From Azohydromonas caseinilytica (GTDB taxonomy: Bacteria; Pseudomonadota; Gammaproteobacteria; Burkholderiales; Burkholderiaceae_C): 64,000 nucleotides of DNA. The notes under the pieces are model-generated. The model was not told the origin of the DNA, did not search any database, and saw only the letters and a list, made by a program, of their open reading frames with translations. Within the stretch, counting starts at the first letter, position 1. The number at the start of each line of letters is the position of its first letter. This document shows positions 1 through 64,000 of this stretch, piece by piece. The stretch covers positions 62,001 through 126,000 of the forward strand of contig NZ_JABBFW010000015.1 of the NCBI RefSeq assembly GCF_012927045.1, written 5' to 3'. Position numbers and translations under genes: made by a program.

Positions 1-2
1 TG

Positions 3-269
3 CACCCGGGCCAGCGCGGCACCTTCGCGCTGCGGCCCGAGGCGGTGTTGCTGGCGCCGGCCGCGGGCGCGGCGGCCGCGCGGCGCGGCCGGGTGCGCGA
101 CCGCCTCTACGGGGGCGACGTCAGCGTCTACACCGTGGTGCTGGAGGGCGGCACGGCGCTGCGCAGCATGCAGCCCAACGCCGATCCGCAAGGCATGCCT
201 GCGCTGGCCCCGGGCGCGACGGTGGCCCTGGGCTGGAGCGAGCGGGCCGGCCACTTCCTGCCGGAGTGA
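3..269 (+). CDS. ABC transporter ATPase, C-terminal end (PotA-like), truncated by window edge
   Basis: Open from the first bases of the window with no start, so only the last 88 residues are seen. The visible part reads LRPEAV near its beginning and then a beta-rich segment (DRLYGGDVSVYTVVLEGG), which matches the TOBE regulatory domain closing PotA/FbpC-type ATPases. Two permease genes follow immediately, with the next start beginning within or just after this stop codon, so it is the energising subunit of one polyamine/opine-type importer operon. The nucleotide-binding domain and the periplasmic receptor lie outside the window. Substrate cannot be told from this fragment. Confidence 0.85.
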   Translation, partial: HPGQRGTFALRPEAVLLAPAAGAAAARRGRVRDRLYGGDVSVYTVVLEGGTALRSMQPNADPQGMPALAPGATVALGWSERAGHFLPE

Positions 270-274
270 GACGC

Positions 275-1165
275 ATGGCGCGCGCACGCGGCCGCGGGGC
301 CTGGCCCGTCGCCTTGGCGCCGGTGCTGGTGCTGCTGGTGCTCTTCGTCGCGCCGACGCTGATCATGGTGGCGGCCGCCTTCCGCCAGCCCGGCGACTAC
401 GGCGGCCTGCAGCCCATCGAGTGGCGCGGCGGCGCCTGGCGCGAGGCCTTCACGCTGGAGCAGCTGCGCCGCCTCTTCGACAGCGGCGTGTACCTGGCGG
501 TGCTGGGCCGCTCCTTCGCCTACGCCACGCTCACCACGCTGCTGTGCCTGCTGCTGGGCTATCCGCTGGCCTGGGCCATCGCGCGCGCGCCCGGCGCGCG
601 GCGCGAGGGGCTGCTGCTGCTGGTGATCCTGCCCTTCTGGTCCAACTTCTTGGTGCGCGTCTACGCCTGGATGATCCTGCTGGGCGCGCAGGGCTACCTG
701 GCGCGCGTGGTCAACGCCGTGGCGGCGTCCTTTGGCGCCGACCCGGTGCCGCTGCTGTTCACGCCCTTCGCGGTGGTGGTGGTGCTGGTGTACGTGCACC
801 TGCCGTTCATGGTGCTGCCGCTGTACGCCAACCTCGAAAAGCACGATCCGGCGCTGCTCGACGCCGCGCAGGACCTGGGCGCCGGCGCGTGGCAGCGCTT
901 CCGGCACGTGAGCTGGCCGCTGTCGCTGCCCGGGGTGTGGGCCGGCACGGCGCTGGTGTTCGTGCCGGCGCTGGGCGTGTTCGCCGTGCCCGACCTGGTG
1001 GGCGGCACCTCCAGCCTGATGATCGGCAACGTCATCAAGCAGCAGTTCCTGGACAGCCGCGACTGGCCCTTCGGCTCGATGCTGTCGCTGCTGCTGACGC
1101 TGGCGGTGCTGGGGGTCACGGCGCTGGTGGTCCTGGCGGCGCGCCGGGGAGGCCGGCATGCGTAG
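275..1165 (+). CDS. ABC transporter permease, PotB-like
   Basis: Inner-membrane permease of a spermidine/putrescine-type importer (BPD_transp_1 family), 296 residues. A hydrophobic first helix lies at residues 12-35, several more follow, and the cytoplasmic EAA loop that docks on the ATPase is seen near residues 195-216 (DAAQDLGAGAWQRF, then PLSLPG). The ATG at 275 is preferred because GGAG lies 8 bases before it; a GTG at 266 overlapping the ATPase stop is the alternative. The next permease starts 8 bases before this stop. Family is clear, substrate is inference. Confidence 0.9.
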   Translation: MARARGRGAWPVALAPVLVLLVLFVAPTLIMVAAAFRQPGDYGGLQPIEWRGGAWREAFTLEQLRRLFDSGVYLAVLGRSFAYATLTTLLCLLLGYPLAWAIARAPGARREGLLLLVILPFWSNFLVRVYAWMILLGAQGYLARVVNAVAASFGADPVPLLFTPFAVVVVLVYVHLPFMVLPLYANLEKHDPALLDAAQDLGAGAWQRFRHVSWPLSLPGVWAGTALVFVPALGVFAVPDLVGGTSSLMIGNVIKQQFLDSRDWPFGSMLSLLLTLAVLGVTALVVLAARRGGRHA

Positions 1166-1931
1166 GCCCGGCGCCGCGCTGTGGACCGTGGCCCTGGCGG
1201 CGTACGGCTTCCTGTACCTGCCGCTGCTGGTGGTGGTGGCCTACTCGTTCAACGACTCGCGCCTGAACGCCGAGTGGGTGGGCTTCACGCTGGACTGGTA
1301 CCGGCTGCTGCTGCACGACACGCAGATGCAGCTGGCGGCGCGCAACTCGCTCGTCGTGGGCGCCTGTGCCAGCCTGGCGGCCACGGTGCTGGGCACGATG
1401 GCCGGTTACGCGCTCTACCGCCTGGGCCGCATGCGGCTGCTGGCGGCGCTGGTGCTGGCGCCCATCGCCATTCCGGAGGTGCTGCAGGGCGTGAGCCTGC
1501 TGCTGTTCTTCGCACTGGTGAACCTCACGCTGGGCCTGGTGTCGGTGACGCTGGCCCATGTGGCGTTCTGCATCGGCTTCGTGGCGGTGGTGGTGCGCGC
1601 GCGGCTGCAGGGGCTGGACGAGTCGCTGGTCGAGGCCGCGCGCGACCTGGGCGCCACGCCGTGGCAGGCGTTCCGCTGCGTGACCCTGCCGTTGATGCTG
1701 CCCGGCGTGGTGGCGGGCGCGCTGATGGCGTTCACGCTCTCGCTCGACGATTTCGTCATCACCTTCTTCACCGCCGGCGCCGGCACCACCACGCTGCCGC
1801 TGCAGATCTATTCGATGGTGCGCATCGCCGTGACGCCGGAGGTCAACGCGGTGTCCACGCTGCTGATGCTGCTGACCGTGGGGCTGCTGGTGCTGGCCAG
1901 CAAGGTGGCGCCGGGGCTGCTGCGCCGCTGA
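1158..1931 (+). CDS. ABC transporter permease, PotC-like
   Basis: Second permease of the same importer, 257 residues, start overlapping the upstream stop by 8 bases, which implies translational coupling. About six membrane segments; the EAA docking loop is at roughly residues 158-183 (EAARDLGATPWQAF, then PLMLPG). The segment FTLSLDDFVITFF after it is typical of PotC/YdcV subunits. It is the last gene of the operon seen here; a GC-rich hairpin follows the stop. Together with the ATPase and PotB-like genes it would import a polyamine or related cation. Confidence 0.9.
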   Translation: MRRPGAALWTVALAAYGFLYLPLLVVVAYSFNDSRLNAEWVGFTLDWYRLLLHDTQMQLAARNSLVVGACASLAATVLGTMAGYALYRLGRMRLLAALVLAPIAIPEVLQGVSLLLFFALVNLTLGLVSVTLAHVAFCIGFVAVVVRARLQGLDESLVEAARDLGATPWQAFRCVTLPLMLPGVVAGALMAFTLSLDDFVITFFTAGAGTTTLPLQIYSMVRIAVTPEVNAVSTLLMLLTVGLLVLASKVAPGLLRR

Positions 1932-1933
1932 GG

Positions 1934-1955
1934 TGCCGCCGGTCCCGGCCGGCGG
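1934..1955 (+). terminator. GC-rich hairpin after the ABC operon
   Basis: GCCGCCGG and CCGGCGGC pair perfectly around a short loop, directly after the permease stop. There is no T-tract, so it may only stabilise the 3' end or act with Rho. Confidence 0.4.
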
Positions 1956-1963
1956 CCGTGGAC

Positions 1964-2004
1964 TTGACATGGCGCAAGCGGCGGCCGGGGCGGCGGCCTA
2001 GATT
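1964..2004 (+). promoter_or_regulatory. FNR/Anr-like box with -10 element before the usp gene
   Basis: TTGAC-ATGG-CGCAA at 1964-1977 resembles the FNR/Anr/Crp-family site TTGAT-N4-ATCAA (7 of 10 informative bases). A -10-like TAGATT lies at 1999-2004. If transcription starts near 2012 the box centre (1970.5) is at -41.5, the standard class II activator position. This suggests induction of the universal stress protein at low oxygen, as is known for usp genes in related bacteria. The spacing supports function, but the second half-site is weak. Confidence 0.5.
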
Positions 2005-2042
2005 GGGCTTTTCGCATGGCTTCCATGTTTCAGGAGGTGTCT

Positions 2043-2858
2043 ATGAACCAGGTGGCTTCGATCCTGCTGCACATCGACGCCTCGGCGCGCTGCCGCATGC
2101 GCCTGGAGGTGGCCCGGGCACTGGCCCGGCGCCTGGACGCTATGGTGACGGCGCTGTACGCCAGCGTGCCCCAGCCGGCGAATTCGCCCTCCGAGTTCTT
2201 CGTCGAAGGCAGCTGGCTTATGCCGGACCTCAGCGCCTTCGATGCCCGCTGCCGGGCACAGGCGCGCAGCCTGGTCGATGCGGCCCAGGACGGACCGCGG
2301 CTGCACTGGGCCGAGGTGCCCCAGGGCCAGGGCCTGCTGCGGCAGGTGGTGCGCGAGGCCTGGGTGCACGACCTGGTGGTGCTGGGGCAGCGCAACGACG
2401 GCGACCCCGCCGCGGCGGGCGTGCCCACGGACTTCGTGGAGTCGGTGGTCGTGGGCAGCGGCAAGCCGGTGCTGGTGGTGCCGTCGAGCGGCCATTTCGC
2501 TGACGTGGGCCACCGGGTGCTCGTCGCCTGGAAGCCCACCCGCGAAGCCGCCCGCGCGCTGTCCTCGGCACTGCCGCTGCTGCAGCCCGACGCCTCGGTG
2601 CACGTGGTCGCCTGGGGCTGCGACCCGGCCGAAGTGCGGCCGCTGCTGCTGCGCCATGGCATCCAGGCGGATTACTCGCAGGAAGCGACCGACGGCGACC
2701 GCGTGGGCGAGTACCTGCTGTCGCGGGCGGCCGACCTCGACGCGGACCTGCTGGTCATGGGCTGCTACGGCCATGCCCGCGCGCGCGAGCTGCTGCTGGG
2801 CGGTGTCACGCGCACCGTGCTGCGCTCCATGACGCTGCCCGTGCTGATGGCGCATTGA
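2043..2858 (+). CDS. Universal stress protein, tandem-domain
   Basis: Cytoplasmic UspA-family protein of 271 residues, about twice a single Usp domain, so two Usp folds in tandem (about 1-150 and 155-271). The second domain ends with the ATP-binding signature G-x2-G-x9-G (GCYGHARARELLLGG, from about residue 239) and the closing strand LPVLMAH. The first domain lacks an equally clear glycine motif. The ATG at 2043 is chosen over an in-frame ATG at 2016 because CAGGAGGT sits 6-8 bases before it. An FNR-like promoter lies upstream and a BON-domain gene follows in the same direction, a common stress-response pairing. Confidence 0.9.
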   Translation: MNQVASILLHIDASARCRMRLEVARALARRLDAMVTALYASVPQPANSPSEFFVEGSWLMPDLSAFDARCRAQARSLVDAAQDGPRLHWAEVPQGQGLLRQVVREAWVHDLVVLGQRNDGDPAAAGVPTDFVESVVVGSGKPVLVVPSSGHFADVGHRVLVAWKPTREAARALSSALPLLQPDASVHVVAWGCDPAEVRPLLLRHGIQADYSQEATDGDRVGEYLLSRAADLDADLLVMGCYGHARARELLLGGVTRTVLRSMTLPVLMAH

Positions 2859-3053
2859 GGCGTCCCCGGGCGGCCTGCCGTCTCCGCGGGTGGGCGCGGG
2901 CGTGCCCGTCGCTTGCATGGGCCGCGTGCGTCGCGGTGCCGGGCGCTCCCTTGTCCGCAGGCCCCCGGGACTGACCAGCGCCGCGGGGCGGGAACGGGCG
3001 TTGCACGGGGTTCAGGCCGTTGTGCCGGCAGTTGCCTTTCCAAGGAGATGTCC

Positions 3054-3971
3054 ATGCCCCGCCTGTTGACCGTCCTGGCCCCACTTGCCGTGGCCGCGGC
3101 CGTGAAGTACCTGCGCGACCCCGATCCGGGCCGGCAACGCCGGGCGCGCTGGCGCCGCGAGGCTGGCGACGCCGTGCACGAGGCGGGTGACGCGCTGGAG
3201 CGTGCCGGCCGGCAGGCGGCGGACCGGCTGCAGGACCTGGCCCACGAAGGCCGGAAGGCGGGCCGGCGCGCCCTGCATCGCGCCGAGGCGTTGGCCCGCG
3301 AAAGCCACGGACGGAGGGCGCTGCGGCATGGCCAGCCGCCGGAGCCCGAGCATTCCGGGCGGGGCGGCGCGCTGACGGGGGTCGTCGGCGGCCTCGCGGT
3401 CGGTGCGGCGGCGGTGTACATGCTCGACCCCCAGCAGGGCCGGCAACGCCTGGCGTGGGCACGCGACCGGGCCGTGCGCTACGCCGCCTCGGCCGGCCTG
3501 GGCCCGCGCGCCGAGGCACTGGCCGCGCAGCTGGGCCGCCTGCTGGGCGGCGCTGCGCCGGACGACGCCACGCTGGCGGCGCGGGTGCGTGCCGTGCTGG
3601 AGCGCACGGTGTCGCAGCCGCAGGCCATCGAGGTCAGCGTGGCGGCGGGCTGCGTCACCCTGGGCGGCCCGGTGCTCGCCAGCGAGCAGGCGCGGCTGCT
3701 GGAAGCGGTGCAGGCCGTGCGCGGCGTGCGCCGCATCGATATCCGCCTGCAGCTGCAAGGGCCGGGCGAAGCGCTGCCCTCGCTGCCGCACGCACCGCAG
3801 GGCGAGGCGATGCCGGCCCCCCGGGTGTCGGGGCCGCGCCCGCTGGCGCTGGCCGGGGGTGCCGCGCTGGCGCTGTACGGGCTGCGCCGGCGCGGCTGGG
3901 TGGGCCTGCTGGCCGGCGCGGCCGGGCTGGGCCTGGCGCTGCGGGCTGGACGCGATCGAGGCCCACGCTGA
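3054..3971 (+). CDS. BON-domain envelope protein with two YxxDPxxGRQR motifs
   Basis: 305 residues. A short hydrophobic N-terminus leads straight into YLRDPDPGRQRR (about residue 17), followed by a charged, probably helical/coiled segment; a second copy, YMLDPQQGRQR, follows another hydrophobic stretch at about residue 122. A BON domain, thought to bind phospholipid surfaces, spans about residues 173-236, and one or two membrane helices lie near 262-298. AAGGAG precedes the ATG at 3054 by 6 bases; an in-frame ATG at 3048 is less well placed. A shorter relative with one such motif plus BON is encoded at 53905. Exact role unknown; envelope stress is an inference from the usp neighbour and BON family. 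Confidence 0.7.
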   Translation: MPRLLTVLAPLAVAAAVKYLRDPDPGRQRRARWRREAGDAVHEAGDALERAGRQAADRLQDLAHEGRKAGRRALHRAEALARESHGRRALRHGQPPEPEHSGRGGALTGVVGGLAVGAAAVYMLDPQQGRQRLAWARDRAVRYAASAGLGPRAEALAAQLGRLLGGAAPDDATLAARVRAVLERTVSQPQAIEVSVAAGCVTLGGPVLASEQARLLEAVQAVRGVRRIDIRLQLQGPGEALPSLPHAPQGEAMPAPRVSGPRPLALAGGAALALYGLRRRGWVGLLAGAAGLGLALRAGRDRGPR

Positions 3972-4074
3972 GGCAGCCGCCCCGTGGACGGGCTCCAGGA
4001 GCGCGTCCGCATCGCAGCCGATGCAGGCGCGGTAGCCCGAGGCCAGCGTCCGGCGCCGCTGGGACAGCGCCGGT

Positions 4075-4974
4075 TCAGGGCGGCAGGCCCAGTCCCTCGA
4101 AGATCGCCTCCAGCTGCGGGCTCATGCGCAGGTTGAGCTGCTCCCCGCCGGGCAGGCGGCGCACGAACCACTGGTCGTAGATCCACGCCAGCTCGCGGCT
4201 CTCGGCCAGACGGCGGAAGCTGTGCTCCACCACCTGCGCCAGCTGCGGATCGTCGCGGCGGTAGGCGATGGCGTAGGGCTCGTAGCTCAGGAGGTCCCCC
4301 ACCACGGCCAGCGTGCGCGGCGCTCTGGCGCGGGCCTTGAGGCCCAGCAGCAGCACCTCGTCGCTGGCCAGCGCGTCCGCCTGTCCCGCCTCGAAGGCGT
4401 CATAGGCCTGGCGCAGGTCGGGGTGGGTGAGCAGCTTCAGCCCAAGGCTGCGCTGCTGCGACAGCGTGCGCAGGGCGGCCTCGTTGGTCGTACCGGCACT
4501 CACCGCCACGGCGCGGCCGCGCAGCTGCTCCAGGGAGCGGATGCCGCTGCCGCGTCGCACCATCAGCTTGGTGCCGGTGACGAAGATCACCGGCGAGAAG
4601 GCCACCTCCTGCTGGCGCTGGCGCGTGTTGGTGGTCGAACCGCATTCCAGGTCCACGCGGCCGTCCTTCACCGCGGGCAGCCGCTGCCCGGAGGACAGCG
4701 GCTGCAGGCGCACCGCGACGCCGGGCCGGTCGATGGCGGACTTGATCTCCTCCACGATGGCCAGGCACAGGTCGATGCTGTAGCCCACCATGCGCCCCGA
4801 GGGCAGTGCGTACGAGAAGGGAAAGGCCGCCTCGCGCACGCCCAGGGTGACCACGCCGCTGTCGCGCACCTTCTTCAGCGTCCCGCCCAGCGGCTCGCCG
4901 TCCTGGGCCCAGGCGGCGGCCGCCGCCAGGACGCAGCCCAGGGCGGCCGCGGCGCGGCGGCTGCGGGGCCTCAT
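4075..4974 (-). CDS. Periplasmic amino-acid-binding protein (SBP family 3)
   Basis: 299 residues with a signal peptide (RRAAAALGCVLAAAAAWAQ) and the family 3 solute-binding fold of GltI type: LGVREAAFPFSY, MVGYSIDLCLAIVEEIK, GRVDLECGSTTNTRQR and YEPYAIAYRRDDP are recognisable in order. Such proteins deliver glutamate/aspartate-type ligands. No ABC permease or ATPase is adjacent; instead the start codon overlaps the stop of a dicarboxylate/amino-acid symporter gene by one base (TGATG; a GTG three bases earlier would overlap by four). The receptor therefore appears to be co-produced with a secondary transporter, or it uses components encoded elsewhere. Confidence 0.85.
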   Translation of the reverse strand: MRPRSRRAAAALGCVLAAAAAWAQDGEPLGGTLKKVRDSGVVTLGVREAAFPFSYALPSGRMVGYSIDLCLAIVEEIKSAIDRPGVAVRLQPLSSGQRLPAVKDGRVDLECGSTTNTRQRQQEVAFSPVIFVTGTKLMVRRGSGIRSLEQLRGRAVAVSAGTTNEAALRTLSQQRSLGLKLLTHPDLRQAYDAFEAGQADALASDEVLLLGLKARARAPRTLAVVGDLLSYEPYAIAYRRDDPQLAQVVEHSFRRLAESRELAWIYDQWFVRRLPGGEQLNLRMSPQLEAIFEGLGLPP

Positions 4975-6281
4975 CACGCCACCCGCCGCACGCCGTCGTC
5001 ACCGGCGGCGGCCTCGGCGTCGAGCAGGGCTTCGGCGGGCAGGTCCTCGGAGCGCTCCGCTCCGAGCTCGCCTTCCCATTTCGCCAGCACCGAGGTGGCG
5101 ATGCCGTTGCCCAGCACGTTGGTCACGCTGCGGCCCATGTCGAGGAACTGGTCCACGCCCATGATCAGCAGCAGCCCCGCCTCCGGGATGTTGAACTGCG
5201 CCAGCGTGGCGGCGATCACCACCAGCGAGGCGCGCGGCACGCCGGCCATGCCCTTGCTGGTGAGCATGAGGATCGCCAGCATCGTCAGCTGCTGCCCGAT
5301 GGACAGCTCCACGCCGTAGGCCTGCGCGATGAACAGCGCGGCGAAGGTGCAGTACATCATCGAGCCGTCCAGGTTGAACGAGTAGCCCATGGGCAGCACG
5401 AAGCTGCCAATCTTGTTGGGCACGCCGAAGCGCTCCAGCTGCTCCAGCGTCTTGGGATAGGCCGCCTCGCTGCTGGCGGTGCTGAAGGCCAGCAGCATGG
5501 GCGCGCGCAGCAGCTTCAGCAGGTTGAACACGCGCGGCCCCAGCACCAGCAGGCCGGCGGCTGTGAGCACCGCCCACAGCGTCAGCAGCCCCAGGTAGAA
5601 CTCGCCCATGAAGGTGCCGTAGGTCTTGAGCACGCCCAGGCCCTGCGTGGTCACGATGCTGGCCATGGCGGCGAAGACGGCCAGCGGCGCCAGCTTCATC
5701 ACGTAGCCGGTGACCCGGAGCATGATGTGCGCGACCTGGTCCAGGAGGTGCACCACGCCGTCGGCGGGCTTGCCGATGGAGGCGATGGCAACGCTGAAGA
5801 AGCCGGCGAACACCACGATCTGCAGGATCTCGTTGGTGGCCAGCGCCTCGAAGAGGCTGCGCGGGACCAGGTGCGTGACGAACTCCTTGAGCGTCAGCGA
5901 GCTCGTCTTCAGGCCCGAGGAGGCCGACGCGTCGGGCAGCGGCAGGTTCAGCCCCAAGCCCGGCTGCCACCAGTTCGCCAGCAGCGCGCCCAGCGCCAGC
6001 GAGATGAAGGAGGCGCCGAAGAACCAGCCCAGCGTCTTGGCGCCGATGCGGCCGATGGCCCCCAGGTCGCCCATCTTGGCCACGCCCACGACCAGCGTGG
6101 ACAGCACCAGCGGCGCCACGATCATCTTGATCAGGCGCAGGAACAGGTCCGTGACCACCGAGAAGTAGCCGGCGACGGCCTTGGCCTCCTGCGCATCCAC
6201 GTAACGCGCATGACAGAACTGGCCCACCACGATGCCGGCGAGCATGCCAATGAGAATCCAGGTGGTCAGCTTGAATTTCAT
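4974..6281 (-). CDS. Dicarboxylate/amino acid:cation symporter (DctA/GltP family)
   Basis: Inner-membrane DAACS symporter of 435 residues, the usual length, importing C4-dicarboxylates or acidic amino acids with protons or sodium. It begins KLTTWILIGMLAGIVVG and carries the re-entrant-loop serine-rich segment AFSTASSEAAYPKTLE, the FVLPMGYSFNLDGSMMY motif and the late helix MGVDQFLDMGRSVTNVLGN, all diagnostic. The ATG at 6281 is chosen because GGAGCTCTC precedes it and the protein then begins as its homologues do; upstream in-frame codons give a non-homologous leader. The binding-protein gene is translationally coupled behind it. Confidence 0.93.
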   Translation of the reverse strand: MKFKLTTWILIGMLAGIVVGQFCHARYVDAQEAKAVAGYFSVVTDLFLRLIKMIVAPLVLSTLVVGVAKMGDLGAIGRIGAKTLGWFFGASFISLALGALLANWWQPGLGLNLPLPDASASSGLKTSSLTLKEFVTHLVPRSLFEALATNEILQIVVFAGFFSVAIASIGKPADGVVHLLDQVAHIMLRVTGYVMKLAPLAVFAAMASIVTTQGLGVLKTYGTFMGEFYLGLLTLWAVLTAAGLLVLGPRVFNLLKLLRAPMLLAFSTASSEAAYPKTLEQLERFGVPNKIGSFVLPMGYSFNLDGSMMYCTFAALFIAQAYGVELSIGQQLTMLAILMLTSKGMAGVPRASLVVIAATLAQFNIPEAGLLLIMGVDQFLDMGRSVTNVLGNGIATSVLAKWEGELGAERSEDLPAEALLDAEAAAGDDGVRRVA

Positions 6282-6570
6282 GAGAGCTCCTGTCAGGCGT
6301 CGGCACGGTGCTTGGGGTGCCTGCTGAGACACGCGGCCCGCCCGGTGCCGGACCCGCGACGCCGCCCGGGACATGCCGGGGAACCCGCGGCGTTGTCCCG
6401 GATGCGGACACCCCGCGGGTGGCTGGCAAAGGCCGGGCCCGGTGGCGGCGCCGAGCCCCTGGCCGCAAGGGCAGTAACATGGCGCCGTTGCAGCGGCCAG
6501 GATTCCAGCCGACAACGCCATAAATTCACTTCATCCCGTCAATTTCCTTTCAGAAGGTTTCAATCGCCCC

Positions 6571-7506
6571 ATGTCTCCCACCAACAGCCAAAGGCTTTCT
6601 CGAATTGGCATTTTTTACGACGGAAACTATTTTCGGCATATCGGAAATTATTATTCCTATGTCCATCCCAAGAGAGCAAAAATCAATGTCGGCGGGCTGC
6701 ACAATTTCATACGTGCCCGCGTGGCGGCTGAGGAAGGCACCGACGTCAAATTCACCCAGATTGTCGATGCCCACTATTTCCGGGGCCGCGTGAAGGCCCG
6801 CGAGGCGGAGGAGCGCGACATTCTCTTCTCCGAGCGCTCCTTCGAGGACGTGCTCATGTACGAGGGCATCACGACGCATTACCTGCCCATGGGCCGGGAC
6901 GGGGAAAAGGGCGTTGACGTCTGGCTGGCGCTCGAAGCTTTTGAAATGGCGGTCTACAAGCGCTTCGACGTCCTGGCCCTGGTGGCGGCCGACGGGGATT
7001 TCGTTCCGCTGGCCCGCAAGCTCAATACCCTGGGCACCCGCGTGATGCTGCTGTCCTGGGATTTTTCCTACACCGACCAGAACGGCAATTTGCGCGAGAC
7101 GCGGACATCCCAGGCGCTCATGGGCGAGGTGACCTATCCGCTCGCGATGGCCGACATCATCGACAACCCGCAACTGCAGCACGATCCCGCCGTGGCCGGC
7201 CTGTTGTACCGGCCGGATGCCCGCGCTGCCCAGGCCCCGAGCCCCGCGCCGGTGGCCGTTGCAGCGCCGACGGCCGCGCCGCCCGAGGTCGGCTCCATCC
7301 AGCAGGGCCGCATCGCCAACCTCAAGGAAACCTACGGCTTCATCCTGCCCGATGCCGGCGGGCCCAACGTCTTCTTCCCCTTCAGCGCCTTGCCCCTGGG
7401 CGACCCGCAGCGGCTGCGCGACGGCATGCGGGTGTCCTTCGAGTACACCGTCGGCGACCGGGGCCCGATCGCGCCCAAGGTCTGGATTCTCCTGAACCAG
7501 GACTGA
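6571..7506 (+). CDS. NYN-domain (LabA-like) nuclease fused to a cold-shock-like domain
   Basis: 311 residues. Residues 10-180 form a NYN/LabA-type PIN-like nuclease: IGIFYDGNYF (Asp17), KGVDVWLALEAF (Asp116) and AADGDFVPLARKL (Asp141, Asp143) give the acidic metal-binding set. An Ala/Pro linker follows, then residues 240-311 read GRIANLKETYGFILPDAG and NVFFPFSAL, a cold-shock/S1-like OB fold that binds RNA or single-stranded DNA. A structure-guided RNase is the natural inference. AGAAGG lies before the ATG. The first 200 bases are clearly lower in GC than the neighbours. It stands alone between unrelated genes. Confidence 0.8.
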   Translation: MSPTNSQRLSRIGIFYDGNYFRHIGNYYSYVHPKRAKINVGGLHNFIRARVAAEEGTDVKFTQIVDAHYFRGRVKAREAEERDILFSERSFEDVLMYEGITTHYLPMGRDGEKGVDVWLALEAFEMAVYKRFDVLALVAADGDFVPLARKLNTLGTRVMLLSWDFSYTDQNGNLRETRTSQALMGEVTYPLAMADIIDNPQLQHDPAVAGLLYRPDARAAQAPSPAPVAVAAPTAAPPEVGSIQQGRIANLKETYGFILPDAGGPNVFFPFSALPLGDPQRLRDGMRVSFEYTVGDRGPIAPKVWILLNQD

Positions 7507-7617
7507 GCCCGTTCTTCCGCGCCGGCGCTGGCGGCATGCGGAATGCCCCTGGGGCGGCAACTTGGCTGCTGCCCAGGCCGTGGCGATGCCCGGCCCTGGT
7601 CTGGGCTACCCTGCCGC

Positions 7618-10600
7618 GTGGACACCGACCGATCCGACAGCATTGACCGCGGATGGCCCTTTGCCGAGGGCGACATGGCGCAGCGCGTGCGCGGGCATGA
7701 CTGGGCCGCCACGCCGCTGGGCCCGCTCGGGCAATGGCCGGCGAGCCTGCGCACGAGCGTGCAGACCGTGCTCGCCCACCCCTGGCCGACCCTGCTGCTG
7801 TGGGGGCCGCAGCTGATCCCGATCTGCAACGACGCCTACCGCGCCCTCATGGGCCTGGAGCCGCCGGCCGGCCTGGGACAACCCCTGCAGGCGTGCTGGC
7901 CCGAGCTCTGGCCCCGCCACGCCCCGATCTGCGAGCGGGTCTGGCAAGGCGAGTCGGTGGTCGTGCAGGACATCCTGTTCCCGGTCACGCGCCCGGGCCG
8001 GGTTGAAGAGGCCTGGTTTTCGCTGAGCTACAGCCCGGTCCGCAACGAGGCCGGCCGCGTGGCCGGGGTGTGGCTCACTGTCGTCGAGGCGACGCGGCGG
8101 CTGCGCGCGGAGGCCGCACTGCGCGAGAGCCAGGCGCGGCAGGCCTTCCTGCTGCGGCTCAGCGACGCGCTGCGGCCCCTGGCCGACCCGGTGGCCGTCC
8201 AGGCCGAGGCGGCCCGCGTGCTGGGCGAGCACCTGGGGGCGGTCCGGGTGCTGTACGGCGAGGTGTCGGCGGACGGCACCGAGCTCGTCGTCGAGCGCAA
8301 TTTCGTGGCGTCGGGAGCGGCGGTCCTGAGCGGACGCTTCCGGATGGCCGATTTCGGGCCGTCGCTGGTGGCGGCGCTGCAGCAGGGGCGCAGCATCGCC
8401 GTGGCCGACGTCGCGGCGGCCCCGGCACTCTCCGCCGGAGAGCGTGAGGCTTATGCGGCGCTGGGCATCGCCGCGCTGGTCGGCGTGCCGCTCATCAAGG
8501 GCGGGCGCTTCGTGGCGAACCTGAACGTGCACCATGCGGTCCCGCACGCCTGGACACCCGCGGAGCTGGCGCTGATCGAGGAGACGGCACAGCGCACCTG
8601 GGCCGCGGTCGAGCATGCCCGGGCCGAGGGCGCGCTGCGCCGGAGCGAGGAGCGCTGGCGTGCGCTGAGCGCCGCCACCGCCGACGTGATCTACCGCATG
8701 GGCCCGGACTGGACCGAGATGCGCGCGCTGCAGGGGCGGGGCTTCCTGGCCGACCTCTACGCGCCCACCAGCGACTGGCTGCCGCAGTACATCGAGCCGC
8801 AGGACCGCGACACCGTGCGCCAGGCCATCGAGCAGGCGATCCGGCACAAGGCGGTGTTCGAGCTGGAGCACCGGGTGCGCCGGGCCGACGGCTCCATCGG
8901 CTGGACGCTGTCGCGGGCGGTGCCGCTGCTCGATGCGCAGGGCGAGATCCGCGAGTGGATCGGCGCGGCCCGCGACATCACGGAACGCAAGCGCGCCGAA
9001 GCGGCGCAACGCGACAGCGAGGCGCAGATGCGCGCCATCGCCAACCTCGTGCCCGACCTGCTGTGGCGCAGCAACGCGCAGGGCGAGGTGCAGTGGTACA
9101 GCGAGCGCTGGTTCGAGTACACGGGCCAGTCGCCGCAGGCGGCGCGCGGCCAGGGCTGGGCCGACGTCCTCCATCCCGAGGACGTGCCCGAAACGCTGCG
9201 ACAGTGGCGCGAGGCCTCGCTCACCGGTCAGCCCTATGTGCGCGAGCACCGGCTGCGCCGCCACGATGGCGAGTACCGCTGGTTCCTCACGCGTGCCGCG
9301 CCGCTGCGCGACCGGGCCGGCGGCATGACGCTGTGGTACGGCTCGGCCACCGACATCCATGAGCAGCGCGGCGCGCGCGAGCTGCTGGAGCAGCGGGTGG
9401 CCGAACGCGCGCAGGCGCTGCGCGAGCTGCTGCTGCACGTCGAAACGCTGCAGGACGACGAGCGCCGGCGCATTGCGCGCGAGCTGCACGACAGCCTGGG
9501 GCAGTTCCTGTCCTCCCTGGGCCTGTCCTGCAGCGGGCTGCGCAACACCTGCACCGACCCGGCGACGCGGGAGAAGCTGGAGCAGCTGCATGAGCAGGTC
9601 CTGCGCCTGGATCGGGAGCTCGACCGCATCATCTTCGTGCTGCGGCCCACGGCGCTGGAGGACTGTGGCCTGGGCGAGGGCGTGGCGGCCTACGTGCGGA
9701 CCTGGTCCGAGCTCACCGGCGTGACCGTGGACCTGGAACTGCTCGGCCTGGACCACGACCGGCTGCCCACGCAGGTGGAAGCCGCGGTCTTTCGTGTCGT
9801 GCAGGAGGCGCTGACCAACGTGGCCAAGTACGCGCAGGCTTCGCAGGTGAGCGTGAGCCTGGTGCGGCAGCGCCGCCAGCTCGTGGGCAGCATCGAGGAC
9901 GACGGCGTCGGCTTCGAGGCGGCCGATGCCACGACGCCGACGGCCAGCCGCACTCACTGGGGACTGCTGGGCATGCAGGAGCGCGTCGAGGCCCTGGGGG
10001 GCAGCTTCTCCGTCGAATCGAGCCCGGGCGCCGGCACCACCGTCCTGTGGCGCGTGCCGCTGAGGTCGCGCGCTCGTGGCGCCGAGGTCGCCGCGGGGCG
10101 GGACGAGGCCGCCGCCGTGCCGCAGGCGCCCCTGGCCGGACCCTCCATGGCCGCCGGAGGCGGCAGCCGCGCCGATGCCCACTCCCTGGCCCAGACCCTG
10201 CTGGGCCGGCTGGCCGGGGCCGAGGCCGCGGTTCGGGCCCGGGACGACTTCCTGGCCATCGCGGGCCATGAGCTGCGCAGCCCGATGAACGCCCTGTCGC
10301 TGCAGCTGCAGGCCATCGAGCGCCTGCTGGCACAGGGCCATGGCGCCCGGGCGGCGCAGGAGCTGCACCGGGCCCGGCGGCTGCTGCAGCGCTTCGTGCA
10401 GCGGGCCGTCGTGCTGCTCGACGTCAGCCGGCTCAACGCCGACCGGCTCGAACTCGACGTCGAGGCGGTCAGCGTGCCGGCGCTGGTCGATGAGGTGCTG
10501 GACGCGTATGCCGAGGAAGCCGCCGCCCGGGGGAGCAGCCTGCACGCCGCGGTCGAGCCCGGCCTCGCGGCGCACTGGGATCGGCACGGCATCGAGGCGG

Positions 10601-10947
10601 TGCTGTGCAACCTGGTCACCAACGCCTTCAAGTACGGCGCCGGCACGCCGATCCGGGTCACGGCCGCGAGGGATGGCGCGGAGCGCATCCGCCTGACCGT
10701 CAGCGACGGCGGGCCGGGCATCGAGGAGGTGCACCGCTGCCGAATCTTCGAGCGCTTCGAGCGGGTGGTCGGGGTACCGGGCAAGTCCAGCGGCTTCGGC
10801 GTCGGCCTGTGGCTGGTGGGCCGCATCGCCCGGGCGCACGGCGGGACGGTCGAGGTCGAGGTCGGCCCCGAGGGAGGAACGAGCTTGCGCGTCACACTAC
10901 CGGCCTTCGCAACCTCCACCCCTTCCTTGCAGGCCCCCGCACCGTGA
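7618..10947 (+). CDS. Multi-PAS/GAF sensor with two histidine-kinase modules in one chain
   Basis: About 1109 residues, no membrane helices, hence cytosolic. Order: PAS-like N-terminus (about 20-160), GAF (195-335), two PAS/PAC domains (345-455, 466-580), a NarL-type dimerisation domain HisKA_3 (RRRIARELHDSLGQ, His624), a HATPase (about 718-815, GVGFE and GLLGMQER), then a second, OmpR-type HisKA (AGHELRSPMNAL, His884) and a second HATPase (about 981-1098, NLVTNAFKYG, DGGPGI, GFGVGLWLV). Two complete kinases of different classes in one polypeptide are unusual. The start is uncertain: GTG 7618 is used, with ATG 7675 or 7543 possible. The stop overlaps the kaiC-like start (GTGA), so the products are made together. 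Confidence 0.85.
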   Translation: MDTDRSDSIDRGWPFAEGDMAQRVRGHDWAATPLGPLGQWPASLRTSVQTVLAHPWPTLLLWGPQLIPICNDAYRALMGLEPPAGLGQPLQACWPELWPRHAPICERVWQGESVVVQDILFPVTRPGRVEEAWFSLSYSPVRNEAGRVAGVWLTVVEATRRLRAEAALRESQARQAFLLRLSDALRPLADPVAVQAEAARVLGEHLGAVRVLYGEVSADGTELVVERNFVASGAAVLSGRFRMADFGPSLVAALQQGRSIAVADVAAAPALSAGEREAYAALGIAALVGVPLIKGGRFVANLNVHHAVPHAWTPAELALIEETAQRTWAAVEHARAEGALRRSEERWRALSAATADVIYRMGPDWTEMRALQGRGFLADLYAPTSDWLPQYIEPQDRDTVRQAIEQAIRHKAVFELEHRVRRADGSIGWTLSRAVPLLDAQGEIREWIGAARDITERKRAEAAQRDSEAQMRAIANLVPDLLWRSNAQGEVQWYSERWFEYTGQSPQAARGQGWADVLHPEDVPETLRQWREASLTGQPYVREHRLRRHDGEYRWFLTRAAPLRDRAGGMTLWYGSATDIHEQRGARELLEQRVAERAQALRELLLHVETLQDDERRRIARELHDSLGQFLSSLGLSCSGLRNTCTDPATREKLEQLHEQVLRLDRELDRIIFVLRPTALEDCGLGEGVAAYVRTWSELTGVTVDLELLGLDHDRLPTQVEAAVFRVVQEALTNVAKYAQASQVSVSLVRQRRQLVGSIEDDGVGFEAADATTPTASRTHWGLLGMQERVEALGGSFSVESSPGAGTTVLWRVPLRSRARGAEVAAGRDEAAAVPQAPLAGPSMAAGGGSRADAHSLAQTLLGRLAGAEAAVRARDDFLAIAGHELRSPMNALSLQLQAIERLLAQGHGARAAQELHRARRLLQRFVQRAVVLLDVSRLNADRLELDVEAVSVPALVDEVLDAYAEEAAARGSSLHAAVEPGLAAHWDRHGIEAVLCNLVTNAFKYGAGTPIRVTAARDGAERIRLTVSDGGPGIEEVHRCRIFERFERVVGVPGKSSGFGVGLWLVGRIARAHGGTVEVEVGPEGGTSLRVTLPAFATSTPSLQAPAP

Positions 10948-12401
10948 GCTCCAATGAATTCCCCAGCGCCGCCGGCCTGCCCCGCGTGCCGACCGGCATT
11001 GCCGGCCTGGATGAGGTGACCGGCGGCGGCTTCCTCCAGTCCGGCGTCTACATCGTCCAAGGCGCCCCGGGCGCGGGCAAGACGATCCTGGCCAACCAGA
11101 TCTGCTTCAGCCATGCGGCAGCGGGCGAGCGGGTGGTCTACGTGACCATGCTGGCCGAATCGCACGCCCGGCTGATGCAGCACATGAGCGCGTTCTCGTT
11201 CTTCGACGAGAGCCTGGTGCCGGAGCCGGTCTACTACGTCAGCGCCTTCAATGCCCTGCGCGACGGTGGCCTGCCGGCCGTGGTGAACCTGCTGCGCGGC
11301 GAGATGCGCACGCACCAGGCCCGGCTGCTGGTGCTCGACGGCCTGGTCATCGCCGCCCATGCCGCGGTTTCCGAGGAATCCCTGAAGCTGTTCATCAGCG
11401 ACATCCAGGCCCACTCCACGCTGACGGGCTGCACGACGCTGCTGCTGGTCAGCGACGATGCCGACCGGCCCGTGTCGCCCGAGCAGACCATGGTGGACGG
11501 CATCGTGCTGCTGCGGGAGCGCTCTGCCGGCCCGCGGCGCGAGCGCACCCTCGACGTCGTCAAGTTCCGCGGCAGCAACACCCTGCGCGGCACGCATGCC
11601 TTTCGCATCGGGGCCGGCGGCATCGCGGTGTACCCGCGCCTGGAGTCCGCGCGGCGCGAGTCGCCGGCCGGCGCCATCCAGCCGCGCGGCCTGTCCACCG
11701 GCATAGCCGGGCTGGACCGCATGTTCGACATCGGCGGCTACCCGCAAGGCAGCGTCACGGCGGTATCGGGCTACTCGGGCAGCGGCAAGACCAGCGTCGG
11801 GCTGCACTTCCTGGCCCGGGCCAGCGCCCAGGAGCCGGGGCTGTATTTCGGCTTCTACGAGTCGCCGGAGTTCCTGCTGCAGATCTCGCGGATGCAGGGC
11901 ATCGATCTGCAGCCCCTGGTGGACGCCGGGGTGCTGCACTTCGCGTGGCAGCCCTTTGGCGAGAACCTGCTCGACGAGCTTGCCGCTTCCCTGCTGGAGG
12001 CGATCCGGCGCACCGGCGCCAGGCGGGTGGTCATCGACGGGCTGGGCGGCTTTGCCGCGGCCACGGCCTACGACGCCCGCGACGGCAGCTTCCTGGCCAG
12101 CCTGGCCAACGAGCTGCGGCGCTCGGGCGCGACGTCGCTGATCACGGTGGAAGAGACCGACCCGCAGCGCGCGACCCTGCCCGTCAGCACGCCGACGATG
12201 TCGGCGCTCTGCGACAACATCATCAAGCTCGGCGTGCAGGTGGGGCGCAGCGTGCGGCGCAGCGCGTGGATCGGCAAGGTCAGGAACAGCCGCTGTGACC
12301 TGCGGGTGCGCGACATGGTGCTCACGGCCAGGGGACTTGAAGCCGTGGACATCGGCGCCGGCGGGAGCGCCACGGATGAACGGGACGGGGCCGCCGAGTG
12401 A
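10944..12401 (+). CDS. KaiC-like double RecA ATPase
   Basis: 485 residues with two RecA/KaiC domains. Each has a Walker A loop: GAPGAGKT at 40-47 and GYSGSGKT at 276-283; each domain opens with the KaiC entry motif TGIAGLD. Walker B strands are LLVLDGLV in the first domain and RVVIDGLGG in the second. KaiC homologues outside cyanobacteria act as autophosphorylating or signalling ATPases rather than clocks. The start GTG at 10944 overlaps the kinase stop, and its own stop overlaps the response-regulator start, so the three proteins probably work in one pathway. No kaiA or kaiB is seen nearby. Confidence 0.88.
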   Translation: MSSNEFPSAAGLPRVPTGIAGLDEVTGGGFLQSGVYIVQGAPGAGKTILANQICFSHAAAGERVVYVTMLAESHARLMQHMSAFSFFDESLVPEPVYYVSAFNALRDGGLPAVVNLLRGEMRTHQARLLVLDGLVIAAHAAVSEESLKLFISDIQAHSTLTGCTTLLLVSDDADRPVSPEQTMVDGIVLLRERSAGPRRERTLDVVKFRGSNTLRGTHAFRIGAGGIAVYPRLESARRESPAGAIQPRGLSTGIAGLDRMFDIGGYPQGSVTAVSGYSGSGKTSVGLHFLARASAQEPGLYFGFYESPEFLLQISRMQGIDLQPLVDAGVLHFAWQPFGENLLDELAASLLEAIRRTGARRVVIDGLGGFAAATAYDARDGSFLASLANELRRSGATSLITVEETDPQRATLPVSTPTMSALCDNIIKLGVQVGRSVRRSAWIGKVRNSRCDLRVRDMVLTARGLEAVDIGAGGSATDERDGAAE

Positions 12402-12769
12402 GCCGGGCGCGCATTCTCGTCGTGGACGATGAGCTCTCCAATGCGGAAGTGCTCGCGCTCATCCTGCGGGAAGAAGGCTACGAGGTCGCGGTGGCGGGCG
12501 ACGGCCGCCAGGCCCTGGAGCGCGTCGAGGACGCCGCGCCCGACCTGCTGCTGACGGACTACATGATGCCCGGCATGAACGGCGTGGAGCTGGCGCGGGC
12601 CTTGCGGCAGCTGCCCCGGCACGGCCAGCTGCCCGTGCTGCTGATGAGCGGTGCCTCGGCCTCGATGCTGAAGGCCCATGCCGGCGACTACGACGCCTTC
12701 CTGCGCAAGCCCTTCGACATCGAGACCCTGCTGCGGGCCGTGCGCTCGCTGCTGGACGCGTCCGCCTGA
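12398..12769 (+). CDS. Single-domain response regulator (CheY-like)
   Basis: 123-residue receiver domain without an output domain. The acidic pocket VVDDE is at 8-12, the phosphoacceptor is Asp54 in LLTDYMMPGMNG, the switch residue region LLMSGA follows, and Lys104 lies in LRKPF. Start is GTG 12398, overlapping the kaiC-like stop as GTGA. It is the obvious phosphate acceptor for the tandem kinase two genes upstream and may pass the signal by protein binding. Confidence 0.92.
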   Translation: MSRARILVVDDELSNAEVLALILREEGYEVAVAGDGRQALERVEDAAPDLLLTDYMMPGMNGVELARALRQLPRHGQLPVLLMSGASASMLKAHAGDYDAFLRKPFDIETLLRAVRSLLDASA

Positions 12770-12891
12770 GCGTCGGCGCGGGAGCCGGCGGCGCTCACGG
12801 AATTTGTTTCTCCTGCCGTCCCGAGGCCTTCGGCTGCGAGGCGTATGCTGGGCCGAACCTCGGCGCGCTCCGCGTCGGCACTGGAGAAGTC

Positions 12892-13560
12892 ATGAGCCAC
12901 GAGAAGACGGAGAAGTTCTGGGAAACCGTCCTGCGCCACGCCGACGTCCTGAGCGCGCCGGTGCATCTGGAGCCTGAGACGCCCGAGTGGGAACGGGCGG
13001 TTGAGCAGGCGACCGACCTGGTGACCGTGCTCGACGATGCGGCCAAGGAGGTCGACCAGCGGCTGTCGGTGGAGATCAACCAGGTTCCGCAAGGAGAGGG
13101 CAGCGCCATCCTGCTGGCCATCAGTTGCGGCTGCGATCCCGAAGGCATCGATGCGGTGCTGGCGCTGGTGGAAGCCGCGCCGGCGCTGCCGGCCGGGCTC
13201 AGCACCTGCGCCTTCAAGCCGCCGGTGCCCCGGGAGGTGGCCGAGAGCTTCGGTGCCATGGAGATCGCTGACAAGCAGGTGCCCATCAGCGCGTTGCGCT
13301 ACCTGGCCAAGCCCAGCGCGTCCGAGCCCGGCGCCTACGACATCGCCTGCTTCGTTCCCTCCACGGCCGTGACCGACATGGACCACGGCATCCCGGGCTC
13401 CCTGGCCTCGCAGCTGGTGCTGGGGCTGGGACTGGGCGAGCTCAAGCTGATGACGCGGGTGGCCAGGATCGGCGTCGCGGTGACCGACGCGCCGCCGGAG
13501 GGCGCGGTGACGTCCTGGGAGCTCAACGAGGTGCTGGACCAGGCGGCGGCGCCTCATTGA
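12892..13560 (+). CDS. Hypothetical protein
   Basis: 222 residues, acidic, no signal peptide or membrane helix. AGAAG stands 5 bases before the ATG, and GC3 codon use is like the neighbours, so it looks real. It begins MSHEKTEKFWETVLRHADVL and contains a conserved-looking core ISCGCDPEGIDAVLALVEAAP followed by ISALRYLAKPS and a C-terminal segment LELKLM-like amphipathic stretch. I do not recognise the family. It follows the kinase-KaiC-regulator triad by about 120 bases and is transcribed the same way, but separate by spacing. Confidence 0.6.
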   Translation: MSHEKTEKFWETVLRHADVLSAPVHLEPETPEWERAVEQATDLVTVLDDAAKEVDQRLSVEINQVPQGEGSAILLAISCGCDPEGIDAVLALVEAAPALPAGLSTCAFKPPVPREVAESFGAMEIADKQVPISALRYLAKPSASEPGAYDIACFVPSTAVTDMDHGIPGSLASQLVLGLGLGELKLMTRVARIGVAVTDAPPEGAVTSWELNEVLDQAAAPH

Positions 13561-13617
13561 GCTGCGCCGCCGGAATGCCGCGCAGCGGCGTGCGTTGAAG
13601 ACAGCGTGTCGCCGGCG

Positions 13618-14385
13618 TCAGGTGCGGCTCGTCCGGGGCCCGGTGAGCGTCATCAGGATGTCGGCGTACCAGGCGCAGTTCAGGCCCAGGGCCTCGTCCT
13701 GCGTCTGATCGCGCCCGGCAATGTCCATGCGCGACGAATGCACCCCCAGCAGCTTCCACGGCAAGGGCTGGCCGGCCGCGGTGGCCCCAGGATCGCGCAT
13801 CAGCACCGGTGCGCCGCTGGTGCCGCGGTGGGTGCGGGCGTCCGTCAGGAAGTAGCCCTTGCCCTGGAAGCGCATGCCGTAGGAGGACGCGATGACGGCC
13901 TGGCGCACCACCGGGAGATGGTGCAGCAGGTCATGGAAACCCAGCGGGAAGCCGACCACCAGCAGCGCGGCGCCGACTTCGATGGCGTCGCCCGCCACCG
14001 GCAGGTGTGCCGGCGTGAAGGCTTGCAGCACGCAACCCTGGGGCAGCACGGTGCGGTCGACCTCAAGGACCGCGACGTCGATCTCGCCGCCGCCGTCCTT
14101 GCCGTCGCGCCACATGCTCTTGCCCTCGCGGTACAGCAGCATGGACAGGCCGGTGGAGCGGGTGAGGTTGTCAGGGTCGGTATGCAGCTCGACCTCGATG
14201 CGATCGGGAAAGTGCTGGCTCGGTTCGTCGAGCAGCACGTGCCGGCTCGTCACCAGGTACAGCGCGCCATCGCGTTCGAAGAAAAAGCCACTGGCGCCTG
14301 TCAGCGGACGCTGGCCGTCGAAAGTCGAGATGCGCGCTGCGGACAGCAGGATGGGCTCGGTCGGATGCGATGGGCTGAGGTTCAC
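13618..14385 (-). CDS. Trypsin-like serine peptidase (S1/S7-like fold)
   Basis: 255 residues with a visible chymotrypsin-fold triad: His49 in YLVTSRHVLLD, Asp103 in EIDVAVLEVD, and Ser190 in HRGTSGAPVL. No signal peptide, so probably intracellular. The start is taken as GTG 14385 because AAGGAG lies 8 bases ahead and the protein then starts just before the first conserved strand; a longer in-frame reading to 14877 adds a low-complexity leader and runs through the cspA region. Substrate unknown. It converges on the hypothetical gene at 12892. Confidence 0.8.
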   Translation of the reverse strand: MNLSPSHPTEPILLSAARISTFDGQRPLTGASGFFFERDGALYLVTSRHVLLDEPSQHFPDRIEVELHTDPDNLTRSTGLSMLLYREGKSMWRDGKDGGGEIDVAVLEVDRTVLPQGCVLQAFTPAHLPVAGDAIEVGAALLVVGFPLGFHDLLHHLPVVRQAVIASSYGMRFQGKGYFLTDARTHRGTSGAPVLMRDPGATAAGQPLPWKLLGVHSSRMDIAGRDQTQDEALGLNCAWYADILMTLTGPRTSRT

Positions 14386-14716
14386 GGTGCGCACTCCTTG
14401 AGGCGTTGAGAACGGTGGACCTTCCAGCGCATGGCGTACGCGGCAATGACGGCTTGCGCAGCGGCTTCTGCCTGTGACAGGGCCGTACAGGGCAAGCGGG
14501 GTGCTTGCCGTAGGGGCCTGGAGATTCCGCTCGTTGGAGAGCGAAGCTCCGGCGCGGAGCCCGGTGTCAGCGGCATCCGGCGCGGTGGCCGGGCGGTGAG
14601 GTGAGCTTCGGCAGTCAGCCTTCACAGGCGACTGGTGCGCCGCCAAGGCGGATGCCCGGGCAGCGCGTGAGTGCAGCCTGCCGTGCCCCTGGGGGACGCG
14701 CAGGCCGGTGACGCGA
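14386..14716. other. Intergenic region between protease and cspA
   Basis: 331 bases with no credible gene. A perfect 7-bp hairpin GGCAAGC-GGGGT-GCTTGCC lies at 14491-14509 in what would be the leader or promoter region of the protease gene. No promoter can be assigned with confidence. Confidence 0.5.
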
Positions 14717-14926
14717 TTACAGCGTCCGGATGTTGGAGGCCTGGGGACCCTTCTGGCCCTGCGTGACCTCGAACTCGACGCGCTGGTTCTCGTTGAGGGT
14801 CTTGAAGCCCGTGCCCTTGATTTCCTTGAAATGGGCAAACAGGTCCTTGCCGCCGTTGTCGGGCGTGATGAAGCCAAAGCCCTTGGTTTCGTTGAACCAT
14901 TTCACGGTGCCGGTTTCGGTAGTCAT
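14717..14926 (-). CDS. cspA: Cold-shock protein, CspA family
   Basis: 69-residue OB-fold nucleic-acid chaperone. It has both RNA-binding motifs in order: KGFGFI (RNP1) and DLFAHF (RNP2), and starts [15 protein letters not shown] as the family does. The ATG at 14926 follows GGAACGACGAC. An IF-1 gene lies upstream on the same strand, 119 bases away, a pair common in Burkholderiales. CspA leaders usually control expression through RNA structure; none was worked out here. Confidence 0.95.
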
Positions 14927-15045
14927 GTCGTCGTTCCTTGTGACGGTGGTGGAGAAATTGAAAAGGCCCCAGCTGTGGCTGGTGCAGTCGAGCAGCTTCC
15001 CGCCAAGGAAGCCGTCGTCATGGGGTATGGCGGCGCGCTGGTGCA

Positions 15046-15306
15046 TCAACGCCGGCGCTGCTGCGCCGAGGGCGGCGGGCCCCGGCGCTCCAGGTGCCGG
15101 AACGTGATCCGGCCCTTGCTGAGGTCGTAGGGCGAAAGCTCCAGGGAAACATTGTCGCCGGCCAGGATGCGGATATGGTGCTTCTTCATGCGGCCGGCGG
15201 CGTAGGCCACCAGCTCGTGGCCGTTTTCCAGCTTCACGCGAAAGCGCGAGTCCGGGAGGACCTCGCCAACCACGCCGTGCATCTCGATCAGTTCTTCCTT
15301 GGCCAT
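15046..15306 (-). CDS. infA: Translation initiation factor IF-1, C-terminally extended copy
   Basis: 86 residues against the usual 72. The S1-type OB fold is complete: [47 protein letters not shown] and [21 protein letters not shown]. After that a basic tail ([16 protein letters not shown]) is added. The ATG at 15306 follows AGGAGTGACCTC. Beta-proteobacteria often carry an infA copy like this next to cspA in addition to the ribosomal-operon copy; the tail may give it extra RNA affinity, which is inference. Confidence 0.93.
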
Positions 15307-15975
15307 GAGGTCACTCCTGTGTCTGTGAAGGATGGAAAACGGGGCAGGGCTGTGCCAGGCCGGCAGCGGCGCTGCCGGTCCAGTCCAGTCCTTGCGTGCT
15401 GGCGTCAACGGCTACGCCCACCGCGGAGGCGGGCTCCGGGGCGAAAGGCCTGACGCGGTCGTGTGGGGCGCTGCCGAGCCTGCCGCCGATGGAGGCGGAG
15501 ACGGCGTGGCGACCGGACCCGAGAAGGCGGGGCCGGGGAAAGACGAGGTACTTGACTACCTGGAGGGGTGAAGCGATGGGGTACTTTCGGCGGCACGGGC
15601 CTTTGTCAAGGCCGGCCGGGGCTGAAGGAAGGAGCGTGCGCAATGCACGCTAGCGGCGGATGAACTCGGTCCGGGCGCAGGCTGGCAGGGGTATTCGCTG
15701 CAAGCCAGGGGCAACCAGAACATCGAGATCGCCGAAGCCATCAACAGCCCTGGAAAAGGAGAGAGATCAACTCGTGATCCGGGCGCCTGCTCGCTGACAT
15801 CAGCCTTTCAAAGGCCTTGGGCTGCAAGCACCAGGTCGCCAATGTACCACCCTTGCAGCCGGTTACCCTGAAGAAGGGTTTTATGCCGATGAGCCTGGGT
15901 GCCCGGTTGGTTGCCGACGCAGCCAGATCCTGTGACTGGGCGTGTCAGCAGGTGCTGACGCGCCCGCGGCGACCG
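15307..15975. other. 669-base region without a recognisable gene
   Basis: No reading frame here has a ribosome site and recognisable product. Its codon pattern is not that of the neighbours, and the stretch 15650-15900 looks like decayed coding sequence of unknown origin. A weak hairpin with T-run (ACCCT-GAAGA-AGGGT then TTT, 15865-15882, plus strand) could be an orphan terminator. The right end holds the 3' side of the SDR gene. Confidence 0.5.
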
Positions 15976-16749
15976 TCACATCGGCGGTTGCCCGTTCGAG
16001 GCCGTGACGCCACCGTCCACCGGCAGGTTCACGCCGTTGACGAACCGGGCGTCGTCGCTGGCGAGGAATGCCACCACGCCGGCGATGTCCTCGGGCTCGG
16101 CCGGACGTCCCAGCGGCAGCCGCTCCATGAAGCGGCGCATCAGGGCCTCGTCCTTGAGCATGTCCTCGGTCATGGCGCTGCGCGTGAGTGACGGGCACAC
16201 CGCGTTGACCCGCACGCCACGGCCGCCGAAGTCCATGGCGAGCGAGCGCGTCAGGTTGACCACGCCGCCCTTGGCCGCGTTGTAGGCCGCCAGCGCCCAA
16301 TCCGCGCCGAGGCCAGAAACCGACGCGACGTTGATGATGCAACCACGGCGCGCCATCAGGTGCGGCAGTGCCGCCTTGCAGCCGTGGAAGACGCCGCTGA
16401 GATCGGTCTGCAGCGTGTCGTGCCAGTCTTCAAGGCTGGTGTCGGTGACGCTGCCCTCGGGTGCGATGCCGGCGTTGTTGACGAGCACGTCGATCCCGCC
16501 GAAGCGCGCAAGCGTCGCCGCCACGAGGCGCTCGACCTGGGCGAAATCGCGCACGTCGCACGGCTGCACCAGCGTGCGCGCGGTGTCCATGGCGCCCGCG
16601 ACCGCCTGGAGCTTTTCCTCGGTCCGTCCGGCCAGCACGACATTGGCGCCTTCCTCGGCGAAGCGCTCGGCGATGCCGCGGCCGATGCCCGAACCGGCGC
16701 CGGTGACGATGACGGTGTGATCGGTGAAGCGACAAAGGCTCGTGGGCAT
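15976..16749 (-). CDS. Short-chain dehydrogenase/reductase, FabG-like
   Basis: 257-residue classical SDR. The Rossmann glycine motif TGAGSGIG is at 16-23, NNAG at 91-94, and the catalytic set Ser143, Tyr156, Lys160. Asp65 in CDVRD is the usual adenine-ring contact, and Arg42 in the second strand (LAGRTEEK) favours NADP(H). The end VNGVNLPVDGG is typical of sugar/alcohol SDRs. The ATG at 16749 follows GGAGACCGCG; an upstream extension to 16965 runs over the tRNA region and is rejected. Substrate unknown. Confidence 0.9.
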   Translation of the reverse strand: MPTSLCRFTDHTVIVTGAGSGIGRGIAERFAEEGANVVLAGRTEEKLQAVAGAMDTARTLVQPCDVRDFAQVERLVAATLARFGGIDVLVNNAGIAPEGSVTDTSLEDWHDTLQTDLSGVFHGCKAALPHLMARRGCIINVASVSGLGADWALAAYNAAKGGVVNLTRSLAMDFGGRGVRVNAVCPSLTRSAMTEDMLKDEALMRRFMERLPLGRPAEPEDIAGVVAFLASDDARFVNGVNLPVDGGVTASNGQPPM

Positions 16750-16922
16750 CGCGGTCTCCAGCAGCCAGGTGACCCGTGCGCCGAAGCGAACGGCGTGCCT
16801 GGGCGCTTCAGCGGCTGCCGCACCCGCAGCGCGCGGCCGAGGCCTCAGGCGTGCCTTTAGGAGCGGAGAGCAGGGCGGCTCACAGGCAGGACGCCGCGCC
16901 GCAAATGACGAACCAGAAAATC

Positions 16923-16999
16923 TGGCAGGGGAGGAAGGACTCGAACCCTCGCATGTCGGAATCAAAATCCGATGCCTTAACCAACTTGGCGACTCCCCT
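16923..16999 (-). tRNA. tRNA-Gln (anticodon TTG)
   Basis: On the minus strand a full cloverleaf can be folded: acceptor AGGGGAG with CTCCCCT, D-arm GTCGCCAAG-TTGG, anticodon stem around loop TTTTGAT (anticodon TTG), T-arm GCGAGGGTTCGAGTCCTTC and an encoded CCA end. No integrase or repeated 3' end was seen, so it is not an obvious attachment site here. A -10-like TACAAT lies near 17160 on the same strand. Confidence 0.95.
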
Positions 17000-17663
17000 A
17001 CACCGATACCGGCTCACGCCGACACCTGAAAAGCTCCAGCTCGGTCGGACATTCCGGCGAATGCCGGCCCGAAGCCGACGCGACGTGCAGCCTGTACCGG
17101 CTGCAACCTCGCGAATGCGCATTGGAGGCAACCGAAGCTACAGATCGCTGGTGTGATCGCAATTGTATCACCTTTAGCATTTGCCTTCAGCAGGATGTCA
17201 TGGCGCGCGGGATTGCGTGGCAGCTGCTCAAGCCGCGTCTGGCTGTCTTCCTGGAGTGCCGGCGCTGCCCGAGCCTCGAACGTGGGCCGCGTCCTCCGGA
17301 GCTTGGGCAAGGTGGGCCGTTCTCGGGCAGCGAAACGTTGACGACGGCAACGATCCGCTTGTCTCTTACGGCGCGATGCGCCGGGGGCAGAAGGGTGTTG
17401 TGAACCGGTTGCTGAGGACGGCTCAGGACCGCTGCCCTTCAGCCCATGATCGTCGTGGCGCAGTGAGGAAAGTCATGTGACGCCGCCGTGCCGGCAGCGC
17501 ACAGTGCTTCTCAGTGTTGATGCCGGTGCCGGATCAGGATGACCTGACCCGCAGGCCGCGAGGCCCCGGCAACCCCGGGTGGCGCCACCGGTGCTGCAAC
17601 CTCGCAGTTGCCGCAGGGGCCGCCGTGATTCGCGCATGCCCATGCGCAGGAAAGGAGGAGCCC
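17000..17663. other. 664-base region upstream of tRNA-Gln and the MNIO locus
   Basis: No convincing gene. The first 170 bases should hold the tRNA-Gln promoter (minus strand GATACAAT near 17156-17163 is a plausible -10). The stretch 17170-17500 resembles decayed coding sequence without a recognisable product. The last part leads into the ribosome site AAAGGAGGAG of the peptide gene at 17664; its promoter was not identified. Confidence 0.45.
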
Positions 17664-17909
17664 ATGAAGCCCGATCGAGTCGTTGACATCTCGCTGATCA
17701 AGGACGCCGCGCAACCGACTCTGCGAGTCACGGTTCCGCGCGGCACGGCGCTCGCCGAGACGGTCAAGCTGCAGCCGATCATCTCGGACATTCTCGGCAA
17801 GCTCAAAGGCTGCCCGGCATGCACTTCGGGCATGCCCATCTGGATTCAGGAGCGCGAGGAGATCGAGAACATCGTGCGTGTCGACCTGGACCGCATGCAG
17901 CCGATCTGA
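17664..17909 (+). CDS. Candidate MNIO-modified precursor peptide with one CPAC motif
   Basis: 81 residues, no signal peptide. A very strong ribosome site (AAAGGAGGAG) lies 3-4 bases before the ATG at 17664, as expected for an abundant small protein. The only two cysteines are in GCPACTSGMPIW, about residues 49-61, followed by a charged C-terminus (EREEIENIVRVDLDRM). A DUF692/MNIO enzyme gene starts 11 bases after the stop and an HvfC-like partner follows, the standard order of MNIO RiPP loci, whose enzymes modify Cys, Asp or Asn residues of peptides. It is not a bufferin by sequence. That this is the substrate is inference; it could instead be a small CPxC redox protein. Confidence 0.6.
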   Translation: MKPDRVVDISLIKDAAQPTLRVTVPRGTALAETVKLQPIISDILGKLKGCPACTSGMPIWIQEREEIENIVRVDLDRMQPI

Positions 17910-17920
17910 ACGTCCGCCAC

Positions 17921-18853
17921 ATGAACGCCCACGCTTCGGACGCGGGCGTCGGGGTCATGTTCAACGGCGTCCTCTCGGACTTCCTGGACCGGCATCCCGA
18001 CGCGCCTGACTTCCTGTCGGTCATTCCGGAAAGGTTCTGGAACGACCTGGGGCGCCGTGCCGCGACGCGCTTCGTGCCCCTGCCCGACGAGGTCGGACTG
18101 CTCGACCGCCTGGCGGCGCGGTATCCCCTTGTTGCGCATGGCATAGGGTTGTCGATTGCGAGCGCATCGGCTTTCGATCTCGCCCATGTGCGTCAACTGG
18201 CGCAGTGGCATCGCCGCTACCGCTTTCGCTGGATCAGCGAGCACCTGAGCGCGGTTCGCGTGCACACGCGGATCACGCCCGACCACCACGCCGGGCTGGC
18301 GTTGCCTATCCCCTGGGACGACGACATGCTGCAGATGCTGTGCGAGCGCGTCTCGCAGGTACAGGACATCCTCGGCTGCCAACTGCTGCTCGAAAACGGT
18401 GTCGTGTACACGCCGGTGCCTGACACGGACATGAGCGAGGCGGAGTTCCTGCGCGCGCTCACGCGCCGGACCGGCTGCGCGCTCCTGCTGGACCTGCACA
18501 ACCTGTACGTGAACAGCGTCAACCTTGATTTGTCGGCGTTCGCCTTCATCGACGCGCTCGACCTTGGCGCGGTGCACGAAATCCACATCGCGGGCGGCAA
18601 CTGGCTCTACGGTGCGTATCTCGATTCGCACGCCGGGCCTTGCGCCGATGCGGTCTGGCCGCTGCTGTCGTACACGGCGCCGCGCTGTCCGAACCTGCGC
18701 GGTGTGACCTTCGAGTTCCACGAGTCGTACTACCCGCGGCTGGAGGTGGCTGGCGTGCTCGCCCAGCTCACCCGGGCGCGCAACGCCATGACCGGCAAGG
18801 AAGGAGAACAGACATGTCGCTCCAGGGCTTCCAGTGCGCCCTTGCCGACCTGA
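17921..18853 (+). CDS. DUF692 / MNIO family multinuclear iron oxidative enzyme
   Basis: 310 residues, TIM-barrel family of MbnB, TglH and BufB, which use a cluster of non-haem irons for peptide oxidation. The expected ligands are all visible: His73 in VAHGIGLS, Glu107-His108 in WISEHLS, a strand LLENGVVY (156-163), Asp191 and His193 in LLDLHNLYVNSVN, Glu220 and His222 in VHEIHIAGG, Asp235 and His237 in DSHAG, and Glu265 in VTFEFHES. The start ATG 17921 has no clear ribosome site, so translation probably depends on coupling with the peptide gene 11 bases earlier. The 3' end overlaps the partner gene by 40 bases. Confidence 0.85.
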   Translation: MNAHASDAGVGVMFNGVLSDFLDRHPDAPDFLSVIPERFWNDLGRRAATRFVPLPDEVGLLDRLAARYPLVAHGIGLSIASASAFDLAHVRQLAQWHRRYRFRWISEHLSAVRVHTRITPDHHAGLALPIPWDDDMLQMLCERVSQVQDILGCQLLLENGVVYTPVPDTDMSEAEFLRALTRRTGCALLLDLHNLYVNSVNLDLSAFAFIDALDLGAVHEIHIAGGNWLYGAYLDSHAGPCADAVWPLLSYTAPRCPNLRGVTFEFHESYYPRLEVAGVLAQLTRARNAMTGKEGEQTCRSRASSAPLPT

Positions 18854-19470
18854 TCGCCGATCCCCGCAAGTGCCTGCTGGCGCGGCACGCTCCGGCGCAG
18901 GCGCTGGCCGAATACGCGCTGACCGAACGGGAGCGTGCGCGTCTTGCGGCAATGGTCCGGGACAAGGGGATGTCGATCAACTGCACCTTGTTCCGCGTCA
19001 ACCGGCTGACACCGATCTACTCGGTGCTGCCCTTCACCTGCCGGCTGCTGGGCCCGCTGCTGACCGCCGAGCTGGATGCGTTCTGGGCGGCGTCGCAGGA
19101 CGCGACGCTGCAGTACCGGTGGGAAGCCTGGCGTTTCGGCACCTGGCTGCTCGACCGTATCGAAAGCGGCCAGGTGCCGCACGGGCCGTACGAGGACGCG
19201 ATCCGTTTCGAGCTCGCGTCCTACGATGCCCAGGCGCAACACCTGGACACCGCCGCCGCTCCTGAGCAAGGACGTCAGCGCGTGCTTTCGCTCCGGTACG
19301 ACCCCGGCCTGCTTTTCGATCCGGGCCTCGATGCCGCCGCGCTTCGCCCGCTCGAACAGCCGGTCACCGTCGTGCTCGATGCCAGCGGCGACGCGCTGGT
19401 GGTCCGGCGCATTGACGCCGTGCCGGAGGGCCGCTCGCATGGCTTGATGCAGCCGCAACTTCCTGCCTGA
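18814..19470 (+). CDS. HvfC/DUF2063-like partner of the MNIO enzyme
   Basis: 218 residues, cytosolic. The N-terminus (ALADLIADPRKCLL, then LTERERARLAAMV) looks like the small helical LigA/Nif11-like module; the middle (LDAFWAASQD, EAWRFGTWLLDRI, YEDAIRFELASYDAQ) and the C-terminal beta part (VLSLRYDPGLLFDP) follow the layout of TglI/HvfC partners that present precursor peptides to MNIO enzymes. AAGGAGAACAG precedes ATG 18814, inside the enzyme gene's last 40 bases. Assignment rests mainly on position and overall pattern, so the family name is moderately sure. Confidence 0.65.
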   Translation: MSLQGFQCALADLIADPRKCLLARHAPAQALAEYALTERERARLAAMVRDKGMSINCTLFRVNRLTPIYSVLPFTCRLLGPLLTAELDAFWAASQDATLQYRWEAWRFGTWLLDRIESGQVPHGPYEDAIRFELASYDAQAQHLDTAAAPEQGRQRVLSLRYDPGLLFDPGLDAAALRPLEQPVTVVLDASGDALVVRRIDAVPEGRSHGLMQPQLPA

Positions 19471-19717
19471 CGGCCCGGCGTTCTCCCGTTCCCGCGATCG
19501 CATCGCGCCGGCGGCGCACGAGATCGACCTGGTGGACGTGCTGAGCGCCGGGCTGCAGGCCAGCCCGGGCCTCAAGCTGGCGATCTGCGTACCGCGGCTG
19601 CCCGACTTCGTCGTGGCCCGGGCCAACCGGGTGCGCGCCGCGCTGGCACAACGCAAGCAGGCCATCGGGACGCTCGCCCTGCCGTACCGGCAGCGCGTGG
19701 CGGCCTTTGCACGATGA
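19471..19717 (+). pseudogene. Fragment resembling a phospholipase D-family C-terminal part
   Basis: A frame open from 19448 to the TGA at 19717 reads SRNFLPDGPAFSRSRD, then EIDLVDVLSAGLQASPGLKLAICVPRLPDF and a basic helix. The pattern (a list of allocated positions followed by LKLAICVPRLPDF) resembles the segment before the second HKD motif of PLD-like proteins, but no HKD motif, start codon or ribosome site is present. Best read as a remnant between the MNIO locus and the GntR gene; the family identification is weak. Confidence 0.35.
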
Positions 19718-19840
19718 CGAGACGAGCCCGTTCCGCAGGCTCGGCCGTGCCTGCGTAGCGGATTGCACCAACAGCCTATAAAGTGCGCTTTGTATCGGGC
19801 GACCGGCCTGCCGTCGCAGGCGTGCAATCCCTGACTGGCC

Positions 19841-20809
19841 ATGAAAAACCCTTCCCCTCCCACGCCTCCCGGCGGCATCGTTCCGGTCGTCGCCGGACGC
19901 GTGCTGGAACTGCTTACCACTGGCGGCTACGCGGTAGGCGACCGCATCACCGAGCAGTCCTTGGCTGACGCGCTGGGCGTTTCCCGCTCACCGGTGCGCA
20001 AGGCGCTGCAATACCTGGAGGCGCTGGGGGCGTTGAGCTCCAGCCCCAACCGGGGCTTCCAGGTCGCGCAGGACGCAAAGCGGCTGCGCAAGATCCAGAT
20101 CACCGACGAGGAGTCGGATGAGGCGATCTACATGCGCATCGTGGAAGACCGGCTCACGGAGGCCATCGACGAGGAGGTGTCGGAGGCCGAGCTGATGGAG
20201 CGGCACGGCCTGACGCGGCTGCAGGTGCAGCGGGTGCTCAACCGCATGGCGCGCGAGGGCCTGGCCGAGCGCAAGCCCGGCCGGGGCTGGCTGTTCCGGG
20301 CCGTGCTCAACACGGTGGACTCGCACCGCGAAAGCTACCGTTTCCGAATGATCATCGAGCCCGCCGCCATCCTGGAGCCGACCTTCCGGGTGGATCGCGC
20401 GCTGTTCGACAAGGTGCGCCACCAGCAGCAGATGCTGCTCGACGGCGGCATCGAGCGCTGGACGGCGGCCGAGCGCTTTCGCGCCGGGGCGGAGTTCCAC
20501 GAGGCGATCGTGGCCTGTGCCAACAACCGCTTCCTGCTCGACGCGCTGCGCAACGTGAACCAGCAGCGGCGCATCATCGAGTACCACTGCCAGACCAACT
20601 CGGCCGCGGACCGCGAGCGCATGCGGCGCCAGTGCGAAGAGCACCTTGCGCTGCTGGACCTCCTGGAGGCTGGTGAGCGCATGGAGGCCTCGCACCGGCT
20701 GCGCCAGCACCTCGACGTCGTGCGCGCCATCAAGACCGAGGACAAGGCACCGGCCACGCCGCAGAAGCGCACCCGCGGCAAGGACCTTGCCGTGGAGATC
20801 CACCTGTAG
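19841..20809 (+). CDS. GntR-family regulator with two winged helices and an FCD domain
   Basis: 322 residues. The first winged helix-turn-helix (about 15-76) has the GntR form: GDRITEQSLADALGVSRSPVRKALQYLEALG. A second, similar unit occupies about 96-161 (VSEAELMERHGLTRLQVQRVLNRMAREGL, then KPGRGWLF). An all-helical FCD effector domain follows (about 170-295; RMIIEPAAI, FHEAIVACANNRFL, EEHLALLDLLE). A TATAAAG lies about 65 bases before the ATG. It is upstream of and codirectional with the tetronate-type operon, and it is the likely reader of the motif TTTGTACTAAA found in both nearby promoters. FCD regulators usually respond to organic acids. Confidence 0.88.
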   Translation: MKNPSPPTPPGGIVPVVAGRVLELLTTGGYAVGDRITEQSLADALGVSRSPVRKALQYLEALGALSSSPNRGFQVAQDAKRLRKIQITDEESDEAIYMRIVEDRLTEAIDEEVSEAELMERHGLTRLQVQRVLNRMAREGLAERKPGRGWLFRAVLNTVDSHRESYRFRMIIEPAAILEPTFRVDRALFDKVRHQQQMLLDGGIERWTAAERFRAGAEFHEAIVACANNRFLLDALRNVNQQRRIIEYHCQTNSAADRERMRRQCEEHLALLDLLEAGERMEASHRLRQHLDVVRAIKTEDKAPATPQKRTRGKDLAVEIHL

Positions 20810-20810
20810 G

Positions 20811-20827
20811 GCCCGCGCGCCGGGCCG
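20811..20827 (+). terminator. GC hairpin after the GntR gene
   Basis: GGCCCG and CGGGCC pair around a CGCGC-type loop right after the stop. No T-run. It separates the regulator from the operon promoter 30 bases on. Confidence 0.35.
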
Positions 20828-20853
20828 GATACGTGGTTTTGCGGACCTGATTG

Positions 20854-20864
20854 TTTGTACTAAA
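20854..20864 (+). promoter_or_regulatory. Candidate GntR operator TTTGTACTAAA before the dehydrogenase operon
   Basis: TTTGTACTAAA lies in the only AT-rich stretch of this leader (20850-20880), 82 bases before the dehydrogenase start. The same 11 bases occur, reversed, at 26666-26676 in the promoter of the Bug operon. The GTAC core with flanking A/T fits the short GT...AC half-sites recognised by FadR-subfamily GntR proteins, and the regulator gene is adjacent. Confidence 0.5.
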
Positions 20865-20945
20865 TATTGATCTGATGCAATCCAGCCCCTAAACTGCCGG
20901 GCATGGCACTGGTGATGCCATGCCCCTTTCGGTCTGGAGACAAGC

Positions 20946-22010
20946 ATGAAGATCCTCGTGTTGCCGGGTGACGGCATCGGTCCTGAAATCGTCGATGCCT
21001 CGGTGGGCGTGCTGCGCGCGGCCAGCGCGAAGTACCAACTGGGCCTGGAGTTCGACTATGACGATGTGGGCTTCGTCAGCCTGGAGAAGCACGGCACCAC
21101 GCTGCGCGAGGAGGTGCTGCAGAAGGCGCGTGGCTACGACGGCATCATCCTGGGCACGCAGTCGCACGCCGACTACCCGGCGCCGGAGAAGGGCGGGCGC
21201 AACGTCTCGGCGGGCTTTCGCATCGGGCTGGATCTCTACGCCAACGTGCGCCCGGCGCGCACGCGGCCCTTCCTGGAGTCCAACATGAAGCCCGGCAAGA
21301 GCATGGACCTGGTGATCATGCGCGAGGCCACCGAGGGCTTCTACCCGGACCGCAACATGACGCGCGGCTGGGGCGAGGTCATGCCCAGCCCCGACATGGC
21401 GCTGTCCACCCGCAAGATCACGCGCCACTGCAGCGAGCGCATCGCGCGCCGCGCCTTCGAGCTGGCGATGACGCGGCGCAGGAAGGTCACGGCCGTGCAC
21501 AAGGCCAACAGCTTCCACATGACCGACGGCCTGTTCCTGGAGTGCGTGCGCCACGTCGCCAAGGACTTCCCCGAGGTGCAGCTCGACGACCTGCTCATCG
21601 ACGCCTCCACCGCGCACCTGGTACGCAGCCCCGAGCGCTTCGACGTGATAGTCGCCACCAATTTCTATGGCGACATCATCTCGGACCTCGCCAGCGAGCT
21701 CTCCGGCAGCCTGGGCCTGGCCGGGTCGATGATGGCCAGCGACACGCACTGCTGCGCCCAGGCCCAGCACGGCTCCGCGCCCGACATCGCGGGCCAGGAC
21801 AAGGCCAACCCCGTGTCGATGATCCTGTCGGTGGCGATGCTGGCGCAGTGGGTGGGCGAGCACCACGAGGCGCCGGCGCTGTTCGAGGCGGGCGCGGCCA
21901 TCCACGCCGCGGTGGACCGCGTGCTGGAGAACCCGGCCACGCGCACCGCCGACCTCGGCGGCACGCTGGGCTGCAAGGCCTTCGGCGAAGCGGTCGCGCG
22001 CGCGGTCTGA
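20946..22010 (+). CDS. Isocitrate/isopropylmalate dehydrogenase-family enzyme
   Basis: 354 residues of the beta-decarboxylating dehydrogenase family. The N-terminus MKILVLPGDGIGPE, the catalytic VHKANSF lysine (about Lys187), and the metal/NAD region DDLLIDASTAHLV then FDVIVATNFYGDIISDLASEL are in the usual places. It resembles IPMDH or tartrate dehydrogenase rather than isocitrate dehydrogenase in length. Its neighbours (oxo-tetronate kinase and decarboxylase) suggest it oxidises a four-carbon hydroxy acid to the oxo acid they use; leucine synthesis is unlikely because no leu genes are near. Substrate is inference. Confidence 0.85.
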   Translation: MKILVLPGDGIGPEIVDASVGVLRAASAKYQLGLEFDYDDVGFVSLEKHGTTLREEVLQKARGYDGIILGTQSHADYPAPEKGGRNVSAGFRIGLDLYANVRPARTRPFLESNMKPGKSMDLVIMREATEGFYPDRNMTRGWGEVMPSPDMALSTRKITRHCSERIARRAFELAMTRRRKVTAVHKANSFHMTDGLFLECVRHVAKDFPEVQLDDLLIDASTAHLVRSPERFDVIVATNFYGDIISDLASELSGSLGLAGSMMASDTHCCAQAQHGSAPDIAGQDKANPVSMILSVAMLAQWVGEHHEAPALFEAGAAIHAAVDRVLENPATRTADLGGTLGCKAFGEAVARAV

Positions 22011-22030
22011 GCCCAGCGCGCCGTGCAACG

Positions 22031-22054
22031 GGCGGGCCCGATCGAGGGCCCGCC
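22031..22054 (+). terminator. Perfect hairpin between dehydrogenase and kinase genes
   Basis: GGCGGGCCC-GATCGA-GGGCCCGCC forms a 9-bp perfect stem followed by TTCTCAT. Placed between two genes of one operon, it may be a partial terminator or a messenger-stabilising element that sets different levels for dehydrogenase and kinase. Confidence 0.55.
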
Positions 22055-22082
22055 TTCTCATCGTTTGTCTTGGAGCATGTCG

Positions 22083-23345
22083 ATGCTGTTGGGCTGCATT
22101 GCCGACGATTTCACGGGGGCCACCGATCTGGCCAACAACCTGGCGCGCGCCGGCATGCGCGTGGTCCAGACCATCGGCCTGCCTGGGCAGGACACCGCCG
22201 TCGATGCGGACGCGGTGGTCGTCGCACTCAAGTCGCGCACCGTCGAACCCGATGCGGCGGTGGCGCAGTCGCTGGCCGCGCTGCGCTGGCTGCGCGCGCG
22301 CGGCGCCGGACAGATCTACTTCAAGGTCTGCTCCACCTTCGACTCCACCGAGCGGGGCAACATCGGCCCGGTGGCCGAGGCGCTGGCCGACGCACTGGGC
22401 GCCGATATCGTGCCCGTGTGCCCGGCCTTTCCCGAGAACCAGCGCACGGTATTCCAGGGCCATCTCTTCGTCGGCGACCTGCTGCTGAGCGACAGCAGCA
22501 TGCGCCACCACCCGCTCACGCCCATGACGGACGCCAGCCTCGTGCGCGTGCTGCAGCGCCAGTGCCGCGGCCGGGTGGGCCTGGTGGACCACGCCGTCGT
22601 GCGCCGGGGCGCCGAGGCCGTGCGCGCGCGCATGCAGGCACTGCGGGACGAGGGCGTGCGTTTCGGCGTGGTGGACGCCGTCGCCAACGACGACCTCATG
22701 ACCATGGGCCGGGCCTTCGCCAGGCTGCCGCTGCTGGTGGCGGGCTCGGGCGTGGCCATCGGGCTGCCGCAAAACCACGGCCTGGTGCCCAGCACCGCGG
22801 CCACCGAGCTGCCCCGGGTGCCGGGCGCGCGGGCCATCGTCTCGGGCAGTTGTTCGGCGGCTTCCAACGCCCAGGTGGTGGACTTCATCCAGCGTGGCGG
22901 CCAGGCCTTCGCGGTGGACCCGCTGCGCATCGCCGCGGGCGAAGACGTGGCTGGCGCGGTACTGGCCTGGGCCGAGGGCCGGTTGTCGGCGCAACCGCTG
23001 CTCTTCTACGCGACGGCCGAGCCCGAGGCGGTCAGGAGCGTGCAGGCCCGGCTGGGTGTGGAGGCGGCCGGCACGCTGGTCGAAGGCACGCTCTCTGCCA
23101 TCGCCCGCGGCCTGGTCGAGCGCGGGGTGCGCCAGCTCGTCGTCGCCGGCGGCGAGACCTCCGGTGCCTGCGTGCAGGCGCTGCAGGTGGCGCGCATGCG
23201 CGTCGGGCCGCAGATCGACCCCGGCGTGCCGTGGTGCCACGCGCCATCGCCTGCGGCCGGCGCGCAGGGGCTGCTGCTGGCGCTGAAGTCCGGCAACTTC
23301 GGCACGGTGGACTTCTTCACCAAGGCCTTCGGCCTGCTGGCATGA
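22083..23345 (+). CDS. otnK: 3-oxo-tetronate kinase (four-carbon acid sugar kinase family)
   Basis: 420 residues, DUF1537 kinase family: phosphorylates 3-oxo-tetronate (or a related four-carbon acid) at C4 using ATP. The N-terminal substrate domain begins MLLGCIADDFTGATDLANNLARAG; FKVCSTFDSTERGNIGP and FPENQRTVFQGHLFVGD are diagnostic; the C-terminal nucleotide domain has VSGSCSAASNAQV and VVAGGETSGACVQAL. ATG 22083 has GGAG 7 bases ahead; ATG 22077 is also possible. Its stop overlaps the next start (ATGA), tying it to the decarboxylase. Confidence 0.9.
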   Translation: MLLGCIADDFTGATDLANNLARAGMRVVQTIGLPGQDTAVDADAVVVALKSRTVEPDAAVAQSLAALRWLRARGAGQIYFKVCSTFDSTERGNIGPVAEALADALGADIVPVCPAFPENQRTVFQGHLFVGDLLLSDSSMRHHPLTPMTDASLVRVLQRQCRGRVGLVDHAVVRRGAEAVRARMQALRDEGVRFGVVDAVANDDLMTMGRAFARLPLLVAGSGVAIGLPQNHGLVPSTAATELPRVPGARAIVSGSCSAASNAQVVDFIQRGGQAFAVDPLRIAAGEDVAGAVLAWAEGRLSAQPLLFYATAEPEAVRSVQARLGVEAAGTLVEGTLSAIARGLVERGVRQLVVAGGETSGACVQALQVARMRVGPQIDPGVPWCHAPSPAAGAQGLLLALKSGNFGTVDFFTKAFGLLA

Positions 23346-24007
23346 CCATGAGCATCGAAGCGCAGCTGCGCCAGGAGATCTGCCGGGTCGGCCGCAGCCT
23401 GTTCGAGCGTGGCTATGTGCATGCCACGGCCGGCAACATCAGCGTGCGCACGGACGGCGGCTTCCTCATCACGCCCACGGACGCCTGCCTGGGCTTCCTG
23501 GAGCCGCAGCGCCTGGCCAAGGTGTCGGCCAGCGGCGAGCAGCTTGGCGGTGACCGTGCCAGCAAGACCCTGGCGCTGCACCGGCGCATCTACGCGGCCG
23601 ACCCCCAGGCGCGCTGCGTCATCCACACCCACTCCACGCATCTGGTCGCGCTCACGCTGTCGGGCGTGTGGAGTAAGGACGCCATCCTGCCGCCCATCAC
23701 GCCGTACTTCGTGATGAAGGTGGGGCGCGTGCCGCTCATCCCGTACCACCGGCCGGGCGACCCGGCCGCCGCGGCGCTGGTGGCTGACGCCATTGCGCGG
23801 GCCAGCGGACGCGGCACCCGGCTGTCGGCCGTCATGCTGGACCGCCTGGGCCCCAATGTCTGGGCTGCCACGCCGGCAGCGGCGATGGCCGTGCTGGAAG
23901 AGCTGGAAGAAACCGCCCGCCTGTGGCTGCTGTCGAACCCAAGACCCGCGACGCTGGATGAAGCAGCAATCGAGGAGCTGCGCCAGGCCTTCGGCGCCCC
24001 CTGGTGA
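23342..24007 (+). CDS. otnC: Class II aldolase/adducin family, OtnC-like decarboxylase with altered metal site
   Basis: 221 residues; OtnC enzymes decarboxylate 3-oxo-tetronate 4-phosphate to dihydroxyacetone phosphate. ATAGNISVRT and the HTHSTH pair of zinc ligands (His95, His97) are present. The third ligand normally sits in a (A/N)HGP motif; here that place reads LDRLGPNVWA, with Leu169 where His is expected. Start ATG 23342 overlaps the kinase stop; ATG 23348 is an alternative. The gene pairing with the kinase argues for function, so the metal site may be different or the protein may have changed role. Confidence 0.82.
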   Translation: MTMSIEAQLRQEICRVGRSLFERGYVHATAGNISVRTDGGFLITPTDACLGFLEPQRLAKVSASGEQLGGDRASKTLALHRRIYAADPQARCVIHTHSTHLVALTLSGVWSKDAILPPITPYFVMKVGRVPLIPYHRPGDPAAAALVADAIARASGRGTRLSAVMLDRLGPNVWAATPAAAMAVLEELEETARLWLLSNPRPATLDEAAIEELRQAFGAPW

Positions 24008-24699
24008 AGCCACGCCTTCATATGACCATGGACCACAGTACCCCGCGCATCGCGCTCATCCATGCCGTGTACGTCGCGATGGCGCCGGTAGAGGCCGCGT
24101 TCCAGGAGCGCTGGCCGCAAGCCAGGCGCGTCAACCTGGTGGACGACGCGCTGCCGGCAGACCTGGAGCGCGATGGCCGGCTTACTGACGCCATGCGTGC
24201 GCGCATCCGGCGCCTGGCCCAGCACGCCATCACGGATGGTGCCTACGCCGTGCTCTTCACCTGCTCGGCCTTCGGCGAAGCCATCGCCGCGGCCGCAGCC
24301 GAGCTGCCGGTGCCGGTGCTCAAGCCCAACGAGGCGATGTTCGAGGCTGCGCTGCGGGCAGGGCGGCGCATCGGGATGCTCGCGACTTTTGGCGCGGCCG
24401 TGCCGGCGATGGAAGAGGAGTTTCGCGCCTTGGCGCGCGAGCGCGGCATCGACGCGTCGCTGGAGGTGGTGTGCCTTCCCGAAGCGCTGGCCGCGGCCAA
24501 GGCCGGCGACATGGCGACCCACGACCGCCTGCACGTCGAGTCCGCCCCGCGGCTGGCGCATTGCGACGCGGTGATGCTGGCGCATTTCTCCAACTCGCGC
24601 GCCCTGGAAGCGGTGCAGGCCGTGCTTACTTGCCCCGTATTGACTGCGCCGAGTGCCGCCATCCAAACCCTGCAGACACGGCTGCGCGCTGCAGGCTGA
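24004..24699 (+). CDS. Asp/Glu racemase-superfamily protein
   Basis: 231 residues of the Asp/Glu/hydantoin racemase fold (HyuE/arylmalonate decarboxylase relatives). IALIHAVYVAMAPVEAAF opens the first half; the first catalytic Cys is in VLFTCSAFGEAI (about residue 82); the place of the second Cys reads VMLAHFSNSRAL, with His-Phe-Ser instead, so a two-base racemase mechanism is doubtful and a decarboxylase or isomerase is possible. GTG 24004 overlaps the aldolase stop as GTGA; ATG 24028 is an alternative. It completes the four-gene operon. Confidence 0.75.
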   Translation: MKPRLHMTMDHSTPRIALIHAVYVAMAPVEAAFQERWPQARRVNLVDDALPADLERDGRLTDAMRARIRRLAQHAITDGAYAVLFTCSAFGEAIAAAAAELPVPVLKPNEAMFEAALRAGRRIGMLATFGAAVPAMEEEFRALARERGIDASLEVVCLPEALAAAKAGDMATHDRLHVESAPRLAHCDAVMLAHFSNSRALEAVQAVLTCPVLTAPSAAIQTLQTRLRAAG

Positions 24700-24705
24700 C
24701 GGCGC

Positions 24706-24727
24706 GGGCAGAGCGTGTGCTCCGCCC
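24706..24727. terminator. Hairpin between convergent units
   Basis: GGGC-A-GAGC-GTGT-GCTC-C-GCCC folds with a single A/C mismatch between the racemase-like stop and the opposing Bug remnant, so it could serve both strands. No long T-run. Confidence 0.4.
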
Positions 24728-24782
24728 GGATGCCGCCCTGGCGCACCACCGCCGGCGCCTGCCGGGAGCCAGGCCCGGTACT

Positions 24783-25215
24783 TCAATCCGGCCGGATACC
24801 GCGCGCCTTGATCAGCTGGCCCCAGCGCTGGGATTCGGACGCGATGAGGGCGGCGAAGTCTTCCGGCGTGCCTGCGCCAATCACGTTGCCGGGATCGGTG
24901 ATGCGCCGGGCCAGGTCCGGTGCCTGCAGCGCCTGGTTGATTGCCTGGTTGAGCTTGGCAACGACCGCAGGCGGTGTGCCCTTGGGCGCCACGACGCCGA
25001 ACCAGTTGGAGATCACCATGTCCTCGATCCCCGGTTCGGCGAATGTCGGCACCTCGGGCAGCGAGGCCAGATGCCTGCCGTCCGGCGTGGCGCGTGCGAT
25101 GGCATCCGTGGCGATGCTGCCGTTGCCGCCGTGCTTGTTGTCCACCACCACGGGCTTGCCCAGGATGGTGGCCAGCTTCTCGCCCAGCTGGCGTGCGCGG
25201 GTGAGAGACAGGCAT
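24783..25215 (-). pseudogene. Collapsed Bug/TctC receptor gene (frameshift plus internal deletion)
   Basis: Starting at ATG 25215 (with AGGAGACTCC before it) the frame is wrong, but one base over it reads LTRARQLGEKLATILGKPVVVDNKHGGNGSIATDAIARATPDG, a normal Bug segment, which then jumps directly to RHLASLPEVPTFAEPG and continues to a normal C-terminus (ESQRWGQLIKARGIRPD). Compared with the intact paralogue at 27922, the signal peptide and first strand are lost and about 120-130 residues between PDG and the LPSLPDVPT region are missing. Bug proteins are periplasmic receptors for carboxylates. A start at 25151 would give a 122-residue product that cannot be exported. Confidence 0.8.
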
Positions 25216-25241
25216 GGAGTCTCCTGGGTGTGGAATGGGTT

Positions 25242-25263
25242 GGGCCGGCAAGGTCGCCGGCCC
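25242..25263 (-). terminator. Hairpin after the porin gene
   Basis: GGGCCGGC and GCCGGCCC pair perfectly around AAGGTC, 30 bases beyond the porin stop on the minus strand. The tail is not T-rich. Confidence 0.45.
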
Positions 25264-25293
25264 GAAGCACAAGCCGGTCCGGTGGGGACCGGT

Positions 25294-26322
25294 TCAGAAG
25301 CGGTGACGCAAGCCCAGTGTCACGCCGGTGGCGTTGCGCGTGCCCATTAAGCCGGGCTGCGGGTAGGCGCCCGTGAGGCGGTTGCTGTCCACCTCGGCGT
25401 AGAGGTCGGTGTGCTTGGAGAACAGGTAGTCCAGCCCGACGTAGCCCATCTTGCGCTTGCCCGCGTTGACCTTGCTCTGGCGGTCCTGTGCGTAGCTCAG
25501 CGTGAGCACCAGCGGGGCCGTGAGCTTGTAGTTCACGCCCACGCTCCACACGTCGTTTTCCTGCGCGCTGGTGCCGCGATCGTTGCGCTTCATGTAGCCC
25601 AGGAAGGCCTTGAGGTCCTTCGTCACGGCGTAGCTGCCGCCCGTACCCGAGATGCCGCGCGTGGCGGTGTTGGCCGCGTTGTTGACCTCCTGGTAGTAGG
25701 CCACCAGGTCCAGCGGCCCGGTGGCGTAGCTCACGCCCAAGCCCCGGCCGCGGCCGTTGCCCTCGTTGAAGGTGTAGCTGGCGTACACGCCCACGGGGCC
25801 GAACTGCTTGTAGTAGCGCGCCATGTTGTCCTGGCGCGAGACGTGGTGCGTGCTGAACATGGAGATGGCGTCCAGGTTCGGGTTGGGCTGCGGTTGGAAG
25901 CGGCCCGAGAGCGGATGCGCCAGCGTGTACTGGCGCCCCAGCGTCACCAGGCCCAGCGGCGAGTCCAGCCCCACCGAGGCCTCGCGGCCGAAGAGGCGCC
26001 CGCCCGGCGCCGCGGCCGAGCCGTTGTTGGCGCTGCCGCTGGCCTGCTGCAGCGTGCCGCTGGAGGGGTCGAAGCCGCTCTCCAGCGTGAAGACGGCCTT
26101 GAGCCCGCCACCGAGGTCTTCGCTGCCGCGCAGACCCCAGCGGCTGCCGGTGTAGGCGCCGTCGCCCAGGCTCGTGAGCGAATCGCCGGCGGCGTCGGCG
26201 TTGCGCTGGTGGCGCACCGTGGCGTCCACGATACCGTAGACCGTGACGTTGGACTGGGCGGCGCAAAGCGCAGGCACGAAAGCCGCCGCGCACAGCACGC
26301 CGTGCGTGAATCGTTTTTTCAT
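25294..26322 (-). CDS. General porin (Burkholderiales 16-strand type)
   Basis: 342 residues, outer-membrane porin of the Gram-negative porin (OmpC-like/Porin_4) family. Signal peptide with AxA site (VPALCAAQS), first strand SNVTVYGIVDATV, then SRWGLRGSEDLGGGLKAVFTLESGF and ASVGLDSPLGLVTLGRQYT, all hallmarks of beta-proteobacterial porins; the last residues GLRHRF end in Phe as needed for barrel assembly. It probably lets the substrate of the neighbouring Bug receptors through the outer membrane. AGGAGAGGG-type ribosome site precedes ATG 26322. Confidence 0.93.
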   Translation of the reverse strand: MKKRFTHGVLCAAAFVPALCAAQSNVTVYGIVDATVRHQRNADAAGDSLTSLGDGAYTGSRWGLRGSEDLGGGLKAVFTLESGFDPSSGTLQQASGSANNGSAAAPGGRLFGREASVGLDSPLGLVTLGRQYTLAHPLSGRFQPQPNPNLDAISMFSTHHVSRQDNMARYYKQFGPVGVYASYTFNEGNGRGRGLGVSYATGPLDLVAYYQEVNNAANTATRGISGTGGSYAVTKDLKAFLGYMKRNDRGTSAQENDVWSVGVNYKLTAPLVLTLSYAQDRQSKVNAGKRKMGYVGLDYLFSKHTDLYAEVDSNRLTGAYPQPGLMGTRNATGVTLGLRHRF

Positions 26323-26405
26323 GGGAAGCCCTCTCCTTCAGGGCATGGCGGGAAGTTGCGCATTGGCGCGTGAGAGCCCGGTGACAGCGGACTCCAGGGA
26401 AAACT

Positions 26406-26591
26406 TCACTCGGGCTGGATGCGCGCCTCGCGGATCACCCGTGTCCAGCGGCCCACTTCGGCCTTGATGAATTCGTCGAACTGTTCGCGCGGTCCTACCG
26501 CGGGCTCGGCGCCAGCCAGCACCGAGGCTCCAAACGCAAGCAGGCCGCGGTGCAGCACACCAGGTGCGGCAGGCGAAGTGAAGTGATGCAT
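26406..26591 (-). pseudogene. Second collapsed Bug gene: signal sequence joined to the C-terminal helix
   Basis: From ATG 26591 (GGAGACAGCCC before it) 61 residues are encoded: a Bug-like signal region (HRGLLAFGASVLAGA) joined directly to PREQFDEFIKAEVGRWTRVIREARIQPE-type C-terminal residues, which match the end of every Bug receptor (compare ESRRWGALIKAKGIRME at 28902). Some 260 residues are missing between them with the frame kept. The product might still be exported but cannot fold as a receptor. Confidence 0.75.
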
Positions 26592-26899
26592 GGGCTGTCT
26601 CCGTGGTGTGCCCAGGTATGCCCGCTGTTGGGCTACCTGCCTGGAATGATTGTACGGAGACACTTTTTAGTACAAATCTTGGGGTTTGCCCTTGCAGGTG
26701 ATCTGATCGGTCAATGGACCAGGGGCCAAGCTGATGCAAAGGAGCTCGTGGGTTGCGCTGTGGCGATGGCGTGCGCATGGCAGCGTTCGCCAAACGGCAA
26801 CGATGCTGTGGCAAAAGATCAATTTTCACGACCAGGCTGGCTGCCTAGCATTCGTCTGACTTTCCGGCGGGACAGCCGGGCTACAAGAGGAGACATTGA
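26592..26899. other. Divergent promoter region of the Bug operon
   Basis: 308 bases with no gene. It contains the TTGTAC inverted repeat and AT-rich patches (26665-26690, 26810-26830) suited to promoters in both directions. Ribosome site AAGAGGAGAC lies before the Bug gene at 26900. Confidence 0.5.
26650..26676. promoter_or_regulatory. Candidate GntR operator: TTGTAC inverted repeat with TTTAGTACAAA
   Basis: TTGTAC (26650-26655) and GTACAA (26670-26675) form an inverted repeat with centres 20 bases apart, two helical turns. The right half is embedded in TTTAGTACAAA, the exact reverse complement of the motif at 20854. It lies in the AT-rich divergent promoter between the Bug remnant/porin side and the Bug operon. 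Confidence 0.5.
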
Positions 26900-27895
26900 A
26901 TGCTGCCGAGGCGTCGTTTCACCGCCCGAGTGCTGGGCGCTGCCGTGCTGGCCGCCATGGCCCCGGCCACCGCGCTGGCCCAAGCGGCTTACCCCGCCAA
27001 GCCCGTCACCATCATCGTGCCGTTCTCTCCGGGAGGCGGCGTGGACGTGATGACGCGGCTGCTGGCCGAGAAGCTGCGCCCGCTGCTGGGCCAGGTGGTC
27101 AACGTGGAGAACAAGGCCGGCGGCAGCGGGATGATCGGCGCCGTGGCGGCCGTGCGTGCCCCGGCCGACGGCTACACGCTGCTCATGGCCACCGCGGGCG
27201 AGACCGCCATCAATCCGCACGTGTACAAGGCTAAGATGCAGTACGCGCCACAGAAGGACTTGGCGCCCGTGAGCCTGGTGGTGAAAGTGCCCAACGTGCT
27301 GGTGGTCAACCCGGCACTGCCCATCAAGAGCACGGCCGAGCTGCTGGCCTATGCCAAGGCGCATCCGGGCAAGCTCAGCTACGGCACCAGCGGCATCGGC
27401 AACCCGCAGCATCTCGCCGGCGAGCTGCTGGAGAAGATGGCCGGCGTGCCGCTCACCCACGTGCCCTACCGCGGTGCCTCCAACCAGCTCACCGATACGG
27501 CGGGCGGCAGCGTGGACATGAGCTTCGTGAGCCTGGGCGGCGCCCGGCCTTTCATGAAGGACGGCCGCGTGCGCGCCATTGCCATGACCTCGCCCAAGCG
27601 CTCCGCGCTGGCGCCCGACATCCCGGCGCTGTCCGAGACCAAGGGCCTGGAAGACTACGCGCTGGAGAACTGGTTCGGCCTGTTCGCACCCGCGGCCACG
27701 CCGGCGGCGGTGGTCGGGAAGCTCAATGACGCGGTGGCGCAGGCGCTGAAGGACCCGGAGCTGGCCAAGCGCCTCAACGAGCTGGGCGGCGAGGTGTCGC
27801 CCATGGCCCCGGCGCTGTTCAAGACCTTCATCCGGGACGAGTCCAGGCGCTTCGCCAAGATCGTGCAGGACGCCAACATCACCCCGGACAACTGA
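26900..27895 (+). CDS. Bug/TctC-family periplasmic receptor 1
   Basis: 331 residues. Signal peptide (VLGAAVLAAMAPATALAQ) then the Bug fold: YPAKPVTIIVPFSPGGGVDVMTRLLAEKL, VENKAGGSGMIGA, YGTSGIGNPQHLAGEL and VPYRGASNQLTD, the strands that clamp carboxylate ligands. GGAGACATTGA precedes ATG 26900. No TctA/TctB membrane genes are present, as is usual for the many orphan Bug receptors of Burkholderiales. First gene of an operon with a second receptor, lactonase and aconitase, which points to a hydroxy- or lactone-forming carboxylate as ligand. Confidence 0.92.
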   Translation: MLPRRRFTARVLGAAVLAAMAPATALAQAAYPAKPVTIIVPFSPGGGVDVMTRLLAEKLRPLLGQVVNVENKAGGSGMIGAVAAVRAPADGYTLLMATAGETAINPHVYKAKMQYAPQKDLAPVSLVVKVPNVLVVNPALPIKSTAELLAYAKAHPGKLSYGTSGIGNPQHLAGELLEKMAGVPLTHVPYRGASNQLTDTAGGSVDMSFVSLGGARPFMKDGRVRAIAMTSPKRSALAPDIPALSETKGLEDYALENWFGLFAPAATPAAVVGKLNDAVAQALKDPELAKRLNELGGEVSPMAPALFKTFIRDESRRFAKIVQDANITPDN

Positions 27896-27921
27896 GCCGC
27901 CTTCCCTGTTTGCCAAGAAAG

Positions 27922-28902
27922 ATGACCATGCAACGCCGCCACCTTCTTGCCCGTGCCGTCTCCTTCGCCCTGCTGGGCGCCGGTGCGGTGGCTGTCCAGG
28001 CCCAGGAGTACCCCAGCAAGCCTGTCACGCTGATCGTGTCCTTCTCGGCCGGTGGCAACAACGACCTGCGCGCCCGGCAGCTCGGCGTCCCGGTGGGCCA
28101 GATCCTCAAGCAGACCATCGTCGTGGACAACAAGCCCGGCGCCAGCGGCAACATCGGCCACGAGTTCGTCTCGCGCGCCGCGCCGGATGGCCACACCCTG
28201 GGCATCGGCGCCATGGGACCGCTGGCGGTGAACCCGTCGCTGTTCCCGAAGATCAACTTCAACCCGAAGGACTTCGTGCCGGTGGTGCTGATCGAGAAGG
28301 CGCCGCTGGTGTTGGTGACGCGTGCTGACAAGCCCTTCAAGAGCTTCAAGGACGTGGTGGCCGCGGCCAAGGCCAAGCCCGGAGCCATCTCCATCGGCAA
28401 TGCCGGGACCGGCGGCGCGCACCACCTCTCGGCCGAGCTGATGGAGGACGCCGCCGGCCTGAACATGCTGGCCGTGCCTTACAAGGGCGGCGGCCCGGCG
28501 GCCAACGCGCTGCTCTCCGGCGAGATCGACATGATGTTCGAGCAGACCTACGCCGCGCTGCCTTCCATCCAGGCCGGCAAGACGCGCGCGCTGGCCGTCA
28601 CCAGCGACAAGCGCCTGCCCAGCCTGCCCGACGTCCCCACCATGGCCGAGCTGGGCTACCCGCAGGTCACGGTGTCGAACTGGCTGGGCATCATCGCGCC
28701 CAAGGGCACGCCGCAGCCGGTGGTGCAAAAGCTCAACCAGGCCTTCAACCAGGCCCTGTCCGACCCGGCGCTGCGCGAGAAGATCAGCGGACCCGGCAAC
28801 GTGGTCGGCGGCGGCAGCCCCGAGGAATTCCGCGCCTTCATCGAGGCCGAATCCAGGCGCTGGGGCGCGCTGATCAAGGCCAAGGGCATCCGGATGGAGT
28901 GA
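27922..28902 (+). CDS. Bug/TctC-family periplasmic receptor 2
   Basis: 326 residues, signal peptide ending VAVQAQ, followed by YPSKPVTLIVSFSAGGNNDLRARQL, VVDNKPGASGNIGHEFV, GNAGTGGAHHLSAELM and VPYKGGGPAANALL. The start of the mature chain (GGNNDLRARQLG) is distinctive and is shared with the collapsed gene at 24783 (LTRARQLGEKL), so that remnant probably derives from this subfamily. Start ATG 27922 or 27928. The lactonase gene starts 5 bases after its stop. Ligand unknown. Confidence 0.92.
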   Translation: MTMQRRHLLARAVSFALLGAGAVAVQAQEYPSKPVTLIVSFSAGGNNDLRARQLGVPVGQILKQTIVVDNKPGASGNIGHEFVSRAAPDGHTLGIGAMGPLAVNPSLFPKINFNPKDFVPVVLIEKAPLVLVTRADKPFKSFKDVVAAAKAKPGAISIGNAGTGGAHHLSAELMEDAAGLNMLAVPYKGGGPAANALLSGEIDMMFEQTYAALPSIQAGKTRALAVTSDKRLPSLPDVPTMAELGYPQVTVSNWLGIIAPKGTPQPVVQKLNQAFNQALSDPALREKISGPGNVVGGGSPEEFRAFIEAESRRWGALIKAKGIRME

Positions 28903-28906
28903 GCTG

Positions 28907-29965
28907 ATGACGACTTACGCCTATGTCGGCTGCCGCACCACCCGCGAGCGCAACGCCCGGGGCGACGGCCTGAGCGTGTTCGAGGTCGCGGCCGACGGCG
29001 CCCTGACGCTGGTGCAGCTGGTGCGCGACCTGGTCAACCCCTCGTACCTTGCGCTCAGCCGCGACGGCACCCGGCTCTACACCGTGCATGGCGACGAGAC
29101 GGAAGTCAGCGCCTTCGCCGTGGACCGTGCCACGGGCCGGCTGGGCTTCATCAACCGCCAGAGCACCGAGGGCAAGAACCCGGTGCACCTGGCGCTGGAC
29201 GACAGCGGCCGCTTCCTGGTGGTGACGAACCACATCAGCGCCAGCCTCGCCGTGCTGCCGCTGGCCGAGGACGGCTCGCTGCAGCCGCTGAGCCAGCTCG
29301 TCAAGGTGGACGGCCCCACCGGCCCGCACCGCGTCGAGCAAAAACAGCCCAAGCCGCACTACAACGCCTTCGACCCGTCGGGGCGCTTCGTGCTGGTGCC
29401 GGACAAGGGCTGCGACCGGACCTGGAGCTTGCGCTTCGAGAACGGGCGCCTGGTTCCTTGTGATCCGCCCTTCGTCGAGGCGCGCGAAGGCGCCGGGCCG
29501 CGGCACCTGGCCTTCCACCCGCAGCGGCCCTGGGCCTACGTGGTCAACGAGCTGGACTCCACCGTCACGGCCTACGGCTTCGACGCGGCGACGGGGGCGC
29601 TCACGCCCTTCCAGTGGCTGCCCATGCTGCCCTTCGACTACACGGGCAACAGCCGCGCCGCGGCCATCGCCATCGACGCCACGGGGCGGCACCTGTACGC
29701 CTCCAACCGTGGCCACGACAGCATTGCCGTGTTCCGCATCGACGCGGCCACGGGGCAGCTGAGCTTCATCGAGGCCACGCCGACGCAGGGCCGCACGCCG
29801 CGCGCCTTCACGCTGTCGCCCGACGGCCGCCTGCTGTACGCGCTCAACGAGGACAGCGACAGCATCGTCGCCTTCGCCGTCGATGCCGAGACCGGCCGGC
29901 TTTCGCCCACCGGCCAGGCCGTGTCCACCGGCAGCCCGGTGTGCATGGTGTTCTCGGCGGCTTGA
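28907..29965 (+). CDS. Lactonase family protein (YbhE-type beta-propeller)
   Basis: 352 residues, seven-bladed propeller of the 6-phosphogluconolactonase (Pgl/YbhE) or muconate-lactonising family. Repeated blade motifs are visible: NPSYLALSRDGTRLYTVH, PVHLALDDSGRFLVVTNH, GPRHLAFHPQRPWAYVVNE, AAIAIDATGRHLYASNRGHDSIAVF and RAFTLSPDGRLLYALNEDSDS. HYNAFDPSGRFVLVPDKG carries the usual catalytic-face residues. No signal peptide, so cytosolic. In this operon it more likely opens a lactone of the imported acid than a phosphogluconolactone. Confidence 0.88.
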   Translation: MTTYAYVGCRTTRERNARGDGLSVFEVAADGALTLVQLVRDLVNPSYLALSRDGTRLYTVHGDETEVSAFAVDRATGRLGFINRQSTEGKNPVHLALDDSGRFLVVTNHISASLAVLPLAEDGSLQPLSQLVKVDGPTGPHRVEQKQPKPHYNAFDPSGRFVLVPDKGCDRTWSLRFENGRLVPCDPPFVEAREGAGPRHLAFHPQRPWAYVVNELDSTVTAYGFDAATGALTPFQWLPMLPFDYTGNSRAAAIAIDATGRHLYASNRGHDSIAVFRIDAATGQLSFIEATPTQGRTPRAFTLSPDGRLLYALNEDSDSIVAFAVDAETGRLSPTGQAVSTGSPVCMVFSAA

Positions 29966-29986
29966 ACTTTTTCCATTCGCAGTCCC

Positions 29987-32632
<2,646 letters not shown>

Positions 32633-32654
32633 GCCACCACCAGAGAGTCGCACC

Positions 32655-33404
32655 ATGAACCTCGACAAGGACCTCGTCGCTGCCTTCGCACCCACCGGCC
32701 GGCTGCGCGCTTCCATCAACCTGGGCAACCCCATCCTGGCCGGCCAGGACGCGGCCACCGGTGCCGCCAAGGGCGCTTCCGTGGACCTGGCCACCGAGCT
32801 GGCCCGGCGTCTGGGCGTCGAGCTGGAGCTCGTCGTGGTGGATGCCGCGGGCAAGTCGGTGGAGGTGGTGGCGCAGGAGCGTGCCGACATCGGCTTCTTC
32901 GCCATCGACCCGATGCGCGGCGCGGACATCGCCTTCACCGGCCCTTATGTGCTCATCGAGGGCTGCTACCTGGTGCGCGAGGGCTCGCCCATCCGTGCCA
33001 ACGAGGAGGTGGACCAGGCGGGGCACGTGGTGGTGGTCGGCAAGGGCAGCGCCTACGACCTGTTCCTCACTCGCGAGCTCAAGCAGGCACGCATCGAGCG
33101 CTCGCCGACTTCGCCGACGGTGGTGGATACCTTCATGGCGCTGGGCGAGGCGGCCGACGTGGCCGCAGGCGTGAAGCAGCAGCTCGAAGCGGATGCGGCG
33201 CGCATCGGTGGGCTGCGGCTGCTGGGCGGTCGCTTCATGGTCATCCGGCAGGCCATGGGCGTGCCCAAGAGCCGCGGTACAGCCGCGGCGCAGGCGCTGG
33301 CCGCCTTCGTCGAGGAGATGAAGGCCAGCGGCTTCGTGGCCCGGGCGCTGGCGCGCCACGGCATCCAGGGCGCCTCGGTGGCGCCTGCCGGCAACGCCGG
33401 GTGA
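32655..33404 (+). CDS. Leaderless family 3 solute-binding-fold protein
   Basis: 249 residues with the periplasmic binding-protein fold: RASINLGNPILAG, GASVDLATELARRLGVELELVVVDAAGKSVEVV, ADIGFFAIDPMRGADIAFTGPYVLIEGCYLV. Unlike normal receptors it has no signal peptide: ATG 32655 follows CAGAGAGTCGCACC and the protein begins MNLDKDLVAAFAPTG. An upstream in-frame extension overlaps the aconitase gene and is Pro-rich, not a leader. It would act in the cytosol, perhaps as a ligand sensor or as an isomerase-like enzyme derived from a binding protein. Last intact gene of the operon. Confidence 0.75.
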   Translation: MNLDKDLVAAFAPTGRLRASINLGNPILAGQDAATGAAKGASVDLATELARRLGVELELVVVDAAGKSVEVVAQERADIGFFAIDPMRGADIAFTGPYVLIEGCYLVREGSPIRANEEVDQAGHVVVVGKGSAYDLFLTRELKQARIERSPTSPTVVDTFMALGEAADVAAGVKQQLEADAARIGGLRLLGGRFMVIRQAMGVPKSRGTAAAQALAAFVEEMKASGFVARALARHGIQGASVAPAGNAG

Positions 33405-33447
33405 CGAGCAGAGCCGCCCACCGGGACGGCTCGCCCATCAAGACATC

Positions 33448-33472
33448 GCGCGGCCGGGCCATCCGGCCGCGC
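33448..33472 (+). terminator. 10-bp perfect hairpin ending the catabolic operon
   Basis: GCGCGGCCGG-GCCAT-CCGGCCGCGC, 44 bases after the last stop. Strong stem, no T-run. Confidence 0.5.
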
Positions 33473-33543
33473 CGCAAACGGCCCGTCGAGCTGGCCAGCG
33501 TCAGCCGGCGGCCCCTCGCTGTCCAGGGCAGGCTTATCTTCGT

Positions 33544-33876
33544 ACGACCATCACCGCCGTCGTGGACCTGCCGGGCTGGTGCGCGCAGGTGCACTGCGCG
33601 GCGTCGCTGCTGCCGACCGTGGCCCAGGCGCTGCAAGCCTTTCGCGTGCCGCTGGTGCTGGACCACTTCGGCGGGCTGCGCGCGAGCGATGGCGACGCGG
33701 GGCAGCCGCCCTTGCGCACGCTGCTGGCGTTGCTGGCCACGGGCCGCGTTGGGCTGAAGCTCTCGGCCTTCTACCGGGCGTCGAACGACGCGCCGCACCA
33801 CGCCGACCTGGCGCCGCTGGCCCAGGCGCTCATCCGGGCCCGGCCCGATCGGCTGCTGTGGGGCTCGGGTTGGTGG
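33544..33876 (+). pseudogene. Amidohydrolase (family 2) fragment
   Basis: About 110 residues of a TIM-barrel amidohydrolase: [54 protein letters not shown] and [10 protein letters not shown], corresponding to the last barrel strands of lactonase-type amidohydrolases (2-pyrone-4,6-dicarboxylate lactonase relatives). The N-terminal half with the first metal ligands is absent and the frame runs into foreign sequence after WGSGW, where an aldehyde dehydrogenase end begins in another frame. A dead gene. Confidence 0.75.
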
Positions 33877-34040
33877 GGCCCTCGGTGGGCGCCACGGCCT
33901 TCATCAACGCCATCACCGCCTCGGATGCGCGCGTGCCCTTTGGCGGCACCAAGAAGTCGGGCTACGGCCGCGAGCTGGCCGCCGCCGGCGTGCGCGAGTT
34001 CTGCAACGTCCGCACCTATTGGGCCGCGGGCAAGGCCTAA
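33867..34040 (+). pseudogene. Aldehyde dehydrogenase C-terminal fragment
   Basis: The last 55 residues of a succinate-semialdehyde-type aldehyde dehydrogenase: [30 protein letters not shown] then [11 protein letters not shown] and a TAA stop. The catalytic Cys domain and everything before it is missing; it is joined directly to the amidohydrolase fragment in a different frame, so a deletion has fused the ends of two genes. Confidence 0.8.
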
Positions 34041-34331
34041 GCGCGCACGGGCATCGACCGGACAGGGGCGCTGCCCTTCATCGACGGAACCCGGGCCGAC
34101 ACGGCAGCTTGGAAATGAGCACCGGAGCCGCTGGCGCCGTGGCCCACCGGCCAGCCGCACGCACCAGCGCGGTGTGCGCCGGGCCGCCGGTCGCACAAGG
34201 CTGGTGCGCTGCGGCGCCCTGACGGCGCATTTCTCCGGAGTGCGCGCCCTGCCGCGCTCCTCGGTGACGCTGGCACCGGTCTTGCGAATCAGGCTTCAAG
34301 AGAGGGACGGCGCGTGCGCCGTGCCTTCAGA

Positions 34332-34448
34332 TGATGGCTAGGGTTCCGGGGGTTCGCTGCGTGCGCACCCTGACTGGTCCGAGAGCCATCGGCCTGTGGC
34401 GACCGTTCATCGACGCAGGCTCCACGGCGGGACAAAAGCCCGGGAGGT
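34332..34448 (+). ncRNA. Guanidine-I riboswitch (ykkC)
   Basis: Aptamer landmarks are in order: CTAGGGTTCCG at 34338, then CTGGTCCGAGAGC at 34373, a variable stem, and ACGGCGGGACAAAAGCCCGGGAG ending near 34446 (given in parts: CGGCGGGA, AAAGCCCGGGAGG). These match the conserved core of the ykkC guanidine-I aptamer nearly base for base. It precedes an ABC importer/DUF1989/carboxylase operon, the classic context, by about 55 bases, and is expected to turn expression on when guanidine binds. The preceding 290 bases show no gene. Confidence 0.92.
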
Positions 34449-34503
34449 CCACTTCGCAAGAGGTGCCCTCTCGCCATGTCCATTCCGCCCTCTGGAGCCT
34501 GCC

Positions 34504-35520
34504 ATGCGTCGAGTCCTGCCATCCATCCTGCGGCCCCTGTCGCGCCGCGCCGCCGTGATCGGCACCGCGTTGAGCATCGCCGGTGCCGCCGCACTGCCCC
34601 TACCGGCCGCCGCCGAGGTCAAGGTGGGCGTGTCGGACTGGACGGGCTGGGTCGCCTGGTACGTCGCGCAGGAAAAGGGCTTCTTCAAGAAGCATGGCGC
34701 CGACGTCAAGCTGGTCTGGTTCGCCAACTACAGCGACTCCATCGCCGCGCTGTCCACCGGCCAGCTCGATGCCAACTCGCAGACCTGGTCCGACACCATG
34801 GGTCCGCTGGCCAAGAGCCTGCCGCTCAAGGCCATCCTGGTCAACGATAACTCCTCGGGCAACGATGCGCTGATGGTCAGCCCGAAGGTGAAGTCCTTCG
34901 CGGACCTCAAGGGCAAGTCGGTTGCGCTGGAGCAGTACAGCATCTCGCACTTCGTGCTGGCCAACGCGCTGGCGCGCAACGGGCTCAAGCCCAATGACGT
35001 GAAGATCGTCAACCTCTCCGCCGGCGATGCCGCCGCGGCGTTCATGACCGGCCGCGTCGAGGCCGCCGTGGTGTGGAACCCCTGGGTCAGCCAGATCGAG
35101 AAGAGCGGCAAGGGCCGGCCGCTGTTCACCTCCAGGGACATGCCGGGCCTGATCCCGGACCTGCTGGTGGCGCAGGACAAGGCGATCCAGGCCAAGCGCA
35201 AGGACCTGGTCGGCATGATCCGCGCCTGGTTCGACACCGTGGACTACATCGCCAAGCAGCCCGACGAGGCGGTGAAGATCATGGCCAAGGTGGTGAGCCT
35301 GCCGCCGGCCGACTACAAGGTGTTCCTGCCCGGCACCAGGTTCTTCGACGCCGCCGCCAACAAGGCCGCCTTCGACGCCAACAACCCGCTGTCGCTGACG
35401 GCGGTGGCGCCCACCATCAACGGCTTCCTGACGCAGCACAAGCTGGTCGAGGGCCAGCCCGAGGTGGCGCGCGGCCTGGACGGCTCGCTGCTGGCCGAAG
35501 CCCTCAACGTCAAGCCGTAA
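34504..35520 (+). CDS. ABC transporter periplasmic receptor, guanidine/urea-carboxylase-linked (NitT/TauT family)
   Basis: 338 residues. Signal peptide (IGTALSIAGAAALPLPAAAE), then VKVGVSDWTGWVAWYVAQEKGFFKKHGADVKLVWFANYSDSIAALSTGQLDA, characteristic of SsuA/NrtA-type receptors found beside urea carboxylase genes, and DNSSGNDALMV, AAVVWNPWVSQI. GGAG lies 6 bases before ATG 34504. First gene behind the guanidine-I riboswitch; with the following permease and ATPase it should import guanidine or a guanidino/urea compound. Confidence 0.9.
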   Translation: MRRVLPSILRPLSRRAAVIGTALSIAGAAALPLPAAAEVKVGVSDWTGWVAWYVAQEKGFFKKHGADVKLVWFANYSDSIAALSTGQLDANSQTWSDTMGPLAKSLPLKAILVNDNSSGNDALMVSPKVKSFADLKGKSVALEQYSISHFVLANALARNGLKPNDVKIVNLSAGDAAAAFMTGRVEAAVVWNPWVSQIEKSGKGRPLFTSRDMPGLIPDLLVAQDKAIQAKRKDLVGMIRAWFDTVDYIAKQPDEAVKIMAKVVSLPPADYKVFLPGTRFFDAAANKAAFDANNPLSLTAVAPTINGFLTQHKLVEGQPEVARGLDGSLLAEALNVKP

Positions 35521-35529
35521 GGGGCCGCC

Positions 35530-36312
35530 ATGCTGGCCATCCGCCAAGCCATTCCGCGCGGCGTCTACGGCGCGCTCGCCGTGGCCGGGCTGCTGCTGCC
35601 GCTGCTCACCTGGGCGCTGCTGGCCGCGCTGGGCCGGGTCGATCCGGTGTTCCTGCCCGGCCCGGGCCAGGTGCTGGAGCGCATCCGCAGCTGGGCCCTG
35701 GACGACAACCTGCTGGCCGACACCGGCATCAGCGTGATGCGCGTGGTGGCGGGCTGGGCGCTGTCGGCGCTGATCGCGCTGCCGCTGGGCTTGTTCATCG
35801 GCACCTGGCGGGCGGTGCAGGCGCTGCTGGAGCCGCTGACCGACTTCATCCGCTACATGCCGGCCGTGGCCTTCATCCCGCTGGTGATGCTGTGGGTGGG
35901 CATCGACGAGGGCGCCAAGGTCGCCATCATCTTCATCGGCACCTTCTTCCAGATGGTGCTGATGGTGGCCGAGGACGTGCGCCGCGTGCCCATGGCGCAG
36001 ATCGAGGCCGCGCAGACCATGGGCGCCACGCGCACCGAGATCGTCGAGAAGGTGATCATCCCCAGCGCCAAGCCCGCGCTGCTGGACACGCTGCGCGTGA
36101 CCATGGGCTGGGCCTGGACCTACCTCGTGGTCGCCGAGCTGGTGGCCGCCAACTCGGGCCTGGGCTTCGCCATCCTGAAGGCGCAGCGCTTCCTGCAGAC
36201 CGACAAGATCTTCGCCGGCATCCTGCTGATCGGCCTCATCGGCCTGGCCATCGATCAAGTCTTCCGGCTCGTACACCGCCGCGCTTTCCCGTGGCTCAAA
36301 GGACGGCATTGA
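35530..36312 (+). CDS. ABC transporter permease (NitT/TauT family)
   Basis: 260 residues, about six membrane helices; the ATPase-docking loop is near residues 160-180 (EAAQTMGATRTEIVEKVIIPSAKPALLDTLR). GMGWAWTYLVVAELVAANSGLGF follows, usual for SsuC-type subunits. It starts 9 bases after the receptor stop and ends 1 base before the ATPase start, so the importer is one transcription unit. Confidence 0.92.
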   Translation: MLAIRQAIPRGVYGALAVAGLLLPLLTWALLAALGRVDPVFLPGPGQVLERIRSWALDDNLLADTGISVMRVVAGWALSALIALPLGLFIGTWRAVQALLEPLTDFIRYMPAVAFIPLVMLWVGIDEGAKVAIIFIGTFFQMVLMVAEDVRRVPMAQIEAAQTMGATRTEIVEKVIIPSAKPALLDTLRVTMGWAWTYLVVAELVAANSGLGFAILKAQRFLQTDKIFAGILLIGLIGLAIDQVFRLVHRRAFPWLKGRH

Positions 36313-36313
36313 G

Positions 36314-37204
36314 ATGGACATGAGCATTCCCTTCTTCAAGGCCGATGCGGCCGCATCCGACAAAGCGGCGCCGCTGATCGAGTGCGCCGGACTGTGGAAG
36401 TTCTATCCCGGGGTTGAAACGCCCGCGCTGCAGGACGTGAACCTGCAGGTGCGCGAGAACGAGTTCGTCACCCTGGTCGGCGCCTCGGGCTGCGGCAAGT
36501 CCACGCTGCTGCGCACGCTCGCCGGCCTGGAGACGCACAGCCGCGGCACGCTCAGCGTCGACGGCACGCCGGTCACCGGACCCGGCCCGGACCGTGCCAT
36601 GGTGTTCCAGCACTACAGCCTGTACCCGTGGCTGACGGTGCTGGAGAACATCCGCTTCACGCGCCAGCTCAAGGCGCATACGAAGGACCGCACCAGCGCC
36701 GACGTGGAGGCGGCTTCCGGCCGCGCCGATGCGCTGCTGCAGCTGATGGGCCTGACCAGCGTCGCCAAGGCGTACCCGAACCAGCTCAGCGGCGGCATGC
36801 AGCAGCGCGTGGCGATTGCCCGCGCGCTGATGAGCCGCCCGCCCATCGTGCTGATGGACGAACCCTTCGGCGCGCTGGACGCGCAGACGCGCGAGGTGAT
36901 GCACGACCTCATCGCCCATGTGCACCGCCAGGAGAAGAGCACCGTCGTCTTCGTCACGCACGACGTGGGGGAGGCGATCTACCTGGGCCACCGCGTGGTG
37001 CTGATGGCGCCCCGGCCCGGGCGCATCGACAGCATCCACGAGGTGCCGCTGCCCGCGCGCCGCAGCCAGGACATGAAGCTCTCGCCCGCGTTCCTGGGCC
37101 TCAAGCGAACCATCCTCGACCGCATCCGCGACACCTCCGGCATGCGCACCGATCTCGAACTGCTGCAGAAGCTCAGCGCGTCGCCCGACGGCGCCGGCCT
37201 GTGA
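36314..37204 (+). CDS. ABC transporter ATPase (NitT/TauT family)
   Basis: 296 residues. Walker A GASGCGKS at 56-63, Q-loop MVFQHYSLYPW, signature LSGGMQQR at about 158-165, Walker B VLMDEPFGALD and H-loop VFVTHDVGEAIYL. Complete and typical of SsuB/NrtD subunits, energising the guanidine-linked importer from the cytosolic side. Confidence 0.94.
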   Translation: MDMSIPFFKADAAASDKAAPLIECAGLWKFYPGVETPALQDVNLQVRENEFVTLVGASGCGKSTLLRTLAGLETHSRGTLSVDGTPVTGPGPDRAMVFQHYSLYPWLTVLENIRFTRQLKAHTKDRTSADVEAASGRADALLQLMGLTSVAKAYPNQLSGGMQQRVAIARALMSRPPIVLMDEPFGALDAQTREVMHDLIAHVHRQEKSTVVFVTHDVGEAIYLGHRVVLMAPRPGRIDSIHEVPLPARRSQDMKLSPAFLGLKRTILDRIRDTSGMRTDLELLQKLSASPDGAGL

Positions 37205-37224
37205 CGACTCAAGGAGCCTCATCC

Positions 37225-38028
37225 ATGGAAGCCTGGAACGACACCCTGGACAACCCCCCGCTGGCCGAGCCGGTGGATGCCATCCCGCACTGGCGCCGCT
37301 TCGCCGCGGACCTCGACCCCGCGCGCGTGATGTGGAGCGAGATCGTGCCCGGCGGCGGCCACTGGTCGGCCGTGATGCCGCGCGGCAGCCGGCTGCGCAT
37401 GGTCGCGCTCGAAGCCGGCGCCAACTTCAGCCTCGTCCTGTACTCGGCGCGCGAGAAGCTGGAGCGCTACAACATGCCCGACTCGCTCAAGGCCCAGCAC
37501 ACCGCGCACTACACGCGCGGCCACGTGCTGATGAGCGACATGGGCCGCGCGCTGGCCTCCATCACCCGCGACAGCCTGGGCTGGCACGACCCGCTGGGCG
37601 CGCTGCTGGACGCCGGGCGGCTGGCAGGCAAGTACGGCACGCAACCGTTCCAGATCCACCGCAACGCCATGTACCGCAGCGGCAAGGACGGGCTGCTGAT
37701 CGAGATCGGCAAGCATGGTCTCTCCAAGCGCGACCTGATCGCGCCGGTGAACTTCTTTTCCAAGGTCCGCGTGGACGAGGAGGGCCGCTTTCACTATGTG
37801 CCCGACCACGCGCCGGCCGGGGCGGAAGTGGAAGTGCGCTTCGACATGGACACGCTGATCGCCTTCAGCACCGCGCCGCATCCGCTGGACCCGTCGCCCG
37901 CGTATGCGCCGAAGAAGGTGGGGCTGGCAGCCTGGCGCTCCGGCCCGGCGCCCGCGGATGACCATTGCCGCCGCTTCCGCCCGGAGTGCGCGCGTGCGAT
38001 GCACAACGCTGATCTGATGTACCTGTGA
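37225..38028 (+). CDS. Carboxyguanidine deiminase subunit (DUF1989, urea-carboxylase-associated protein)
   Basis: 267 residues, longer of two DUF1989 proteins. These were long called urea-carboxylase-associated proteins and are known to form a two-subunit carboxyguanidine deiminase (CgdAB) that turns carboxyguanidine into allophanate and ammonia. RGSRLRMVALEAGANFSLVLYSAREKLERYN and LMSDMGRALASITRDSLGWHDPLGALLD are characteristic. AAGGAG precedes ATG 37225 by 8 bases. Which subunit letter applies was not decided. Confidence 0.88.
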   Translation: MEAWNDTLDNPPLAEPVDAIPHWRRFAADLDPARVMWSEIVPGGGHWSAVMPRGSRLRMVALEAGANFSLVLYSAREKLERYNMPDSLKAQHTAHYTRGHVLMSDMGRALASITRDSLGWHDPLGALLDAGRLAGKYGTQPFQIHRNAMYRSGKDGLLIEIGKHGLSKRDLIAPVNFFSKVRVDEEGRFHYVPDHAPAGAEVEVRFDMDTLIAFSTAPHPLDPSPAYAPKKVGLAAWRSGPAPADDHCRRFRPECARAMHNADLMYL

Positions 38029-38042
38029 GGGAGCAAAGAGCC

Positions 38043-38702
38043 ATGACTTCCGCCACCGCCATCCGCCTGCGCGAGAGCCCCCTGGACCCGGCCCACGCCG
38101 TGCACGACCACACGCTGCCCGCGGGCGAGCCCTACCTGCTTGCGATCGAGAAGGGGCAGACGCTGCGCATCGTGGACCTGGAAGGCAACCAGGCCGTGGA
38201 CGTGATCTTCTACAACCGCGACGACCCGGCCGAGCACTACAGCGCCACCGACACCATGCTGCGCCAGGGCGGCATTTACCTGACGACGGACTCGGTGCTG
38301 GTCTCCAATGAGGGCCGCGCCATGCTGACCATCGTGGCCGACACCTGCGGACGCCACGACACGCTGGGCGGCGCCTGCGCGTCGGAGAGCAATACCGTGC
38401 GCTACGCGCTGCAGAAGAAGTTCATGCACAGCTGCAGGGACAACTACCTGCTGGCCTTGCAGCAGGCCGACATCGGCCTGGGCAAGCGCGACCTGGTGCC
38501 CAACCTCAACTTCTTCATGAACGTGCCGGTCACGCCCGAAGGCGGCCTGCAGTTCGCGGACGGCGTCTCGGCGCCGGGCAAGTACGTGGAACTGCGCGCC
38601 GAGATGAACCTGTGGATGCTGGTGTCCAACTGCCCGCAGCTCAACAACCCGTGCAACGCCTACAACCCGACGCCCGCGCGCTTCCTGCTCTGGAACGCCT
38701 AA
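38043..38702 (+). CDS. Carboxyguanidine deiminase subunit (DUF1989), second
   Basis: 219 residues, paralogous to the previous gene. It keeps the likely zinc-binding and catalytic residues: IVADTCGRHDTLGGACASESN and FMHSCRDNYLLAL (His/Cys pairs), and NLNFFMNVPVTPEGGLQF later, with CNAYNPTPARFLLW at the end. ATG 38043 is preferred; a GTG at 38025 overlapping the previous stop is possible. Together with its partner it forms the deiminase of the guanidine pathway. Confidence 0.9.
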   Translation: MTSATAIRLRESPLDPAHAVHDHTLPAGEPYLLAIEKGQTLRIVDLEGNQAVDVIFYNRDDPAEHYSATDTMLRQGGIYLTTDSVLVSNEGRAMLTIVADTCGRHDTLGGACASESNTVRYALQKKFMHSCRDNYLLALQQADIGLGKRDLVPNLNFFMNVPVTPEGGLQFADGVSAPGKYVELRAEMNLWMLVSNCPQLNNPCNAYNPTPARFLLWNA

Positions 38703-38742
38703 CCCGCTAGACCTCGTACCCGGCACCCGCAGCGTGCCGGCC

Positions 38743-38792
38743 AGCCGGGACGACCCGGCTGCGCACATGAATCCCCGGCGGGACGACCCGCC
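38743..38792 (+). ncRNA. Guanidine-II riboswitch (mini-ykkC) inside the operon
   Basis: Two perfect hairpins, AGCCGGG-ACGA-CCCGGCT (38743-38760) and GGCGGG-ACGA-CCCGCC (38777-38792), are joined by 16 bases. Paired hairpins with ACGR tetraloops are the definition of the guanidine-II aptamer, in which each loop holds one guanidinium and the loops kiss. It ends 21 bases before the carboxylase start and so probably controls access to its GAGG ribosome site. Confidence 0.88.
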
Positions 38793-38813
38793 AGCGCCGA
38801 CGAGGCCGTTTCC

Positions 38814-41800
38814 ATGTTCGACACCGTCCTGATCGCCAACCGCGGTGCCATCGCCTGCCGCATCATCCGCACGCTGCGTGTCCTGGGTCTGAAGTCCGTG
38901 GCCGTGTATTCCGAGGCCGACGCCGATTCGCGCCATGTCGCCCTGGCCGACCAGGCCGTGTGCATCGGCCCCGCGCCCGCGGCGCAGAGCTACCTCGACG
39001 CCGAGCGCATCCTGGCGGTTGCGCGCGAAACCGGCGCCGGCGCCATCCACCCCGGCTACGGCTTTCTGTCCGAGAACCCCGGCTTCGCCCAGGCCTGCGA
39101 GGACGCCGGCATCGCCTTCATCGGCCCCACCGCCGCGCAGATGCGCGCTTTCGGCCTCAAGCACACGGCTCGCGAATTGGCCGAAACCCACGGCGTGCCG
39201 CTGCTGCCCGGCAGCGCGCTGCTGAGTGACGCGGCCGAAGCCCGGCGCGAGGCCGCGCGCATCGGCTACCCCGTGATGCTCAAGAGCACCGCTGGCGGCG
39301 GCGGCATCGGCATGCGGCTGGTGCGCAGCGAGGCCGAGCTGGATACGGCCTGGGAGGCGGTGGAGCGCCTGGCGCGCGCCAACTTCAAGGACGCCGGCCT
39401 GTTCCTGGAGAAGTTCGTCGAGCAGGCGCGCCACATCGAGGTGCAGCTTTTCGGCGACGGCGAAGGCCACGTGGTCGCCCTGGGCGAGCGCGACTGCTCG
39501 GCGCAGCGCCGCAACCAGAAGGTGATCGAGGAAACGCCCGCGCCGCACCTCGCTCCCGCCACCCGCCCGGCGCTGCTGGACGCGGCGGTGCGACTCGGCA
39601 AGGCCGTCAATTACCGCTCCGCCGGCACGGTGGAGTTCGTGCTGGACGCGCAGTCCGGCGCCTTCTACTTCCTGGAAGTGAACACGCGGCTGCAGGTCGA
39701 GCACGGCGTGACGGAGCAGGTCACGGGCACGGACCTGGTGGCCTGGATGGTGCAGCTCGCGCGTGGCGAGCGCTTCGAGCTGATGGCGCCCGAGCCGCAA
39801 GGCGCGTCCATCCAGGTGCGGCTGTACGCGGAAGATCCCGCGCGCAACTTCCAGCCCTGTGCCGGGCTGCTGACCGAGGTCGTCTTCCCGGAGGACGCGC
39901 GGGTGGAAACCTGGGTCGAGACCGGCAGCGAGGTGCCGCCGCACTACGACCCGATGATCGCCAAGCTGATCGTCACCGGCGGCACGCGCGAGGAGGCCGT
40001 CGAGAAGCTGCAGCGCGCGCTGGAGCAGACGCGGCTGGGCGGCATCGAGACCAACCTGCGCTACCTGCGCGCGCTGGCTGCCGACGACACTTTCGTCCAG
40101 GGCCGGGTGCTGACGCGCACGCTGGGCGGCATCGCCTGGAAGCCACAGGCCTTCGAGGTGCTGGAGCCCGGCGTGCAGACCACCGTGCAGGACTGGCCCG
40201 GCCGCAGCGGCTACTGGGACATCGGCGTGCCGCCCTCCGGCCCCATGGACGAGCTGGCGCACCGCCTGGCGAACCGGCTGGTAGGCAACGCCCCTGAGGC
40301 CGCGACGCTGGAATGCACGCTCACCGGCCCGACGCTGCGTTTCCATGCCGACGCGCTGGTGGCCGTCACCGGCGCGCCCATGGCGGCCACGCTGGACGGG
40401 CAGCCTTTCCCGCTGTACGAGCCGCGCACCGTGCCGGCCGGGAGCGTGCTCAAGCTCGGGGCCGTCGAGGGCGCCGGCGCGCGCAGCTACCTGGCGGTGC
40501 AGGGCGGGCTGGACCTGCCGCTGTACCTGGGCAGCCGCTCCACCTTCACGCTGGGCCAGTTCGGCGGCCATGCCGGGCGCACGCTGCGCGCGGGCGACAT
40601 GCTGCACATGGGAGATGACGTGGCCGGCTCGCCGGCACCGGCACTGCCCGCCGCGCTGCGCCCGCCACTCACGCGCCACTGGGACATCGCCGTGCTGTAC
40701 GGCCCGCATGGCGCGCCGGACTTCTTCACGCCCGCGGACATCGAGGCCGTGTTCGGCACCGACTGGGAGGTGCACTACAACTCCAGCCGCACCGGCGTGC
40801 GCCTGATCGGCCCCAAGCCACAGTGGGCACGGCCCGACGGCGGCGAGGCGGGCTTGCACCCCTCCAACATCCACGACAACGCCTATGCCATCGGCGCCAT
40901 CGATTTCACCGGCGACATGCCGGTGATCCTCGGCCCGGACGGCCCCAGCCTGGGCGGCTTCGTCTGCCCGGGCGTGGTGGTCGGCGCCGAGCGCTGGAAG
41001 CTGGGGCAATTGCGCCCTGGCGACAAGCTGCGCTTCCGCTGCGTCAGCCTGGAGGAGGCCCAGGCGCTGCAGGATGCGCAGGACGCGCTGGTGCATTCCC
41101 TCGCTGAACCGCTGGCGGAGCTGCCGGCGGGCACGGCGCCGGCGGAGATTGCGGCGGCGCTGAGCCCGGTGATCTACAGCGAGCCGGCCGAGGGCGAGCT
41201 GCCGGCGATGGCGATCCGCCAGGCCGGCGACCGCTACCTGCTGCTGGAATACGGCCCGCTGGTGCTGGACATCGAGCTGCGCTTCCGCGTGCACGCCCTG
41301 CAGCAGGCGCTGCAGGCCGAGCGCGACGCGGGCCGGCTGCCCGGCATCGTGGACATGACGCCCGGCATCCGCTCGCTGCAGCTGCATTTCGACCCGAAGC
41401 GGCTGCCGCGCGCGGTGCTGTTGAAGGCGCTCATTGCCGCCGAGCACGCGCTGCCGGCGGTGGACCAAATTGAAGTGCCTACACGCACCGTCTGGCTGCC
41501 GTTGTCCTGGGACGACCCGGCCACGAAGCTGGCGATCGAGAAGTACATGCAGTCGGTGCGGCCGGACGCGCCCTGGTGCCCGAGCAACATCGAGTTCATC
41601 CGGCGCATCAACGGGCTGGAAAGCATCGAGGACGTGTACCGCACCGTCTTCGAGGCCAGCTACCTGGTGATGGGGCTGGGCGACGTCTACCTGGGTGCGC
41701 CGGTGGCCACGCCGCTGGACCCGCGGCACCGCCTCGTCACCACCAAGTACAACCCGGCGCGCACCTGGACGCCGGAGAACGCGGTGGGCATCGGCGGCGC

Positions 41801-42467
41801 CTACATGTGCGTCTACGGCATGGAAGGGCCCGGCGGCTACCAGTTCGTGGGCCGCACGCTGCAGATGTGGAACCGCTGGCGCGACGAGCGCCAGGGCGCC
41901 GTCGAGTTCGAGGCCGGCAAGCCTTGGCTGCTGCGCTTCTTCGACCAGGTGCGCTTCTTTCCGGTCAGCCAGGAGGAGCTGCTGAAGATTCGCCGCGACT
42001 TCCCCGCCGGCCGCTACCGCCTGCGCATCGAGGAGGGGCATTTCAGCCTGGGCGAATACCGGGCTTTCCTGGAGCGCGAGGCCGCGTCCATCGCGGACTT
42101 CAAGCAGCGCCAGCAGGCGGCCTTCGAGGCCGAGCGCGAGCGCTGGCGCGCCGCGGGCCAAGCGGAGTACGTGGGCGAAGCTGAAGTTGCAGCCGCAACG
42201 CCTGATGGCGACCTGCCGCCGGGCGCGCGCGCCGTTGCCAGCGCCGTGCCGGGCAGCGTGTGGAAACTGCTCGTTGCGGAAGGCGACGAGGTGGAGGAGG
42301 GCCAGCCGCTGCTGGTGGTGGAGTCCATGAAGATGGAATTCCAGGTGCTGGCGCCCTGCGGCGGGCGCGTGTGGCGGCTCCATTGCCGCGAGGGCGGCGC
42401 GGTGAGCGCCGGGCAGGACGTGGTGGTGCTGGAAGCCGCCGAGGCAACGCAAGAGGTGACCGCATGA
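38814..42467 (+). CDS. Guanidine/urea carboxylase, biotin-dependent
   Basis: 1217 residues. Biotin carboxylase domain 1-450 ([39 protein letters not shown]), carboxyltransferase halves of the allophanate-hydrolase type next ([27 protein letters not shown] at about 465; [25 protein letters not shown] at about 785), and a biotinyl domain with ESMKMEF, Lys1173. Enzymes of this family beside DUF1989 genes and guanidine riboswitches carboxylate guanidine with ATP and bicarbonate; urea is often a poorer substrate. Its own guanidine-II riboswitch precedes it. The stop overlaps the allophanate hydrolase start (ATGA). Confidence 0.92.
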
Positions 42468-44287
42468 AGCTGCAAGAGCTTTCCTTTGACCTGGCCACGC
42501 TGCGCGCGGCCTACCTGTCGGGCGCCGTGACGCCGGCCCGGGTGATGGCGGAGGTGCTGCGCCGCATCGGCTCCGATGCGCATCACGCCTGGATTCATGT
42601 CGAGCCAGCCGAGGCGCTGCAGGCGCGCGTGGCCGCGCTGGCGGACCGCGACCCGGCCACGCTGCCGCTGTACGGCATTCCCTTCGCGGTGAAGGACAAC
42701 ATCGACCTCGCCGGAATACAGACCACGGCGGCCTGCCCGGACTTCGCCTATGTGCCCAGAGACTCCGCTTTCGTGGTGCAGCGCCTGGTCGACGCCGGCG
42801 CGATCCCGGTGGGAAAAACCAACCTGGACCAGTTCGCCACCGGCCTGAACGGCACGCGCTCGCCCTATGGCGCTTGCCGCAACGCCTTCGACCCGGAGCG
42901 CGTCTCCGGCGGCTCCAGCTCGGGCTCGGCCGTCAGCGTGGCGCTGGGGCAGGTGTCCTTCAGCCTGGGCACGGACACGGCCGGCTCCGGCCGCGTGCCG
43001 GCCGCCTTCAACCACCTCGTCGGCCTGAAACCCAGCCTCGGGCTGCTGTCGGCGCGCGGCGTGGTGCCGGCTTGCCGCACGCTGGACACGATCTCGGTGT
43101 TCGCCTTGACCGCCGAGGACGCGCACCGCATCTTCGCCGTGGCCCAGGCTTTCGATCCGGCGGATGCCTACGCCCGCCCGGCCGAGCCGCATGGCTTCGA
43201 CTTTGGCCGCGCTCCCAGCTTCAGGTTGGGCGTGCCGCGGCCCGATCAGCGCGAGTTCTTCGGCGACCGGGCCTATGCCGACGCCTTCGAGGCTGCGCTG
43301 GCGCATGCGCAGTCACTGGGCGCCGAGCTGGTCGAGATCGATTTCGGACCCTTCCTGGAAACCGCGCGGCTGCTCTATGGCGGGCCCTGGGTGGCGGAGC
43401 GCTACCAGGCCATCCGTTCCTTCATCGAGGCCAAGCCGGAAGCGCTGTTTCCGGTGACGCGCGAGATCACCCTGGGCGGCAAGGCACCGCTGGCGGCCGA
43501 TGCCTTCGCGGCGCAATACCGGCTGCGCGAGCTGAAACGGGTGTGCGACGCGGTGTGGGCGCGGGTCGATGCCGTGATCACGCCCAGCGCGCCCACGCAT
43601 CCGACGATCGACGCGATGCTGGCCGAGCCGATCCAGCGCAACACCGAGCTGGGCCTCTACACCAACTTCATGAACCTGCTGGACTACGCCGCCGTGGCGG
43701 TGCCGGCCGGTTTCACCGCGGCCGGGCTGCCTTTCGGCGTGACGCTGTTCGCCCCGGCGCACCAGGACGTGCCGCTGCTGCACGCGGCGGCGCGCTGGCA
43801 GCGCTTGCTCACGGGCCGGGCCGCGACGCTGGGCGCCACCGGCGCGCCGCTGCCGCCGGCCGAGGCGGTCGCGCCGGCCGTGCCCTCGGGGCAGGTGCGG
43901 GTGGCGGTGTGCGGTGCGCACCTGGAGGGGCAGCCGCTGAATGGGCAGCTCACGCAGCGCGGCGCGCGGCTGGTGGCGCGCACCCGCACCGCGCCCGAAT
44001 ACCGCTTCTACGCCCTGGCTGGCGGCCCGCCGCTGCGGCCGGGGCTGGTGCGCGTGTCGGAAGGCGAGGAGGGCGCCGCGATCGAGGTGGAGGTGTGGGA
44101 GCTGCCCGCGCGCCATTTCGGCAGTTTCGTGGCCGGCATCCCGGCGCCGCTGGGCATCGGGACCACGCTGCTGGCCGACGGCAGCCGCGTCCCCGGTTTC
44201 ATCTGCGAGCCCCTCGGCGTGGCGGGGGCACAGGAGATCACGCGGTTCGGCGGCTGGCGGGCGTTCCTGGCATCGCGCGCCGGGTGA
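42464..44287 (+). CDS. atzF: Allophanate hydrolase
   Basis: 607 residues. The amidase-signature domain (1-460) has the Ser-cisSer-Lys triad: Lys77 in [15 protein letters not shown] at 149-157, and nucleophile Ser175 in [12 protein letters not shown]-terminal domain (about 480-607, [35 protein letters not shown]) is the second AtzF domain. It splits allophanate to two ammonia and two CO2, the last step of guanidine or urea assimilation. Last gene of the operon. Confidence 0.95.
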
Positions 44288-44902
44288 TCCGTTTCCGCCC
44301 GGGAGCGCCGGGGTGGCTGGACGGAAGCCTCAGGCGCTGCCGTGTCCGCCCCGTGCCGCCGATGGTGTGAGCCGCTGCGGCGCGGCCGTGGTGATTGCAC
44401 TCCTGGCGCTGCGGTACCGCGCCTTGCGCACCCGGCGGCATTCCGGTGCGAAGGAAGGAGGTTGCGAGCGTTGGTGCCAACGCCGGCGCCACACCACGAG
44501 CCGCTGCCTGATGCCCGTGGCGAGGCTAAAGAGCAAAAACTTCATGGCGGCGAAGGTGCCAGCGGCCCGGCCACGCCACAACCGGGCGGCTCGCCCGGCA
44601 CTCCCGGGTTCGGCCCGGGCCCCGGCCTCGGGCATGCGCTGAAAAGGCGCGCCCAGCATCCGGCATGCCATTGCGGCGCGGGAGGCCACCAGCCGGGGGC
44701 CTTTCCGGACCGCTCCGCATGCCTTGATACACAGCGCGCACGAGGTCACAAACGGCCCGCGGCCGGGGGCGGCACGATCCGTGGGCATCGATCCCGGGCC
44801 GGAGCGGCTTCTCACACTCCGCTCCGACGGCACCTTGCCTGCGCCGGCCGGCGTGTCGCGCAAGGAGCTGCGGCGTTCCGGGACCACGGACGGAGGAGCT
44901 GC
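44288..44902. other. 615-base region without a recognisable gene
   Basis: A 71-codon frame on the minus strand (44330-44545, MKFLLFSLATG...) has no ribosome site and an Arg-rich composition, so it is not called. The remainder is GC-rich without motifs. The right end holds the strong ribosome site GGAGGAGCTGC of the DUF6351 gene. Confidence 0.5.
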
Positions 44903-47278
44903 ATGACCCGCCTGAGACCGCGCACCGCCCTGGCTGCCTTGCCCCTGATCGTCGCCGCCTGCGGTGGGGGCTCGCCGGGTGAGCCGGCGGCGGGAAGCCG
45001 CGAGTCGGGGCAGCAGGCGGGCGCCGGCCTCGCCGAGGAGGGCTTCGCGCTGCGCGTGCTGTCCAGCCCGGCGCAGTACGTGTCGGGCGGCGATGCCCGC
45101 ATCGAGCTGCGCGCGCCGCGCGCCCTGCATGAGCAGCTGGAGCTGTGGGTCAACGGCGCCAAGGCGCGGCTGCAGCTCGACAGCGACGGTGACCGCCTGG
45201 AGGGCGTGGTCACCGGCTTGGCCAAGGGCAACAACCGGCTGGTGCTGAAGCAGGCTGGCCGCCGCGTCGTGCTGGCCTCGCTCACGCTCACCAATTACCC
45301 GATCACCGGGCCGATGTTCTCCGGTCCGCAGCAGCAGCCCTTCGTCTGCACCACCCACCAGGTCGGCCGCCAGCCGCTGGTGGACGCCGCCAGCCCGCCG
45401 GGCTTCCCGGTGCTCAATGCGAAGGGCGACAAGATCGGCTACAGCAAGGACTGCTCGATCGAGACCTTCACCACCTACTGGTACCGCTCCACCGGCGAGC
45501 TCTGGCGGCGGCTGCCGCTCAACGGCTCCCGGCCGGCCGACATCAGCACCATCACCCTGGCCGACGGCCGCCAGGTGGACTTCGTGGTGCGCCAGGAGCG
45601 CGGCACCATCAACCGCTTCCTCTACAGCTTCGCGATGCTGGCGCCGCTCGGCGAGAACCCGGCGCGGCCCGACACCCGGCTGTGGAACGGGCGCCTCGTG
45701 TACTACTTCCAGGGCGGCGTGGGGGTGGGCCACACGCAGGGCTCGATGCCCAACGGCGCGATGGCGCCGGAGTTGTTGAGCCAGGGCCATGCCATCGTGG
45801 TCAGCAGCGGCAACAACACCCGCACCCAGTACAACCTGCAGGTCGCCGCCGAGACCGCGATCATGACCCGCGAGCGCTTCATCGAACGCTACGGCCTGCC
45901 GCTGTACACCGTGGGCTACGGCGGGTCGGGCGGCGCCGTGCAGCAGTATTTCCTGGCGCAGAACCACCCCGGCATCCTGGACGCGGTGCTGCCGTCGCAG
46001 AGCTACCCCGACATCGTCACGCAGATGCTCTACGTCGGCGACTGCGAGCTGCTGGAGCACTACATGGACGTGACCGACCGCGACAACCCGCGCTGGTCGC
46101 AGGCCAAGGCGCGCTCGCTGCTGATCGGCCTCAATGGCGAGCCGGGGCCGACCGACCGGATGAGCGCCATCAAGCCGCGCATCGGCCTGGCCGGCGCCAG
46201 CATGAGCACCGGCTTCACCGAATGCTCGCGCTCCTGGCGCGGCCGGCAGGCTTGGTTCATGAACCCGCGCTACGGCGGCGCCACCAACGACGAGCTCATG
46301 GAGCCGCCGGGCCTCATGGACACGGTGCAGTGGACCCACTACGACAACCTGCGCAACATCTACGGCGTGGACAAGGAGGGCCAGCCGCGCACCACCTGGG
46401 ACAACGTGGGCGTGCAGTACGGGCTGGAGAGCCTGAAGCGGGGCGCGATCACGCCGCAGGAGTTCCTGGACTTGAACTGGAAGGTCGGCGGCTGGAAGCA
46501 GCCCAAGGAGATGGTGCAGGAGGGCTATCCGCTGCTGCCCGGCATCACGGGCGCGATGGCGGTGGAGAACCCGGCGCTGTTCGACCCGTGGAGCCGGCGC
46601 AACATGAACCTGGGCTGGACCAACTACCGGCCGGCGCCGCGCACCGTGGGCAACCTCAACGCCATGCGCGCCGCCTACACCTCGGGCACGGTGTTCACCG
46701 GCCACATGCCGCTGCCGGCCATCGACCACCGCTTCTACCTGGAGCGCGAGCTGGACATGCACAACGTGCGCCAGAGCTTCGTGGTGCGCCAGCGCGTGCG
46801 GCAGGCGCTGGGCAGCGCCGAGCACCTGGTGATCTGGTTCACCGACTCGCGCCCCGGCGTGGCCAGGCCGGACCAGAGCCTGCGGGCGCTGGCGGTGATG
46901 GAGGAATGGCTGGCCAACATCCGCGCCAACCCGGACAAGAGCGTGGCGCAGAACCGCCCCGCGCGCGCCGTGGACAGCTGCTTCGACGCCCAGGGCCGGC
47001 TCCTGCACGCGGGCCCCGAGGTCTGGAACGGCATCCTCGACGACAAGCCCGCGGGCGCCTGCACGCGCGCCTTCCCGATGTTCGGCACCTCGCGCACGGT
47101 GGCCGGCGCCCCCTTCGACGGCAGCGTCTTCCGCTGCGCGCTCAAGAGCGTGGACCAGGCCCTGGCCGACGGCACCTATGCCCCCTGGCAGCCCGACGCC
47201 GCCGCGGTGGCGCGGCTCAAGCGCATGTTCCCGCAGGGCGTCTGCGACTACGGCAAGGGGGATCGAGCGCGGCCCTGA
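44903..47278 (+). CDS. DUF6351-type lipoprotein, predicted alpha/beta hydrolase
   Basis: 791 residues. Lipoprotein signal with lipobox VAAC at about residue 18-21, so it is anchored in the envelope. An N-terminal beta domain is followed by an alpha/beta-hydrolase core: GQGHAIVVSSGNNT, nucleophile elbow GYGGSGG (Ser342), PGILDAVLPSQSYPD. The general layout is that of the DUF6351 family, whose substrate is not established to my knowledge. GGAGGAGCTGC precedes ATG 44903. The last 31 bases overlap the convergent LysR gene. No operon partner. Confidence 0.75.
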   Translation: MTRLRPRTALAALPLIVAACGGGSPGEPAAGSRESGQQAGAGLAEEGFALRVLSSPAQYVSGGDARIELRAPRALHEQLELWVNGAKARLQLDSDGDRLEGVVTGLAKGNNRLVLKQAGRRVVLASLTLTNYPITGPMFSGPQQQPFVCTTHQVGRQPLVDAASPPGFPVLNAKGDKIGYSKDCSIETFTTYWYRSTGELWRRLPLNGSRPADISTITLADGRQVDFVVRQERGTINRFLYSFAMLAPLGENPARPDTRLWNGRLVYYFQGGVGVGHTQGSMPNGAMAPELLSQGHAIVVSSGNNTRTQYNLQVAAETAIMTRERFIERYGLPLYTVGYGGSGGAVQQYFLAQNHPGILDAVLPSQSYPDIVTQMLYVGDCELLEHYMDVTDRDNPRWSQAKARSLLIGLNGEPGPTDRMSAIKPRIGLAGASMSTGFTECSRSWRGRQAWFMNPRYGGATNDELMEPPGLMDTVQWTHYDNLRNIYGVDKEGQPRTTWDNVGVQYGLESLKRGAITPQEFLDLNWKVGGWKQPKEMVQEGYPLLPGITGAMAVENPALFDPWSRRNMNLGWTNYRPAPRTVGNLNAMRAAYTSGTVFTGHMPLPAIDHRFYLERELDMHNVRQSFVVRQRVRQALGSAEHLVIWFTDSRPGVARPDQSLRALAVMEEWLANIRANPDKSVAQNRPARAVDSCFDAQGRLLHAGPEVWNGILDDKPAGACTRAFPMFGTSRTVAGAPFDGSVFRCALKSVDQALADGTYAPWQPDAAAVARLKRMFPQGVCDYGKGDRARP

Positions 47279-48192
47279 GGTGGCGGTGGCGCCCCGCCCA
47301 CTTCTTGCGCGCACACCGCCCGCACGCACCCGCGCAGCCAGCGGTGCGCCGCATCCGCTTCCAGCCGCGGATGCCACAGCAGCGACACCGTGATCTCCGG
47401 CAAGGCCAGCGGCAGCGGGAAGTGCAGCAGCCCGGCACGCAGCCCGGCCGTGTGGCGCTCCGGCACGGTGGCGATGAGATCGGTGGCGCGGGCCAGCGCC
47501 AGCGCGGGCGAGAAGCCGCCGACCAGGGTGGCGATCCTGCGCCGTAGCGCCAAGGCCGCCAGGGCCGTGTCGATCGGTCCCAGGCCGGGTGCCGGACGGA
47601 CGATGCCGACGTGCCGCCCGGCGGCATAGCGCTCGGGGCTGACCTCGCCTTCGCCCAGCGGGTGGCCCGGGCGCACCACGCCGACGAAGCGGTCGCGCAG
47701 CAGCGCCTGCGCGCGCAGCTCCGGCCCTGTCGCCTTGCCCAGCACGCCGGTTTCCAGATCGACGCTGCCGTCGCGCAGCGGCGTGCTGTCCTTGTCCGGC
47801 TTGGGCACGAAGCGCAGCGTCACGCCGGGCGCCTCCGCGCCCACGCGCTCGATCAGCGCCGGCCCGAAGGTCTCCACGAAGCCGTCGCTGGTGCGCAAGG
47901 TGAATGTCCGCTCCAGCCGGCCCAGGTCCAGATCGCGCGCCGGGCGCAGCGCCGCCTCGGCGTCCTGCACGATCTGCCGCACCCGCTCGCGCAGCTCCAG
48001 CGCCCGCGGCGAGGGCACCAGGCCGCGCCCGGCGCGCACCAGCAGCGGATCGCCCGTGGTCTCGCGCAGCCGCGCCAGGGTGCGGCTCATGGCCGACGGG
48101 CTCAGCTGCAGGCGCCGCGCGGCGCGCGCCACGCTGCCCTCGCTGAGCAGGACATCGAGGGTGAAGAGCAGGTTCAGGTCGGGCTTGGACAT
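47248..48192 (-). CDS. LysR-family transcriptional regulator
   Basis: 314 residues. The N-terminal winged helix reads DLNLLFTLDVLLSEGSVARAARRLQLSPSAMSRTLARLRETTGDPLLVRAGRG, a clear LysR start; a two-lobed effector domain follows from about residue 90. ATG 48192 is chosen because the DNA-binding domain begins there; an upstream ATG at 48240 adds 16 unrelated residues. It is divergent from the MFS exporter gene 145 bases away, so it probably controls that gene; its 3' end overlaps the DUF6351 gene antisense by 31 bases. Confidence 0.93.
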   Translation of the reverse strand: MSKPDLNLLFTLDVLLSEGSVARAARRLQLSPSAMSRTLARLRETTGDPLLVRAGRGLVPSPRALELRERVRQIVQDAEAALRPARDLDLGRLERTFTLRTSDGFVETFGPALIERVGAEAPGVTLRFVPKPDKDSTPLRDGSVDLETGVLGKATGPELRAQALLRDRFVGVVRPGHPLGEGEVSPERYAAGRHVGIVRPAPGLGPIDTALAALALRRRIATLVGGFSPALALARATDLIATVPERHTAGLRAGLLHFPLPLALPEITVSLLWHPRLEADAAHRWLRGCVRAVCAQEVGGAPPPPQGRARSPLP

Positions 48193-48337
48193 GGCATCGG
48201 TCGGGTGAGCGTAGCCGCCATGGCATGGCGTCTGGTGCACGAATGAAGTGCAGATGCTGCGCCTTCCGCCATGGCTGCCCGCCGCCTACCGTTGCTGCGA
48301 GGACTCCGCGTCCGGAGTTGCCGCAAGGAAAAGAGCC

Positions 48338-49786
48338 ATGTCGAGGATTTCAGGAACGAGCGAGGCGGCCCTTGCCGCCGCGTGCGGCGCGCCCTCCGTG
48401 CGCCGGGCCCTGGCCAGCCTGTCGCTGTGCATGCTGCTGCCCGCGCTGGGCACCAGCATCGCCAACGTGGCGCTGCCCACCTTCACCCAGGCCTTCGGGG
48501 CTTCCTTCGGCGCCGTGCAGTGGGTGGTGCTGGCTTACCTGCTGGCCAACACCACCCTGATCGTCGGTGCCGGCCGCCTGGGCGACCTGCTCGGCCGGCG
48601 CCGGCTGCTGCTGATCGGCCTGGTCCTGTTCACGGTGGCGTCGCTGCTGTGCGCTGCGGCGCCGACGCTGGCGCTGCTGATTGCGGCCCGCGCCGTCCAG
48701 GGTGTGGGCGCGGCGCTGCTGATGGCGCTGGGCATGGCCTTGGTGGGCGAGACGGTGCCCAAGAAGCAGGCCGGCCGCGCCATGGGCCTGCTCGGCACCA
48801 CCTCCGCCATCGGCACGGCGCTCGGCCCCTCGCTGGGCGGACTGCTGATCGCCGCTTTCGGCTGGCCAGCCTTGTTCCTGCTCAGCGCGGCGCTGGGGCT
48901 GCCGGCGCTGTGGCTCGCCTGGCGGTACCTGCCGGCCAGCCGACCGGCGTCTGACAAGGACCGTCCCGGCTTCGACCTTCCCGGCACGCTGCTGCTGGCC
49001 GCGACGCTGGCCGCCTACGCGCTGGCGATGACGCTGGGGCGCGGCCGTTTCGGCCTGCTCAACGCGGCGCTGCTGCTGGGCGCCGCGCTGGGCCTGGCGC
49101 TGTTCCTGTGGGTGCAAGCCCGTTCGGCGTCGCCGCTGGTCCGGCTGGCGCGGCTGCGCGACCCGGTCTTGGGCGCGGGTCTGGCGCTGAGCGTGCTGGT
49201 GTCGGCGGTGGTGATGGCCACGCTGGTGGTCGGGCCCTTCTACCTGGCCGGCGCGCTCGGCCTGGCGAGCGCCGCCGTGGGCCTGGTGATGTCGGCCGGC
49301 CCGGTGCTGTCCGCCCTGGCCGGCGTGCCGTCCGGGCGCCTGGTGGACCGCCTGGGGGCCCGGCGCATGAGCATGGCCGGGCTGCTCGGCATGGCGGCCG
49401 GTTGCGTGGCGCTGTGCCTGGTGCCGGCGGCCTGGGGCGTGGCCGGCTACGTGCTCGCCATCGCCATGCTCACGCCCGGCTACGCGCTGTTCCAGGCGGC
49501 CAACAACACCGCGGTCATGAACGACGTGCCCGCGGAGCAGCGCGGCGTGATCTCCGGGCTGCTGAACCTGTCGCGCAACCTGGGGCTGGTCACCGGGGCG
49601 TCGGTGATGGGCAGCGTGTTCGCGTTCGGGTCCGGCGCGCTGGACCTTGGCGCGGCGCCGCCGCAGGCCCTCACGGCCGGCCTGCGCGCCACCTTCGGCG
49701 TCGCGGCGGTATTGCTGGTGGCCGCGCTGGGCATCGCGGCGGCGAAGCTGGCCCATCGGCGGCCGGGCGCACGCTGCGGCGCCTGA
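48338..49786 (+). CDS. MFS drug exporter, DHA2 (14-TM) type
   Basis: 482 residues, about 14 membrane helices. Motif A GRLGDLLGRRRLLLIG after helix 2, motif C ALGPSLGGLLIAAFGW in helix 5, and the helix-1 motif LPALGTSIANVALPTFTQAFGA are all present, as in EmrB/QacA proteins, which export drugs by proton antiport. AAGGAAAAGAGCC precedes ATG 48338. Divergent LysR gene is the likely regulator. Substrate unknown. Confidence 0.92.
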   Translation: MSRISGTSEAALAAACGAPSVRRALASLSLCMLLPALGTSIANVALPTFTQAFGASFGAVQWVVLAYLLANTTLIVGAGRLGDLLGRRRLLLIGLVLFTVASLLCAAAPTLALLIAARAVQGVGAALLMALGMALVGETVPKKQAGRAMGLLGTTSAIGTALGPSLGGLLIAAFGWPALFLLSAALGLPALWLAWRYLPASRPASDKDRPGFDLPGTLLLAATLAAYALAMTLGRGRFGLLNAALLLGAALGLALFLWVQARSASPLVRLARLRDPVLGAGLALSVLVSAVVMATLVVGPFYLAGALGLASAAVGLVMSAGPVLSALAGVPSGRLVDRLGARRMSMAGLLGMAAGCVALCLVPAAWGVAGYVLAIAMLTPGYALFQAANNTAVMNDVPAEQRGVISGLLNLSRNLGLVTGASVMGSVFAFGSGALDLGAAPPQALTAGLRATFGVAAVLLVAALGIAAAKLAHRRPGARCGA

Positions 49787-49814
49787 GCGGCCGGCCCGGG
49801 CGCCGCGCGTGTCT

Positions 49815-50336
49815 TCAGAGCCGCATCACGTAGCGCGCGTAGGGCGCTCCGGCGATCGCGTCGAGGTCCTGGTCCTTGGTGAAACCCATGCGCAGGTACA
49901 GCGGCAGCGCCACCGTCATGGCCGGGCTGGTGTGCAGGCCGATGCACTCGGCGCCGTCCCGCCTGGCGCGGGCGATGCATTCCTCGGTCAGGCGCCGGCC
50001 GATGCCCCGATGGCGGCAGGCCGGGCGGGTCACCAGCATGCGCACCGACGGCCAGCCCTCGGGAAATATGACGGGATTGGAGGCCCCCGGTGGCATATAG
50101 GCCACCGCGCCGAAAATACGCTCAGGTCCGGCGGCGACGATCAATTCTCCTTTTTCCGCCAGGCCGGACATTTTGGCGATAGCCGCCAGCATGCCGTCCC
50201 ACGCTCGAGGAGCGTAGCCCGGTTTTAAAATCTGCCAGGCCTCCAGTGCCAGGGCATTGACGGCGGCGTGCTCCGCGGCGGTGGCATTTCGGATGTCGTA
50301 AATGTGGTCGTCGTTGTCGTTGAATGAATGGGTCAT
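49815..50336 (-). CDS. GNAT-family N-acetyltransferase
   Basis: 173 residues. IRNATAAEHAAVNALALEAW opens the fold, the acetyl-CoA loop is CRHRGIGRRLTEECIARAR (R-x-x-G-I-G), and the last part YLRMGFTKDQDL is typical. GAGGGAGAAA precedes ATG 50336; a longer reading to 50372 is possible. From about 50060 leftwards to the start the codons are noticeably more AT-rich than the rest of the gene. Convergent with the exporter; substrate unknown. Confidence 0.88.
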   Translation of the reverse strand: MTHSFNDNDDHIYDIRNATAAEHAAVNALALEAWQILKPGYAPRAWDGMLAAIAKMSGLAEKGELIVAAGPERIFGAVAYMPPGASNPVIFPEGWPSVRMLVTRPACRHRGIGRRLTEECIARARRDGAECIGLHTSPAMTVALPLYLRMGFTKDQDLDAIAGAPYARYVMRL

Positions 50337-50595
50337 TTTCTCCCTCGCAAGAATGCCACGGCATGATGACATGGGCAGCGCGCGGCATTCTTGGGCAGGG
50401 CCCCAGAACTTGCCGCGTTGCTGCGGCAGGTCAAGCTTATGGCCGGTTGACGCCTCTCATCGAATCTTTGGCGTTTCCGGCATTTGCCGCTATCGATCCA
50501 TTTCAATCAGGTCCGCCGGCGTCAATATCGGTCCGTCACCATCACCAGACAGACCAGATTGAAAGGATGAACAGCCCTGTGCACGGACCGCAGCG

Positions 50596-51552
50596 TCAAT
50601 GATGAGACTTCGACGCTGCATGGGGAGCATGACAGCTTGCCCGGCCCAAATGCTGCAAGATCATTTCGTGATCCTGAAGCGCCGCGGGATAGTCCGGCGC
50701 GATCTTGAGAGCTTCGTCAATATATTCATGAGCTTTCTCAAGATGTCCGCGGACGGCTTCGACGCTGCCAAGACCATTCCACGCGCTTGCATCCTTGGGG
50801 CGCTCGTCGAGCATGGTGCGAAAAACGTTTTCCGCCTGATTTAATGCCGTCTCAGCCTCGCCTTGGCGTTCGAGCCGCATCAAGGCCATGGCCTCATTTT
50901 TGTACAGGTAGCCGCGAGTCACTTTCAATATGGCATCTTCCGGATATAGAGGCAGCGCACGATCGAGCTCGGATTGAGATTTTTGCGCCAAAGCCAGGGC
51001 ATCAGCGGCACGGCCATGCTCCAGAGAGTCAATGGACTTCATTTGCAGGTCGTACAGCATTTGCTGGGCTTGCTCCAGAGACATATCAGTTGCCCGCGGC
51101 ACAATGAGGTCGCACACGCGTTCCATCAACCGTTGAATACCGGCAGCCCATCGCTTGGGCGGAAGAATCATGGCCTGCTGGAGAGCGAAACTTTTCAATT
51201 CATCAGGCAAGCACTGGGACGACGGCATATGGGCGTCGTCCACCAACACCGGCAAGACGGTGGCATGTCGATGCAACGCTTCGCAGACCTCCCAGCGAAG
51301 CACATCCTCCTTGTCGGCCAGGCGATGCCGGCCATCAGCATCAACCAGCCAATGCGGGCCAATGACAACCAAAAATACTTCGCAGGATGCAAGTTCCTGG
51401 CGGATGCTCTCCAGCCAGTTGCATCCCGGCTTGATATCTTCCACATCCTGGAACACGAGGTCATGACCAAAGCGCATTCCAATATGCCTGCACAATCGGG
51501 TGGCAGCTTGAGCACTGTCCGAGCGGCGGTATGAAATGAACACTCTGCTCAT
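50596..51552 (-). CDS. TIR-domain protein with C-terminal TPR repeats
   Basis: 318 residues. TIR domain 1-150: VFISYRRSDS box 1, LVFQDVEDIKPGCNWLESIRQELASCEVFLVVIGPHWL and DVLRWEVCEALHRHATVLPVLV, where Glu88 is the candidate NAD-hydrolase catalytic residue. TPR-like helices follow at about 165-305 (SLEHGRAADALALAQKSQSELDRAL, DASAWNGLGSVEAVRGHLEKAHEYIDEALKIAPDYPAAL). AGGAGCAAAGCG precedes ATG 51552. GC and codon use are below the neighbours, indicating transfer. Divergent from the DUF2235 gene; a defence role is inference. Confidence 0.85.
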   Translation of the reverse strand: MSRVFISYRRSDSAQAATRLCRHIGMRFGHDLVFQDVEDIKPGCNWLESIRQELASCEVFLVVIGPHWLVDADGRHRLADKEDVLRWEVCEALHRHATVLPVLVDDAHMPSSQCLPDELKSFALQQAMILPPKRWAAGIQRLMERVCDLIVPRATDMSLEQAQQMLYDLQMKSIDSLEHGRAADALALAQKSQSELDRALPLYPEDAILKVTRGYLYKNEAMALMRLERQGEAETALNQAENVFRTMLDERPKDASAWNGLGSVEAVRGHLEKAHEYIDEALKIAPDYPAALQDHEMILQHLGRASCHAPHAASKSHH

Positions 51553-51908
51553 CGCTTTGCTCCTCTGATTGCCAAATCGATCGTTCTGCCAGTCGAGAAT
51601 CTTTCCGTGTGCATTTGTCGATCGTGGCCGGCCATTCAGCCACCGTGACCGCCAGGTCGGTGGCGGTGCGGGGCGCTGCGCCGGGTTGCCAGTCTAGGTT
51701 GTGGCTGACGCGAATGTTCGAATAAAACATTGGCAAATCAATTTCTCCATTAATTACAACCAGTGGCATCGTGGACATCTCTTGGCTTGCCTGAACAAAT
51801 GAGCCGTCAACTTGCCTTGAATTTAAAATTGTGTATCCAAACTATTGGCTTGCGGAAGACGGGCCAAGTGGGAGCGATAATGGATGATCCATGGCTCAAG
51901 GAGCTGGT
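51553..51908. other. Intergenic region between TIR and DUF2235 genes
   Basis: 356 bases, AT-rich between 51700 and 51870, suited to divergent promoters. A minus-strand frame from ATG 51778 (MSTMPLVVINGEIDLPMFYSNIRVSHN...) stays open into the TIR gene; its first 60 codons look protein-like and may be a small gene or a remnant. I do not recognise it. Confidence 0.4.
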
Positions 51909-53651
51909 ATGCGCAAGGGTGGGTGCAATATTGCCGTCTTTATTGATGGCACGTGGAATCAGGCGGAAAGGGGCAAGCTCACCAATGTGCATAAGCTCTT
52001 CGCAAGGGTGCGGGAAAATACAATTGAAGGACGGGAGCAGCTGAAGATTTACCTGCCTGGTGTCGGCCGAAAGCCCAGGGCAGATATCGTCGGATCGAAG
52101 GATGCGGACTACGAGGTGCATCTGGCCCGGATTCTGAATCATGAAATGCCGCCAGGCACCATGGATTGGGAGAGAGGGCTTTGGGGTGGCGGGCTGGGGA
52201 AAGGCACGACTGAACGCATCAAGGCTGCTTATCATTTTATTTGCAGCAATTTCGTCAAAAAACGCCGGGATCGGGTTTACCTGTTCGGCTTCAGTCGCGG
52301 GGCATTCGCGGCACGTTCCATCGCTGGCTTCATCGACCATGTCGGGCTGCTGCTTGCCGAGCATTTGAAATACATACATCTGGCATATCGGATGTACGAA
52401 ACCAGCGAAGATGCACGGCAGAGCAGCTTGAGAAAGTTTCTGTACGAGCTTACCGGGCGCGAAGCGGCTGGAATGGATGGCGAATTTTCGATACCAATCC
52501 ATTTTCTGGGCGTTTGGGATACCGTGGCATCGTTGGGTCTGCCCTCAAGGCAAAACTGGTTCAGCGCGCCCTATACCGAGTATCGGCAGGTTGAAGTGCC
52601 GCCCGCGGTGATGTGCGCGCGACATGCGCTGGCATTGCACGAGCTTCGCGGCACGTTTGAGCCGTTGCTTTGGAAACCCGGGCGGCACCGGGATTTGAAG
52701 CAGGTCTGGTTTCCTGGGGCGCATGCTGATGTGGGGGGTGGCTACCCTGCGCAAGAAAGCTCGTACTCCAATATGGTCTTGCGCTGGATGGCTGAAGAGG
52801 CCTGTGACAAGGGCCTGGAAATTGATTTGGGAGGCCTTGAAAAGACGGTGAGTTCAACCGCGCACGGCATTCATCATGAGGTTCGTGGACCCTTCATCGG
52901 AAGCTTTCCTGTGCCGCGCATATGGTTGGAGGACGCAGTTGATACACGGGACGCGCAGGCGGTGCTCTCGACCTGTCACTTCCATGCAAGCGCCGTCGAA
53001 TATTTGGAAAGGATCGATAAAGCAATGTATAAATTTAGGCATCCTTTTGTGAATTCCGCTTTGCGCAAAATTGACGCACTTGCATTGCGTCGCTTCATGC
53101 AACTCCGGCTGTCAGGGCAAGGCATAGTGGGTGTAGACGAGAAGCCAGAAAGTTCAAGCTTTCCGGGAAATGGCCGGCAGACCGCTTGCGACCCGTGGTG
53201 GGAGAGTGTTTCTCACGAGGAATGCAAGAAGTTTTTCAACGTGCTGAGCAACTTTCTCCAGAACCAGGGGGTTCCAAGTGAAGCGGAGTGCGAGGCTTTT
53301 GCGCGTGCCATGGCCTTGCATTATATTTTCAGAGGCGATTCGGCCTTCATAGGTGCCATGGATCGCATCTATAACCAAGTGCCATGCTACGATGGGGAGT
53401 CTCCATCGTCCGCCATATATCGTCAGGCGGATGCGTGGCTGCCTCGTGGCCAAGCTGTTGTCCGAGGTCTGAATCGCTGCGTGAAACTGCTTCAATCCTG
53501 CCCCACTGACATTGCAAGAGTTGGCGCCAGCCGGTTCCAAATGGGCGTGGAGTTGTTGGTTCAAAATCTAACGCACAGCGCCATCACACGAGGGGTGGAA
53601 CTGTCCAGCGGCCCTCGTGGGCCGTTGCGGATCAAGCGCGGCAAAGCATGA
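51909..53651 (+). CDS. DUF2235 alpha/beta hydrolase (Tle1-like lipase)
   Basis: 580 residues. IAVFIDGTWN at the N-terminus, nucleophile elbow LFGFSRGAFAARS (Ser129), catalytic acid in PGAHADVGGGY (Asp274) and a likely His359 in CHFHASAVEYLERI form the triad of DUF2235 lipases, the family that includes type VI phospholipase effectors Tle1. No signal peptide, PAAR or VgrG is attached or nearby. AAGGAG lies 5-6 bases before ATG 51909; ATG 51891 is less well placed. Low GC like its divergent TIR-TPR partner. Could be an antiphage or interbacterial effector; unproven. Confidence 0.85.
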   Translation: MRKGGCNIAVFIDGTWNQAERGKLTNVHKLFARVRENTIEGREQLKIYLPGVGRKPRADIVGSKDADYEVHLARILNHEMPPGTMDWERGLWGGGLGKGTTERIKAAYHFICSNFVKKRRDRVYLFGFSRGAFAARSIAGFIDHVGLLLAEHLKYIHLAYRMYETSEDARQSSLRKFLYELTGREAAGMDGEFSIPIHFLGVWDTVASLGLPSRQNWFSAPYTEYRQVEVPPAVMCARHALALHELRGTFEPLLWKPGRHRDLKQVWFPGAHADVGGGYPAQESSYSNMVLRWMAEEACDKGLEIDLGGLEKTVSSTAHGIHHEVRGPFIGSFPVPRIWLEDAVDTRDAQAVLSTCHFHASAVEYLERIDKAMYKFRHPFVNSALRKIDALALRRFMQLRLSGQGIVGVDEKPESSSFPGNGRQTACDPWWESVSHEECKKFFNVLSNFLQNQGVPSEAECEAFARAMALHYIFRGDSAFIGAMDRIYNQVPCYDGESPSSAIYRQADAWLPRGQAVVRGLNRCVKLLQSCPTDIARVGASRFQMGVELLVQNLTHSAITRGVELSSGPRGPLRIKRGKA

Positions 53652-53904
53652 CGGTTTCATAGTCCTGCCTGGAATGACACGCGTCGGTGCAAAGGGGTGC
53701 CGAGCATTTTCAGATAGGGTCGGGTCTGTCGCGGCGGCAGCACATGCAGATCTCCCCGCACGCGAAGGAACTGCAGTTCGGGCAGCGCCAGGTGTGGATT
53801 CAAGGACGATCGGCCCGTGCCCGCCCACCGCTGCCGGGGCAGGCCCCGCGCTTGCACATGACGGGCTCCTTTCCCCTACACGCATGCATCCCAAGGAGAC
53901 TCGC

Positions 53905-54429
53905 ATGGCCTCTTTGTTCAAGTCCGTGGCCCTGGCCGCTTTCGGCGCGGCCGCCATGTACTACCTCGATCCCCAAACCGGGCCGCAGCGCCGCGCGCAG
54001 GCGCTCGGCAAGCTCAATGCACTGTCCACCGGCGCGCGCGGCACCGGCCGGGGCACCCTCGCCCAGGGCCGGGACGTGGGCGAGGGCTCGGGCGCGGCGT
54101 CGTCCGGCGCGGCCCAGGCCGACCGCAACCGCGAGCTGCGCGACCGCATCTACGCCGAGGTCGGCCGGCTGGCCCGCCAGCCCGACGGCATCGAGGTAGT
54201 GGTGCACGAGGGCAATGTCAGCCTGCGCGGCGAGGTGGTGTCGGACGACGAGCGCGACAGGCTGCTGTCCACCGTCCTGGCCATGCCGGGCGTGCTGCGC
54301 ATCGACAACCGCCTCAAGGCGCGCGAGGAGGAGCCCAGCAGCCTGGCCGAGCTGGCCGTCAGCGGCGGCCTGGCCGCGGCCGAGGACGGCGCCGCGCCCC
54401 GGCCGGCCGGGCCGCCGTCGATCCTCTGA
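53905..54429 (+). CDS. Small BON-domain envelope protein with YYLDPQTGPQRR motif
   Basis: 174 residues. One N-terminal hydrophobic helix (SVALAAFGAAAMYYLDP) carries the motif YYLDPQTGPQRR at about 18-29, a Gly/Ala-rich linker follows, and a BON domain occupies about 75-143 (LRDRIYAEVGRLARQPDGIEVVVHEGNVSLRGEVVSDDERDRLLSTV). CAAGGAGACTCGC precedes ATG 53905. It is a shorter paralogue of the protein encoded at 3054, where the same Y-x-x-DP-x-x-G-x-x-RR motif occurs twice. Confidence 0.75.
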   Translation: MASLFKSVALAAFGAAAMYYLDPQTGPQRRAQALGKLNALSTGARGTGRGTLAQGRDVGEGSGAASSGAAQADRNRELRDRIYAEVGRLARQPDGIEVVVHEGNVSLRGEVVSDDERDRLLSTVLAMPGVLRIDNRLKAREEEPSSLAELAVSGGLAAAEDGAAPRPAGPPSIL

Positions 54430-54929
54430 GCCGGGTGCCGTCCAGGCCGGCGGCTCCCCGCTTCACGGATTTCCGTCCCGCGCGCCGGCCTCGAAGGCCG
54501 ACCGCGGTTTTACGGACAGGTCCGGAAAATGGTTCCGGGCGTTCATGCGTATTTTCCATGGATTTGAAGCCGTAGCTTGATGGACACTTGAGCAAATCCC
54601 GATTGCTGTGCCCGGCGCCAAAATTGATATTGATGGAAATATCGCAAGCCTGCCGCAAGCCACAGGCCCTTTGAGTCGGGTTTGTCAGGGTTTTTACGCG
54701 GGTGTCGAAAATTGCGTCACCGACTTTTTGGGAAAACGAGAAATATTCCCGCCGGGAGGCGGCCGGCAGATCGCTTGTGACAGTCTTGCCACAGTGTTTG
54801 GTTTTCAAAATTAACCATCCACAAAACCCGTCAAACCGGCAGTGAGCCATGCCGGCCCCGGGGAGGTCGCGGCTTCAGGCGCAGCAAGGCCTGGGGCTTG
54901 GCGACGGACCGCGTCAGCGAGGGAAAACC
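54430..54929. other. 500-base region upstream of the chemoreceptor
   Basis: No supported gene. The part 54590-54840 is clearly AT-rich, unlike its surroundings, and has a 68-codon frame (54608-54814) without ribosome site. It probably carries the chemoreceptor promoter, but no clean sigma-28 site (TAAA-N15-GCCGATAA) was found. Confidence 0.45.
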
Positions 54930-56492
54930 ATGCGAAAGAACCTGCCCGTCACCGGCCGTGCGTACACCATTCCCCGTGGCGTGACGCTGATGTCCACCAC
55001 GGACCTCGACAGCCACATCCGCTACGCCAACGCGGCCTTCATCCAGGTCAGCGGCTTCGAAGCCAAGGAGCTGATGGGGCAGCCGCACAACATGGTGCGC
55101 CATCCCGACATGCCGCCCCAGGCTTTCGGCGACATGTGGGACACGCTCAAGTCCGGCCTGTCCTGGACGGCGCTGGTGAAGAACCGGCGCAAGGACGGCG
55201 ACCACTACTGGGTGCGGGCCAACGCCACGCCCATGCGCCGCAACGGCCAGGTGGTGGGCTACATGTCAGTGCGCACCCCGGCCACCGCGCAGGAGATCCA
55301 GGAGGCCGAGCAGCTGTATGCCGCGATGCGCGAAGGCCGCGCCGGCTCGCGCCGCCTCTACCGCGGCCTGGTGGTGCGCACCGGGCTGGCCAAGGTGCTG
55401 TCCGGCTTCCAGCTCATGTCGCTGCGCACGCGCCTGGCGCTGGGCACGGTGCTGGCCGGCGCCGTGCCGGGCGCCGCGGCGGTGGCGGCCGCGGCCGGCA
55501 CGGGCAACCCCTGGCTGACGGCGGGCGCCGCCGGCGGCTGGCTGCTCAGCACCGCCGCGGCCACCGCCTTCCTGTGGCGCCAGGTGGCGACGCCGGTGCA
55601 CTCGATCCTGGAACGCGCCAGCATCGTGGCCAGCGGCGAGGCGGCGCAGCCGCTGTCGCTGGACCGCGTGGACGACGTCGGGCTGCTGGCGCGCGCGGTC
55701 AATCAGGCCGGGCTGAACCTGCGCGCGCTGGTGGACGACGTGGCCGAGCAGGTCGGCGGCCTGGCTTCCGCCAGCCGCCAGATCGCCTCGGGCAGCCAGG
55801 ACCTCAGCGGCCGCACCGAGCAGACCGCCGCCGCCCTGCAGCAGACGGCCGCGTCGATGGAGCAGATCACCCAGACCATCAAGCAGAACGCCACCACCTC
55901 CGCCGAGGCGCGCAAGCTCGCGGAGCAGGCCTCCGACGCCGCCAGCCATGGCGGCGAGGCGATGCAGCAGGTGGTGAGCCGGATGAGCGACATCCAGGCC
56001 CACAGCGCGCGCATCGCCGACATCATCAGCGTCATCGACGGCATCGCCTTCCAGACCAACATCCTGGCGCTCAACGCCGCGGTGGAGGCCGCGCGCGCGG
56101 GCGAGCAGGGCCGCGGCTTCGCGGTGGTGGCGGGCGAGGTGCGCTCGCTGGCGCAGCGCAGCGCCGAGGCGGCCAAGGAGATCAAGTCGCTGATCGAGGA
56201 GTCGGTGCAGCGCATCGACCAGGGCGGCCGCCACGTGGAGCAGGCCGGCGTGACCATCGCCCGCACCATCGAGCAGGTGCGGCGCGTGGCAGCGCTGGTG
56301 TCGGACATCACGGCGGTGTCGGAACAGCAGGGCCAGGGCGTGGAGCAGGTGCACGAGGCCATCGCCCAGCTCGACAGCACCACCCAGCAGAACGCCGCCC
56401 TGGTGGAACAGAGCGCCACCGCCGCCTCCTCCCTGAACCGGCAGGCCGGCCGGCTGGCCGAGGCGGTGGACGTCTACAAGAGCGCGCGCTGA
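54930..56492 (+). CDS. PAS-domain methyl-accepting chemotaxis protein (Aer-like)
   Basis: 520 residues. N-terminal PAS about 5-115 ([35 protein letters not shown], then WVRANATPM) of the Aer type, which senses redox through FAD; two membrane helices about 168-220; HAMP; and a signalling domain with the hairpin [37 protein letters not shown] near 368-405. No periplasmic domain. GAGGGAAAACC precedes ATG 54930. Mediates aerotaxis by controlling CheA. Confidence 0.92.
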
Positions 56493-56498
56493 GCGGGC

Positions 56499-56521
56499 GG
56501 GGCGCGCCGCCTCAGCGCCCC
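56499..56521. terminator. Shared hairpin of convergent genes
   Basis: GGGGCGC-N9-GCGCCCC lies between the chemoreceptor stop and the end of the catalase-like gene, whose stop codon is in the loop. Symmetric, so it may serve both strands. Confidence 0.45.
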
Positions 56522-57525
56522 GACAGCCGCCGCGCCGCCGCCTCCGCATAGGCCGCCGAGCGCGCGCGCAGCACCGGGTCGTCCGAGGCCTCGATGCCCC
56601 GGGGCAGCACCAGCGGGTCGAACACGAGCCCTTCGCAGGCGCCGCCCGGGCCGGGCTCGACCCGGGTGATCAGCAGCCGCCCCACCGTCGCGCTCTCGCG
56701 GCCCTGCGGCCACGGCACGGCCGGGTTCACCAGGCTGTCGCCCGGCCCGGCCAGCTGCAGCCGCATGCGGTACTCCACCGGCCCGGCCGCGACGCGGCGG
56801 CGCAGCTCCTCGGCCAGGAAGTCGTCCGGCAGCGCCTTGAGCTGCTCGTCGTCCAGCAGCTCCTGGCCGGCGGCGGGCTCGAACACCCACTTGGCGTAAC
56901 GCGCCCGGCCCTGGGCGTCGGTGAACCTGAAGGCGTGCACGCCCCAGTAGTTCACGGCCGCGTAGCTCGCGGGCACGCCGTGCTGCGCAAACCAGTCCGC
57001 CTGCGCCTTTCCTTCCGGATGCGCCTCGTTGAAGGCCTTTACCCTGGCCGGGTCGGGCTTTTTGGTCACGGGGTCGAGGCGCCGCGCTTCCAGCCCGGCC
57101 AGCATGGCTTCCGGGGTCGAGGCCGAGTGCATCGGCGCGGAGATGTTGGCCATCAGCCAGCGCTCGCCGCCGGGCAGGGAGAACTGCAGCGCCAGGCCGC
57201 GCGCGTTGCGGGCCTTGTCCGACACCTTCGGATTGCCGCCGCTGACCGAGAAGCGCGCCACCACCGGAATGCGCTTGCCGCTGAACGCCGTGGCCGACGA
57301 CAGCGCCTGGCCCGCCGCCGCGCCGAGGAAATGGCCCTCGGCGCACAGGCCCTTGGCGCCGCCGCGCCGCTGGCCCGGGTGCTTGCCAAAGGCGCCTTCG
57401 AAGCCATCGACCAGCGCCTGCGGCGTGGCCGGGCTGTCGGCCGGGGCCTGGGGCTGGGCCGGGGCCAGGGAAGCGAGCGCGGCCAGGGCGGTGGCCAGCG
57501 CGAGCGGGGCGGGTCGGGACGTCAT
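56512..57525 (-). CDS. Exported catalase-like (SrpA-type) protein lacking the distal His
   Basis: 337 residues with a signal peptide (ALATALAALASLAPAQ), the small catalase-like peroxidase family. FEGAFGKHPGQRRGGAKGLCAEGHF, IPVVARFSVSGGNPKV, RGLALQFSLPGGERWLMANISAPMHSAS and the haem-ligand helix RARSAAYAEAAARR (Tyr326) follow the family layout. The distal catalytic His, normally in HAKG, is replaced: residues 55-59 read GGAKG, with Gly56 at that position. Haem may still bind but catalase chemistry is doubtful. AGGAGTGACGGC precedes ATG 57525. Divergent from the CadC-like regulator 147 bases away. Confidence 0.85.
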   Translation of the reverse strand: MTSRPAPLALATALAALASLAPAQPQAPADSPATPQALVDGFEGAFGKHPGQRRGGAKGLCAEGHFLGAAAGQALSSATAFSGKRIPVVARFSVSGGNPKVSDKARNARGLALQFSLPGGERWLMANISAPMHSASTPEAMLAGLEARRLDPVTKKPDPARVKAFNEAHPEGKAQADWFAQHGVPASYAAVNYWGVHAFRFTDAQGRARYAKWVFEPAAGQELLDDEQLKALPDDFLAEELRRRVAAGPVEYRMRLQLAGPGDSLVNPAVPWPQGRESATVGRLLITRVEPGPGGACEGLVFDPLVLPRGIEASDDPVLRARSAAYAEAAARRLSGR

Positions 57526-57672
57526 GCCGTCACTCCTCTGTGTGGACGCCGGTCCGCGGTCGTGGACCGATGCCCGCATGACAGCGCCAGGCCCCGCGCG
57601 CGTCGCGGAAAGCGGTTGAAAAAAGCGGGAAAGCGGCTGAAAACTGGCTGAAGCCCGAGCGTCGAGCCGCCG

Positions 57673-59175
57673 ATGGACCTTCCTACGCCCCTCCTGCGCC
57701 TGGCCGGCGGCAGCTTCGACCCGCTGCGCGGCGAGCTGCGCCTGGGCGGGCACTGCGCGCGGCTGCGCCCGCGCAGCGCCGCGGTGCTGGCGATGCTGCT
57801 GGAGGAGCGGGGCCGCGTGGTCGGCCGCGAGGAGCTGATGCGGCGGGTGTGGCCCGATGTGGTGGTCACCGACGACTCGCTGGCGCAGTGCATCAAGGAG
57901 ATCCGCCGCGCCCTGGGCCCGGCCGCCGACCGTATCCGCACCCTGCCGCGCCTGGGCTACGCCTATGCCGAGACCGTGCCGGCGGAGGCGGCCGGGACGG
58001 CGGCCGAGCCCGCACCGGCCGAGCCCGTCCCGGTTGCCGCTCCCGACCCGGCCGAAGTGCCGTCCGTGGCAGCCACTGCCGGCCCGACCGACGCTCCTGC
58101 CGCCGCTCCGGCGCCCGTGCCCGAAGCCGCGGCCGAGGGCGCCGCGGCGCGCCTGGGCTGGGCTCGGGCGGCGCCGCTGCGTTGGCTGCTGGGCGGTGTG
58201 GCGTTGACGTTGGCGCTGGCCGCGCTGGTGCTGCTCGCTCCCGGGCTGTGGGCGCCGGCGCGGGAGGCGCCGCCGCTGTCCATCGCCGTGCTGCCTCTGG
58301 CGGGAGCGGGCGGGGATCGGGTCGGCGCCGACCTGTCCGATGCCATCGCCGACAACCTGACCACCGATCTCACGCGCATTCCCGGCGCCTTCGTGGTCGC
58401 CCGCGGCGCGGCCGACGCCTACCGCGGCCGGGCGGTGGACGCGCGCCGCGTCGGCCGCGAGCTGGGCGTGCGCTACCTGGTGGAAGGCAGCCTGCACCAG
58501 GCCGGCGGCCCGACGCGGCTGAACCTGCGCCTGGTCGATACCCGGGCCGGCGAGGTGCTGTGGTCCGCGCGCTACGAGGGCGTGGAGGCGGACCTGGCCA
58601 CGCTGCCGCGCGCGGTGTCGGCCCAGGTGGCGCGCGAGCTGCAGCTCGTGCTGCTCGAAAGCGAGGCGGTGCGCGCCGGGCACCATCCCGCCTCCCGTCC
58701 GGAGGAGGCGCTGGAGCTGGCCCGTGCCCACCTGCGCGCCAACCCGGCGCATGCGCCGGCGTGGCTGTGGGCGGCGCAGGCGCACCTGCGGCTGGGCGAC
58801 TACGCTGCCGCGGCGGCCGAGGCCGAGCAGGCGATCCGGCTGGCGCCGCCGGACGTGGCCGATGCCGCCCTGCTGTACAGCGTGCTCAGCCGTGCCCGGC
58901 TGCTGGGGGGCGATGCCCGGGGCGCGCTGGCCGCGGCCGAGCGGGCGGCGGCCGCGCCCGGCGCCAACCGCTACGTGCCGCTGCTGATCGCGGCGGCGGC
59001 GATGCAGGGCGGCGACCCCGCCCGCGCGCGGCGGGTGATGGAGGAGTTCGTGCAGCGCAATCCCGGCATCAGCGCGGAACTGCTCCGGGCCCGGCGGCAG
59101 GAGCTGGGCGGCAACCTGGCCGGCGAGGAGCGCTACATCGCCGCGCTGGTGGCGGCGGGACTGCCGCCGAAGTGA
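57673..59175 (+). CDS. CadC-like membrane-anchored winged-helix regulator with TPR region
   Basis: 500 residues. OmpR/PhoB-type DNA-binding domain at 1-100 (RGRVVGREELMRRVWPDVVVTDDSLAQCIKEIRRAL, RTLPRLGYAY), an Ala/Pro linker, one membrane helix at about 176-197, then a periplasmic TolB-like segment (SIAVLPLAG, DNLTTDLTRIPGAFVVARG, RELGVRYLVEGSLHQ) and TPR-like repeats. Such one-component regulators bind DNA while sensing in the envelope. Divergent from the catalase-like gene, its likely target. Confidence 0.88.
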   Translation: MDLPTPLLRLAGGSFDPLRGELRLGGHCARLRPRSAAVLAMLLEERGRVVGREELMRRVWPDVVVTDDSLAQCIKEIRRALGPAADRIRTLPRLGYAYAETVPAEAAGTAAEPAPAEPVPVAAPDPAEVPSVAATAGPTDAPAAAPAPVPEAAAEGAAARLGWARAAPLRWLLGGVALTLALAALVLLAPGLWAPAREAPPLSIAVLPLAGAGGDRVGADLSDAIADNLTTDLTRIPGAFVVARGAADAYRGRAVDARRVGRELGVRYLVEGSLHQAGGPTRLNLRLVDTRAGEVLWSARYEGVEADLATLPRAVSAQVARELQLVLLESEAVRAGHHPASRPEEALELARAHLRANPAHAPAWLWAAQAHLRLGDYAAAAAEAEQAIRLAPPDVADAALLYSVLSRARLLGGDARGALAAAERAAAAPGANRYVPLLIAAAAMQGGDPARARRVMEEFVQRNPGISAELLRARRQELGGNLAGEERYIAALVAAGLPPK

Positions 59176-59194
59176 GCCGCCGGGGCGCCGCGGG

Positions 59195-59223
59195 CCCGCG
59201 CCGGCCGGCCCTGCCGGCGCGGG
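59195..59223 (+). terminator. 11-bp hairpin after the CadC-like gene
   Basis: CCCGCGCCGGC and GCCGGCGCGGG pair perfectly around a 7-base loop, 20 bases after the stop. No T-tract. Confidence 0.5.
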
Positions 59224-59349
59224 AGCCTGCTCCCCCAGGGACGGATCAGGCGGCATCGGCTGGCAGCGCCGCATGGGCACCGGCGTTGCTGTGCCCGGTG
59301 AACCCGTCCACCGGCACCGCCCCGCGTGGCGCCACCCAGGAGACACGCC

Positions 59350-59736
59350 ATGAGTACCGTCCGAACCTCGCTGTGCATGCTGGCCCTTTCGCTGGCCGCG
59401 GCGGCCGGCTCGGCCCTGGCCCAGAGCCAGGCCGGCGGCATGAGCGGCATCGGCCCGCAGGGGCCGGGCTTCATGGGCTCGGGCTCGGGCTCCTCGGGCA
59501 CGGTCGATGGCGGCATGAGCGGCACCAAGGAGACGCCGCCGGGCGCGGCCCGCGCCGGCCGCGCCATGCGCGACGCCCGCAACAACCCGGCCGCCACCCG
59601 GCACGGCGCCACGCCCGAGACCCCTGCCAGCGGCCCCGCCGGCACGGGCGTGGGCAGCGTCTCGGGCAACGGCGGCAGCGCCGGCACGCCGGCCGGCACG
59701 GCCCCCGGCAACGCGCCCGGATCGGGCACGCGCTGA
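59350..59736 (+). CDS. Small exported Gly/Ser-rich protein
   Basis: 128 residues with a clear signal peptide (LCMLALSLAAAAGSALAQ). The mature part is low-complexity, Gly/Ser/Pro/Ala-rich, with two copies of GGMSG (GGMSGIGPQGPG, GGMSGTKETPPG) and probably disordered. GGAGACACGCC precedes ATG 59350. No family recognised; codirectional with the regulator and glycosyltransferase genes but separate by spacing. Confidence 0.65.
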   Translation: MSTVRTSLCMLALSLAAAAGSALAQSQAGGMSGIGPQGPGFMGSGSGSSGTVDGGMSGTKETPPGAARAGRAMRDARNNPAATRHGATPETPASGPAGTGVGSVSGNGGSAGTPAGTAPGNAPGSGTR

Positions 59737-59842
59737 GCACGGCCAGCCCGGCCACGGCGCCGGCCCGCCTGCGCCCCGGGGCCAGGCGCGGGTGCAGCAG
59801 TCGCGGACCGGCTGCTCGTTGTCCCGGGTGGACAAGGTCCGG

Positions 59843-61000
59843 ATGCCGGCTACCTTGGCCGCTTCCTCGCCACGCGCCCGCCGCGCCGCTGCCGTGGACC
59901 TGCCTCACCCCGACCTGCCCCCAGGGACGCTTCCGTCCGTGGCCGGCTTGGCCACGGCAACCCTGTCCCGCGCCCGTGAGGACGGCGCCCCGGCCGCCCC
60001 GGCACTGCCCCCGCACCGGCTCTCGGTGGTGGTGCCCATGTACAACGAGGTGGACAACGCCGCGCCGATGCTCGACGCGGTGCAGGCCGCGCTGCAGCGC
60101 TATCCGCACCCCTGGGAGCTGATCGTCGTCGACGACGGCAGCACGGACGGCACGGCGCAGGCGCTGGAGCGCCACGCGGCCGAACTGGGCCCGCATGTGC
60201 GGCTGATCCGGCTGTGGCGCAACTTCCGGCAGACCGCGGCGCTGCAGGCCGGCATCGACGCCGCGCGGGGCGACGTCATCGTCACGCTCGACGGCGACCT
60301 GCAGAACGACCCGCGCGACATCCCGCGCCTGGTGGCGCGGCTGCTGCTCGAAGACAAGGACCTGGTGGCGGGCTGGCGGCGCCAGCGCCAGGACGACTGG
60401 CTGCGCTGCCTGCCCTCGCGCCTGGCCAACCGGCTGATCGCGCGCACCACCGGGCTGCGCTTCCAGGACCTGGGCTGCAGCCTCAAGGCCTACCGCGCCG
60501 GCGTGCTGCGCCAGGTGCGGCTCTACGGCGAGATGCACCGCTTCATCCCTGCCTGGCTGGCCACCGTGACCTCGCCCGCGCGCATGGCCGAGGAGCCGGT
60601 GCGCCACCACCCGCGCCGCGCCGGGCGCTCCAAGTACGGGCTGCTGCGCACCTTCGGCGTGCTGGTGGACCTGCTGGCGGTGCACTTCTTCCTGCACTAC
60701 AGCGCGCGGCCCGGCCACTTCTTCGGCGGCATCGGGCTGGCGCTCACGGCTGCGGGCGGCGCGCTGCTGGGCTGGCTGGCGTGGCTGAAGCTGGTGCTGG
60801 GCCAGTCCATCGGCACGCGCCCGCTGCTGGCGCTGGGCTTCTGGCTGGTGCTGGGCGGGCTGCAGTTCCTCACCACCGGCGTGCTGGCCGAGTTGCTGAT
60901 CCGCATCTACCACGAGGGCGGCCGGCATCCGCATGCCTACCACGCCACGCCCGCTGCGCCGCCGGCGCCCGCCAGCGGCTGGCACCTGCCCGGGTCATGA
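59843..61000 (+). CDS. Family 2 glycosyltransferase, ArnC/DPM1-like
   Basis: About 385 residues. GT-A domain with LSVVVPMYNEVDN, IVVDDGSTDGT, RNFRQTAALQAGIDAARG and the DGDLQNDP metal site, then KYGLLRTFGVLVDL and two C-terminal membrane helices, as in ArnC and GtrB, which load sugars onto undecaprenyl phosphate. Start uncertain because the first 80 residues are not conserved; ATG 59843 after AAGGTCCGG is used. Its stop overlaps the next start (ATGA), joining it to the ArnT-like enzyme that would use the lipid-sugar. Confidence 0.88.
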   Translation: MPATLAASSPRARRAAAVDLPHPDLPPGTLPSVAGLATATLSRAREDGAPAAPALPPHRLSVVVPMYNEVDNAAPMLDAVQAALQRYPHPWELIVVDDGSTDGTAQALERHAAELGPHVRLIRLWRNFRQTAALQAGIDAARGDVIVTLDGDLQNDPRDIPRLVARLLLEDKDLVAGWRRQRQDDWLRCLPSRLANRLIARTTGLRFQDLGCSLKAYRAGVLRQVRLYGEMHRFIPAWLATVTSPARMAEEPVRHHPRRAGRSKYGLLRTFGVLVDLLAVHFFLHYSARPGHFFGGIGLALTAAGGALLGWLAWLKLVLGQSIGTRPLLALGFWLVLGGLQFLTTGVLAELLIRIYHEGGRHPHAYHATPAAPPAPASGWHLPGS

Positions 61001-63468
61001 CGGCGCGCCTCCTGTCCCAGGGCCGGCTCGTCGGCGCGGCGCTGCCGCGCAGGCTGGCCGCGCCGGCGCTGGGCCTGTTGCTGCTGGGCGCCGGGCTGCT
61101 GCTGCAGGGCCGCCACGAGCTCAACGTCGCGCTGTTCCTGCGGCTGCAGGCGCTCGCGGCGCATGCGCCCGATGCGCTGTGGGCGGGATTGAGCCTGTGC
61201 GGCCTGGGCTGGACGGCGGTGCTGCTGGCCGCGGCGGCCTCGCGCCGCGACGCCTGGCCGGTGGCAACGATGCTGTGGGCGCTGGTCGTCGGCGGCGCGC
61301 TGCTGCACGGCATCAAGCTGCTCGAAGGCATGCCGCGCCCCGCGGCCGCGCTGCCGCCGGCGCTGGTGCACGTGATCGGCACGCGCCTGGCGGCGGGCGC
61401 CATGCCCTCGGGCCATGCCGCCTCGGCGGTCACGGTGGCACTGCTGCTGTGCTGGCGCGGCACGGCACGGCGCGGGATCGCCCCGGCGCTGGCCCTGGCG
61501 CTGCTGGTGGGCCTGGCCCGCATTGCCGTGGGCGCGCACTGGCCCAGCGACGTGCTCGCCGGCGTGGGGCTGGGCCTGCTGGCCGCGCCGCTGGCCGTGG
61601 CGCTGGAGGGCACCCGGCCGCTGCGCGGCGCGCTGCAGCGGCCGGCGGGGCAGCTGCTGATCGCGCTGCTGCAGCTGGGCGCCGCGCCGGGCCTGGTGCT
61701 GCAGGGGCACGACCCGCTGGCCGCGCCGCTGGCATGGGCCCTGGGCACGGCCAGCGCGCTGGACGGCCTGCGCCGCGCCGGCTCGGCCTGGAGCGCCTGG
61801 CGCCGCGGCCGGCCGGTACGCGGCGAGCCGCTGCGGGCCGTGGCCCACGGCGCGGCGCCGGCTGCTCCCGTGCCGGCCACCGCCAGGCCGGCGCGCGACG
61901 CGGCGTTGCCGCGCGGCCTCTGGCTGGCCTGGGCCGCGGCCGTGGCGACGCTGTTCCTGCTGCGCCTGGGGGCGGCGCCGCTGTTCGACGTGGACGAGGG
62001 CGCCTTCGCCCAGGCCACGCGCGAGCTGCTGGCCAGCCGCGACTGGTGGCACACCACGCTCAACGGCGCGGACCGCTTCGACAAGCCCATCCTCGTCTAC
62101 TGGCTGCAGGCCGCCTCGGTGGCGCTGCTGGGGCCGACCGAGGCGGCGGTGCGGCTGCCCTCGGCGCTGTGCGCCATCGGCTGGTGCTTCGCCACCGCGG
62201 CCTTCGCCCGCACGCGCTGGGGCGACCGCGCGGCGCTGGCCGCCGGCGGCGTGCTGGCCTGCAGCCTGGGCGTGCTGCTCATCGGCCGCGGCAGCACGGC
62301 CGACGCGCTGCTCAACCTGCTGCTGGTGCTAGCCCTGTTCGACCTGTGGCGGCACCTGGAGTCCGGCGCGCGCACGCCGCTGCGCCGCGCCGCGCTGTGG
62401 ATCGCGCTGGCGGTGCTGGCCAAGGGGCCCATTGGGCTGCTGGTGCCCGGCGCCACGCTGCTGCTCTGGGTGTTGGCGCGGCGGCGCCGGGACGCGCTGC
62501 GCCGTGCGCTGGGCGACGGCGTCGCCTGGCTGATCCTCCTGGGCGTGGCGCTGCCCTGGTACGCCTACGCGCTGCAGCGCCATGGCCGGGCCTTCGTGGA
62601 CGGTTTCCTGATGCGCCACAACGTCGAGCGCTTCACGACCACGCTCGAAGGCCATGGCGGCAGCCTGCTGTACTACCTGCTGGTGCTGCCGCTGCTGGCG
62701 CTGCCCTGGACGCCGCTGCTGGCGGCGCTGGCGCGGCAGGCGCGGGCGCTGTGGCGCGACGCGCTGTCGGCCTGGCTGCTGGTGTGGGCCGGCTTCGTGC
62801 TGGCCTTCTTCTCGCTGTCGGGCACCAAGCTGCCGTACTACGCGCTCTACGGCCTCACGCCGCTGGCGCTGCTGGCCGGGCGACGGCTGGCCGATCCGGC
62901 GCTGTCGCGCGGCTGGCGGCGCGCGCTGCTCGTTTCCTGGGCCGTCGCGTGGCTGCCGGTGGTGCTGGCGCCCTGGGTGCTGCTGCGGCTGGCGCCGCGC
63001 GCGCCCAACCCCTTGTGGCAGACGCTGCTGGCCACCGTGCCGCCCTGGCCCTGGACGCCGGTGCTGGCCGCTCTCGGCGGCGCGGCGGCGCTGGTGGCGC
63101 TGCTGCGCCGGCAGGCCTGGCAGCTGCGCTGGCTGGCCGCGGCCTGGGTGTGGAGCCTGCTCGTCGTCGGCGCGGCCGTGCCCTGGTGGGGGCAGGCACT
63201 GCAGGGGCCGATCTGCCGGCTCGCCGCCGTGGCCCGGGCGCGGGCGCCGCTGCCCACGGTGGTGCAGTGGGCCGTGAACCAGCCCAGCTTCGCGTGGTGC
63301 CTGGGCACGCCCACGCCGCGCCGCCTGCCCGAAGCCGGCGAATGGGCGCTGGTGCGCGAGGACCGGCCGCCACCGGGCGATTACGCCGTCTGCGCCCGCG
63401 AGCGCGGCTTCGCGCTGTGGCAGCGGCTGCCCGAGGGCAGGCGCGACGACGGCGACGGTTGCCGCTGA
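60997..63468 (+). CDS. PAP2 phosphatase fused to an ArnT-like family 39 glycosyltransferase
   Basis: 823 residues, many membrane helices. Residues 1-210 are a PAP2 lipid phosphatase: KLLEGMPRP near 107, PSGH near 138, and RIAVGAHWPSD near 174 give the full catalytic triad. After a linker, residues 305-823 form a GT39/ArnT-type transferase: FDVDEGAFAQATREL (about 328-342) with the essential acidic DE, FDKPILVYWLQAASVALLG, LSGTKLPYYAL. ArnT moves a lipid-linked sugar to lipid A or another acceptor; the phosphatase could recycle undecaprenyl pyrophosphate or dephosphorylate the acceptor. Coupled to the GT2 gene. Confidence 0.88.
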   Translation: MTARLLSQGRLVGAALPRRLAAPALGLLLLGAGLLLQGRHELNVALFLRLQALAAHAPDALWAGLSLCGLGWTAVLLAAAASRRDAWPVATMLWALVVGGALLHGIKLLEGMPRPAAALPPALVHVIGTRLAAGAMPSGHAASAVTVALLLCWRGTARRGIAPALALALLVGLARIAVGAHWPSDVLAGVGLGLLAAPLAVALEGTRPLRGALQRPAGQLLIALLQLGAAPGLVLQGHDPLAAPLAWALGTASALDGLRRAGSAWSAWRRGRPVRGEPLRAVAHGAAPAAPVPATARPARDAALPRGLWLAWAAAVATLFLLRLGAAPLFDVDEGAFAQATRELLASRDWWHTTLNGADRFDKPILVYWLQAASVALLGPTEAAVRLPSALCAIGWCFATAAFARTRWGDRAALAAGGVLACSLGVLLIGRGSTADALLNLLLVLALFDLWRHLESGARTPLRRAALWIALAVLAKGPIGLLVPGATLLLWVLARRRRDALRRALGDGVAWLILLGVALPWYAYALQRHGRAFVDGFLMRHNVERFTTTLEGHGGSLLYYLLVLPLLALPWTPLLAALARQARALWRDALSAWLLVWAGFVLAFFSLSGTKLPYYALYGLTPLALLAGRRLADPALSRGWRRALLVSWAVAWLPVVLAPWVLLRLAPRAPNPLWQTLLATVPPWPWTPVLAALGGAAALVALLRRQAWQLRWLAAAWVWSLLVVGAAVPWWGQALQGPICRLAAVARARAPLPTVVQWAVNQPSFAWCLGTPTPRRLPEAGEWALVREDRPPPGDYAVCARERGFALWQRLPEGRRDDGDGCR

Positions 63469-63484
63469 GGCGCGGCGGTGCAGC

Positions 63485-63925
63485 TCAACCCTGGCGCAGC
63501 AGCTGCGTCGCGCGTTCCAGCACCTGGTCCATGGCGCGCTCCAGCACCTCGCGCTCCTGCGGCTCCAGGCCCGAGAGCAGGAACTCCTCGCGCGCCTGCA
63601 CCATCGGCACGATTTTCTTGTAGAGCGCCAGCCCCGGCGGCAGCAGCCGCAGCAGGTAGGCGCGGCCGTCCTCCGGGTCGGGCGAGCGGGCGATCAGCCC
63701 GTCGCGCTCCATGCGGGTCACGGCACGGCTCACGCGCATCTTGTCCAGCGTGCTGCTCTCCTGCACCACCGTCGTCTTGACCTCGCCCCGGCCCGCCAGC
63801 CCCGCCAGCACCCGCCACTCGTCGCGCGTGAGCCCGAAGCGCTCGCCATAGACCTGGGCCGTGGCCTGGCTCACCGCCTCGGCCAGCCGCGCCACGCGGT
63901 ACGGGAAGAATTTCTGCAGTTCCAT
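63485..63925 (-). CDS. MarR-family transcriptional regulator
   Basis: 146 residues, dimeric winged-helix regulator: RFGLTRDEWRVLAGLAGRGEVKTTVVQESSTLDKMRVSRAVTRMERDGLIARSPDPEDGRAYLLRL contains the recognition helix and the DxRxxxL-like wing. Start ATG 63925 follows TCTTGGT; no strong ribosome site is seen. Converges on the ArnT fusion gene; its target probably lies divergently beyond the window edge. The remaining 75 bases show no gene. Confidence 0.92.
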   Translation of the reverse strand: MELQKFFPYRVARLAEAVSQATAQVYGERFGLTRDEWRVLAGLAGRGEVKTTVVQESSTLDKMRVSRAVTRMERDGLIARSPDPEDGRAYLLRLLPPGLALYKKIVPMVQAREEFLLSGLEPQEREVLERAMDQVLERATQLLRQG

Positions 63926-64000
63926 ACCAAGATGGTAGCGGTTGATACGAAATGGTGTCGTCCTGCGGATGCGTTCCCATGGCGACTGTCGGGGCCGTTC

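Follow-up and report, generated by a model that had tools for sequence, protein, structure and literature searches.

Three consecutive genes on the + strand of the 64,000-nucleotide stretch of Azohydromonas caseinilytica DNA analysed here (the window) lie at 17664-19470 and encode an 81-aa peptide, an MNIO enzyme and a partner protein. They are predicted, with a probability that we put at about 60%, to form a maturation cassette in which the MNIO and its partner oxidise a conserved Cys of a small cytoplasmic protein. The locus is putatively of the MNIO-dependent RiPP type, with a precursor gene beside the MNIO gene, an arrangement conserved in relatives, and the family is a small clade rather than a one-off. 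What is new here, on the residues aligned, is an enzyme clade that carries the TglH-like motifs D-L-[HY]-N and H-x-A-G-G and appears to lack both the Asp base and the TglH-specific Asn.

The gene of the precursor, or putative substrate protein, spans 17664..17909 (+), an assignment supported by its Shine-Dalgarno sequence and by family conservation. Its 81-aa product has a single CxxC, within GCPACTSG, and no hydrophobic N-terminal stretch when inspected by eye. The codons of GCPACTSG (residues 49-56), the putative modification site, occupy 17808..17831 (+), as placed by the open reading frame and by conservation. The Shine-Dalgarno sequence (AAAGGAGG) forms a duplex of -11.6 kcal/mol; among all 735 ATGs in the window, the peptide's own included, 0.4% reach that strength. 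The MNIO gene (17921..18853, +; 310 aa) has no ribosome site of its own, since the duplex upstream of its ATG is +0.3 kcal/mol, and its translation is probably coupled to that of the peptide gene, whose stop codon lies 11 bases before the MNIO start. An alternative in-frame ATG is present at 17819; the start at 17921 was retained because similarity to the other members of the enzyme clade begins at residues 1-10 of that version. The partner gene (18814..19470, +; 218 aa) has a Shine-Dalgarno duplex of -8.8 kcal/mol and overlaps the MNIO gene by exactly 40 bases. Neither a sigma-70-like promoter nor an intrinsic terminator was found. The initial annotation had described a strongly translated peptide gene with one CPAC motif and no signal sequence, followed by an enzyme gene devoid of a ribosome site and overlapping its partner by 40 bases, and each of these features was recovered.

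The window peptide matched no Pfam or NCBIfam model, and direct searches with it (contigs of genomes, 299 family genomes and plasmids) gave no usable relative; the search of the 299 family genomes missed a true homologue in G597. Weak matches in 34 other family genomes were followed up by translating 11 loci, none of which was judged by eye to be a relative. Relatives were reached via the enzyme rather than the peptide. The enzyme search recovered the same three genes in a Proteobacteria MAG (G209; L007, the same stretch as L067), which encodes a 67-aa peptide with GCRPCLSG, an MNIO 41% identical to that of the window and a partner 41% identical over 116 aa. A two-row enzyme profile run against the 299 family genomes added eight further clade members. 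The peptides of the relatives are of type A, with GCRPCLSG (L007, L072, L073 and L074), type B, with GHPCLSG and one Cys in the loop (L075-L077), or type C, with GCAPCGLG (L078 and L079), and their identity to the window peptide is low (23-31%). In the ten-row peptide alignment, C53 of the window is the sole invariant Cys; C50 is present in the window and in types A and C and absent from type B, and the Pro-Ala of the window CPAC is replaced in relatives by RP, HP or AP. The stress that the initial annotation had laid on both CPAC cysteines is not borne out by type B, whose single loop Cys matches C53.

Membership of the peptide family was tested with leave-one-group-out profiles, each group being omitted in turn. 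When the window peptide was omitted from training, the profile scored it at 20.0 bits, as against at most 9.6 bits in 1938 scored shuffles, and among 9616 six-frame ORFs of the collected DNA it reached E 4.8e-4, with the best unrelated ORF at E 2.2. A moderate pass was obtained for type A (16.2-20.5 bits) and for type B (13.5-15.9 bits). The type C peptides failed (7.6-7.7 bits), so that their membership derives from the motif and the enzyme clade only. Plasmid searches with the peptides of three relatives gave either no match or one chance match in an otnI gene, and no match was found in viral contigs. A PDB profile match to 'CAP REPEAT' (E 3.9e-4, with no stretch passing alone) was discounted as a probable effect of composition. 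The structure model of the peptide (pLDDT 50) was too weak for a structure search and hints that the N-terminal half may fold. The available text of the MNIO literature (PMC12452194, PMC12636315, PMC10214503, PMC12257519 and PMC12668002) names no precursor with GCRPCLSG, GHPCLSG or CPACTSG, and such precursors are likewise unnamed in the accessible portions of further MNIO papers (PMC13419390, PMC10880893, PMC12636437 and PMC13060819).

A ten-row peptide profile matched in 10 of the 299 family genomes, in 5 of 45 genomes of one genus (one of them already counted) and, among 274 class genomes, in the window's own genome alone; the peptide family has so far been seen in one order, in searches within the class. 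In all 15 peptide-bearing genomes, G209 included, the peptide stands directly before a clade MNIO sequence, which is intact in 14 and collapsed by deletion in G653. At the G653 locus (L113, 7972-8278), the peptide is kept and MNIO residues 1-46 run into partner residues 154-215, a short fusion that reflects either decay or an assembly fault. Ten of the 15 genomes, again with G209, constitute no independent test because they were used to build the profile. The genomes outside the profile are G653, G1054, G1056, G1076 and G1088, and in four of these five the MNIO is intact and is followed by partner sequence that runs to the end of the retrieved DNA. Homologues occurring widely without DUF692 neighbours, which the initial annotation had named as evidence against its reading, were looked for, and the result did not refute that reading: in each of the 15 genomes above the peptide precedes clade MNIO sequence, collapsed in one. 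The profile had no match at 52 outgroup MNIO loci, where the flanks were ~1.5 kb for most.

A BLASTP comparison of 12 loci showed that genes shared beyond the three track genome kinship, and that none is clade-wide. At two of the loci (L117 and L118), a protein of 628-663 aa with weak transthyretin-like and Ig-type matches follows the type C partner; farther along, on the opposite strand, is an ABC ATPase gene. One clade MNIO, on a long branch (L006, L120; G316:C272), occurs without the peptide or a recognised partner on an 11.7-kb contig; it has Ser at the position of window ligand H237. It could be argued that the small protein is an accessory, metal or redox factor and that the true substrate of the enzyme is encoded elsewhere, given that its N-terminal half may fold according to the weak model, that no protease or exporter is common nearby and that the peptide is kept in one genome lacking an intact MNIO. 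Against this stand the invariant loop Cys, the strict position of the gene before the MNIO and the published pairing of signal-free precursors with PME-type 2 partners for putative MNIO substrates, and we consider an accessory role very unlikely.

The cassette lies within a stretch (17032..19777, no strand assigned) that contains all three genes and is unmatched in the compared DNA of three congeners (G001-G003), and the peptide is absent from all three of these genomes. To its left is a tRNA-Gln gene (16923-16999, - strand), around which ~112 bases match in each of the three congeners, the matches ending at 17031-17032. An SDR gene left of the tRNA is matched in G001 alone, on a different contig. 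To the right of the cassette are a GntR-type regulator and an Iso_dh gene, followed by what appears by eye to be an acid-sugar catabolic set. Around the regulator, similarity to the window starts only at 19778 in G001 and at 19853 in G002, and G003 has no counterpart of the regulator. The three cassette genes have a third-position GC content of 0.83-0.85, and the two genes that follow them have 0.91 and 0.95. On the strength of this lower GC and of the stretch unmatched in congeners, the cassette looks acquired, a reading drawn from few genomes and few genes. A 61-aa open frame at 19532-19717, past the partner gene and inside the same unmatched stretch, has no Pfam match.

The window enzyme belongs to the MNIO (DUF692) superfamily, which includes MbnB, TglH and ChrH: it passes the cut-off of PF05114 (201 bits against 25; E 2.5e-59; residues 16-275) and its iron ligands are conserved. 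Residues H73, H108, E158, D191, N194, H222, D235 and H237 align with H71, H107, E151, D184, N187, H216, D229 and H231 of TglH, whose ligand list was taken from the available part of the published description. In a weak second segment (2.9 bits), E265 falls opposite a Glu of 3BWW; all 11 clade rows have Glu at this position. The earlier claim of an MNIO with all expected iron ligands agrees with this alignment. The NCBIfam models for named enzymes all scored under their cut-offs, namely BufB (181 bits; cut-off 310), HvfB (149 bits; cut-off 360), ApyH (107 bits), ChrH (70.7 bits; cut-off 600) and MbnB (29 bits). The ChrH value bears on the proposal that the CPAC cysteines become a macrocycle and a heterocycle as in ChrA/DybA (CPACGMG, +10 or -4 Da). 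The window CPACTSG agrees with CPACGMG at 5 of 7 positions, and the available literature describes the processing of an embedded CPACGMMM in ArlA. Such chemistry is nevertheless highly improbable in view of the low ChrH score, the Pro-Ala that is not conserved in relatives, the type B loop with one Cys and the separate partner in place of the ChrH C-terminal domain.

At E 1e-20, MNIOs were detected in 194 of the 399 genomes of the order, and besides the window's own enzyme only L006 and L007 exceeded 200 bits; among 369 class genomes, three other MNIOs passed 1e-38, all of the outgroup kind. In a 63-row tree, assembled largely from matches to the window enzyme and without TglH, MbnB, ChrH and ApyH, the window enzyme, types A, B and C and L006 formed one branch (support 100/98) apart from the 52 others. 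Among the outgroup rows are L003 and records from plasmids in which the MNIO has DUF2282 or DoxX genes as neighbours. L003 (G000:C56:90340-91137) is the second MNIO of the window's own genome, belongs to the outgroup and scores 359 bits to PF05114; it is followed by a DUF2063-looking partner and then a response regulator, both named by eye.

The partner of the window matched no Pfam or NCBIfam model. Four of the ten family partners matched HvfC of NCBIfam (best 7.6e-8) and four of the ten matched DUF2063 weakly, and on these family profiles and the structure model the window protein may be described as a divergent DUF2063/HvfC relative. The initial annotation had called it HvfC-like, which can be upheld distantly for the family and finds no model match in the window protein itself. 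A search of PDB sequences with the partner profile returned nothing relevant. The two-row partner model (pLDDT 57) is helical for ~145 residues and continues in strands. When it was compared with 350,542 PDB chains by Foldseek, the top two matches were 8hi7_A and 8hci_A (E 4.7e-3 and 2.1e-2; TM 0.28-0.29), TglHI entries whose matched chains would be TglI by their length (268-269 aa, compared with 304 aa for TglH). Each match is weak alone, and it seems unlikely that two partner chains would top the structure list by chance. PMC12452194 reports, in the text available, that signal-free precursors correlate with PME-type 2 partners. Such partners give no Pfam DUF2063 match but resemble NGO1945 or TglI in structure, and the window partner is probably of this kind.

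The active site sets the clade apart from the other MNIOs. All 11 clade rows carry the motif D-L-[HY]-N and none of the 52 other MNIO rows does; among the latter, position 193 is Asn in 51 and Ala in one. Similarly, the residue after H-x-[AG]-G aligns as Gly in all 11 clade rows, compared with 2 of 52 others. An Asp two residues after the ligand Glu is present in 0 of 11 clade rows, which have H, F, Q, M or P instead, and four extra relatives outside the profile have E-L-F at the ligand Glu; all 52 other rows have E-[RW]-D. According to the accessible literature, FonB is proposed to use Asp249 as the catalytic base when it forms 5-thiooxazole, and the D249A variant leaves the peptide unmodified. 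We infer that Asp249 corresponds to the Glu+2 Asp because Phe250 follows it and E-R-D-F occurs in L068 and L069. TglH is described, in the text available, as having no residue like the MbnB Asp and as depending on Asn73, two residues past the first ligand His. The corresponding sequence in 11 of 11 clade rows is H-[GS]-[IVL], so that the equivalent of Asn73 is missing; H-G-V or H-G-L also occurs in many of the 52 other rows. Because the Glu+2 Asp and Asn73 are both missing, the clade would seem to fit neither the thiooxazole nor the TglH recipe.

These residues weigh on two further explanations. A bufferin/captophorin-like system would convert Cys to 5-thiooxazole (-4 Da each) and serve intracellular copper chelation. 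In its favour, no named enzyme model scores above BufB and HvfB, the partner family has a distant kinship with HvfC and the order precursor-MNIO-partner is that of bufABC as given in the available literature. The window peptide, however, has no Sec signal by eye, the enzyme sits in a separate clade and under both cut-offs, and a conserved DoxX-type neighbour is absent, as no further gene is common to the clade. With the inferred catalytic base also absent throughout the clade, standard 5-thiooxazole formation is improbable, the chemistry probably differs from it, and the bufferin-like reading as a whole is unlikely. A TglHI-like reaction would excise the beta-carbon of the conserved Cys (-14 Da) inside the protein. 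It would account for D-L-H-N and H-x-A-G-G, which the alignment shows to be common to the window enzyme and TglH, for the want of an MbnB-type Asp in both and for the best structural matches of the partner, but TglH acts on a C-terminal Cys, the one considered here is internal, and the essential Asn is missing in every clade row; we regard this reaction as quite unlikely. Overall, the residue pattern speaks against an unaltered version of thiooxazole formation, beta-carbon excision or ChrH-type ring formation.

Under the preferred reading, in which the MNIO and partner oxidise the conserved Cys, the strong ribosome site would drive synthesis of the small protein and the MNIO would follow by coupling. 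The partner, with a helical DUF2063-like part and a short RRE-like part, may hold the small protein by its N-terminal half and feed the GCxxCxSG loop into the iron site of the enzyme. There, invariant Cys53 would bind iron and be oxidised with O2 at the multi-iron site, and Cys50 may be used too. The product would be a modified protein, one that might bind soft metals or be redox-active; that it stays whole and in the cytoplasm is likely because there is no further clade-wide gene and no signal peptide, and no dedicated protease or exporter is apparent, again because no further gene is common to the clade. The layout of the genes, their families, the co-occurrence, the enzyme clade and its residue pattern are observed; the substrate role of the small protein, its modification site, the chemistry, its location and its function are predictions. 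Tentatively, and with rather less assurance, the clade may represent a third active-site class of Cys-modifying MNIOs, one that has neither the Asp base of the thiooxazole and oxazolone formers nor the Asn of TglH and places an undescribed modification on a single internal Cys. The bearer would be a folded protein that stays in the cytoplasm without secretion or trimming, a product resembling a cofactor rather than a peptide natural product.

MNIOs carry out very different reactions from the same iron site. A clade that keeps the iron ligands without either of the outcome-linked residues offers a direct test of what decides the reaction, and this compact three-gene system comes with natural substrates that have one Cys or two. 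Should the product remain intracellular as a whole protein, the use of MNIO chemistry would be widened beyond exported metal binders.

The kind of system found here, a small Cys protein with an MNIO and a partner and no signal peptide, is already known from the adjamnio families described in the available text of PMC12452194, in which adjamnio-1, -2 and -7 are signal-free putative MNIO precursor families. Like the window peptide, they lack a Sec signal and are encoded before the MNIO gene; adjamnio-7 has a CxxC, adjamnio-1 and -2 are paired with PME-type 2 partners and adjamnio-1 is exemplified by a Massilia protein. The window family, compared with them by published description, may itself be adjamnio-1, -2 or -7. 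The initial annotation's proposal of an uncharacterised MNIO RiPP locus stands for a signal-free Cys precursor outside Pfam and NCBIfam and gives way for the kind of locus, which is in print. Its view that the peptide is unlike other MNIO substrates does not hold, given signal-free CxxC precursors such as adjamnio-7 and, in the literature available, chryseobasin-type ChrA and DybA that end in CPACGMG. As far as alignment can tell, the protein family and the enzyme active site match no characterised member among those compared. With ChrAH and DybAH, the window system shares CPAC and a Gly three residues past the second Cys, but chryseobasin precursors have a C-terminal CPxCGxG, whereas CPACTSG is internal and some relatives have one Cys. 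With BufABC, HvfABC and FonABC (bufferins, oxazolins and captophorins), it shares gene order, the MNIO iron ligands and a distant HvfC kinship, and it differs from them in having no Sec signal, no DUF2282, no precursor of Cys-Lys or EGKCG type and no Glu+2 Asp. From TglAHI (pearlin/3-thiaglutamate), it differs in lacking an Asn73 equivalent and in the internal Cys of its encoded loop, compared with the C-terminal Cys of TglA, and it shares with that system a signal-free scaffold peptide, D-L-H-N, H-x-A-G-G and an active site without the MbnB-type Asp.
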